Below are positions 1 to 37,102 of a stretch of 37,102 nt of DNA, piece by piece. Under the pieces are notes generated by a model. The model was not told the origin of the DNA and made no database searches. It saw only the letters and a program-made list of their open reading frames with translations. Made by a program: the position numbers and the translations under genes. The stretch spans positions 1-37,102 of IMG/VR virus record IMGVR_UViG_3300028827_000070. One strand, 5' to 3'. Every line of letters starts with the position of its first letter. The first letter of the stretch is position 1. Source of the stretch: a virus.

Positions 1-127
1 TTGAGAACACCATGTTGTAGCCACCCCTGCCGCCGCTGAAAAATTATGCGCCGCATCTGCGATAACAGCCACAGAATCATTATATCGACCAAATGACCCG
101 CACTTTGCAGTAGTCTCAAGACTACAA

Positions 128-763
128 ATGCTAGTAGCAGACGGACTAAACGCAAGTGATATTTCTGAATATGCAAATGCTATGGAGAAATATCATTATA
201 GACGAAAATTTGCCTTTGGTGACTTGAAAGTAGCACATGTACCAGCTGGGAATGGGTTGGCTGCATATGAAGTAATATACGCTGACGTAGTTGACCAACT
301 AGCAGATATTAATGAGGAATTATTATTAAATGATGTAACGTCGACAGCAGTGCAAAATCATAATTTAGTCCCATACCTAAATTCCAGCGGACAGGTTGTT
401 GGTTACCCTGCATCTATTTTAAATATGAGACAGCAAATACTAAATGAAATCGGACAAGCGACGCATACTGTACTGCCTAGGTGGATGACAGCAACACAAC
501 CAAATAATGAAGTTATTGGGTGGGTGCCTGCCGTGCCGTTAATTTATTGTGCGCCAGGCCAAGCAGCAGAAATTATTGCTGAGTTAGATCGTAATGGTTT
601 TGATATAAAGCAAATTGATTTTGAAGTCGATCGTTATATATGGGACAATAACATGACTACACAAACTCAATCGCAATACTACTACAATACAACATTCTCA
701 GAAGACATAAACCAATATGATGCATTTATTAAATTCCCTGAATCATCAATATTAGGTAAATAA
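128..763 (+). CDS. virion structural protein, C-terminal part (marine T4-like type)
   Basis: The protein resembles the C-terminal end of large virion structural proteins of marine T4-like phages, which share a segment like LPRWMTATQPNNEVIGWVPA followed by a YCAPGQ-type stretch and a motif around IDFEVDRYIWD; this is remembered family similarity, not a search. ATG 128 is the first ATG/GTG/TTG in this frame, but it has no Shine-Dalgarno and the frame stays open and protein-like back to position 5, where an in-frame TGA (2-4) closes it. The true gene therefore probably begins upstream, with a frame break at the window edge, so the start is doubtful. It is followed 22 bases later by the collagen-like virion gene, which fits a late structural block. 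Confidence 0.7.
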   Translation: MLVADGLNASDISEYANAMEKYHYRRKFAFGDLKVAHVPAGNGLAAYEVIYADVVDQLADINEELLLNDVTSTAVQNHNLVPYLNSSGQVVGYPASILNMRQQILNEIGQATHTVLPRWMTATQPNNEVIGWVPAVPLIYCAPGQAAEIIAELDRNGFDIKQIDFEVDRYIWDNNMTTQTQSQYYYNTTFSEDINQYDAFIKFPESSILGK

Positions 764-785
764 AACAAAGGAGTAATAAAGAATA

Positions 786-1808
786 ATGGCAAGTAACATT
801 GTAGATAATAACATTGACTCGTCTTTTCCAGTATCTGGAATTGATAATGACAGCCAGGGTTTCAGAACAAATTTTGCAAATATTGCGTCTAATTTTACAC
901 ATGCAAAAAATGAAATTAGCGAAATCCAAGCAAAGGCTATACTGAAGTCCCCATTGGGAAGTGCTGCGGCGGTTGATAACGATATGGGTGGCACGCAATT
1001 AAAAGCAGCTACCATAATCGATTTTAGGCAACAAGTTTATGATCATCAAACCGTCTCCGGTAATTTAATCATTGACCACAAGTATGGTCATTATCAGGTT
1101 GTTGAAACCACTGGCCCACTGAGCCTGACATTTACTAATTTCCCCGGTGGGACTAGTGCTGTATTAGGTGTTGTTCGTGTAGAATTTCATATTACCGATG
1201 TATCGCACACAATTACCTTGCCACCAGCAGTAGTTCATGGCGTTGATTTTATTGACGGGTATAATGCAGGAATTATTACATTTACTGATCCTGGTGTCTA
1301 TGTATTTGAATTTACAACATACGACAATGCGGAAATAACAGTCAGAGACCTGACTAGAACTGGCGTTAGTGGCACTCCTGGCGGATCTGTTTTTACTCCC
1401 ATTATCACAAATCCAGTCTTAAATGATGTAATTACATATGATGGAACTAATTGGGTAAATAGCCCATCCGGTGCATATTCTGCCTATGAAATTGCAGTAA
1501 ACAATGGGTTTGTTGGTACAGAAGCACAATGGCTAGCATCGTTAGTTGGCCCCCAAGGCCCTGCTGGTCCGACTGGCCCCCAAGGCCCTGCTGGTCCGAC
1601 TGGCCCTGCTGGTCCGACTGGCCCCCAAGGCCCCGCTGGTCCGCCACCACAATTAGTAAACGCAACTATTACTAGTTCAATTGGTACAGTCGGTGACTTA
1701 AACGGGCATATGGCATATGACAACCAATATCTTTATATTTGTGTTCAAGATTATGATGGTGTTTCTGATATTTGGACCAGAGTATTAATTGACACAACCC
1801 CATGGTAA
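786..1808 (+). CDS. collagen-like virion (tail/fibre) protein
   Basis: A 340-residue protein in three parts. The N-terminal part (about 1-60) has the [18 protein letters not shown] type opening followed by a short helical segment, familiar from tail/neck proteins of marine T4-like phages. A beta-rich middle follows (about 60-250). A collagen-like run of Gly-Pro-X triplets ([11 protein letters not shown] type, about residues 255-287) precedes a compact C-terminal domain of about 50 residues. Gly-X-Y repeats in phages usually form trimeric stalks in fibres, so a trimeric surface appendage is likely. The start has a good ribosome site (AAAGGAG at 767-773). The stop codon lies inside the left arm of an intrinsic terminator. 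The exact position in the virion cannot be read from sequence. Confidence 0.8.
1548..1643 (+). repeat. tandem repeats encoding collagen-like Gly-X-Y run
   Basis: Two identical 27-bp units (1548-1574 and 1575-1601) encode [10 protein letters not shown] shortened 18-bp unit follows (1602-1619), then a nearly identical partial copy from 1620 with one synonymous change (CCT to CCC). Units with near-identical DNA rather than only identical protein suggest recent expansion or contraction by slippage or recombination. Confidence 0.9.
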
Positions 1809-1845
1809 CAGTTAGATAGACTGTTACCTATTTTGGTTTTATTAT
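1804..1845 (+). terminator. rho-independent terminator after collagen-like gene
   Basis: A perfect 9-bp stem GGTAACAGT / ACTGTTACC (1804-1812 and 1820-1828) with a 7-base loop is followed by a T-rich tail (TATTTTGGTTTTATT). The left arm includes the stop codon of the preceding gene. It separates the structural gene from the next transcription unit. Confidence 0.8.
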
Positions 1846-1864
1846 TGCTCCTATTATTTGTGTG

Positions 1865-1872
1865 CATAAATA
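1865..1872 (+). promoter_or_regulatory. variant T4-type late promoter CATAAATA
   Basis: CATAAATA differs from the T4 late element TATAAATA by one base. It lies just after the terminator and 24 bases before the next start codon, with a ribosome site (TAGGAG, 1883-1888) between them. Placement supports a promoter; the variant first base lowers certainty. Confidence 0.5.
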
Positions 1873-1896
1873 CGCATACAGTATAGGAGCTAATAT

Positions 1897-2142
1897 ATGG
1901 AATCATTTAATCCATTAATAAACACACCTGCATCAGATTTAACAGATGAGGAGCTTGTTGAAAAACAATCAAAACTTCTAGGTGTTATCAATTTTGCCAA
2001 TTCAATTGGCGACATTCAATTAATTGAACAAGCAGCAAATATGCTCAACATATATCAAGCAGAGCAACACCGCCGCTTTTTAGAAAAATCAACCGATTCA
2101 AGCGAAGACGATTTTAGCGATAAAATTAAAATCAGCAAATGA
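1897..2142 (+). CDS. small acidic protein of unknown function
   Basis: An 81-residue mostly helical protein with an acidic, low-complexity C-terminus (TDSSEDDFSDKIK); no family recognised. It has a clear ribosome site TAGGAG eight bases before the ATG and a late-type promoter upstream. Its stop codon overlaps the start of the next gene (ATGA), so the two are probably translationally coupled. That neighbour is a DNA polymerase III alpha-like fragment. Confidence 0.75.
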   Translation: MESFNPLINTPASDLTDEELVEKQSKLLGVINFANSIGDIQLIEQAANMLNIYQAEQHRRFLEKSTDSSEDDFSDKIKISK

Positions 2143-2672
2143 GGGATAAATTCGGACAACTATATCATAGTGCTAATGAACTAGCTGATCGGATATTAGA
2201 AGACCCGGCTGCTAGAATCAAAGGTGTATTGGTTGAAGCAAGTGATGCAAAAATATATAATGATGCAATGCGTTATCATAATCAAGATAAATTTGATGAC
2301 GAATTAGAATTATTAGAAGAATACACTACACCAAACTTCAATACGATTGCAGATTATGATAAGTTCATGCAATCACAAATCCAAATGCCTTCTGAATATA
2401 AAAATATGGATATTTGGCAATGGTTGATTACTAAATGCTCATCGGATGAAGAAATCGATAGAGTTACGTTGGAATATAAGTTATTTGAGAGTCGTGGCTT
2501 AATTCCTTTACTACGATACTTGAAATATATGATTGACGTGTTTAGAGAGCACAATATTGTTTGGGGTGTTGGTAGAGGCAGCAGTGTTGCGAGTTTCATT
2601 CTGTATCTAATTGGAGTACATAAAATTAATTCAATCAAATATAACCTAGATATACATGAATTTCTACGGTAA
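2139..2672 (+). CDS. DNA polymerase III alpha-like fragment lacking the catalytic aspartates
   Basis: The C-terminal third matches the start of the palm region of bacterial C-family polymerases (PolIII alpha): VGRGSSVASFILYLIGVHKI followed by an LDIHEFLR ending. In PolIII alpha this GRGS motif is followed by a FERFLNPER/PDxD segment that supplies catalytic aspartates. Here the protein stops right at the FERFL-like position, so those aspartates are absent. The N-terminal 110 residues are helical and unassigned. At 177 residues it cannot be a working polymerase; a nucleotide- or primer-binding or host-replisome-interfering role is possible but is inference. The start overlaps the previous stop by four bases. 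Confidence 0.7.
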   Translation: MRDKFGQLYHSANELADRILEDPAARIKGVLVEASDAKIYNDAMRYHNQDKFDDELELLEEYTTPNFNTIADYDKFMQSQIQMPSEYKNMDIWQWLITKCSSDEEIDRVTLEYKLFESRGLIPLLRYLKYMIDVFREHNIVWGVGRGSSVASFILYLIGVHKINSIKYNLDIHEFLR

Positions 2673-2700
2673 ATACAATTCACAAACGGAGCAATAACAT

Positions 2701-3126
2701 ATGGCTAAGAGTTACAGAACTATGCGAGGAAGAGATATTAATATGGATGAACTCATCCTAAAACAGGAAAAAACTATTGCCGTTGGCAATATGAATGTAA
2801 ATGCTGCTGGTGATTTAATCGGTCCTGGCGGAAAAATCATTCAAACTAAATCAGAAAGGGTAAGGGCGAATGCAGAGCTGCACACAATGACACCAGATAA
2901 TATCCCAGTACAGCGAACATCTACAGATAAACCGAAACAAAGTACGACAGAAGTCCCAATTGAAAATCTTGATCCAATTGTATCAACAGATTCTGATCAG
3001 GTTGACAAAGAAGTAGTTGAACCAGAAGCATCATTGGCAGCAGCCGTCGCAAAGAAAAAAAGTGTTGAACATAAAAAGACTGAAACAAAACCAAGCAAAA
3101 AGAAGAAAGGAGTGAAACGAATTTAA
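2701..3126 (+). CDS. conserved phage protein with MAKSYRTMRG N-terminus
   Basis: A 141-residue protein. Its first 60 residues (MAKSYRTMRGRDINMDELIL, then AVGNMNVNAAGDLIGPGGKI) look like a short conserved protein found in marine T4-like phages, whose role I do not know. The rest is a disordered, Thr/Glu-rich linker ending in a strongly basic tail (KKTETKPSKKKKGVKRI) that could bind nucleic acid. A GGAG-type ribosome site precedes ATG 2701. The GroES-like gene follows after one base, so they are likely cotranscribed. Confidence 0.75.
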   Translation: MAKSYRTMRGRDINMDELILKQEKTIAVGNMNVNAAGDLIGPGGKIIQTKSERVRANAELHTMTPDNIPVQRTSTDKPKQSTTEVPIENLDPIVSTDSDQVDKEVVEPEASLAAAVAKKKSVEHKKTETKPSKKKKGVKRI

Positions 3127-3127
3127 C

Positions 3128-3442
3128 ATGAAATTAAAACCAACACATGACACAGTCATTGTTACAGATATGAACTTTGACCAACGAATTACTTCCGGTG
3201 GTATTATTTTATTATCAGATGATAAACGCCAAGAAGGCATTAGGCCCAGGTGGGCTAGAGTAATTGCGATTGGTCCCGAGCAAAAAGATGTTAAAGTTGG
3301 GGATTGGATTCTCGTTGCTCACGGCAGATGGACGCGCGGAATTGAATGGAATGATCAAGTTATTCGAAAGGTAGACAATAATGACATCTTGCTAGTGTCA
3401 GACAAACCAATGCAAGATGAAGGTTTTGGTATCGTAGATTAG
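3128..3442 (+). CDS. GroES-like cochaperonin (T4 gp31 functional class)
   Basis: A 104-residue protein with the GroES/Cpn10 beta-barrel pattern: N-terminal LKPTHDTVIV, then a mobile-loop-like region TSGGIILLSDDKRQEGIRPR, then VIAIGPEQKDVKVGDWILV and a C-terminal strand NDILLV. In T4-type phages such proteins cap host GroEL and help fold the major capsid protein. The mobile loop contains the hydrophobic triplet III/IIL expected to contact GroEL. It sits in a run of small coupled genes ahead of the clamp loader. Assignment to the fold is strong; the capsid-folding role is inferred from known relatives. Confidence 0.85.
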   Translation: MKLKPTHDTVIVTDMNFDQRITSGGIILLSDDKRQEGIRPRWARVIAIGPEQKDVKVGDWILVAHGRWTRGIEWNDQVIRKVDNNDILLVSDKPMQDEGFGIVD

Positions 3443-3452
3443 GAGGCATATT

Positions 3453-3596
3453 ATGGCTGGAAAAGGCTCAAAACCACGTCCGCTTTCTGTACCAAGAAAC
3501 AAGTTTGAAGATAATTGGGAGCGGATTTTTGGTAACAAAGGTAACAACAATTCAGAAAACGATAAACAACATAAACAACAAAACAAAGGTAATTAA
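3453..3596 (+). CDS. small conserved phage protein, MAGKGSKPRP type
   Basis: A 47-residue gene with a very strong ribosome site (TAGGAGG at 3439-3445). The protein starts MAGKGSKPRPLSVPRNKFED and continues NWERIFG, then becomes Asn/Gln/Lys-rich. Short proteins beginning MAGKGSKPRP are common in T4-like phages and are uncharacterised. It fills the gap between the GroES-like gene and the clamp loader and ends one base before the GTG start of gp44. Its presence argues against the longer upstream start for gp44 at 3505. Confidence 0.8.
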   Translation: MAGKGSKPRPLSVPRNKFEDNWERIFGNKGNNNSENDKQHKQQNKGN

Positions 3597-3597
3597 T

Positions 3598-4530
3598 GTG
3601 AAAAACACTCTCTGGGTTGAAAAATATCGTCCTAATACCTTGGATGGATATGTCTTTGTTGATGAAAATCAAAAAAACCAAATCACTCAGTGGATTAAAG
3701 ATAAATCAATTCCGCATCTTTTATTAACTGGTGATCCAGGAACTGGAAAAACCACACTAGCAAAAATTTTGATCAATATGCTAGATATCCACAAATATGA
3801 TATTCTAGAGATTAACGCATCTAGAGAAAATGGCGTGGATCATATTCGTGACAAAATTACAGGATTTGTATCAACCATTCCACATGGTTCATTTAAAATT
3901 GTGTTGTTGGACGAAGCGGACTTTATGTCGCAGTCTGGACAGGCAGTTTTACGTGGAGTAATGGAAATGTATAATGAAACGGCTAGGTTCATTCTTACTG
4001 CGAACTATGCTCATAAAATTATTCCAGCACTTCATTCTAGATGCCAAGGGTTTCATATTAATAGTCTTGACAAGACAGAATTTGCAGTCAGAGCTGCTGA
4101 AATTTTGGCTACTGAAGACATTGAGTTTGAAATTGAAGATCTAGATGTATATGTTGATTCTACTTATCCAGATTTAAGAAAATGCATCAATTTGTTACAA
4201 GCAAATTCATCTAGTGGCAAATTAGTTGTATCGTCCAGTAGTATTGCAGAAACTGACTATATGACTGGTGTTGTTAAGTTATTCAAGGACGGCAAGTATA
4301 GAGAAGCAAGAAAATTACTATGTAATAATATTACAAGGACTGACGTGGATGGTATTATTACATGGGCGTATAACAATCTAAATATTTGGGCAGATGATCC
4401 AAATGAGGAGGATGATGCAATTATTATCATTAGAGATGCTGCGGCAAGAGTGCCGCTAATTGCAGATCCAGAAATCAATATTAGCGCAATGCTAGTTGAA
4501 CTAACTAAAATCAAAGAAAATCGAGAATAA
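3598..4530 (+). CDS. 44: clamp loader large subunit (T4 gp44-like AAA+ ATPase)
   Basis: This ATPase loads the gp45 sliding clamp onto primer-template DNA. The start is taken as GTG 3598 because the family motif LWVEKYRP follows three residues later and the upstream in-frame ATG 3505 would overlap the small gene at 3453. The product is 310 residues (T4 gp44 is 319). Walker A GDPGTGKT begins near residue 45, Walker B is VLLDEAD, and the SRC arginine-finger motif is HSRCQGF. A C-terminal collar-type helical domain follows. The clamp (25959) and polymerase (22960) are about 19-20 kb away rather than adjacent as in T4. Confidence 0.93.
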   Translation: MKNTLWVEKYRPNTLDGYVFVDENQKNQITQWIKDKSIPHLLLTGDPGTGKTTLAKILINMLDIHKYDILEINASRENGVDHIRDKITGFVSTIPHGSFKIVLLDEADFMSQSGQAVLRGVMEMYNETARFILTANYAHKIIPALHSRCQGFHINSLDKTEFAVRAAEILATEDIEFEIEDLDVYVDSTYPDLRKCINLLQANSSSGKLVVSSSSIAETDYMTGVVKLFKDGKYREARKLLCNNITRTDVDGIITWAYNNLNIWADDPNEEDDAIIIIRDAAARVPLIADPEINISAMLVELTKIKENRE

Positions 4531-4532
4531 CA

Positions 4533-4835
4533 ATGAGTGATAAAAAACCAATTACAGTTGCAGAAGAATTAGCACAATCAGAAGATATCGATCTATACTA
4601 TGCTGTTAAGTTCTATCTAAAACCAAAAAATCCCCACAAGACCATCAATAAAGGATACATGAAAGACCCCAATAATGTTGTTTATAATGTTCAGCATTAT
4701 CTAACTAAACGACTCAGAGACAAGCATTTAACCGCTGATGTCATACTCAATGTCAGAGATAAAACTGTAGTCAAATGCAGGATTGGTGACTTAACATACG
4801 AAGAACTAGCCGACATAATCAATAATCAGAGTTAA
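4533..4835 (+). CDS. unknown protein between clamp loader and dCMP deaminase
   Basis: A 100-residue charged protein starting two bases after gp44. In T4 the gene after 44 is 62, the clamp loader small subunit, but this sequence lacks the features I know from gp62, such as a PDTI/ANEMN-type core, so no function is assigned. The N-terminal helix VAEELAQSEDIDLYYAVKFY and the mid basic stretch KPKNPHKTINKG are the only visible landmarks. Position suggests a replication-linked product at most. Confidence 0.75.
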   Translation: MSDKKPITVAEELAQSEDIDLYYAVKFYLKPKNPHKTINKGYMKDPNNVVYNVQHYLTKRLRDKHLTADVILNVRDKTVVKCRIGDLTYEELADIINNQS

Positions 4836-4843
4836 ACTAACTA

Positions 4844-5314
4844 ATGACACATAATGATTTTTTAAGCATTGCAGCGAAATATGCAAATGATTCAAAATGT
4901 GGCAGCATGAAGGTTGGTGCATTGATTGTGCTAGAAGATAGAATCATTTCATGTGGCATTAATGGTACTCCACCAAAGTTTACAAATTGCAATGAGCTAT
5001 TTCCGCAAGGCAGATCAAAAGAGCATAGCGAATGGTCCAGGCAGCACGAAATTCATGCAGAAATGAATGCCATATTGTTTGCAACACTTCAAGGAGGCCT
5101 ACAGCCAAATCAATATCCTGGATATCGTATGTATTGCACATTGTCACCATGCAAAACATGCTTAACTCATATGGCTGTTGTTGGCATTAAGGAAGTATAT
5201 TATAGTTCAGAATACGTTCCGTACGGAACACCAGCCGACAGAACTCATCAGCTGATTTCTGATCGAGTAGCATACGCAGGGCAGCTGGGCATACTGTATC
5301 AAAAAATAAGCTAG
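4844..5314 (+). CDS. cd: dCMP deaminase
   Basis: Converts dCMP to dUMP, feeding thymidylate synthesis; zinc-dependent cytidine/deoxycytidylate deaminase family. The zinc and catalytic residues are visible: H71-A-E73 (motif HAEMNA) and C103/C106 (motif SPCKTC). The N-terminal sequence DSKCGSMKVGALIVLEDRII and GINGTPP are typical of phage dCMP deaminases. The 156-residue length fits a compact phage form (T4 Cd is longer). It lies after the clamp loader gene and probably belongs to the same nucleotide/replication unit, which a host-type promoter at 5327 then separates from the next gene. Confidence 0.9.
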   Translation: MTHNDFLSIAAKYANDSKCGSMKVGALIVLEDRIISCGINGTPPKFTNCNELFPQGRSKEHSEWSRQHEIHAEMNAILFATLQGGLQPNQYPGYRMYCTLSPCKTCLTHMAVVGIKEVYYSSEYVPYGTPADRTHQLISDRVAYAGQLGILYQKIS

Positions 5315-5326
5315 TTGCTAGTCTAA

Positions 5327-5355
5327 TTGCAAATTTGCAATAATTGTGTTATACT
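5327..5355 (+). promoter_or_regulatory. sigma70-type promoter with palindromic operator, leaderless start
   Basis: -35 TTGCAA (5327-5332), 17-base spacer and extended -10 TGTTATACT (5347-5355). The -35 lies inside a perfect 16-base palindrome ATTGCAAATTTGCAAT (5326-5341), a likely repressor site. The expected +1 (5362/5363) coincides with the A of ATG 5363, so the transcript would have no 5' leader. Confidence 0.7.
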
Positions 5356-5362
5356 TTGAATT

Positions 5363-5917
5363 ATGAGTGGTATGATCACATATAATGCAGGTGACAGTAT
5401 AATAAATGCCCGAGCTATATCTTTAGGCAATACAGTCGCAAGTGCATTGGCACTATTGAATTCATCGAGTAGAGTCCTCGAGGCAATCAGTGAGTTAGCT
5501 GGTGAGATTGAAATACCAGTAAATACTGCCATAATTAATTCATCAACTTTGCTGCTTTACATTTATGCCATTGATGAACGAACTACCAACCCATCAACTG
5601 CATTGTCCTGGTGTCAATTGGATATTGAAGACAAGCGGCTAATTAGATCCAGACTGCGCACTGTAATGGAACCTGTTGTTGTTTCACAAGATAATATTGA
5701 TAATACAATAACAATAATGGAACGCGCAGTTAAAGACGAAGAGTATAACAGTTTGTATACCACACTGCGGACTAGTAAGGTACTGTACGATAATTTAATC
5801 ATTAAAAAATTAGCATCAACAACATATGAATTAAATGAAACTCGTACAATTGCGTATTTGAGTCTCGTAAACACTGCTGTATATGTATTAGATACCTATA
5901 GGTATTTGTGTGAATAA
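5363..5917 (+). CDS. unknown 184-residue helical protein, probably early-expressed
   Basis: No family recognised. The protein is almost entirely alpha-helical by inspection (ALALLNSSSRVLEAISELAG; LIRSRLRTVMEPVVVSQDNI) with no signal peptide or membrane segment. Its interest lies in expression: a host-type extended -10 promoter ends seven bases before the ATG and there is no Shine-Dalgarno, so initiation is probably leaderless. A second in-frame ATG three codons later (5372) is an alternative but also lacks a ribosome site. The 3' end overlaps the GTG start of the HAD gene by eight bases. Confidence 0.75.
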   Translation: MSGMITYNAGDSIINARAISLGNTVASALALLNSSSRVLEAISELAGEIEIPVNTAIINSSTLLLYIYAIDERTTNPSTALSWCQLDIEDKRLIRSRLRTVMEPVVVSQDNIDNTITIMERAVKDEEYNSLYTTLRTSKVLYDNLIIKKLASTTYELNETRTIAYLSLVNTAVYVLDTYRYLCE

Positions 5918-6494
5918 TATTATTTTGACAGACTGCGATGGTGTTTTGCTTGATTGGACAACAGATTTCATCAAGTATATGACTAATATGGGTCATAAAT
6001 TGCTTGAAGGATACGAACATCATTATAGCGTCAAAAGATGGTTTGATTTACCAGAAGACCAAGTAGAGGAATATATTGTAAAATTCAATTCATCTAAGTG
6101 GGTCAAATATATGGAGCCATATATGGATGCCAAAAAATATGTGGTAAAATTACATAATAGTGGCTATAAATTTGTAGTTATAACAAGTATGGGAACCCAT
6201 GATTTGGCATACAAATACAGATGGGGCAACCTACAAACAGTATTTGGAAATATACTCGATGAATTACATATTATCGATTATGGCGAATCAAAATATAACA
6301 TCCTTTGTCAATATGAACCAACTATTTGGATAGATGATGCGCCGTATAATGCAATTGATGGTGCAAACGCAGGTCATACTGCATTTTTAATGAATCATGC
6401 GCATAATACTCAATCTGAAATTCCAAATGGAATTGCAAGGATCAATTCGTGGAAACAAATTTATGAATACCTTAACAAAAGACAAAAAAATTGA
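5910..6494 (+). CDS. HAD-superfamily phosphatase, 5'(3')-nucleotidase-like
   Basis: A 194-residue protein starting at GTG 5910. HAD motif I is TDCDGVLLDW (nucleophile D8, acid/base D10), motif II is VVITSMG, and motif IV is IWIDDAP. A helical cap lies between motifs I and II. The arrangement fits 5'(3')-deoxyribonucleotidases and related phage phosphatases; the substrate cannot be read from sequence, but the neighbouring dCMP deaminase suggests nucleotide metabolism. The start overlaps the upstream gene and the end overlaps the next by 32 bases, so these genes are coupled. Confidence 0.8.
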   Translation: MNNIILTDCDGVLLDWTTDFIKYMTNMGHKLLEGYEHHYSVKRWFDLPEDQVEEYIVKFNSSKWVKYMEPYMDAKKYVVKLHNSGYKFVVITSMGTHDLAYKYRWGNLQTVFGNILDELHIIDYGESKYNILCQYEPTIWIDDAPYNAIDGANAGHTAFLMNHAHNTQSEIPNGIARINSWKQIYEYLNKRQKN

Positions 6495-6813
6495 ATCACC
6501 TACACTTGTCAAATATCTTCGGCAATTAGAACAAGAACAATTGATTAATACCATTGCAGGTGAATCAAATAGCAGCAAGGATATGTCAGTTAGGGTAGAA
6601 TCAATTAGAACAACCGGTATTACGGATGATTTTCCATGGCCATGGATCATTGACGAATTCGGCTTATCGCTGTCTGTTGTGAGTATAATATCAATGAGTC
6701 CAGAAGGTATTAATAACACAGTAGTATCTATAATTGACAGAAACCTTGCCACTCAAATAATTAAGGAATTAGAAGATCAAATTGAAAGCGGAGAAAAAGA
6801 CCATGAAGATTAA
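6463..6813 (+). CDS. unknown small protein
   Basis: 116 residues from ATG 6463, inside the end of the HAD gene; an earlier in-frame ATG at 6397 exists but would add 22 residues read from HAD coding sequence. No family recognised. A helical N-terminus (LVKYLRQLEQEQLINTIAG) is followed by a WPWIIDEFGLSLSVVSII segment, then a C-terminal helix rich in Glu/Lys. It overlaps the next gene by 11 bases. Confidence 0.65.
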   Translation: MNTLTKDKKIESPTLVKYLRQLEQEQLINTIAGESNSSKDMSVRVESIRTTGITDDFPWPWIIDEFGLSLSVVSIISMSPEGINNTVVSIIDRNLATQIIKELEDQIESGEKDHED

Positions 6814-7324
6814 TATTGGACCGTATCCTGATAATGAACACGATGATCGTGTTATTGAAATAACCATCGATGAATATGATTGTTATGATTTGGATGTAAC
6901 CCTAGCAATGGTTATTTTGGAGGGGCTTAAAAAATTCAAGGCAGAGTCGCGGCTTGGATATCCTGCACAATTATATGATGAAACATCTTTCGGTGATGAA
7001 AATGGACAATTATCATTTTCTGGGGAAGGGTTTGATATTAGCGATAAAGCTCAATATGAATATATGATGAATTATTGGGACAGTATACTAGACAAAATGA
7101 TCTGGTCATTTGAACAAATCATTGACCCAAATTCAACGGATTCCTTTTTCAAACAAAAACCAAAATTCAACACATACACTGTCGATGATATGCTCGTACA
7201 CGAACCGGAGATACACGAACTGGGCCACACATCAATTGACATGGCTGGGCTAGCGGCCCACAATAAACGTGTCAATGAGGGCCTGCTATTATTTGCTAAA
7301 TACTTCCAGTCATTGTGGGATTAA
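6803..7324 (+). CDS. conserved phage protein of unknown function (FEQII...FAKYFQSLWD type)
   Basis: 173 residues from ATG 6803, chosen because GGAGAAAA lies six to eight bases upstream; an upstream TTG at 6782 is unlikely. The sequence recalls a family seen in many marine phages: MKINIGPY at the start, then an acidic strand with a DLDVTLAMVILEGLKKFK helix, then WDSILDKMIWSFEQI, ending in GLLLFAKYFQSLWD. I know of no function for it. This copy is shorter than the versions I recall. Its stop shares the TTAA at 7321-7324 with the stop of the convergent phoH gene. Confidence 0.75.
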   Translation: MKINIGPYPDNEHDDRVIEITIDEYDCYDLDVTLAMVILEGLKKFKAESRLGYPAQLYDETSFGDENGQLSFSGEGFDISDKAQYEYMMNYWDSILDKMIWSFEQIIDPNSTDSFFKQKPKFNTYTVDDMLVHEPEIHELGHTSIDMAGLAAHNKRVNEGLLLFAKYFQSLWD

Positions 7325-8034
7325 TTATTAAATAATCGCAACACCTCCTGAACTACATCGCTTCGTTGGATGTCGTTATTTGATAATTGAGACAGTGTGA
7401 TCATACTGCTTTTCTTCTCGCTCAATAGCTTGATAACGTATTTAAGACCATTGTCTTTATGGATGTCTGTCTGGTCTGTATCTCCTGTGATCACAACTTT
7501 ACAATTGTTGCCGGGCCTGGTCATTAACATTTTAATTTGATTGACTGTGGTGTTTTGCGCCTCGTCCAATACAATATATGCGGCTTTAAATGACCTCCCG
7601 CGCATAAATGCTAGGGGGGATATTTCTATAATTTGTTCATCTAGCATTCGTGCGGTTTCTTGCGGAGAATAAAACTCATGAAGTACATCAAATAAAGGCC
7701 GAGTCCATGGTTCCATCTTTGCATTAATATCCCCGGGCAAAAAGCCGTGTTGCTCGTCGTCGGTTCCAATGGCCGGCCTTGTTAAAACAATCTTTTCTAC
7801 TTTTCCTTCTTTGTATGCTTTAATTGCTGCTAGCATTGCTAGTAGTGTTTTCCCTGTTCCTGCTGGACCAACAGCAAGGACTATTTTTATATCATCATTT
7901 AATAAATCTGCAATATATTTCTCCTGTCCTAAGGACTTTGGTTTAAGTTCTACAGTCTGTTTTTTAACAGGTCTTCTGAATGTAGTAACATTCGAATTTG
8001 GTTGGTGTTTTATTGCTCTTTGTTTTCTTGACAA
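7321..8034 (-). CDS. phoH: PhoH-like ATPase
   Basis: A P-loop ATPase of the PhoH family, common in marine phages; its role in infection is unsettled (RNA metabolism or phosphate-stress links have been proposed). Walker A GPAGTGKT is at residues 56-63, Walker B is YIVLDEAQN, and a GDTDQTDI sensor motif follows. The start is TTG 8034: a near-perfect ribosome site (AAAAGGAG on the minus strand, 8041-8048) sits six bases before it, and the ATG further upstream is out of frame. It is the only convincing minus-strand gene here, convergent with the gene before it (4-base stop overlap) and divergent from the one after. Confidence 0.93.
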   Translation of the reverse strand: MSRKQRAIKHQPNSNVTTFRRPVKKQTVELKPKSLGQEKYIADLLNDDIKIVLAVGPAGTGKTLLAMLAAIKAYKEGKVEKIVLTRPAIGTDDEQHGFLPGDINAKMEPWTRPLFDVLHEFYSPQETARMLDEQIIEISPLAFMRGRSFKAAYIVLDEAQNTTVNQIKMLMTRPGNNCKVVITGDTDQTDIHKDNGLKYVIKLLSEKKSSMITLSQLSNNDIQRSDVVQEVLRLFNN

Positions 8035-8117
8035 TGTACTCTCCTTTTATGTGTTGTCATAATTATTTAATACGCCAAATTTCTAAATAAACAATGCTAA
8101 AATTTAATGAAGGATCT

Positions 8118-8125
8118 GATAAATA
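8118..8125 (+). promoter_or_regulatory. possible variant late promoter GATAAATA
   Basis: One mismatch from TATAAATA, in the divergent intergenic region between phoH and the gene at 8201. If used it would give that gene a leader of about 75 bases, an alternative to the perfect copy at 8188. Confidence 0.3.
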
Positions 8126-8187
8126 TGATACCAGACAATCCCTTCTCTTATATCGGTTGTTATTTGAGTAATTAAAAATACAAGTAA

Positions 8188-8195
8188 TATAAATA
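8188..8195 (+). promoter_or_regulatory. T4-type late promoter TATAAATA
   Basis: A perfect match to the T4 late element, ending five bases before ATG 8201. With the usual late-promoter geometry +1 falls on or next to the ATG, and no Shine-Dalgarno is present, so this transcript also looks leaderless. Confidence 0.65.
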
Positions 8196-8200
8196 CTAGT

Positions 8201-8725
8201 ATGAATGAAGAAACTCTAGCAATCCGCGATATTATTAACAATGTCAAAGAAATTTATATGTCAGAAACGTCGTTGAACATCTTATTAGATTTTGAGCGAG
8301 TTCTGGACACACTAAACATATATGCATACAAAAATTGGAAACTAGGGGAATTAATATATGGTCCACTAGTTGAAAAATATTTTGTTACATGCAGATTCAT
8401 GTGGCCTAAGACTAAGATGCCAGATCCAGCTGGTGCTAAACGACTGACATTATATGGTTGTAAGGTCAATTTTCAAAAAACAACTATCAACTTCCCTGTT
8501 AAAATCAAAGATCCAAACGATTATGAGCCAGGAACAAAGGTTCCTAGAATGGCCAAGACTAATATTTGGATTGTTGAAATTAAAATGCCAAGAGAATTAA
8601 TGAGTGGCATTAGCAAAGCACAACGAGAGTTAACTGATGATAGTGTTGATATTAGTGAACTAGAAGATGCATATGCACAAGGGTTGGATGATATTTCAAC
8701 AAATGATAGCTCAGAGGTATTTTAA
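8201..8725 (+). CDS. conserved marine-phage protein, possibly virion-associated
   Basis: A 174-residue protein similar to a conserved protein of marine T4-like phages that I recall by motifs: NWKLGELIYGPLVEKYFVTC, FMWPKTKMPDPAGAKRL, YGCKVNF and VEIKMPRELM near the C-terminus. I know no function for it. A perfect late promoter TATAAATA precedes it, which suggests late expression and possibly a role in the particle or its assembly. Its stop abuts the next start (TAAATG) so the two form a pair. Confidence 0.8.
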   Translation: MNEETLAIRDIINNVKEIYMSETSLNILLDFERVLDTLNIYAYKNWKLGELIYGPLVEKYFVTCRFMWPKTKMPDPAGAKRLTLYGCKVNFQKTTINFPVKIKDPNDYEPGTKVPRMAKTNIWIVEIKMPRELMSGISKAQRELTDDSVDISELEDAYAQGLDDISTNDSSEVF

Positions 8726-9292
8726 ATGAATACATTATGTGAGGGATTACAATACGGCGACTTAGTTGATTTATTATCAAACAAGATTCATGTAGATGAA
8801 TACAAATCCAAAATGGGTTCAGACGATCAAATTATAGTTCTGACATTTAAAGTAAAGCACAAAAATCCAGCGTTTGATCTGATTAATTTTATAGAAACTG
8901 GTTATGATTATGTACTTGATGCTGATATCAGTACAGGCGAAATAGCACCAAACCAATATCTTGTTTTTGTAGAAATTCCTCGTCGCACCAGAGCTGTTGA
9001 CCAAATATTAGAAATGCTATCAGAAATAGCCAACCTGGTCGAAAATGACATTGAATGGGTAATTGCTTATGGACCCAAAGAACCACGTGAAAAGCAAAAG
9101 TATTATCCAGTAACAAAAGAAAATCTGGAATTATTGATTCCTCTTAGTCCAAAAGAATACAGAGACATACATGATTCTGTAGAAGACGACGAGCTAGAGC
9201 AAATTCAAATGGCTGCTGGTGTTAATACAAACAAAAAAGCGCCAAACAACGATGAGTTAAATGCATTACGAGCACAGGCAGGGCAATTGTAA
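8726..9292 (+). CDS. conserved marine-phage protein paired with the preceding gene
   Basis: 188 residues starting directly after the previous stop. Recognisable family-like stretches are HVDEYKSKMGSDDQIIVLTF, LINFIETGYDYVLDADISTG and YLVFVEIPRRTRA, with a polar tail NTNKKAPNNDELNALRAQAG. The layout of beta strands around a central helix suggests one small alpha/beta domain. Function unknown. Late promoter upstream of the pair and lysis genes immediately downstream place it in the late region. Confidence 0.8.
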   Translation: MNTLCEGLQYGDLVDLLSNKIHVDEYKSKMGSDDQIIVLTFKVKHKNPAFDLINFIETGYDYVLDADISTGEIAPNQYLVFVEIPRRTRAVDQILEMLSEIANLVENDIEWVIAYGPKEPREKQKYYPVTKENLELLIPLSPKEYRDIHDSVEDDELEQIQMAAGVNTNKKAPNNDELNALRAQAGQL

Positions 9293-9293
9293 T

Positions 9294-9800
9294 ATGGAAA
9301 ACAAATGTAAAATTCAAACGTCTATTAAGCTGTCAAAGAATTTTAGATTATATGAATTCTTAAAGAGTCAAACAGCAACTAGATTAGGTATAGACAATAC
9401 GCCAGATATTGGAGTGATTATTAAATTAACTGCACTTAGTAACATGGTTTTGCAGCCAATCCGAGACCATTACGGTAGGTCAGTAAGAATTAACAGCGGG
9501 TTCAGATCATATAAATTAAATGAAGCAATTGGAGGATCTGCAAAATCGCAACATTGCAAAGGTGAAGCTGCTGACATCGAAATTGACGGTCTGTCAAATT
9601 TTGAACTAGCACAATGGATTATTGATAATCTTGAATTCGATCAACTTATTCTTGAGGGATATGATGGATCTTCACCAAACTCAGGATGGGTTCACGTTAG
9701 CTTTAAGAATGATGGCACTAACCGTCGTAAAGTAATGACTGCCGTTTTTAAAAATGGAAAGGCTAGTTACTATAATGGTTTAATGGAATCTGTAGCTTAA
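9294..9800 (+). CDS. endolysin, M15-family zinc peptidase
   Basis: Cuts peptidoglycan cross-peptides at lysis. The M15 signature is clear: SGFRSYKLNEAIGGSAKSQH, with zinc ligands H87 and D94 (motif HxxxxxxD within SQHCKGEAADIE) and the third ligand H134 in GWVHVSF. Start ATG 9294 lies one base after the previous stop; upstream extension would read into that gene. No signal peptide, so export relies on a holin. It opens a complete lysis cassette with two spanin-like genes and a holin. Confidence 0.9.
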   Translation: MENKCKIQTSIKLSKNFRLYEFLKSQTATRLGIDNTPDIGVIIKLTALSNMVLQPIRDHYGRSVRINSGFRSYKLNEAIGGSAKSQHCKGEAADIEIDGLSNFELAQWIIDNLEFDQLILEGYDGSSPNSGWVHVSFKNDGTNRRKVMTAVFKNGKASYYNGLMESVA

Positions 9801-10327
9801 TGATTGGATTAATACTAAAAAAGTTTATTGCTGGTAAATCTAGCGTTTTTGTTTGGGTAACTATAGCGGTTTTGGTAATGAGTCTTGTTGGTGGAGCACT
9901 TTTTTATTATTACAGTACACAACGTAAAATTACAAACCAAGCAAAAGAAATAGCAACACTTCAAATTAACGTTCAAGAAAAGAAAGCAATAATTGAACAA
10001 AAGGATAAAGAGTTGCGACAGCAGCGATTGGTCATTAGGAAACTTAATAAAGAGTTTGCAGATGCCAGAGAGCAAGTTGACAAGTTAAGAAGCAAGTTTA
10101 ACAAGTTAGGCAACGCATCTAAAATCACTAGAGATTTAGGAAAATTAGCAATTGCAAAACCAAAGCTAATTGAACGAGCTATTAATAATGGAACGCAGGA
10201 TGCGTTACGGTGTGTTGAAATTATATCTGGTGCAGAATTAACTGACGTAGAGAAAAAAGCAACAAAACGAAGTGAGATTAACTCTGCTTGTCCAGAGATT
10301 GCTAACCCGAATTATTTACTACATTAA
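9800..10327 (+). CDS. inner-membrane spanin (Rz-like)
   Basis: One N-terminal membrane segment (VFVWVTIAVLVMSLVGGALF, about residues 17-36) is followed by a long periplasmic coiled coil (about 40-110, rich in Lys/Glu/Gln heptads). That is the architecture of an i-spanin, which with an outer-membrane lipoprotein fuses inner and outer membranes at lysis. The start overlaps the endolysin stop (TAATG). Two cysteines in the C-terminal region could make disulfides. Identification rests on topology and context. Confidence 0.8.
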   Translation: MIGLILKKFIAGKSSVFVWVTIAVLVMSLVGGALFYYYSTQRKITNQAKEIATLQINVQEKKAIIEQKDKELRQQRLVIRKLNKEFADAREQVDKLRSKFNKLGNASKITRDLGKLAIAKPKLIERAINNGTQDALRCVEIISGAELTDVEKKATKRSEINSACPEIANPNYLLH

Positions 10328-10333
10328 GCGATT

Positions 10334-10708
10334 ATGAAAAATATTCTAGTATTATTAATAACAACAACTTTACTCAGCGGTTGTGTGTGGCCATGGGGAA
10401 GGAATAATATCCAGGTATCGGCTGAACCAAAAGCTCCACTGTCATTACCAGAAGTTGATGTTTTTGTAAAGGAACCAATTGGGTGGTATATTATTACCCC
10501 AGAAACACAGAAAGAAGTATTTAAGGATTTACAAGACAGGGGGTATGATCCTGTCTTATTTGGACTAACAGATGAAGGTTATGAAAACCTAGCAATTAAT
10601 CAAGCTAAAATGTTGAAATTAATGAGACAGCTCAAAGCACAAGTGTCCGCATTAAAAGAGTATTACATGGAGAGTAACACAGATGACTTCAACCCAAACA
10701 AAAAATGA
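10334..10708 (+). CDS. outer-membrane lipoprotein, probable o-spanin (Rz1-like)
   Basis: A lipoprotein signal peptide with lipobox LLSGC (C17) is followed by a mature chain of about 107 residues with a Pro-rich start (PKAPLSLPEVDVF) and a C-terminal helix (LKLMRQLKAQVSALKEYYME). A short lipoprotein directly after an Rz-like gene is the classic spanin pair. Here the o-spanin gene follows rather than lies inside the i-spanin gene. It overlaps the holin gene by 26 bases. Confidence 0.75.
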   Translation: MKNILVLLITTTLLSGCVWPWGRNNIQVSAEPKAPLSLPEVDVFVKEPIGWYIITPETQKEVFKDLQDRGYDPVLFGLTDEGYENLAINQAKMLKLMRQLKAQVSALKEYYMESNTDDFNPNKK

Positions 10709-11093
10709 AAACATAACAGAGAACAACATCGCTATATCAACAGAACCGAAATGGAAATCATCATGGAGGCCCGCAATTGGATGGGCGTATGTTTTAATCA
10801 TTGTTTTTGACTTTATGGTTGCACCAGTTCTTACTGGAGTGATGTATACATTTGAACAACATATGGCAATACAGCAAGTGTATTATTTGGATAAAAACGG
10901 TGCAACTAAAGAAGAAATCACACAAATGACTAAAGCAATCCCTGCATCTGTTGAATATAAAGTATGGCAACCATTGACCTTACAAGCAAATGGCATTTTT
11001 CATATATTTATGGCTGCTATTCTTAGTGTTGGGTCATACGGCCGATCTAAAGAAAAAATAGAACGTTTGAAAAACGGTATATTTTTAGAGTAA
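10683..11093 (+). CDS. holin
   Basis: 136 residues with two visible hydrophobic segments: WRPAIGWAYVLIIVFDFMVA (about 31-50) and IFHIFMAAILSVGSYG (about 103-118), separated by a soluble loop and ending in charged residues. The SWRPAIGW opening before the first helix resembles the 3TM holin/gene-transfer-agent holin family. Its place at the end of an endolysin-spanin cassette supports the call. It would permeabilise the inner membrane so the signal-less M15 enzyme can reach the wall. Confidence 0.8.
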   Translation: MTSTQTKNENITENNIAISTEPKWKSSWRPAIGWAYVLIIVFDFMVAPVLTGVMYTFEQHMAIQQVYYLDKNGATKEEITQMTKAIPASVEYKVWQPLTLQANGIFHIFMAAILSVGSYGRSKEKIERLKNGIFLE

Positions 11094-11120
11094 ACAAAAC
11101 GCCTTGAATTCGCCCAATTT

Positions 11121-11151
11121 ATCACCATTAAATGGTTAAATGTGTGGTGAT
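11121..11151 (+). promoter_or_regulatory. inverted repeats upstream of dnaJ-like promoter
   Basis: ATCACCA (11121-11127) and TGGTGAT (11145-11151) form a 7-bp inverted repeat with a 17-base interval that itself contains the small palindrome CCATTAAATGG (11125-11135). The right arm overlaps the -35 position of the following promoter. It could be an operator or an end-of-transcript hairpin for the lysis genes. Confidence 0.4.
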
Positions 11152-11175
11152 TAAAAATGCAGGCTATGTTATAAT
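11147..11175 (+). promoter_or_regulatory. extended -10 promoter for dnaJ-clpA, leaderless start
   Basis: TGTTATAAT (11167-11175) is a perfect extended -10 element; the -35 (GTGATT, 17-base spacer) is weak, as is common with extended -10 promoters. The expected +1 is 11182, the A of the ATG. There is no Shine-Dalgarno. Confidence 0.7.
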
Positions 11176-11181
11176 TTCTGC

Positions 11182-11958
11182 ATGAATTATTATAAGATAT
11201 TGGGCGTTTCTAATACTGCGTCTGATGCTGAGATTAAGAAAGCATACCGGCGCCTTGCTTCAAAATATCATCCCGATAAAGATGGGGGCAATGCTGAAAA
11301 ATTCAAAGAGATCCAATTAGCATATGATACTCTGATCAAAAAAACAAAAAAGCAAAAGAAAACGGACCAAGGTAAGAATGACTGGTATCAAGAAGACTAT
11401 GGTTCATATGGTTCATATGGTGTTGAGGAAGAACGGTATTTGTTAATACAATACCATATACCACTTCATATGGCAGTGAATGATGGTGTGTTGAAATTTA
11501 ATATCACGCACTCTCTTATTAAAGACAAAACAATTATAGTAAATGGAAGAATCATTGATGGGTTTAGAGTGTACTCAATTGGTGAAACAATTGATGGAGG
11601 GCAGATAAATCTAACAATTGAATTCGTAATTGACGTGCCTCCACCATTTATGAAGTATTTAACAGACCTGCTATATGAAGTCAAATTGTCAATTTTTGAA
11701 CTGGCAGTTGGTGGGGAAATATTTATTCCTAATCCCAGATCAGCCACTGACAAAATTAAGATTACCTTACCAGCAAACGAAGGATTGCATGTTGGATCAA
11801 AAATCAAAGTACCGGGATATGGATTACCAATTAACCACAAGTCAGCTGATGGCGACTTGTATGTGATAGTGACGGATGTTATAGTTCCAATGGGACTAAC
11901 CGATTCAGATAAACAAATTTTAACGCAACTGAGAGATAGATATGTCAGGATTACCTAA
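11182..11958 (+). CDS. dnaJ: DnaJ-like J-domain cochaperone
   Basis: The N-terminal J domain (about 1-55: [20 protein letters not shown]) carries the HPD tripeptide at residues 30-32 needed to stimulate Hsp70 (DnaK) ATPase. A short Gly/Tyr-rich linker follows (YGSYGSYG), then a substrate-binding beta domain like the DnaJ C-terminal domain. There is no CxxCxGxG zinc finger, so it resembles the CbpA/type II class at 258 residues. It overlaps clpA by 17 bases and shares its promoter, suggesting that it brings clients to DnaK and that the ClpA-like partner acts on the same set. Initiation is probably leaderless. Confidence 0.9.
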
Positions 11959-14227
11959 AGAAATTTCAGAGATTATTGAAGAAACAATCAAACTAGCTGA
12001 TGCACTTAACCATGAATTTTATACATGTGAGCATCTAGGCTATTGCGTTTTGACGCACAACACGTTCCTTGATGTCTTGAGTGAGCTCGACGATAATTAC
12101 GAAAATATGCTAAATGAATATTATCAGTATCTAGAGACATCACAGCCGGATGATACTACTGCTGCACCATCGCCAACAGCATGTATTGAACGAGTATTAT
12201 CGCGGGCATTTACTCAAGTGATGTTTTCATCGCGCAATGAAGCGTTGACACTTGATGTCTTTATGTCATTGCTGCAAGAAGATAATTTAGCAATGCTTTA
12301 TTTTCTAAATACTCACAAATTCGACATTGACGACATTACTAATACTTATTTGGCTATTCACAACATTAGCTCAATTAATACTAGTGGCGAAAAGTCAACT
12401 ATTGCCGGTGGGGAAATGAACGAAGTAGCAGCAGACAAAATCTTATCAGAATACTGCATTAATCTGACAGAGCTCGCAAAGAAAGGCAAGATTGATCCAG
12501 TTATTGGACGGGATGCTGAGCTTGACGAAATCATTGATGTTATGGCTAAGCGGAATAAACGGAATATCTTAATGGTTGGCGAGGCTGGAGTTGGAAAAAC
12601 TGCAATTGCTGAAGGCCTTGCTAATATCATTGCATCTGATGATGTTCCCGAGTATCTAAAAGACAATACTGTTTATAATTTGGATATTGGTAATCTTTTG
12701 GCAGGATGCAAGTACCGTGGCGATTTTGAAGAAAAAGTTAAAAATGTAGTCGCTGCTCTAAAAGTCAAAGGCAAGTCGATTCTGTTCATTGATGAAGCTC
12801 ATCAAATGAAAGGTGCTGGAACTGGGAACAGTGGTGTTGGTCCCGACTTCTCCAATATGATCAAACCAGCACTTACTAAAGGGGATCTGAAAGTAATTGC
12901 GACTACAACATGGGATGAGTATACTCAGTCATTTGAAAAGGACCGAGCACTTATGCGACGGTTCTATAGACTGTCCATTTCTGAGCCAACACCTGCTGTT
13001 GCAAAAGAAATTCTGCTTGGTATTAGGCAGTATTTTGAAGAATTCCATGGCGGCAAAATTACAACAGACGCCATTAATGCAGCAGTTGACTTGAGTGTTA
13101 AGCATCAACCAGATTTGCGACTTCCTGATAAAGCCATTGATCTAATTGATACTGCCGCGGCTCGGAAAAAAGTTAAAAAGAAGTCATTTACAGTTACAAA
13201 GAAAGACATTATTGCGGCCGTAAGTAAGGCAACTGGAATTCCAGACAACCAAATTGGAGCAGATAGCAACCAAATACACAAGAAAAAGCTCAAGAAACTT
13301 AAAGATCGTCTAGCATCGAAAGTCTTTGGACAAGATGATGCCATTGAAAAATTGGTTGAAAAGGTATTAGTTGCTAAGGCAGGACTGAAGCCAGTTAATA
13401 AACCACTTGGGTCATTTTTGTTCATTGGCCCAAGTGGTGTGGGTAAGACTGAGCTTGCAAAGCAGTTGTCAAACGAGTTGAATATGAAACTGATCCGTTT
13501 TGACATGTCTGAGTATCAGGAAAAACACAGCGTAGCTAAACTGATTGGTGCTCCCCCTGGGTATGTTGGATATGATTCTGGAGGTAGCGGGGCATTAATT
13601 GCTGAAATTCAAAAGAATCCTAATGCAATCCTTTTGATGGATGAAGTTGAAAAGGCACACAAAGATGTCCTTAATGTCCTCCTTCAACTAATGGATGATG
13701 GTAGAATTTCTGGTAGCGATGGAAAAACAGCAGACTTTCGTAATGGTATGCTAATTATGACATCTAATCTAGGCGCCGCCGCGGCAGAAAAGCCAACTAT
13801 TGGCTTTGGAAACACGCAACGGACTAATGAAGATACCAAAGCAGTTAAGAACTTCTTCACGCCAGAGTTTAGGAATCGTATTGATGCTATTTGCAAATTT
13901 GATAAACTAGACGAACGTGTCATTGACCAAATTGTTGTTAAATTTATCAATGAGCTAAATGAAATGCTTGAGCAAAAGGGGTATCACGTCCGTGTATCTT
14001 CTTCTGCAAAGAAGCATATTGCAAAAGTAGGATATGACTCTAAGATGGGTGCTAGGCCTATTGCTAGAACCGTATATGAACTAATTACTGTACCGTTGAG
14101 TAAGATTATCTTGTTTGATGATCATGCACCTGGTACTGTCTTTAATGTCGGGTTTAGCGCAAAAGATGAAAAAATTACAATTATGCCGAAAGTAACCGAG
14201 TCAAAAAATGAAACAATTGACGTTTGA
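11942..14227 (+). CDS. clpA: ClpA-like AAA+ unfoldase
   Basis: A 761-residue two-ring Clp ATPase (E. coli ClpA is 758). The N-domain (about 1-150) begins [23 protein letters not shown]-1 has Walker A GEAGVGKT (from residue 213) and [14 protein letters not shown]-2 has GPSGVGKT (from about 499) and Walker [12 protein letters not shown] tripeptide IGF at 620-622, at the position of ClpA's IGL loop, suggests it can dock on host ClpP; ClpB's long middle coiled coil is absent. It would unfold proteins and pass them to ClpP, redirecting host proteolysis, or act alone. The gene start overlaps dnaJ, with GAGAG upstream. Confidence 0.9.
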
Positions 14228-15215
14228 CATCAAAAACTGTCCGGCGCATATTAATTTCTCAGCTAAAGCAGGGGCGGAGCCTCCTCCCCTGCTTAATAAT
14301 TTGCTTGATATACTAACAACTGACAAGTTAATACAACAGTACAATATCGTCAGCACTGCTAACTCTGTGCAGAATATTAATATGTTTCTAGGATCAAAGA
14401 ATAGCATTATTAATGAAAAAACATATGCTTATTATATTGGGTTTGCACTAGGCGATGTCATAAAATATGACGATATTTATTTTTCAAGGTTTGCAAGTAA
14501 TGAATTTACTAATGGGTATTTGCAGTATTTAGATAATAGGAATTTAACATTTAATATTAGTGTCGATACAAATAGAGTGGCTATTAGCAAAACACTCGAT
14601 GCATGCAAATACACTAGTATATCCGATGTGCTTGTTGCGCTATTGGATGAATTTAATAGTTTTATATCAACCAAATATAATGATGTTAATATTAGTATAC
14701 AGAACGGATCATATGCGATATATTGTAATGATTTTGAGTGCTTATGTGATGTTGCTAGCTTTTTGACTGGTGAGCTCATATTAGAGCCTGAACAACACAC
14801 CAAAGATACTAACGGTGATCAGTTCTTGCCATGTCTTCTTGTAAAGAATTTACCAAAATTACAACTGAAAATGTTCAGCAAAATACATCGTATTTATCTT
14901 GTTGATGAAAAGTATGCTGAGCCTATTAGGAATGGTTATGTATTAACTCATGTAATTCCAAAAAAATTCAAATACAGAGGACTATTTGTAGTAAATAGCT
15001 CAGAAAAAAAGGCAGCGGCTGCATTAATAAAAAGGTTATATGATAATGATGACATTTATTTATCGCCGAACTCTTCAATTGTAAAAAATGGAAAGCTACC
15101 AAAATCACACGGTACTATTGCAATTGCATACAGTGATGACGCTATTGTAACAGCGTTGGGTTTGTGCGGGGCAACCGAAATTAAAAAAATAAAATTAATG
15201 CATGTGACAAAATGA
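14208..15215 (+). CDS. unknown protein, first of four tandem paralogs
   Basis: 335 residues; no known domain recognised. The start overlaps clpA by 20 bases. Near the N-terminus a GC-rich hairpin segment encodes AGAEPPPLL, unlike the AT-rich rest. The C-terminal half shows a pattern repeated in the next three genes: a strand-helix unit (GLFVVNSSEKKAAAALIKRL), a short strand DDIYLSP with SSIVKN, a Lys/Ser linker, then AIVTALGLCGATEIKKIKLM at the end. Soluble, no signal peptide. Very AT-rich, like its sisters. Function unknown; position after the chaperone pair and before late genes gives no firm clue. Confidence 0.75.
   Translation: MKQLTFDIKNCPAHINFSAKAGAEPPPLLNNLLDILTTDKLIQQYNIVSTANSVQNINMFLGSKNSIINEKTYAYYIGFALGDVIKYDDIYFSRFASNEFTNGYLQYLDNRNLTFNISVDTNRVAISKTLDACKYTSISDVLVALLDEFNSFISTKYNDVNISIQNGSYAIYCNDFECLCDVASFLTGELILEPEQHTKDTNGDQFLPCLLVKNLPKLQLKMFSKIHRIYLVDEKYAEPIRNGYVLTHVIPKKFKYRGLFVVNSSEKKAAAALIKRLYDNDDIYLSPNSSIVKNGKLPKSHGTIAIAYSDDAIVTALGLCGATEIKKIKLMHVTK
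14266..14294 (+). other. strong GC-rich hairpin inside the first paralog gene
   Basis: Perfect 9-bp arms AAGCAGGGG (14266-14274) and CCCCTGCTT (14286-14294) with an 11-base GC-rich loop. It stands out in AT-rich sequence, 58 bases after the ATG and just past the end of clpA. No T-run follows, so it is not a textbook terminator; it could be an attenuator, an mRNA end-stabiliser or a small inserted palindrome. Confidence 0.6.
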
Positions 15216-15228
15216 ATGAGTAATTAAA

Positions 15229-16092
15229 ATGAATAGCAAGGCAATAAAACAGTTAGAACGGTATCTTAGTAAAATTCGAAAGAGCGGCTGGGTGACTACT
15301 ATCGGTAATGATATTAACAAGGCGCTTAGTCGATACAGGAGGGTAACTCATACTTTTGCAACTAAAAGGACACTAACGATTAATAATGACTTAGTCGTGA
15401 CAAAAGCGACTAATTTTTATACAATCAATAACAATACTTATGCCAATAAGTTATCTATTCCTATATATTGTAAGAAAGATTATAAAAGCAGAAATAGCCG
15501 GTGGTTACTAGCATCAATTTTAGAATCCGTTGAATTAATAAAGGCAGGATATGGTAATTCAACAGATGTACAAATCAAAACAACGGGCTATGATCGTAAA
15601 ATTTTCTTTAGCTACCAAAAAATAGCAACAATTGAGGTCTATACAAAGGACAGGATTGAAGCAATCCTAATATATGATGACCTTGTTTCAGAATTAACAG
15701 ATTATTATATTGGTGAAATATTATTGCTGACTCATGAGTCGCAAAAAATAGCAGATATTTACAACTCTGGTTTTATTTCATGCAGCACAAAGGCATACAG
15801 AAATTATACATTAAGGGCAAAACTAAAATTACCAAATGATGAAAAAACAGCCAAGTCAATTGTTAGTGTGGTCAAACAACTAGATAAGGAAGATGTTATA
15901 TATGGAAATACTAGTATTTTTGCCCGCGAGATTGAATTGAGCGACGGTAATGGCAATAGCCGTTCACATGCAATGAAAAAAACATTTGCAAAGAAGACAG
16001 CAACATGTTATATTAAAAATGAGCAAATCTTGTTGTTTCTTGAAATGTCAGGAGCAAAAGTAATCAAATTGCACAAACTTAAACACATATGA
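15229..16092 (+). CDS. unknown protein, second of four tandem paralogs
   Basis: 287 residues, basic N-terminus (LERYLSKIRKSGWVTTIGND). It shares with its neighbours a mid-region of strand, helix, strand (RWLLASILESVELI then DVQIKTTGYDRKIFFSYQ) and a C-terminal block: LRAKLKLPNDEKTAKSIVSV, DVIYGNTSIFARE, a polar linker with SRSHAMKK, and finally QILLFLEMSGAKVIKLHKL. No family recognised and no catalytic pattern evident. Its stop overlaps the next start (ATGA), so the genes are cotranslated. AT-rich: for example bases 15421-15480 contain only 14 G/C of 60. Confidence 0.75.
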   Translation: MNSKAIKQLERYLSKIRKSGWVTTIGNDINKALSRYRRVTHTFATKRTLTINNDLVVTKATNFYTINNNTYANKLSIPIYCKKDYKSRNSRWLLASILESVELIKAGYGNSTDVQIKTTGYDRKIFFSYQKIATIEVYTKDRIEAILIYDDLVSELTDYYIGEILLLTHESQKIADIYNSGFISCSTKAYRNYTLRAKLKLPNDEKTAKSIVSVVKQLDKEDVIYGNTSIFAREIELSDGNGNSRSHAMKKTFAKKTATCYIKNEQILLFLEMSGAKVIKLHKLKHI

Positions 16093-16922
16093 CGCAAACT
16101 CAATCATTTCATCAACAACTCAGAGCAATCAGCAGAACTTCTGCCGGGAAGTTCTTTGGGAATATTAGCAAATGCTTAATTGATGATAATGAATGTTTGC
16201 TTAATATAAAAATCGCTGGCAACCATACAACCACACGGCATACGAATCCGCATGGAACCGTGTTTGCTGGTTATACTGAGATAATGATTACGCATGTTAA
16301 AATGCCGAAAATTATAGCAGAATTAGTGAATACCAAATTCAATAGACAGGACTGCTGGATTGATACAAAGTATTACTATGTATCTTTTAAAACAACACTG
16401 TATTACAATGATAGTAATGTGTGTTTGAGTGCAATTGAGGAAATCTTAAAAATTGCACTTTGCGGCCAATATTTAACAAGTGCTACGTCACTTGAAGATT
16501 TATCTCAAATAAATCTTGATTCAATTGATATTGAACAAATGGCCAAAGATGCTACTAATATGGCTACTAATATTGGTGATGCCCCGTTACTGCGAGCTGT
16601 TTGTAACATAAAGATACCAAAGTCTAAAAAGGTCGCCAGCGCAATTTTGTCTGGTAAGTTAGTGGTACAATCTGACCGATTGGGTGAATTCAATTACCAG
16701 CATATTTGTTTTTTAGAAAATGAGTCTCAGTACACAAAATTCATTGAATCAATTGCACCATATTTAAAAACGCGCGAATTGTATCAGACACCCAAAAGTG
16801 CAGCAATAGCTCGAGCAGTTGTAACTTTGTATTCAAATGATATCAAATTTGACATGGTGTTGAGATTATTGGCTAATGATGTCGCAACAACAGAGGTATA
16901 TTGTGAAAAAGCAGCGAAATAA
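16089..16922 (+). CDS. unknown protein, third of four tandem paralogs
   Basis: 277 residues. It begins with a strand-rich region (CLLNIKIAGNHTTTRHTNPH), then the shared helix-strand segment (MPKIIAELVNTKFNRQDCWI, then YYYVSFKTTLYYN), a Met/Asp-rich acidic stretch, and a C-terminal block comparable to its sisters (ICFLENESQYTKFIESIAPY, ELYQTPKSAAIAR, then FDMVLRLLANDVATTEVYCE). It is the most diverged at the C-terminus. It overlaps the second paralog by four bases and the fourth by about 20. No function can be assigned. Confidence 0.72.
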   Translation: MTQTQSFHQQLRAISRTSAGKFFGNISKCLIDDNECLLNIKIAGNHTTTRHTNPHGTVFAGYTEIMITHVKMPKIIAELVNTKFNRQDCWIDTKYYYVSFKTTLYYNDSNVCLSAIEEILKIALCGQYLTSATSLEDLSQINLDSIDIEQMAKDATNMATNIGDAPLLRAVCNIKIPKSKKVASAILSGKLVVQSDRLGEFNYQHICFLENESQYTKFIESIAPYLKTRELYQTPKSAAIARAVVTLYSNDIKFDMVLRLLANDVATTEVYCEKAAK

Positions 16923-17928
16923 AAGGTATGATGTAAAATTTAATGCTGATATATTTACCAGAACATTATCTTTGGCTAAGAACACAGATACTATTAATAA
17001 TCTAATTTATGTTCATGGTAATGAGCTCACCCTTAAAATCACGCCCTTATATAAAACATCGCGGAATATTCAAATGACAAATCGTCATCGGAATGAAAAC
17101 CGAGCGCGTATGGGCAAATATGACGATACTACATGTTATTATACAGTTCAATCAATTGATGAGTTTAGTGGTTGCGTTAATAACCAAATAGCCCATTTTA
17201 AAGGACTTCTTGACTCAATTAAGGGAATAAACTTAATTTTGTTTGATAGTATTTTGAAGAAAGCAATTCTGGCAATACTAATCCGCAATGCAATCAAACA
17301 TGATTTGCAGACATTTGTTGATATAAACCAAGGCCACGTGTTGCCAACGATCACTATTAGTGACTTCTTAAAAATTCCAATTAGTCAGCGCCTTAAAAAT
17401 GTAAGTTTAATGAGCCACTTTTCGTTCAATGACATTTCTCAATTACACGAAGTTCTTGATGAAATATTGGATTTTTATAACAGTGTTGGACTAACTGTAC
17501 CATACAACATAGTAAACGCTGCCCGATTTAATGATGATGATCATTACAGAATTTATAATTCTGGAAATATGGTATTGGACAGCAAAACGTCGATTTATAA
17601 ATTAATACGTCATCCTAAAAAATACGCACATAATCTGGATCAAGACCAAAATGTGTATTATGCTGTTGCTGCTAATTCAAAATCGCCATTTATGAGTAAT
17701 AATGATGAAATTAATCAATTGATTAGTGACAATGATCATAAAATTATTGTCACTAATGTTGGTGGAACGATTAGTAAAACACGAAACAAAGGACCTACAA
17801 GGCCAATCAGTGTTACTCTACCTAAATTATCTGGTAAGAGAACTGTTCTAACATCTGATGAAAAAATTGCTACATATATATCATTGGCGTCAGGTGATCC
17901 CATCCATCAGATATATTTGCTTGATTAA
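16903..17928 (+). CDS. unknown protein, fourth of four tandem paralogs
   Basis: 341 residues from GTG 16903, preferred over ATG 16876 because AGAGG (16892-16896) is correctly spaced before it and the overlap with the third gene is smaller. N-terminus is basic (KKQRNKRYDVKF). Mid-region has the shared helical stretch, here longer (LLDSIKGINLILFDSILKKA; LSQLHEVL-like helices). The C-terminus again shows VYYAVAANSKS, HKIIVTNVGGTISK, a Pro/Arg linker and KIATYISLASGDPIHQIYLL. Function unknown. A late promoter follows its stop, so the paralog array ends a transcription unit. Confidence 0.75.
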   Translation: MKKQRNKRYDVKFNADIFTRTLSLAKNTDTINNLIYVHGNELTLKITPLYKTSRNIQMTNRHRNENRARMGKYDDTTCYYTVQSIDEFSGCVNNQIAHFKGLLDSIKGINLILFDSILKKAILAILIRNAIKHDLQTFVDINQGHVLPTITISDFLKIPISQRLKNVSLMSHFSFNDISQLHEVLDEILDFYNSVGLTVPYNIVNAARFNDDDHYRIYNSGNMVLDSKTSIYKLIRHPKKYAHNLDQDQNVYYAVAANSKSPFMSNNDEINQLISDNDHKIIVTNVGGTISKTRNKGPTRPISVTLPKLSGKRTVLTSDEKIATYISLASGDPIHQIYLLD

Positions 17929-17930
17929 AG

Positions 17931-17938
17931 TATAAATA
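17931..17938 (+). promoter_or_regulatory. T4-type late promoter TATAAATA
   Basis: Perfect TATAAATA three bases after the stop of the fourth paralog and 15 bases before the next ATG, with a strong AGGAGG ribosome site (17943-17948) in between. Confidence 0.8.
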
Positions 17939-17953
17939 TAATAGGAGGATATT

Positions 17954-18133
17954 ATGGCAAAGATATTACAAGAAACTATCGTTATAAATGTATCTAAATT
18001 GGTCAAGAATAATGATTCATCAGATGAATTTTTAGTCGACGATGAAATACTAGTCGCAATTGAAGATCTAGTAAATGAAATCATCACAAATCCCAACACA
18101 GTTGTGGAAGTGACGAGGGAAACCAATGAGTAA
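17954..18133 (+). CDS. small late protein of unknown function
   Basis: 59 residues: MAKILQETIVINVSKLVKNN, then an acidic helix (DDEILVAIEDLVNEI) and a strand VVEVT. It resembles a short conserved protein that I recall in marine T4-like phages, with no known role. It has an ideal ribosome site AGGAGG five bases before the ATG and a perfect late promoter, so strong late expression is expected. Its stop overlaps the start of the next gene by eight bases. Confidence 0.8.
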   Translation: MAKILQETIVINVSKLVKNNDSSDEFLVDDEILVAIEDLVNEIITNPNTVVEVTRETNE

Positions 18134-18482
18134 CGCATCATTAATGCTGCTACCAACAACTACTGCAAACCTGGATCACTCTCCATTGAATGTTGTTGGA
18201 GAAAAGGTTAAAGGTGCTGGATATACTCGTTGTGGGTCCGGACTACATACCATTGCATATTTTATTACTGGGTTTGTGGGAACGGTTACTATCCAAGCAT
18301 CAATTATTGCAAATCCATCCGAATCGGATTGGGCCGATATTGTGCAAATTGAAAACCTTGACGAGACGTCTCCAATTGATGTTAATAATATGCAAAGTAT
18401 AGAAGGAAATTATGTTTGGTTAAGGGCAGTAGTAACAAACATGACATACGGCACCATTTCAAAAATCCAAATCTCATATTAG
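18126..18482 (+). CDS. probable virion structural protein
   Basis: A 118-residue beta-rich protein. Landmarks are SLMLLPTTTANLDHS at the start, GLHTIAYFITGFVGTVTIQA, a DW site (ESDWADI), then YVWLRAVVTNMTYGTISKIQ at the end. This matches my memory of a small structural protein of marine T4-like phages with a beta-sandwich pattern. It is under the same late promoter and overlaps the preceding small gene, which supports a role in the particle. Exact location unknown. Confidence 0.75.
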   Translation: MSNASLMLLPTTTANLDHSPLNVVGEKVKGAGYTRCGSGLHTIAYFITGFVGTVTIQASIIANPSESDWADIVQIENLDETSPIDVNNMQSIEGNYVWLRAVVTNMTYGTISKIQISY

Positions 18483-18488
18483 TGAATC

Positions 18489-18506
18489 TATCATCCACGG
18501 ATGATA
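18489..18506 (+). other. 8-bp hairpin between structural and glycosyltransferase-like genes
   Basis: TATCATCC / GGATGATA arms separated by two bases (AC), just after the stop of the structural gene. No clear T-run follows, so it may mark an mRNA end or processing site rather than a strong terminator. A ribosome site TAGGAG and possible late-like TTAAATA follow before ATG 18532. Confidence 0.4.
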
Positions 18507-18531
18507 CTAAATACCTTAAATAGGAGATGTT

Positions 18532-19683
18532 ATGTACCGTGGAATTAAAACTCACAATATAATACTGGCAGACAAACAGCCCGAATTAATTAGTTTTCTA
18601 GATTCAGAATCAGTTGAATATACAACAACATCGGTTGCAGATGCTTCCGATGGGATTTTTATTTTAGATCTCCCCGACGATCTAAAAGATCCGTCCAAAT
18701 TCAACATCGATGATTTTTTATCACTGATTCCATTAAAAATAAAAGAAAGTCTAAAATCAAAGAATTCAACGATAACATTGTTAGTGTATGTAATAGATGC
18801 ACCTAATATATATATGCTCCTGGATGCATTAATGTCATCAATGCATGCATTGGGTTATGATATAACTCGAGTATATACTACAGGTAATTCTTATATTCCA
18901 GCTCTAGCAGATGGGTTGCCTCACTACACATTCTTTTGTAGAGAAGAATTAACATCAGCCGCTAGATTAAGAAACAAGCTAGTTCCGTATCACAATTGTG
19001 ATGAGCGGGAATATATCTATCGTTATTCTGTAAATCATGACACACCATATAATAGAATTTTCGGAGCAGCACTTTATGTTCATGGATTAGTAAACTATGG
19101 ATATTTTTCGTATGACAAGTTGGATATGTCATATAATGACTTGATTAAAAGCCCCGTTTATAAATGGAATAATGTGTGGGAAAATGCGGATTCAATGTTG
19201 GATATGTTCAACATACGTCTACCCATTGTGCCAAAAGACAGACAATTGACGTCAGATATGATATCGTATATTGAGTCATATATAAACTTTGTACCACATA
19301 AATCGTTTAATATAGAGTCTATAATTTTAGACGATGATGTATTTAATAGCATCTATTATATGCAGGTGTTTATGCCTATCTCTGCACCATTTACTCTGGA
19401 GGCCTATCAATCTTTAGGATACAAAACATTCAATGATTTGCTTAACGAAGACTTTGATTCAATAACAAATAATGAAGAAAGAATGGCAATTATATTTAAA
19501 CGGTTATATGATATAACCTATAAGTCGGATTACACAATATCTATGGTAATTAATGCACTTAGTAGTATAACAAAATACAACAAACAAGCACTAATTAGCC
19601 CAAAGAAATATCGACTTTTGAATATACTAGATAATTCTGCGGTTGCTACTGTTATAACTGAAGCCGAAGAAATAACAATTTAA
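18532..19683 (+). CDS. glycosyltransferase-like phage protein
   Basis: 383 residues. The C-terminal third resembles phage proteins related to exostosin-like/GT-B-type glycosyltransferases: a motif where a family usually reads 'PFIL...LR.LGFKTF' is here MPISAPFTLEAYQSLGYKTF, followed by NEDFDSITNNEERM and a helical tail ending in SSITKYNKQAL. A middle segment RIFGAALYVHGLVNYGYFSY also fits those proteins. The N-terminal part (1-140) has a Rossmann-like alternation. The usual metal or donor-binding residues cannot be confirmed, and a role in glycosylating virion or DNA is inference. Start has TAGGAG five bases upstream. Confidence 0.6.
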   Translation: MYRGIKTHNIILADKQPELISFLDSESVEYTTTSVADASDGIFILDLPDDLKDPSKFNIDDFLSLIPLKIKESLKSKNSTITLLVYVIDAPNIYMLLDALMSSMHALGYDITRVYTTGNSYIPALADGLPHYTFFCREELTSAARLRNKLVPYHNCDEREYIYRYSVNHDTPYNRIFGAALYVHGLVNYGYFSYDKLDMSYNDLIKSPVYKWNNVWENADSMLDMFNIRLPIVPKDRQLTSDMISYIESYINFVPHKSFNIESIILDDDVFNSIYYMQVFMPISAPFTLEAYQSLGYKTFNDLLNEDFDSITNNEERMAIIFKRLYDITYKSDYTISMVINALSSITKYNKQALISPKKYRLLNILDNSAVATVITEAEEITI

Positions 19684-19691
19684 TATAAATA
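19684..19691 (+). promoter_or_regulatory. T4-type late promoter TATAAATA
   Basis: Perfect match directly after the previous stop codon and 26 bases before ATG 19718, giving a leader of about 20 bases. Confidence 0.8.
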
Positions 19692-19717
19692 ATAATGCAG
19701 GATTTAAACGTACTAAT

Positions 19718-21322
19718 ATGACTAACGACAGACTTCTTATAATATACCCAGGTAGATTCCAGCCATTTCATAAAGGGCATAAGAAGATCTATGATCAACT
19801 TGCCAAACGGTTCAATAATGTCTTTATTGCAACCAGTAACAAGGTTGATCCGCCAAAATCGCCATTTAGTTTTGACGAAAAGAAACAAATGATGGAATTA
19901 ACTGGTATGGATACTGATAATGTTGTGATGACCAAGAACCCATATCTCGCAAACGAGATAACACAACATTTCGACAAAAATAATACGGTTTTGGTATTTG
20001 TTGTTAGTGAAAAAGATATGGCTGAAAACCCTAGGTTCACATTTGAACCTAAAAAAGACGGCAGTCCGTCATATTTTCAACCATTCAAATCGTTAAAGTC
20101 CAGCAAACCAATGGCACAACATGGATATATTCTGACTATGCCAACATATGAATTTGATGTGTTGGGAGAGCCAGTAAGAAGCGCAACGGAATTGCGCGCC
20201 ATGTATAAGAATTTATCAAATAAGCAGCGCCGTAGATTCATAAAAGATTTATTTGGTTCTTACAGTAAGGATATACACAAATTAATGAATGACAAATTAG
20301 AACCCTTACAAGAAGGAAAAGAGGGCAAACCAAGCCGCAATGATCAATTATTGGGCATATCTGACCCATTTCGTAGTCTAGACGACATTAAAAAAGGAAT
20401 TGGTGGGCCTAGGCAAAAAGACCCGCACAGGTACAGAACCTATGGTGGAATTACTGGAGTCTTGCAACGAGCGATTCCAGAATTACAAAAAATCATTGAT
20501 GAAATGAATGATTTAGTAAATGCACCAGAATACAAACGCAAAATGCACCCAGAATTTATGGTAAGATTTTTAAACAAATATAATGCAATAGAGCAATTAT
20601 TAGATCAGTTTGATATAATGGACGACGAAACAATGAAAAAATTAGCAGAAACACAAATAAAAGATTCAAAAATAAGCATTTGGGAAGCTGATGACAATTT
20701 AATAGCTATCAACACAAAGAAAGGATATGCATGCAAAATTAATAATGTAGTAACTGAATCAATGGATATTATTACATTAGCAAATTCAGCTGGAAACGTC
20801 CTTAGAGTGTTCTTTGACAAGAAGGAAAAATCAACAACAATTAAAGACAAAAAGGGCGGATCGCATACATACCAAAAACCTGCATCTGTTATCCTAAATG
20901 CACTCAATAAACGAGGATATAAAGTAGTTCAGAATCCAGAACCGGAAACAGAATTATCGTTAGTTCCAAAAGACGATACGGTTAAAATAGGCAACACGAC
21001 ACATCTACCGGACGGTGGTTATGAAATGAATTTGATGAATTCAATGTTTGCTGAATCATACAAAATACCACATAAGTACAGGATTTATGAAACCAACAAA
21101 CGCAAAATTCAATCAAAATTGTTTGAAAAGTGGGACAAGGAAGTAAAAACGCCTAAGAGTGAGCGTGGAAAATATGACGGCAAATCACTAGGTTGGTTGA
21201 GAAAGGAATTAGCAAAATTAAAGAAATCAGGTCCACACAAAAGACGAAGCAAAGAATTCAAAAAAATGAAAGAACTAGAATTTGCGATTAGAGCAAAAAC
21301 TGGTTGGGGAAAAGTGGATTAA
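19718..21322 (+). CDS. nucleotidyltransferase fused to a virion-type C-terminal region
   Basis: 534 residues. The N-terminal domain (1-200) is an HxGH nucleotidyltransferase: GRFQPFHKGHKKI (H18, H21), then an FSFDEKKQMM segment and VRSATELR (the ISSTxxR-like motif). That fold includes NMN adenylyltransferases and cytidylyltransferases. A Lys/Arg-rich middle, a helical segment (AIPELQKIIDEMNDLVNAPE), a small beta domain, and a basic C-terminus GPHKRRSKEFKKMKELEFAI follow. That last block recurs at the ends of several large phage proteins as I recall. Under a late promoter, so it may enter the particle or act late. The substrate is unknown; NAD or cofactor synthesis is one option. Confidence 0.75.
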   Translation: MTNDRLLIIYPGRFQPFHKGHKKIYDQLAKRFNNVFIATSNKVDPPKSPFSFDEKKQMMELTGMDTDNVVMTKNPYLANEITQHFDKNNTVLVFVVSEKDMAENPRFTFEPKKDGSPSYFQPFKSLKSSKPMAQHGYILTMPTYEFDVLGEPVRSATELRAMYKNLSNKQRRRFIKDLFGSYSKDIHKLMNDKLEPLQEGKEGKPSRNDQLLGISDPFRSLDDIKKGIGGPRQKDPHRYRTYGGITGVLQRAIPELQKIIDEMNDLVNAPEYKRKMHPEFMVRFLNKYNAIEQLLDQFDIMDDETMKKLAETQIKDSKISIWEADDNLIAINTKKGYACKINNVVTESMDIITLANSAGNVLRVFFDKKEKSTTIKDKKGGSHTYQKPASVILNALNKRGYKVVQNPEPETELSLVPKDDTVKIGNTTHLPDGGYEMNLMNSMFAESYKIPHKYRIYETNKRKIQSKLFEKWDKEVKTPKSERGKYDGKSLGWLRKELAKLKKSGPHKRRSKEFKKMKELEFAIRAKTGWGKVD

Positions 21323-21331
21323 TAATACCAA

Positions 21332-21712
21332 ATGCCAAGCCCGCAGCATGATCAAGTAACTTCACAAGTAAACAGTTCAATTGATTCACTAAATGAACTG
21401 TCATCAAACTTCTCTGAGTTCTTGACGCCAATAATTGCATTATCAATTGGTATTGTTATTCTTATGGTAATGAAAACCATTCTAACTGACATTGCAAAGG
21501 GATTAAGATTTAAATTCACCCCAACTTTTAATGAAGGCGATATGGTAATTCTTGATGGTGACGAAGCAATCATTGTTAAAATTGGATTATTAACCTCAGT
21601 GTTTGGAATTACAAAAAAAGATGGTACATATTGCTGGAGATATATTCCAAACAATAGAATTGAATATTTAAAATTAGAGAAAATAATTAGCAAAGAAGAG
21701 GCAGAATTATAA
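21332..21712 (+). CDS. mini MscS-like membrane protein
   Basis: 126 residues. One hydrophobic segment (about 30-50: FLTPIIALSIGIVILMVMKT) is followed by a small beta domain reading FNEGDMVILDGDEAIIVKIG, then LTSVFGITKKDG and IPNNRI. That is the pattern of the MscS channel beta domain (GD.V...G..G.V..I....T.......IPN..I). MscS itself is about 286 residues with three membrane helices, so this is a minimal form; whether it gates anything is inference. It ends one base before the next ATG region and is likely coexpressed with the nucleotidyltransferase. Confidence 0.6.
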   Translation: MPSPQHDQVTSQVNSSIDSLNELSSNFSEFLTPIIALSIGIVILMVMKTILTDIAKGLRFKFTPTFNEGDMVILDGDEAIIVKIGLLTSVFGITKKDGTYCWRYIPNNRIEYLKLEKIISKEEAEL

Positions 21713-21713
21713 A

Positions 21714-22193
21714 ATGACTACGTCTAGAAGACCATGGATAATTGTACTTAATGGCAAACCATGGAAATCATTTGAAACAGAGGAAATTGCGCGGCGTGTT
21801 GCTAATGCAACAGCAAAAAAACACAAGATAGAAGCTGAAATAAAATATATCGACGATGTTCCAAATTGGGATGGTAGGAATCATCGCTTAATGTATGAAG
21901 GGTTACCATCTGAAAATTTACCATCCCAAAACTTGCCATCAGACAAACTACCTTCACAAAACTTGCCATCAGACAAACTACCTTCACAAACAACTAGTGC
22001 AGTTGGTGGCTCTGCTACGGCAAGTGGCGTTGGACAGCAGAACAATAATGGCAATAACGATTCAAACAACGATTCAAACAACGATTCAAGCAACGATTCA
22101 AATCAAGACAATCAATCTATAACTGATCTATCCAATCAAGAATTAGATCAACTAAAATCATTATTGAGTAAAATAGGTTTACCACTTTCCTAA
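21714..22193 (+). CDS. protein with low-complexity repeat linker
   Basis: 159 residues. An N-terminal folded part (about 1-60: RPWIIVLNGKPWKSFETEEI, RRVANATAKKH) reads like a small alpha/beta domain. Then a repeat tract NLPSDKLPSQ and an Asn/Asp/Ser-rich tract (NDSNNDSNNDSSNDS) follow, ending with a helix LSNQELDQLKSLLSKIGLPL. No family recognised. The repeats are direct DNA duplications and probably vary between relatives. It ends 40 bases before the nuclease gene hairpin. Confidence 0.7.
   Translation: MTTSRRPWIIVLNGKPWKSFETEEIARRVANATAKKHKIEAEIKYIDDVPNWDGRNHRLMYEGLPSENLPSQNLPSDKLPSQNLPSDKLPSQTTSAVGGSATASGVGQQNNNGNNDSNNDSNNDSSNDSNQDNQSITDLSNQELDQLKSLLSKIGLPLS
21931..21990 (+). repeat. perfect 30-bp tandem duplication
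   Basis: The 30 bases 21931-21960 recur exactly at 21961-21990 and encode NLPSDKLPSQ-type repeats; a diverged copy lies just upstream (about 21900-21930). In-frame unit length keeps the reading frame. Confidence 0.95.
22056..22103 (+). repeat. four tandem 12-bp repeats
   Basis: AACGATTCAAAC occurs at 22056-22067 and 22068-22079, then as AACGATTCAAGC and AACGATTCAAAT. The units are in frame and encode the Asn-Asp-Ser tract of the enclosing gene. Confidence 0.95.
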
Positions 22194-22204
22194 CATCACA
22201 GTAA

Positions 22205-22239
22205 ATACATGTGGTTTTAAAGGAGACAACCACATGTAT
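22205..22239 (+). promoter_or_regulatory. translational hairpin: SD in loop, AUG in stem
   Basis: ATACATGTGGTT (22205-22216) and AACCACATGTAT (22228-22239) form a perfect 12-bp stem with an 11-base loop TTAAAGGAGAC that holds the Shine-Dalgarno AAGGAG. The start codon ATG 22234-22236 lies within the right arm. In RNA this would display the SD yet hide the AUG, as expected for a translational switch or a protein-binding operator in front of the nuclease-dsbA-gp43 genes. Confidence 0.8.
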
Positions 22240-22698
22240 ACATATAGCGCACAATTAGTAAGGGTAATCGATGGAGATTCTATTGTATTCAATATTGATC
22301 TAGGATTTAATATTTGGCTCAATAATACATCAGTCCGATTATTGGGGGTAGACACACCAGAGAAAAGAACAAAAGACAAGTTAGAAAAGTTTTTTGGTTA
22401 CTTATCTACATCATACGTCATTGATAGGATAAGTAAGGCTAGCAAGATAACAATCAGAACTGAACTTGATGGAAAATATGGTCGCCCATTAGCAGAAGTT
22501 TTCATTGATGACTCAAATATTTCATTAAATACTATGCTCATAGAGGATAGAATGGCCGTAAGGTACAATGGGCAATCAAAAAAATTGATCAAAGACGCCC
22601 ATATTAAAAACTGGATTTATTTGGTCGAAAACAACATAACAACACTAGATGATAATATAATTAACTTATATGAACAAATAAGAGGAACAAATGGATAG
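22234..22698 (+). CDS. thermonuclease (staphylococcal nuclease-like)
   Basis: 154 residues with the SNase fold signature. RVIDGDS (D13, D15) opens the metal site; VRLLGVDTPE supplies R35, D40, T41 and E43; DGKYGRPLAEV supplies R84. These match in order and nearly in number the S. aureus residues D21, R35, D40, T41, E43, R87. No signal peptide, so it acts in the cell, for example on host DNA or RNA. Its start codon is in a hairpin stem. It overlaps the next gene (dsbA-like) by eight bases and leads the gp43 unit. Confidence 0.88.
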   Translation: MYTYSAQLVRVIDGDSIVFNIDLGFNIWLNNTSVRLLGVDTPEKRTKDKLEKFFGYLSTSYVIDRISKASKITIRTELDGKYGRPLAEVFIDDSNISLNTMLIEDRMAVRYNGQSKKLIKDAHIKNWIYLVENNITTLDDNIINLYEQIRGTNG

Positions 22699-22945
22699 AG
22701 TAATTACGAAAGAACAGCAAGACAAAATCAGACAAATTGTTAATGAAGGCGTTGCTATCATGCAAGAGATTGATGATCTTAATGAAGGGCTTTCAGATAC
22801 AATTAAAGCAGTAGCAAACGAGCTGGAAATTAAACCAGCAATTCTCAAAAAAGCAATTAAAACAGCACAAAAAGGTAACTTCCAAGATCAATTTGACGAT
22901 TTCGACACTCTAGAAACAATTCTAGACATTGCGAAACGTAAGTGA
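22691..22945 (+). CDS. dsbA: DsbA-like dsDNA-binding protein
   Basis: 84 residues. Its layout, LNEGLSDTIKAVANELEIKP then ILKKAIKTAQKGNFQDQFDD and a final TLETILDIAKRK, parallels T4 DsbA (a small helical dsDNA-binding protein linked to late transcription): a helix, a 'DELGV.G..FNRLL' type helix, and an acidic-to-basic tail. Similarity is by pattern, not computed. It overlaps the nuclease gene by eight bases and ends next to gp43, so it belongs to this replication unit. Confidence 0.7.
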   Translation: MDRVITKEQQDKIRQIVNEGVAIMQEIDDLNEGLSDTIKAVANELEIKPAILKKAIKTAQKGNFQDQFDDFDTLETILDIAKRK

Positions 22946-22959
22946 TATTGGGGATATCT

Positions 22960-25869
22960 ATGAGTTATGTAGACGCAATTCATGAGAATAATACAATCAG
23001 GGTTGTTGAACGTGTTAACGGCAAGAGAGTCTTTCGCGACTTTCCTGCCGAATATACATTCTATTATGATGACCCCAAGGGCAAATATCAAACAGTCTAT
23101 CGTACCCCAGTTAGTAAATTCACAACAAACAAGAAGTCAGAGTTTACAAAAGCATTACGACAGTACGATAATAAGTGGGAGCATGATATATCTCCCGTTA
23201 TTAGGTGCCTAGCCAACAACTATCAGGGAAAAACAGCACCTGAATTAAATGTTGCGTTTTTTGATATCGAGGTAGATTTTGATAAGACGCACGGTTTCGC
23301 GCCTCCTAGTGATCCATTCAACAAAATTACTGCAATTACCGTATATTTGCAGTGGCTAGACGAATTGATAACTCTGACAATTCCACCAAAACACATGTCT
23401 ATGGAAACAGCACAAGAAATTGCTGATAAATTTGACAATACATTCATATTTGACAATGAAGTTGAAATGATAGAAACATTCTTTGATCTAATTCAAGATG
23501 TTGATGTTATTAGTGGGTGGAATAGTGAAGGTTTTGATATCCCTTATATGATAAATCGCATATCAAGGATTATGTCAAAGACTGATAATAAGCGATGGTG
23601 TCTATGGGATAAATCACCACAACGAAAAGTACATGAGTATTATGGCGCGTCTTATGAAACATTTGTATTAGTTGGCAGGGTTCATTTAGACTATCTTTCA
23701 CTTTATAAAAAATTCACATATCATGAAATGCACAGCTACAGTCTAGATGCCATTGGCGAATATGAAGTCAATGAACGAAAAGTCGCATATGAAGGCACAC
23801 TAGATAAGCTATATAATGAGGATTTTGAAAAATTCATAGCATATAACAGGCAAGATACTTATTTGATTCATAAAATTGATAGAAAGGTAGATTTTATTGC
23901 ACTTGCAAACAGTGTTGTTCATGAAAACACTGTTCCATTTTCAGCAGCACTTGGTTCTGTTGCAGTTACTGAGCAAGGAATTATCAATGAAACACATGCG
24001 TTGGGCTTTGTTGTCCAAAGCAAAAGTAAACCATCTTCAGATGAGGATACAAAGGCTGCTGGAGCATATGTCGCAACACCAAAGAAAGGACTCCATTATT
24101 GGATTGGTTCTGTAGACATTAATTCCCTATATCCATCCGCGATTAGGGCATTAAATATGGCTCCAGAAACAATTGTTGGACAGTTGTTACCAACAATGAC
24201 AAATGAAATGATTGAAAATCATTTGGCTAAGTCAAAAACGAATACAGTAACTAGTGCATGGGAAGGGCATTTTGGTTCGTTAGAATATGAAGCAGTTATG
24301 GATCGCAGAACTGATGTTAAAATATCAATTGAATGGGACACTACTGGGACGACACAGTATTCAACCTTAGGTATGTTGGCTGGTGTTACTACTCTGACTG
24401 CCGCAGAGGTGTATAGTCTAATTTTTGAAGGACAAGAAAAATGGATGCTCAGTGCAAATGGTACTATTTTCTCATACGAACACAGAGGAATTATCCCACT
24501 GTTGTTGGAGAAATGGTACAGTGAGCGTAAATCAATGCAGCGAACTAAGGACCGATACCAATCATTGAAAGATGGTATTGAACTTCCAGAGAACATGTCA
24601 GGACTGTCAGTAACTGCCGACGAGTCAAAATACCAAAATTTAATTGATGTTAATGTCATTTATGAAATCTTAGAAGATGATTTGAAAACAAAAGAGGATC
24701 TCAAAACCGCTGCATTAGAACATGGATTTAACATTTCTAATGATACCATTACTGCTCTTCCTAAATTTGAAAAAGAGCTAGACTATCAAATCTGGTATTG
24801 GGATAAGCGACAGCATGTAAAGAAAATTCTACTTAACTCATTGTATGGTGCATTGCTGAATAAATATTGTAGATTCTATGATCCTAGATTGGGCCAAAGC
24901 ACAACATTAACTGGTAGAACTATTACTAGACATATGAGTGCTATTATTAATGATTCAATTGCCGGTACATATGACTATCAAGGAGACGCCATTATTTATG
25001 GTGATACGGACTCGTGTTATTTTAGCGCATGGCCATTTGTTAAAGAATCTGTAGAAAACAATGAAATCGAATGGAGCGTAGAAACTGCAACTGAACTCTA
25101 CGACTCTATTGCTGATATAGTAAATGATAGCTTTCCTGGACTAATGGAAAGAAAGTTTCATTGTCCTAGAGAATTTGGCAGCATAATCAGATGCGGTAGG
25201 GAAATTACAGCATCTACTGGCCTTTTCATTAAAAAGAAACGTTATGCATGTCTAGTACAAGATCTAGAAGGAGTCCGTATGGACGTTAACGGCAAGCCGG
25301 GCAAACTAAAGGCAATGGGTTTAGATTTGAAACGAGCAGATACGCCAGTAATTGTACAGGACTTTCTTAAAGATGTTTTGATGGATCTGTTGGTTGGTAA
25401 GGACAAGAATGAAATCTTTCAAAAGATCAGAGACTTTAAACGGGAGTTCAAACAATTAAAGAGCTGGGAAAAAGGGACGCCAAAGCGCGTTAACAAATTA
25501 ACATACTATACTAGATTATCGCAAGAGAATACAAAAGCAACTATACCTGGCCATGTTCGGGCTAGCATTAATTATAATATTCTGCGTGAGCTCAACCGTG
25601 ACAATGTAAGTATGCCAATCAACGACGGTCAAAAAATTGTTGTTTGCGCCCTCAAAGATAATCCAATGCAGTACACAAGCGTGGCATATCCTGTTGATAT
25701 TAGAAAGCTGCCAGATTGGTTCTTGGAGCTTCCGTTTGACGATGCTCTAATGGAGGAAACAATAGTTGACAAGAAGCTAGAAAATCTATTGTCTGTCTTG
25801 AATTGGAACATTGATATCAATACTAACATAAACAATACATTTACTACATTTTTCACACCAGCGTGTTGA
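22960..25869 (+). CDS. 43: DNA polymerase, family B (T4 gp43-like)
   Basis: The replicative polymerase with proofreading. The start is ATG 22960, which has TTGGGG six bases upstream; GTG 22942 would add six residues overlapping dsbA. Exonuclease motifs are FDIEVD (from residue 101) and WNSEGFDIPYM; the polymerase motifs are A DINSLYPSAIRAL (D386), B KKILLNSLYGAL and C YGDTDS (D682, D684). A basic thumb region (KSWEKGTPKRVNKLTYYTRL) follows. The C-terminal TFTTFF lies where T4 polymerases carry a clamp-binding peptide. At 969 residues it is longer than T4 gp43 (898). The clamp gene follows after 89 bases. Confidence 0.95.
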   Translation: MSYVDAIHENNTIRVVERVNGKRVFRDFPAEYTFYYDDPKGKYQTVYRTPVSKFTTNKKSEFTKALRQYDNKWEHDISPVIRCLANNYQGKTAPELNVAFFDIEVDFDKTHGFAPPSDPFNKITAITVYLQWLDELITLTIPPKHMSMETAQEIADKFDNTFIFDNEVEMIETFFDLIQDVDVISGWNSEGFDIPYMINRISRIMSKTDNKRWCLWDKSPQRKVHEYYGASYETFVLVGRVHLDYLSLYKKFTYHEMHSYSLDAIGEYEVNERKVAYEGTLDKLYNEDFEKFIAYNRQDTYLIHKIDRKVDFIALANSVVHENTVPFSAALGSVAVTEQGIINETHALGFVVQSKSKPSSDEDTKAAGAYVATPKKGLHYWIGSVDINSLYPSAIRALNMAPETIVGQLLPTMTNEMIENHLAKSKTNTVTSAWEGHFGSLEYEAVMDRRTDVKISIEWDTTGTTQYSTLGMLAGVTTLTAAEVYSLIFEGQEKWMLSANGTIFSYEHRGIIPLLLEKWYSERKSMQRTKDRYQSLKDGIELPENMSGLSVTADESKYQNLIDVNVIYEILEDDLKTKEDLKTAALEHGFNISNDTITALPKFEKELDYQIWYWDKRQHVKKILLNSLYGALLNKYCRFYDPRLGQSTTLTGRTITRHMSAIINDSIAGTYDYQGDAIIYGDTDSCYFSAWPFVKESVENNEIEWSVETATELYDSIADIVNDSFPGLMERKFHCPREFGSIIRCGREITASTGLFIKKKRYACLVQDLEGVRMDVNGKPGKLKAMGLDLKRADTPVIVQDFLKDVLMDLLVGKDKNEIFQKIRDFKREFKQLKSWEKGTPKRVNKLTYYTRLSQENTKATIPGHVRASINYNILRELNRDNVSMPINDGQKIVVCALKDNPMQYTSVAYPVDIRKLPDWFLELPFDDALMEETIVDKKLENLLSVLNWNIDINTNINNTFTTFFTPAC

Positions 25870-25958
25870 GCAATAATGGTTTTAATTCAAAGCAACATCT
25901 AAAATTTTAATAAGTACACACACAATTTAAACAATACACATTTTACCGAGGAACTATA

Positions 25959-26696
25959 ATGAAAGACATTTTAACAGACATCATTGCACATACTGATGGC
26001 TTGGGTATTTTTGATACCTTAGGAATCAATGCAACAAAAAACGGCGTTGAGATTCAAACAAGAGATACCGATAACAAGGTAACTCTACTGGCTAAATTAA
26101 AAAACCCAATTGCAGAATTTGTCGGGGACAATGATGAGGCAAAGTTTGGCATGCCACGCATTCGCCAATTAGCAAAGCTACTGAATTTGGATGAATACAA
26201 AAATGATGTTGAAATTGATGTGATTGTTACTAACGGTAACCCAACTGGGTTGCATTTCAAAAACTCTTCGGGAGACTTTGAAAATGAGTACAGGTTTATG
26301 GCCTGGGCAATTGCAGAAAACTTAATTGGTGGCATGATGAATTTCAACGAGCCAACATACTCTACTGAAATTGAACCACCAATGGCAGGTATTGCTAAAT
26401 TTAAACAGCAAATTGTTGTCAACGAAGATGAAAATGATTTTGTTGTATTCACAGAAAACAATGATCTCATTTTTTCATTTGGTGATCCCGCAATCAACAG
26501 TGGCAGGTTTGTCTTCTGTAAGGACGTTGGTGATGTGTTACCACGGCCTATGTATTACCCAGCAGCAGAAGCATTGCGTATTATGACATTGGCTGGCGAT
26601 AAGGTAATTAAATTTAGTGACCAAGGTCTGATGGTAATCGTAGTTGATTCTGGATTAGCAACCTACACTTACGTTCTTCCCGCAAAATTCAAATAA
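25959..26696 (+). CDS. 45: sliding clamp (T4 gp45-like)
   Basis: 245 residues. Processivity clamp that encircles DNA and, in T4, also activates late transcription. It fits gp45 by length (T4 228) and by position right after gp43; internal hallmarks are an N-terminal repeat with GIFDTLGINATKNGVEIQTR and LAKLKNPIAEF, and a second half with VVFTENNDLIFSFGD and a C-terminal VVVDSGLATYTYVL strand. Ribosome site GAGGAA precedes the ATG. Late promoters elsewhere fit the known clamp-dependent late transcription of T4-type phages. Confidence 0.9.
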   Translation: MKDILTDIIAHTDGLGIFDTLGINATKNGVEIQTRDTDNKVTLLAKLKNPIAEFVGDNDEAKFGMPRIRQLAKLLNLDEYKNDVEIDVIVTNGNPTGLHFKNSSGDFENEYRFMAWAIAENLIGGMMNFNEPTYSTEIEPPMAGIAKFKQQIVVNEDENDFVVFTENNDLIFSFGDPAINSGRFVFCKDVGDVLPRPMYYPAAEALRIMTLAGDKVIKFSDQGLMVIVVDSGLATYTYVLPAKFK

Positions 26697-26717
26697 TAGC
26701 TATTTACGGAGAGCCTC

Positions 26718-28331
26718 ATGTCTGAACAAGACGATATGTCATTACGACAAAACGATTATGCATTGTTTCTACCAGCAATTAGTTCATTTTATGCTGCTTA
26801 CATTGGTAAGCAGCAGGTTATGAATTATGTAGATCCGGCAAGAATCCCATTTGCGAATGGCATGGAAGCACTTAATTTCTTTAATAAGCAAGATGGATTA
26901 TTTTATTATCCATGGGCTTTGTATTCTGCAGGACACGCAAATATTGATAAAACCAAAGACGATCCAAAAGAATATATGATCCGAAAGCGGGATCCAAATA
27001 CCTTTTTGATTGGTGACTCAGGAGGATTCCAAATTGCAAAAGGAAAATGGCCTGCAGATTGGCGGGCTGGGTCAGGTGACCCAGCAGCAGAGAAAAAACG
27101 AAAGATGGTGCTAGAATGGCTAGATGAATATACTGACTACGGTATGGTTCTTGATATCCCAGCCTGGGTTATTTTCGATGAAAAAGCCAGTGAAGCATCT
27201 TGCATGAAAACCCACAAGGATTGTGTAGATGCAACAAAATACAACAATGAGTATTTTATCAAGAATAGAAAAGGTGTAAAAAACGGCGGCACTCGATTCT
27301 TGAATGTACTTCAAGGGTCGTCTCATACTGAATCAGATGATTGGTATAATCAGATGAAAGTATTTAATGACCCAAATGTTTATCCAGATAAACATTTTGA
27401 TGGCTGGGCAATGGGTGGACTAAATGGCTCAGAAATTCATCTAGTATTAAAGCGAATCGTAACAATGTATCATGACGGGTTACTGCAAGAGGGATTGCAT
27501 GACTGGATTCACTTTTTGGGCACTAGCAGATTAGAATGGGCCGTTATGCTAACTGCCATTCAGCGAGCAATTAGAAAATACTATAATCCAAGTTTGACTG
27601 TCAGTTTTGACTGCGCCAGTCCATTTTTAGCAACAGCAAATGGTCTCATCTACACTACAACGATTACTGATGATAATAAACGTTGGTCATACAGAACAGA
27701 GAGTAGTTTAGATGATAAAAATTATGCGACTGACACTCGACAGTATACGGCAGCAGTCCGACAAGATGGGGTCTATCCAAAATTTGATGGTAGCCCGGTT
27801 ATTGACAATTGCAAGGTTAATGACATTTGTTATTACAAGCCAGGCGACTTGAATAAAATTGGCAAAGAAGGTAAGACTTCTTGGGATTCATTTAGTTATG
27901 CCTTACAAATGGGCCATAATGTGTGGATGCATATAGAAGCAGTACAGAGAGCAAATCGTGAATACGATGCAGGTAAGCTACCAACAATGCTTACTCGAAT
28001 TGAGTACGATTATGTTAGATTCGAAAAGGTAGTCGATGATATTTTTTCACAACCAACATTAGAAAAATCAATCGAGCTGATTGAAAAATATGATCGGTTT
28101 TGGATGCAGATTGTTGGTTTGCGCGGAACGACTGGAAAACGCTCTAGATCTTCAACAACCGCGTTCAACATGTTCTTTACTCCAGCAAATAAGAACTCCG
28201 ATTCTAGTAATGACGACCGTGAAGAAGACACAATGGATCCAGCTGAGGCATATGCACAAGAAACATCATGTGTCAATGATGAAAACCTTAATCAATTAGA
28301 GGAAACAATAGATGCCCAAGAAAACAAATAA
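26718..28331 (+). CDS. dpdA: DpdA-like DNA-guanine transglycosylase (TGT superfamily)
   Basis: TGT-superfamily enzyme expected to exchange guanine in DNA for a 7-deazaguanine base. The active-site acid is in LIGDSGGFQIAKG (D100) and the nucleophile lies in VSFDCASP (D298), both diagnostic for the superfamily. A C-terminal C...C...HN arrangement (NCKVNDIC, later MGHNVW) is a reduced version of the TGT zinc site (CxCxxC...H). Opening SLRQNDYALFLPAISSFYAA and a YPWALYSAGH segment resemble TGT-like proteins of T4-like phages. An acidic tail of about 50 residues follows. folE and queE lie 1.4-2.2 kb downstream, supporting DNA rather than tRNA as target; that step is inference. Confidence 0.85.
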   Translation: MSEQDDMSLRQNDYALFLPAISSFYAAYIGKQQVMNYVDPARIPFANGMEALNFFNKQDGLFYYPWALYSAGHANIDKTKDDPKEYMIRKRDPNTFLIGDSGGFQIAKGKWPADWRAGSGDPAAEKKRKMVLEWLDEYTDYGMVLDIPAWVIFDEKASEASCMKTHKDCVDATKYNNEYFIKNRKGVKNGGTRFLNVLQGSSHTESDDWYNQMKVFNDPNVYPDKHFDGWAMGGLNGSEIHLVLKRIVTMYHDGLLQEGLHDWIHFLGTSRLEWAVMLTAIQRAIRKYYNPSLTVSFDCASPFLATANGLIYTTTITDDNKRWSYRTESSLDDKNYATDTRQYTAAVRQDGVYPKFDGSPVIDNCKVNDICYYKPGDLNKIGKEGKTSWDSFSYALQMGHNVWMHIEAVQRANREYDAGKLPTMLTRIEYDYVRFEKVVDDIFSQPTLEKSIELIEKYDRFWMQIVGLRGTTGKRSRSSTTAFNMFFTPANKNSDSSNDDREEDTMDPAEAYAQETSCVNDENLNQLEETIDAQENK

Positions 28332-28809
28332 TTATTTACATGAATCATTGTCGTTGACTGTTGACAGTAGCGACAGTCCAATGAAAGGAACTACGGTTTT
28401 AAATATCACAGCAAAGAGTTTACGCGAATACAAGGATCGTTTAGTAACTATTATCCACAATGCCATTCGTTTAAATGATGTAGAACAATTACGATTCATT
28501 ATCCGTACTATTGATTCGAACGCTGACCTAAAGGAAATGATCAAACTCGCATTGCATTATGAATCTAAAGGAATGGCAGTTGCGTTTGATTTTCCAGTAG
28601 AATTACTACATTGGATTGCAGAGACAGAAATCTTAGAAAGAGATATTATCGTAACTGCTCGAATTGATATGTCGGCATTGTCATTTACTGATAATGCTAT
28701 TGTCAATATTATTGGATTGAATGGAGTGTTCAGTGCTAATTTGAACAAAATCAAATCAGTATCTAATTACATACCAAATAAGATCCTAAACAAAGGCAAT
28801 GAAATTTAA
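28312..28809 (+). CDS. unknown protein coupled to dpdA
   Basis: 165 residues, no family recognised. A polar N-terminus (YLHESLSLTVDSSDSPMKGT) leads to helices (YKDRLVTIIHNAIRLNDVEQ; LKEMIKLALHYESKGMAVAF) and a beta-strand end (IVTARIDMSALSF; AIVNIIGLNGVF). It starts 20 bases inside dpdA, so it is translated with it, and may assist base modification; this is context only. A late promoter follows. Confidence 0.7.
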   Translation: MPKKTNNYLHESLSLTVDSSDSPMKGTTVLNITAKSLREYKDRLVTIIHNAIRLNDVEQLRFIIRTIDSNADLKEMIKLALHYESKGMAVAFDFPVELLHWIAETEILERDIIVTARIDMSALSFTDNAIVNIIGLNGVFSANLNKIKSVSNYIPNKILNKGNEI

Positions 28810-28810
28810 C

Positions 28811-28818
28811 TATAAATA
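28811..28818 (+). promoter_or_regulatory. T4-type late promoter TATAAATA
   Basis: Perfect match two bases after the previous stop and 46 bases before ATG 28865. Confidence 0.8.
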
Positions 28819-28864
28819 ATAGTGTAAGACATTTATTAATTTAACTATTATTTGGAGTAAACAA

Positions 28865-29104
28865 ATGGCATATAAACAAGCCAACAAAAAACAACGTATT
28901 GGCATGAAACCAGAAGTCAAAAAGATCTTCAACGAACTTGATGAATATAGAGACTATTGCAGAATGTATCTATTAAAGTTTGATGAAGCTGATTTGTTCA
29001 AATCAGAGCAATGGCGAAGATTCAACAACGATCGAAAGCGTCGGGCAGCATATGAAGCTCGTGAAGCAAAGCGCCAAGCAAAAAGGCAAGAATCTAAGGG
29101 GTAA
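28865..29104 (+). CDS. small basic conserved phage protein
   Basis: 79 residues, strongly basic at the end (RAAYEAREAKRQAKRQESKG). A motif VKKIFNELDEYRDYCRMYLL followed by FDEADLFKSEQWRRF resembles a short conserved protein of marine T4-like phages with no known function. The basic helix could bind nucleic acid. It has its own late promoter and is followed at once by a strong terminator, so it forms a single-gene unit. Confidence 0.75.
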   Translation: MAYKQANKKQRIGMKPEVKKIFNELDEYRDYCRMYLLKFDEADLFKSEQWRRFNNDRKRRAAYEAREAKRQAKRQESKG

Positions 29105-29119
29105 TGCCCCGCACTCTAC

Positions 29120-29147
29120 AAAAAAGCGGCCTAGGCCGCTTTTTTTA
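29120..29147. terminator. strong bidirectional terminator
   Basis: GCGGCC / GGCCGC arms around a CTAG centre, flanked by six A on one side and seven T on the other, give a perfect GC-rich stem with U-run in both directions. It closes the unit before the Fn3 lipoprotein. Confidence 0.92.
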
Positions 29148-29182
29148 TGAATATCATTTCAAAGCAATAAATGAAATAAAAA

Positions 29183-29236
29183 TGTGCGCTAGTTCACATT
29201 TTGCTAAATACATAACGCGAAGCGTGTAGTATTTAG
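29183..29236 (+). promoter_or_regulatory. structured region upstream of Fn3 lipoprotein
   Basis: Two dyads lie between the terminator and the lipoprotein gene. AAATGTG / CACATTT flanks eight bases. CTAAATAC / GTATTTAG (29204-29211, 29229-29236) encloses a second small stem ACGC-GAA-GCGT (29215-29225). The pair could be an operator or a 5' RNA structure. No convincing -35/-10 pair or TATAAATA was found here. Confidence 0.5.
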
Positions 29237-29271
29237 TCTAGCGTTATTCACACAACTAACGAGGAATTATA

Positions 29272-29646
29272 ATGAAAAAATTATTTTATGCTTTGCCAAT
29301 TTTACTAAGTCTGTTTATCGCAGGCTGCGATGTAACCGCACAAAACCCACCCCCACACAGACTGTATTGGACAGATCCAGATAACCCACCGGGTACTATA
29401 TTCGGATACCATGTTTGGTGTGGTGATCAGTCTGGTGTATATACTCAAAATTGGACAGTTCCAGAAGGAACCTTGGAAATTTTCATAACTACTATGAATT
29501 TAAGTGACGGAATGCATTATTGTACTGTTACTGCATATAACTTCGTAGGCGATTCCGCCTACTCAAATGAAGTTGAATTTTATACGGTTGGTGGCGATTT
29601 ACAAGTCACCAAACCAAATGCACCAAGCGGGCTAGGTGTTGAATAA
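29272..29646 (+). CDS. lipoprotein with fibronectin type III-like domain
   Basis: 124 residues. A lipoprotein signal peptide ends in LFIAGC (C19); the mature part is one Fn3-like beta-sandwich: HRLYWTDPDNPPGTIFGYHV, an LEIFITTMNL strand, HYCTVTAYNFVGDSAYSNEV, ending in a Pro/Gly tail. Two Cys (in HVWCGD and HYCTV) could form a disulfide. A phage-made surface lipoprotein fits superinfection exclusion (for example T5 Llp-type receptor blocking), but that is inference. It has a GAGGAA ribosome site and its own regulatory region. Confidence 0.75.
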   Translation: MKKLFYALPILLSLFIAGCDVTAQNPPPHRLYWTDPDNPPGTIFGYHVWCGDQSGVYTQNWTVPEGTLEIFITTMNLSDGMHYCTVTAYNFVGDSAYSNEVEFYTVGGDLQVTKPNAPSGLGVE

Positions 29647-29660
29647 TATTAAATGGTAAT

Positions 29661-29690
29661 TAAAAATATCTAGCAATATTTTTATAAATA
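29661..29690 (+). promoter_or_regulatory. AT-rich inverted repeat joined to late promoter TATAAATA
   Basis: TAAAAATAT / ATATTTTTA (29661-29669, 29676-29684) is a perfect 9-bp dyad whose right arm runs into the late promoter TATAAATA (29683-29690). Confidence 0.6.
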
Positions 29691-29692
29691 AC

Positions 29693-29721
29693 AGTGTCGG
29701 TAGCAGGCGGTTATCGACACT
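29693..29721 (+). promoter_or_regulatory. hairpin in folE leader
   Basis: AGTGTCG / CGACACT (29693-29699, 29715-29721) with a 15-base loop lies at the expected 5' end of the late transcript, upstream of the ribosome site GGGAGG. It may protect the RNA end or regulate translation. It does not fit the preQ1 riboswitch consensus well enough to call. Confidence 0.5.
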
Positions 29722-29750
29722 TCAACCTATTAAATATTACGGGAGGTAAT

Positions 29751-30431
29751 ATGTCTTTAAATAAACAAAAGTGCGACGCTGAACTGGGCAAGCGCGTACA
29801 CCAGCATTTGGTTTCACTAGGCCTAGAAACACCAGTAATCGAAAATTCACTTTCAGTCAAAGAGAGAATTAGCCTAATCCAAAAAGACTTCGCAAACATT
29901 ATGGTTAACTTAGGCTTAGACCTAACAGACGACTCATTAGCAGATACCCCGCGAAGAGTTGCCAAAATGTATGTAACTGAGATTTTTTATGGTTTAGATT
30001 ATGACTGTTTTCCAAAATGCACTGCAATTGAAAACAAGTTTGAAGCAGATGAAATGATTGTTGAGCGAAATGTCAATGTCATGTCATCTTGTGAACATCA
30101 TTTTGTTACAATTGATGGGTTTGCTACTATTGGATACATTCCTAGTAAAAAAGTAATTGGACTATCTAAATTAAATCGAATTGTTGAGTTTTTTTCAAAA
30201 CGACCACAAGTTCAAGAACGGCTCACTGCACAGATTCACGCTGCTTTATCCTATATTTTGGATTCAGATGATATTGCTGTGGTGATAACTGCCAAGCATT
30301 ATTGTGTTGCTAGTCGTGGTATTGAAGATACTGCTTCATTTACTACAACAAGTAAGCTAAGTGGAGCATTTCGTAACGATGCGCAAACAAGAGCAGAATT
30401 TATGGCTCTTGCAAATAGTTCATCAGTTTAA
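29751..30431 (+). CDS. folE: GTP cyclohydrolase I
   Basis: First enzyme from GTP towards tetrahydropterins and 7-deazaguanines. Start ATG 29751 has GGGAGG five bases upstream; upstream in-frame codons lie in the leader. 226 residues. The zinc and active-site set is visible: C114 in SSCEHH, H116/H117, and C185 in HYCVASRG. DTPRRVAKMYVTEIF and VIGLSKLNRIVEFFSKRPQV are family hallmarks. Between dpdA and queE, so it most likely feeds 7-deazaguanine synthesis rather than folate. Confidence 0.93.
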   Translation: MSLNKQKCDAELGKRVHQHLVSLGLETPVIENSLSVKERISLIQKDFANIMVNLGLDLTDDSLADTPRRVAKMYVTEIFYGLDYDCFPKCTAIENKFEADEMIVERNVNVMSSCEHHFVTIDGFATIGYIPSKKVIGLSKLNRIVEFFSKRPQVQERLTAQIHAALSYILDSDDIAVVITAKHYCVASRGIEDTASFTTTSKLSGAFRNDAQTRAEFMALANSSSV

Positions 30432-30448
30432 TCATTTCAACCTGTTAA

Positions 30449-30475
30449 TGGTGCCATCGTTATTGTTGGTGCCAT
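30449..30475 (+). promoter_or_regulatory. direct repeats TGGTGCCAT across queE promoter
   Basis: The 9-mer TGGTGCCAT occurs exactly at 30449-30457 and 30467-30475, spaced 18 bases. The second copy lies between -35 and -10 of the queE promoter, typical of an operator. Confidence 0.55.
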
Positions 30476-30491
30476 TTTTAAATGTTATAAT
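30463..30491 (+). promoter_or_regulatory. sigma70-type promoter for queE, leaderless start
   Basis: -35 TTGTTG (30463-30468), 17-base spacer, extended -10 TGTTATAAT (30483-30491). The expected +1 is 30498, the A of the queE ATG. No Shine-Dalgarno. Confidence 0.75.
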
Positions 30492-30497
30492 TATCTT

Positions 30498-31361
30498 ATG
30501 AAGAAATTAAAAGTTAGTGAGTTGTTCTATTCCCTTCAAGGGGAAGGAAAATATGTCGGCCAACCGTCTGTTTTTTTACGACTATTTGGATGTAATTTAA
30601 AATGTGAAGGGTTTGGTATGCCGTCGGGCCAAAAATCCACAGAGCGATTCGATATAAGATTTGATGACCTCAGTCAATATAACAGCATTAGTGATTTACC
30701 ATTAGTATCAACAGGGTGCGATTCATATGCATCTTGGGACAGCAGATTCAAAAGGTTTAGTCCAACATATTCAATTGATGAAGTAGTTGATCAAATGTTG
30801 GCACTATTGCCAGGTCAGCCTGATCATTGGGATAATGAAAATATCCATTTGGTTATTACCGGCGGCGAGCCTTTATTGCCTGGGTGGCAGAAAATTCTTC
30901 CAGATTTAATTCGTCATTATAAATTAGTGAAATTGAAATATATAACAATTGAAACTAATGGTACAAAAGAGCTCACTAATGACTTTCAACAATTTGTATA
31001 CGCCTGTTCTAAACTGTGGACATTTAGCGTATCGCCAAAATTATCTGCAAGTGGCGAGCCAATGGATAAAACAATAAAACCCAAAGCAATTGCATCATAT
31101 GTTAGGGCGCGGGCGACAGTATATGCAAAATATGTATGTCAAACAGAAAACGATATAAAAGAAGCAATAGCAGTTCATGACGAATTTAATAATGAACTAC
31201 TAGCCATTGATCATATACCAATGTACATCATGCCAGCTGGTGGCATGCATGAGCAATACAAAAACACATCAAAAACAATCGCAGCATTGTGTATGAAGTA
31301 TGGTGTTACTTTTACTCCACGGCTACACATTGATCTATTTGGAAATAAATGGGCTACATAA
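30498..31361 (+). CDS. queE: 7-carboxy-7-deazaguanine synthase (radical SAM)
   Basis: Ring-contracts 6-carboxytetrahydropterin to CDG. LFYSLQGEGKYVGQPSVFLR is the QueE opening; the radical SAM cysteines read FGCNLKC (C32, C36) with a third C74 in TGCDSYASW after an insertion of 37 residues. VITGGEPLL and ETNGT complete the fold. 287 residues, longer than typical QueE by this insert. It has its own host-type promoter and ends inside the next gene (13-base overlap). The product should pass to QueC (not seen in this window) on the way to the base used by DpdA. Confidence 0.9.
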   Translation: MKKLKVSELFYSLQGEGKYVGQPSVFLRLFGCNLKCEGFGMPSGQKSTERFDIRFDDLSQYNSISDLPLVSTGCDSYASWDSRFKRFSPTYSIDEVVDQMLALLPGQPDHWDNENIHLVITGGEPLLPGWQKILPDLIRHYKLVKLKYITIETNGTKELTNDFQQFVYACSKLWTFSVSPKLSASGEPMDKTIKPKAIASYVRARATVYAKYVCQTENDIKEAIAVHDEFNNELLAIDHIPMYIMPAGGMHEQYKNTSKTIAALCMKYGVTFTPRLHIDLFGNKWAT

Positions 31362-31732
31362 TCTTGCGACCGTCAGATTGGTGTGAAGGAACGGTAGTTG
31401 CGGAAACTGGCACCGCTGGATGGTTCTACTACAATTTTCTTAACTCAAATATTATCTTAGTAGAAGAGCAAGAATTTAAGTGTCGTCGCACTGCATTCTT
31501 ACATACAATAGCAATTGTGATAAAAACACCAATTGGTTTAATTGACTTATCATGCTTTGTTCCTAATTCAGAAGCAATGAACCATAAGACTACACTTCAC
31601 ACAAATTCAGAGTTATATAATATTGAAGGCGAATTGGAAATCTTTAAATTTAAAATGATATCCGAGCATAATGCACCTGCACAAGCAGTATTTTTACCTA
31701 ACAACAAATGTGTTTTGAGTCAATTGGTATAA
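31349..31732 (+). CDS. unknown protein coupled to queE
   Basis: 127 residues starting 13 bases inside queE, so cotranslated with it. No QueD signature (HGHxY, Cys/His zinc set) is seen, so it is not that enzyme. Strand-rich: IILRPSDWCEGTVVAETGTA, TAIGLIDLSCF-like region and a Gly/Lys tail. Might be a small binding or regulatory partner of 7-deazaguanine synthesis; function unknown. Confidence 0.7.
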   Translation: MGYIILRPSDWCEGTVVAETGTAGWFYYNFLNSNIILVEEQEFKCRRTAFLHTIAIVIKTPIGLIDLSCFVPNSEAMNHKTTLHTNSELYNIEGELEIFKFKMISEHNAPAQAVFLPNNKCVLSQLV

Positions 31733-31752
31733 AATATAAGTCATTGTGCTAG

Positions 31753-31758
31753 TATAAT
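31753..31758 (+). promoter_or_regulatory. possible -10 TATAAT before coiled-coil gene
   Basis: A perfect TATAAT precedes a leader with ribosome site AAAGAGGA and ATG 31786. The -35 (TAAAAT at 17 bases) is poor, so the call is tentative. Confidence 0.4.
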
Positions 31759-31785
31759 AACTATAATAAAAAAAGAGGACTCATA

Positions 31786-32292
31786 ATGTTTAATATGTTC
31801 AAGAAATACAAAGAAGAAAAACAGCGCATTTTGGCAGAGCGTGATCAATTAAAATCACAGCTAGTTGAATTAACAGCAATTGTTAAGTCTTTTCAAGAAA
31901 AAGAAGAAGAACGCAAACGAAAAGAACAAGAGCGAATTGAAGAGGAACAGCGCCTAGAGCGGTTAGCTCAAGAAGAACGCGAAAGAAAAAATGCAGCAAA
32001 GGAATTAGCTACAAAAAACAATGAACCATATTTTGCTATAGTTGATACTACTGTTGACTTAACTGACGGAAACGTAGCTGGATCATTTGAGTTTGATTGG
32101 AATGATTTATTTATTGACGAATTGAAAAAGGCTGGATATCCCGGCGAAACAGATGAACAAATTGTAGATAACTGGTACCGGAATATCTGCAAGCATGTGT
32201 GGGTAGAGACACACGAACAAGCAATTGCTGATATTAGTATCGCAACACCCAAACGCAAAGATCTAGGCGACGGGTTGGCAGAATACCAATGA
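31786..32292 (+). CDS. coiled-coil conserved phage protein
   Basis: 168 residues. The first 75 form a charged coiled coil (KEEEERKRKEQERIEEEQRL). A compact domain follows: NNEPYFAIVDTTVDLTDGNV, FEFDWNDLFIDELKKAGYPG and IVDNWYRNICKHVW. That second part is like a conserved phage domain whose function I do not know. It overlaps the next gene by four bases. Confidence 0.75.
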   Translation: MFNMFKKYKEEKQRILAERDQLKSQLVELTAIVKSFQEKEEERKRKEQERIEEEQRLERLAQEERERKNAAKELATKNNEPYFAIVDTTVDLTDGNVAGSFEFDWNDLFIDELKKAGYPGETDEQIVDNWYRNICKHVWVETHEQAIADISIATPKRKDLGDGLAEYQ

Positions 32293-32966
32293 TTTTTAAT
32301 TTAGTTGGTGCGGAGTATGCAGCGGCGGCTCGTGTTGCTACGCCTTATGTTGCTGCATCAGATGATCCTCGATACGCATATATGCTTGATAACCCACACC
32401 CAGAAAATATCGAGCGCGGTCTAGCTAATAGGTTCTCTATGATCCTTAAAGCTACTCCTATAACATATGCTAAACCTTGGGCGGGTAACGAATTTATTTA
32501 TACACATGTAGACCAACTTATAACTAATGCAGATAGCAATAGCTTCATCTTCGCATTGTGGGCACCGTTTGATAGAAAATCAATAATAATTAATAATATA
32601 TGGCATCACTATGAATTAAATAGTGACATCAATACGGTTCCCACACCTTATTATACTGAGATTGAAGATTGGATGACTAATTTCAATCTCGAATCAATTG
32701 AAAAATACTGGCATGAGAAAATTTGGAAACTAAGAAAAAAATTACATGCCAAACAGATTCCATTCCTTTTTGGCATGGAGTCTACAACATTCCAAACAAT
32801 AAAACGAAAGCACCGATGGGGTGATGATTTCATAGATCCATATAACATTACTTTAGTTGATGTTTGTAAAGAACATTCAAACCCGTCTCAAGGGTTTTTC
32901 GATGAATATGCATATGCGCATTATGTAAATTATGCCATGAAATACATCATACCAAAAATCAAATAA
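32289..32966 (+). CDS. DUF6071/SGNH-like phage protein
   Basis: 225 residues. Its plan (PHPENIERGLANRFSMILKA with N...G-N anchors, an FALWAPFDR strand, a helical middle with HWG, and a C-terminal DEYAYAHYVNYAM) resembles phage proteins with SGNH/GDSL-hydrolase-like layout that I recall as DUF6071. The catalytic Ser and His are not convincing here, so enzymatic activity is uncertain. Start overlaps the previous stop (ATGA type), so coexpression is likely. Confidence 0.55.
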   Translation: MIFNLVGAEYAAAARVATPYVAASDDPRYAYMLDNPHPENIERGLANRFSMILKATPITYAKPWAGNEFIYTHVDQLITNADSNSFIFALWAPFDRKSIIINNIWHHYELNSDINTVPTPYYTEIEDWMTNFNLESIEKYWHEKIWKLRKKLHAKQIPFLFGMESTTFQTIKRKHRWGDDFIDPYNITLVDVCKEHSNPSQGFFDEYAYAHYVNYAMKYIIPKIK

Positions 32967-33346
32967 TGAACGATTCTAAAACTGCTAATAACATTAACAC
33001 ACAAAAGAACGGCACATTGATTAAATTACATCAAGTATCGGCCAAACTTGGTGGAAGGATATTAGATAGAGTAGAACGACATTCATGTAGTATTCACAAT
33101 GATAGTGGCGCTAATACACAAACTATGTATGTTTTGGAATTTCCGGAATCTACAGTAACCAATTTATTGGCTCTTAATGATTGGCTGTCTGTTAATTCAG
33201 GTGGATTAGGGCCTACAACCACAATTGATATTTTGACAAAACATGCTGTCTTGCAACAAGCGGCAGAAAACACTGAAATAAGAAACCACATTGAGCAGTT
33301 GCAGTTAATGCTAACATTATTAGGATATGACATTACATTATTATGA
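32966..33346 (+). CDS. unknown protein ahead of RNase H
   Basis: 126 residues; no family recognised. A Thr/Asn-rich lead (NDSKTANNINTQKNGT) is followed by a strand-rich part (YVLEFPESTVTNLLALNDWL) and helices. It overlaps the RNase H gene by four bases, so the two are translationally coupled. Confidence 0.7.
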   Translation: MNDSKTANNINTQKNGTLIKLHQVSAKLGGRILDRVERHSCSIHNDSGANTQTMYVLEFPESTVTNLLALNDWLSVNSGGLGPTTTIDILTKHAVLQQAAENTEIRNHIEQLQLMLTLLGYDITLL

Positions 33347-34350
33347 AATATATTATTGTTGATACAATGAATTTGTTCTTTCGGTGCAAGCATATTGCCG
33401 GTAATAAAGCTGATCCATGGCTTAAAATTGGTATGGCAATGCACCTAACGTTAATGAGCACAACAAAGATGTTCAAAGACCATAATGGCGACCACGTCGT
33501 GTTTGTAACAGAAGGCAAAGGTTCGTGGCGCAGGGAAATTTATGAGCAATATAAAAACAACCGAAAGGTAGCTCGAGCCGCATTAACTGAAGAACAGCAA
33601 GAAGAAGACAAATTGTTTTTTGAAGCATATTTGGATCTAGTTAAATTTTTGGATGAGCGGACAAATTGCACTGTTCTTAATGTACCAAGAGCAGAAGGAG
33701 ATGATCTCATTGCTAGGTGGATCCAAACGCATCCTGAAGACGAACATGTTATTATAAGTACAGACTCAGACTTTGTTCAATTATTGGCACCAAACGTATC
33801 TCAATTTAATGGTGTTTCTGAACGGCTATATACAATTGATGGTGTATTTGATGTTAAGGGCAAACCTGTCATTGATAACAAAACTAAAGAACCCATGACA
33901 GTTGATCCTGAGTGGGAATTGTTCTTAAAATGTGTTAGGGGTGATCCAGGCGATGGTATTTTTTCAGCATACCCTGGAGCATACTTAAAAAGTACAAAAA
34001 ATAGAATTGGCATCAAAGAAGCATATGAGGACAAAGTGAGCAAAGGATATGCATGGAACAATTTCATGCTACAACGGTGGGTTGACCATAATGATGTTGA
34101 GCATAGGGTACTCGATGATTATGAACGAAACTGCATGTTGATTGATTTAACTAAGCAACCAGCAGATATAGTTCAAGCAATTGATGCTGCTATTAAGCAA
34201 GCTGAACAAAAGCCAGTTAAACAAATGGTCGGTGCGCATTTATTAAAATTTTGTGCAAAGTATGAATTAAACAGCATTGCAAAGTTTCCAACAGATGTGG
34301 CTAATTGTTTAAATAGCATTAATCCTAATCCCAAGACTGAAACAAAATAA
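33343..34350 (+). CDS. rnh: RNase H / 5'-3' exonuclease (T4 Rnh-like FEN family)
   Basis: Removes RNA primers from lagging-strand fragments. YIIVDTMNLFFRCKH carries the first metal-binding Asp (D7); VPRAEGDDLIARW and IISTDSDFVQLL supply further acidic ligands, and a later VRGDPGDGI block the second metal site, as in the FEN/5'-3' exonuclease family. 335 residues (T4 Rnh 305). It completes the replisome parts seen here but lies 8 kb past gp45. Confidence 0.9.
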   Translation: MKYIIVDTMNLFFRCKHIAGNKADPWLKIGMAMHLTLMSTTKMFKDHNGDHVVFVTEGKGSWRREIYEQYKNNRKVARAALTEEQQEEDKLFFEAYLDLVKFLDERTNCTVLNVPRAEGDDLIARWIQTHPEDEHVIISTDSDFVQLLAPNVSQFNGVSERLYTIDGVFDVKGKPVIDNKTKEPMTVDPEWELFLKCVRGDPGDGIFSAYPGAYLKSTKNRIGIKEAYEDKVSKGYAWNNFMLQRWVDHNDVEHRVLDDYERNCMLIDLTKQPADIVQAIDAAIKQAEQKPVKQMVGAHLLKFCAKYELNSIAKFPTDVANCLNSINPNPKTETK

Positions 34351-34369
34351 TAATAAACACGGAGTTCAC

Positions 34370-34888
34370 ATGTCAACAAATAATTACATTGCCATTCCAA
34401 TCACAAAAAAATTCTGGATTGTCGAAGACCCCAACGGTGATCGAATTGGAACCGTTCAAATTGTGTCAGATGGTACAAATGACGCTGTATTGGTGTCAAA
34501 GGGGACCAGACAACGATACCCGTCAATTAATGTATTGGGATCTGAACATAACATCAAATTCACAACAATTCGTGGTACTAAGGACGGTTCAGTAAAAGAA
34601 CACACACCTATTGAAGAATCAAATACAGCATACGGGTATCCAATTGATGGTGAAGTGGCATATAACATTTCAATGAATGTTCAGTTAGGTGCTGCAATGT
34701 ATACAAAAACAAAAAAGAGCAAAGCAGAGTTTGCTGCCGGATATTTCTTAATAAAATATGACAAATATTGGGTTAAGGAGTTCTGTCCAAGAAAATTAGC
34801 ATTAACTCGATACGATTTTCGTGGTCCATGGAAAACGCCAGAAGAACAAGACAGAGTCTTCAATGAAATGAGGAACTCTAATGAATGA
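34370..34888 (+). CDS. unknown conserved phage protein
   Basis: 172 residues. A repeated strand pattern (FWIVEDPNGDRIGTVQIV; VLVSKGTRQRYPSINVLG) opens the protein, followed by YGYPIDGEVAYNISMNVQLG and a C-terminal YFLIKYDKYWVKEFCPRKLA. It recalls a protein of marine T4-like phages without known role. ATG 34370 has CGGAG upstream; it overlaps the next gene by eight bases. Confidence 0.7.
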   Translation: MSTNNYIAIPITKKFWIVEDPNGDRIGTVQIVSDGTNDAVLVSKGTRQRYPSINVLGSEHNIKFTTIRGTKDGSVKEHTPIEESNTAYGYPIDGEVAYNISMNVQLGAAMYTKTKKSKAEFAAGYFLIKYDKYWVKEFCPRKLALTRYDFRGPWKTPEEQDRVFNEMRNSNE

Positions 34889-35090
34889 ATCGGATTACCC
34901 AATTCATTTAAAGAAGTTTTTAAATGAAGTAGACACCTTAAGAAAGTGGGGTGGCGCTGGCATTATGGTCGAAAAAGAGGAGGCCATTGCTATTGCGAAT
35001 GAAATTTTAAGCCTATTAGATAAAAACAAAAACCAACCACAATCAGAAAATATAACTGTTGTAATCGATCCTGGTCAAAATTCACTCTAA
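34881..35090 (+). CDS. small unknown protein
   Basis: 69 residues, helical first half (HLKKFLNEVDTLRKWGGAGI, KEEAIAIANEILSLLDKN), polar tail. No family recognised. Ribosome site AGGAAC; coupled to the previous gene by an eight-base overlap. Confidence 0.65.
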   Translation: MNESDYPIHLKKFLNEVDTLRKWGGAGIMVEKEEAIAIANEILSLLDKNKNQPQSENITVVIDPGQNSL

Positions 35091-35118
35091 CATTAAATAA
35101 GTACATTGCGTGTCTTGG

Positions 35119-35126
35119 TATAAATA
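35119..35126 (+). promoter_or_regulatory. T4-type late promoter TATAAATA
   Basis: Perfect match 22 bases before ATG 35148 with a CGGAG ribosome site between. It sits between short arms GTCTT (35112-35116) and AAGAC (35132-35136). Confidence 0.8.
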
Positions 35127-35147
35127 CAGTATAAGACCGGAGATGTA

Positions 35148-35444
35148 ATGAGTAGACCCAAGCCAACTGTATTATTAGAATATATCAACAAAAGTACCTA
35201 TAAAAGCGAACAGGTTTTACAAGGTGATGTTGTGTATGCTGTATTTTATGATGGGATGCCTATTAATCTCAAAACAAAAAACATCCTTGTAAATTATCCT
35301 GGTCCAAAATACAAAAAGACTAGTTTTACTAATCCCGGGTTTGCTGTTAATTTAGCAAAACGGTTGAATCAACAATTCAACACTGACAAATTTACTGTAG
35401 TTGAATTGACACCTGGAAAGGTTATTTACAACAGCAACAAATGA
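35148..35444 (+). CDS. conserved marine-phage protein
   Basis: 98 residues: MSRPKPTVLLEYINKSTYKS, EQVLQGDVVYAVFYDGMPIN, YPGPKYKKTSFTN and NLAKRLNQQFNTDKFTVVEL. I recall near-identical small proteins in marine T4-like phages; function unknown. Under its own late promoter and overlapping the next gene by four bases. Confidence 0.78.
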   Translation: MSRPKPTVLLEYINKSTYKSEQVLQGDVVYAVFYDGMPINLKTKNILVNYPGPKYKKTSFTNPGFAVNLAKRLNQQFNTDKFTVVELTPGKVIYNSNK

Positions 35445-35863
35445 TCGAGCGATATAATAAAACAATTATCGCAAATCATGTCTTTGAAGAAGCCACCCGA
35501 AAAAGCCCAGATTGGAATGTAGATGGGGCAAAGCCGATGGATATTTGGCGGACTCCGTCACCAACTACTGGAATGGCTTTATCTGAGTTTGGTGTATGGG
35601 TACTCAGATTTGTGCTTGACATTGAGCCATATATCCTTTATATTAATAAGCCGTTGACAAGCAGATTCAAAATTGACGTCGCGACGTATGTTCCCGGCAT
35701 GTATTATTTGAAGTCTGCTACAACGGCATCGAATGTATTTGGATATGACCCAAACGCTAATGGGGCCGAATTGCATATTTTTGACAGGAAAATGCAAACA
35801 TGGGCCGCATTAGCATCAGACGCACATTCATTTATTGATGCATTAAAATTCAAAAAAAGTTAA
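35441..35863 (+). CDS. unknown protein
   Basis: 140 residues, start overlapping the previous stop (ATGA). Mixed alpha/beta with a mid LSEFGVWVLRFVLDIEPYIL strand-helix and YVPGMYYLKSATTA. No family recognised; late promoter upstream of the pair. Confidence 0.7.
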   Translation: MIERYNKTIIANHVFEEATRKSPDWNVDGAKPMDIWRTPSPTTGMALSEFGVWVLRFVLDIEPYILYINKPLTSRFKIDVATYVPGMYYLKSATTASNVFGYDPNANGAELHIFDRKMQTWAALASDAHSFIDALKFKKS

Positions 35864-35871
35864 AATTTTAC

Positions 35872-35904
35872 TTGACAATGCGTCAAATGGTGTGTATTAT
35901 ACAC
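35872..35904 (+). promoter_or_regulatory. consensus sigma70 promoter with two dyads, upstream of moxR
   Basis: TTGACA (35872-35877), 17 bases, TATTAT (35895-35900): a near-consensus host promoter. The -35 lies in the dyad TTGAC-AATGC-GTCAA (35872-35886) and the -10 in a perfect GTGTATTATACAC palindrome (35892-35904), so repressor control is likely. A TGGAG ribosome site lies before ATG 35934. Confidence 0.8.
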
Positions 35905-35933
35905 GAACATTAACAAGCAACTGGAGAAATTAA

Positions 35934-37055
35934 ATGGCTCAGAAAAAGAACATTAACACCCGTACTGTCTCAGCAAACGACGCCAAAGTAGCAATCAGCC
36001 GCTGCTTTGATACAAAGCGCCCGGTGTTTCTTTGGGGACCTCCTGGTATTGGTAAAAGTGAGCTGATTGAGCAGCTCGCAAAAGAAAAGAACGGTCACAT
36101 GATTGACATGCGTATGTCACTCATTGAGCCTACTGACCTCAAAGGTATCCCATACTTCAACCCCGAACAGGGTAATATGAAATGGGCACCGCCTATTGAT
36201 CTCCCCACTGAGGAACTGGCAAGTCAATATGACATTGTGGTACTGTTCCTTGATGAAATGAACTCCGCTCCTCCCAGTGTCCAGGCTGCTGGTTATCAGC
36301 TGATCCTCAACCGGCGTGTTGGTGAGTATCAGCTTCCCGACAATGTAGTAATTGTTGCTGCTGGCAACCGGGAAAGTGATAAAGGTGTTACTTACCGTAT
36401 GCCCGCCCCGCTGGCCAACCGCTTTGTTCACCTGGAAATGAAAGTGGATTATGAGTCATGGTTTGAGTGGGCAGTGGGAAACAAGATTCATCCGGATGTA
36501 ACTGGTTACATCACTTACGCCAAGCAGGATCTGTTCAATTTTGAACCAACTGCTAATGAGCGAGCGTTTGCTACGCCTCGGAGCTGGACCTTTGTGTCAG
36601 ATCTGATCAGCGATGACAGCCTGCCGCATAGCACTATGGTTGACCTTGTATCTGGTACCATTGGTGAAGGAACTGCCATCAAGTTCCTGGCGCACCGCAA
36701 GATTGCCGCTGACCTGCCGAACCCCGAGGATATCCTTTCCGGTGAGGTTACCAAAATGAAATCCAAGGAGATTTCAGCTATGTACTCACTGGTAATTTCA
36801 ATGTGCTATACCCTGAAGGAGTATTATGATAACATTGATGAAGATAACGCCGAAGAAGAGCGCAAGACCTTCTATGAGATGGCAGACTACTTCTTCACTT
36901 TCATGATGGACAATTTCAGCACTGAGCTGGTTGTTATGGGAAGTGCTGTAGCAATGAAGAACTATCAGCTGCCGCTCAGCCCGGCGCACCTGAAGTCCTT
37001 TGACCGCTTCCACGACAACTACGGCAAATACATTATGAACGCCGTCAAGAGTTAA
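35934..37055 (+). CDS. MoxR-family AAA+ ATPase, GC-rich
   Basis: 373 residues. Walker A GPPGIGKSE (from residue 35), Walker B VVLFLDEMNSAP, sensor-like VVIVAAGNRESDKG and an arginine-finger site PAPLANRF identify a MoxR ATPase; such enzymes act as chaperones for metal or subunit insertion, commonly with a VWA-domain partner, which may lie beyond the window. The gene differs sharply from its neighbours: for example 36661-36720 has 35 G/C of 60, against 14 of 60 at 15421-15480, and codons favour CTG, CGC and CCG. It has a consensus promoter with operators and a terminator, so it looks like a self-contained cassette, possibly acquired recently. Confidence 0.9.
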   Translation: MAQKKNINTRTVSANDAKVAISRCFDTKRPVFLWGPPGIGKSELIEQLAKEKNGHMIDMRMSLIEPTDLKGIPYFNPEQGNMKWAPPIDLPTEELASQYDIVVLFLDEMNSAPPSVQAAGYQLILNRRVGEYQLPDNVVIVAAGNRESDKGVTYRMPAPLANRFVHLEMKVDYESWFEWAVGNKIHPDVTGYITYAKQDLFNFEPTANERAFATPRSWTFVSDLISDDSLPHSTMVDLVSGTIGEGTAIKFLAHRKIAADLPNPEDILSGEVTKMKSKEISAMYSLVISMCYTLKEYYDNIDEDNAEEERKTFYEMADYFFTFMMDNFSTELVVMGSAVAMKNYQLPLSPAHLKSFDRFHDNYGKYIMNAVKS

Positions 37056-37061
37056 TGAGCC

Positions 37062-37077
37062 GAAACATGGATGTTTC
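37062..37077 (+). other. hairpin after moxR
   Basis: GAAACAT / ATGTTTC arms (37062-37068, 37071-37077) separated by two bases, four bases after the moxR stop; probably part of the mRNA end with the next palindrome. Confidence 0.5.
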
Positions 37078-37084
37078 ATTTAAA

Positions 37085-37102
37085 TGCCCCAATATTGGGG
37101 CA
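37085..37102. terminator. palindromic terminator at window end
   Basis: TGCCCCAATATTGGGGCA is a perfect 18-base palindrome just after moxR, preceded by AAA; a T-run would fall outside the window. It likely ends the moxR unit. Confidence 0.7.

Follow-up and report, generated by a model that had tools for sequence, protein, structure and literature searches.

The 12-bp hairpin at the start of a staphylococcal-nuclease-family gene in this phage DNA is probably a switch that responds to the origin of the transcript, in which case the nuclease would be made only from late RNA begun at the promoter-like element AGTAAATA. RNA reading in from the upstream early and middle genes, serving early dsbA and polymerase, would carry both arms of the hairpin; the nuclease start codon would then lie in the 12-bp stem, the Shine-Dalgarno (SD) sequence would be held in the loop and no nuclease would be produced. 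In the late phase, initiation by a gp55-type RNA polymerase at AGTAAATA (22200-22207) would give an RNA that begins within the 5′ arm and is unable to form the stem, and the nuclease would be translated, at this stage only. What was computed from the sequences comprises the hairpin, the motif with its position, a difference of 8–10 kcal/mol in the cost of opening the start (the ddG defined below) and a group-wide coupling of arm and promoter. The stretch analysed (the window), 37,102 bases long, is a virus record from IMG/VR.

The hairpin and the genes that follow it

The Pfam and PHROG matches of the three genes behind the hairpin (table 1) bear out the claim of the earlier note that a nuclease heads a dsbA-gp43 unit. 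In the alignment with six phage homologues, residues D13, D15, R35, D40, E43 and R84 of the nuclease are invariant; they are of the catalytic type and reproduce the Asp/Arg/Asp/Glu/Arg active-site pattern of the SNase family. The 3′ end of the nuclease gene overlaps the DsbA-like gene, whose homologue in phage MIJ3 carries the annotation DsbA. The polymerase ORF begins with a GTG at 22942, and the ATG at 22960 is its probable start. Jumbo phages Atu_ph07, Phosso, SCTP-2 and PA5oct are among the closest named relatives of the polymerase, the DsbA-like protein and the protein of ORF 35148.

Table 1. Coordinates of the genes, hairpins and promoter-like elements in the window
Feature	Position	Strand	Details
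Staphylococcal-nuclease-family gene, 154 aa	22234..22698	+	PF00565 (SNase) E 3.7e-11; phrog_452 endonuclease E 5e-31
DsbA-like dsDNA-binding/transcription-regulator gene, 84 aa, second in unit	22691..22945	+	phrog_12534, phrog_639
Family-B DNA polymerase (gp43-like), third in unit	22960..25869	+	phrog_262 E 5e-196; PF00136, PF03104
T4-type late-promoter-like AGTAAATA	22200..22207	+	overlaps first 3 nt of hairpin 5′ arm
Hairpin 5′ arm ATACATGTGGTT	22205..22216	+	complete in readthrough RNA only
Predicted late transcription start, inside 5′ arm	22213..22215	+	inferred: 6-8 nt past last A of the element, T4 late-promoter geometry
Hairpin loop TTAAAGGAGAC with SD AGGAG	22217..22227	+	
Hairpin 3′ arm AACCACATGTAT	22228..22239	+	contains ATG 22234-22236 of nuclease gene
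Nested hairpin before ORF 1897	1847..1890	+	stem of GCTCCTAT and ATAGGAGC; apical loop holds late promoter CATAAATA 1865-1872
Nested hairpin before ORF 18532	18495..18542	+	CCACGG..CCGTGG encloses ACTAAATA 18506-18513, SD and ATG
Weaker instance before ORF 28865	28806..28861	+	TATAAATA 28811-28818 in 5′ arm, SD in 3′ arm
Weaker nested instance before ORF 35148	35103..35150	+	TATAAATA 35119-35126 in loop

All genes from 11182 through the polymerase are co-directional. No convincing terminator was seen directly upstream of the nuclease hairpin, and no convincing sigma70-like promoter directly before the dsbA of the window; among the copies of the relatives, 27 of 29 have a sigma70-like promoter of their own. 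Since no convincing one was seen directly before the dsbA of the window, dsbA and the polymerase seem to need readthrough for their early expression, and under such conditions the leading nuclease gene of the unit would have to be silenced.

Several other features of the window were recorded. Extended −10 elements (TGTTATAAT/TGTTATACT) at 11167, 30483 and 5347 precede ORFs 11182, 30498 and 5363, with TGTTATAAT at 11167, and are likely early promoters. Short tandem repeats, for instance CCATCAGACAAACTACCTTCACAAAACTTG and AACGATTCAAAC, occupy 21918-22120 within ORF 21714; this ORF lies just ahead of the nuclease gene and its product is of low complexity. Adjacent GTP cyclohydrolase and QueE-like genes (29694-31361) suggest a 7-deazaguanine pathway, possibly for DNA modification.

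In the hairpin itself (22205-22239), ATACATGTGGTT-TTAAAGGAGAC-AACCACATGTAT, 12-nt arms of perfect complementarity flank a loop of 11 nt. Arms and fold confirm the description given in the earlier note, that is, SD in the loop and AUG in the stem, and place the start in a stable helix as in the T4-type nested hairpins of ribosome-binding sites (RBS). A 71-nt RNA containing it has a minimum free energy of −14.6 kcal/mol (z = −3.28), which none of 200 shuffles equalled. Perfect 12-bp inverted repeats (loop 3–20 nt) number two in the window, whereas 30 dinucleotide-shuffled versions of it contain 0.03 on average. The hairpin is therefore not a product of chance, in agreement with the note, which had argued from the length of the stem.

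A search of IMG/VR for the exact hairpin returned just two unrelated matches, which is about the rough chance estimate, and no Rfam family was matched. As an intrinsic terminator the hairpin was ruled out because no U-run follows the stem.

The late-promoter-like element and the cost of opening the start

The element AGTAAATA, overlooked in the earlier note, ends with an A located 26 nt before the nuclease ATG. Judged by its geometry it would place the 5′ end of the late RNA inside the 5′ arm (table 1), and an RNA begun there lacks most of this arm and cannot form the stem. The element is a variant of the T4 consensus TATAAATA, which is found six times in the forward and once in the reverse orientation in the window, mostly directly before ORFs. 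Upstream of SD-bearing starts of the window and its relatives, TAAATA shows forward to reverse counts of 78:10 when preceded by A, 21:6 by C and 10:0 by AG; in a smaller set of starts, AGTAAATA itself was counted 5 to 0. The positions of the NATAAATA/NCTAAATA forms peak at 16–27 nt before the ATG. The element is a candidate promoter with a predicted start.

Of 11 related contigs, seven encode a gp55-like protein according to a search with T4 gp55 (E about 1e-6), and a sigma70 region-2 profile gave no match in the relatives. No gp55 gene was identified in the 37-kb window, which is itself a fragment. ATAAATA late promoters are described for both jumbo phages CBB and GAP32, and a gp55-like sigma factor for CBB (PMC5259590).

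The effect of the arm was expressed as an opening energy, that is, the cost of unpairing the start region from −16 to +9, with ddG being the extra cost contributed by the sequence upstream of the transcription start (+1). As a null, the upstream arms were exchanged for those of other genes. For the nuclease, opening costs 11.5–12.2 kcal/mol in the readthrough RNA and 1.6–3.6 kcal/mol in the predicted late RNA, values stable across +1 choices of 5–8 nt past the motif and upstream lengths of 30–150 nt, and the native arm ranks in the top 2–3% among arms swapped in from other genes. An earlier test took a longer upstream segment and compared mean pairing probabilities; it found no excess at 10 window sites (p 0.38). 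Being too coarse and having one promoter mis-chosen, it was superseded by the opening energies, the arm swaps and a larger set.

The measure was applied to T4 as a positive control and returned ddG values of 14.7 for e, 14.4 for I-TevI, 13.6 for gene 49, 13.5 for I-TevII and 12.1 for segB. The known set stood above the null (p 0.0007) and the other T4 late genes did not (p 0.33). Since soc, the textbook case, scores 2.3 and I-TevIII −0.2, the measure misses some true cases.

Promoter-nested hairpins in the window and its relatives

Within the window, ORFs 1897 and 18532 are clear further instances; those of ORFs 28865 and 35148 are less pronounced and vary with the context. For ORF 1897 the ddG is 16.4 in short and 7.5–9.6 in longer context, and for ORF 18532 it is 7.9, falling to about 5. 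The hairpin of ORF 28865 has 18-nt arms with 83% complementarity and a ddG of 2–5; it is a local instance, because no late promoter was found upstream of the homologues of this ORF. Downstream of the same ORF, a perfect AAAAAAGCGGCCT/AGGCCGCTTTTTT palindrome (29120-29145) is probably a bidirectional terminator.

In the class tests, which cover predicted promoters and starts from simple ORF calling in relatives of shared ancestry, the 97 late-promoter genes had a mean ddG of 3.78 versus 2.83 ± 0.19 with swapped arms (z 4.9; p 5e-5, the permutation floor), and 10 of them reached at least 10 kcal/mol versus 1.3 expected. No ddG excess was present in the 624 genes without any promoter motif (0.05 ± 0.10). 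The first control set showed a mild excess (p 0.02), which was gone once the genes with sigma70-like promoters were removed, and this loss fits a coupling to sigma70-like promoters as well.

The signal is very strong across the family of ORF 35148, whose own ddG is 6.7 in short and 0.7–3.6 in longer context. This ORF (35148-35444) encodes a protein of about 95 aa (MSRPKPT..) with hundreds of homologues in IMG/VR and no match in PHROG. A late promoter lies upstream of all 44 non-redundant copies, in 41 at 9–70 nt and in three closer. The mean ddG of the family is 7.17 versus 3.25 ± 0.35 after swapping (z 11.1), with 19 copies at 8 kcal/mol or more where 2.6 were expected. A recurrent form, GATAAATATAT(A/G)CGTA..AAGGA..TACG(T/C)ATATATG, resembles the nuclease hairpin: the arm begins in the promoter, the loop contains the SD and the ATG is at the stem. 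At the variable pair of the stem, distinct sequences combine A with T in 10 cases and G with C in 19, with two exceptions (Fisher p 3e-6, which is optimistic since the sequences are related). Since the MAFFT alignment placed the 3′ arm out of register, this covariation was counted directly. In the three closer copies (L196, L201 and L206) the promoter lies <9 nt before the ATG, which suggests a nearly leaderless late mRNA; ORF 8201 of the window seems similar.

The 71 genes with sigma70-like promoters gave an unexpected excess of the same kind, with a mean ddG of 3.68 versus 2.59 ± 0.24 (z 4.6) and five genes at 15 kcal/mol or more versus 0.1 expected. For dsbA in the relatives the z is 3.5 and six copies exceed 10 kcal/mol. 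In relative L148 the arm consists of the −35 sequence TTGACTCC itself, paired with GGAGTCAA.

Individual sigma70-like promoters (TTGAC..TATAAT) nested in RBS-hiding hairpins were seen in L004 (2290-2363), L070, L065, L017, L009 and L148 (minus strand, ATG 5487). In these cases, which concern dsbA and other genes of the relatives, the −35 or the spacer acts as an anti-SD sequence. No prior description of such nesting at sigma70-like promoters or in jumbo phages was found in the part of the literature searched.

Based on these comparisons, related giant phages appear to use promoter-nested hairpins at many genes. The nesting may even be general in the jumbo lineage, at late (TAAATA) as well as sigma70-like (TTGAC..TATAAT) promoters, with many genes translated only from RNA of their own promoter and silent on readthrough RNA; we put this forward tentatively, at somewhat less than even odds. 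If true, the timing of each gene would be insulated genome-wide with no regulator protein.

The nuclease gene gives a different picture when it is followed across its own family. Among 73 non-redundant homologues, 69 have no late promoter upstream, and of the four that do, one (L316) has a strong hairpin; on these counts, conservation of the hairpin appears to track the promoter and not the nuclease gene. The earlier note would have taken a stem lost while the coding sequence is kept as evidence against its reading. The nuclease family as a whole does show such a loss, though in genes that are placed in other contexts and are devoid of the promoter as well. A hairpin laid out like that of the nuclease, GATAAATAAACATA..AGGAG..TATGTTTGTTTAT, precedes the gene of a GIY-YIG homing endonuclease (phrog_314) in relative L103. 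This gene is on the minus strand (ATG at plus coordinate 6705), and its hairpin of about 16 bp has the late promoter itself as 5′ arm.

Other readings of the hairpin and comparison with known systems

The hairpin could also damp a toxic nuclease in all transcripts by constitutive occlusion of the RBS, with AGTAAATA being no promoter. The hairpin is strong in any promoter context and the element is off-consensus, as this would have it; we nevertheless regard it as unlikely, as arm and promoter are coupled group-wide and not in genes without a promoter motif, and as AG-TAAATA is strand-biased 10:0.

The perfect dyad overlaps the promoter-like element, and I-TevI provides a precedent as the repressor of its own late promoter (PMC2988022), so that the inverted repeat might instead be a palindrome bound by a protein over the promoter at the DNA level. 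This is very improbable: the arm sequences turn over completely across genes and phages with their complementarity kept, and therefore RNA pairing fits better than a single binding protein. SNase-fold enzymes, moreover, are not known for site-specific binding.

The earlier note had proposed a control of the gp43 type, in which the hairpin would be bound by the gp43-like polymerase, or by the nuclease, and the operon thereby repressed. Repression of its own mRNA is known for T4 gp43, which acts through a small UAAC-loop hairpin beside the ribosome site of gene 43 (PMC3014915); the hairpin of the window, like this operator of T4 and RB69, is formed by RNA close to a ribosome site within the polymerase transcription unit. 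However, it belongs to another gene, precedes the polymerase start by about 725 nt (about 0.7 kb), is not beside the polymerase's own ribosome site, has the loop UUAAAGGAGAC in place of UAAC and gives no sign of protein dependence. The dsbA and polymerase genes each have their own start site, and in about 80 related loci with dsbA-polymerase synteny neither this nuclease nor this hairpin was found upstream. A 12-bp stem that occludes the ATG needs no protein, and binding would leave the promoter overlap unexplained. We thus see scarcely any likelihood in such an autoregulatory operator. What stands of the earlier note is translational control as such: structure and comparison make it well supported that the start-hiding hairpin would control translation of the nuclease, and the part assigned to gp43 is not supported.

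Right before the polymerase ATG, a 5-bp GATAT-TGGGG-ATATC hairpin (22944-22958) carries an SD-like GGGG in its loop; it is a better placed candidate for a gp43 operator than the 12-bp hairpin, but a weak one.

Cleavage of the loop by a RegB-type endonuclease is the least probable reading, since it explains neither the promoter overlap nor the pairing of the ATG, even if GGAG (22222-22225) is unpaired in the loop and RegB is an enzyme that cuts this motif where translation is initiated (PMC3014915); an additional role for such cleavage is conceivable.

With the transcript-origin switch as the preferred reading, the control point would shift from autoregulation of the polymerase to a protein-free timing switch readable from the sequence. 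The switch predicts genes that are silent on readthrough RNA, and it would explain how the polymerase is expressed early through the nuclease gene without nuclease being made; the repression itself and the purpose of a late nuclease are inferred. Should the wider pattern be borne out, transcripts alone would not reveal the timing of expression in jumbo phages.

The late-promoter-nested hairpins of T4 e, soc, 49, I-TevI and segB would be a better parallel than the gp43 operator, as no binding protein is needed. In T4, the early RNA takes the closed form, which lowers lysozyme synthesis about 100-fold, and the late RNA the open one (PMC3014915, PMC2988022). Similarly to the hairpin of the window, the SD and/or ATG of T4 e, soc, 49, I-TevI, I-TevII and segB, and of Aeh1 mobE, are hidden in RNA initiated upstream, and the late-promoter motif is in or beside the 5′ arm, which the late RNA lacks. 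The layout of soc, with the arm just after the promoter, the SD in the loop and the ATG in the stem, is close to that of the nuclease hairpin, and several of the T4 targets are nucleases, as here.

In the window, by contrast, the target is a protein of the staphylococcal-nuclease fold whose gene opens the dsbA-polymerase unit, the phage is of a jumbo lineage with Atu_ph07, Phosso, PA5oct and SCTP-2 as relatives, and the promoter is the variant AGTAAATA, with promoter and repression being predicted. The ATAAATA late promoters of CBB and GAP32 are of the same motif class as this element, and the passages of that paper considered here report promoters and sigma factors and do not mention RBS hairpins tied to them (PMC5259590). 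The few nested hairpins of T4 would thus have relatives in jumbo phages: the nuclease hairpin would belong to the known T4 late-promoter-nested arrangement, and what may be new is its broader use in jumbo phages, coupled to promoters.
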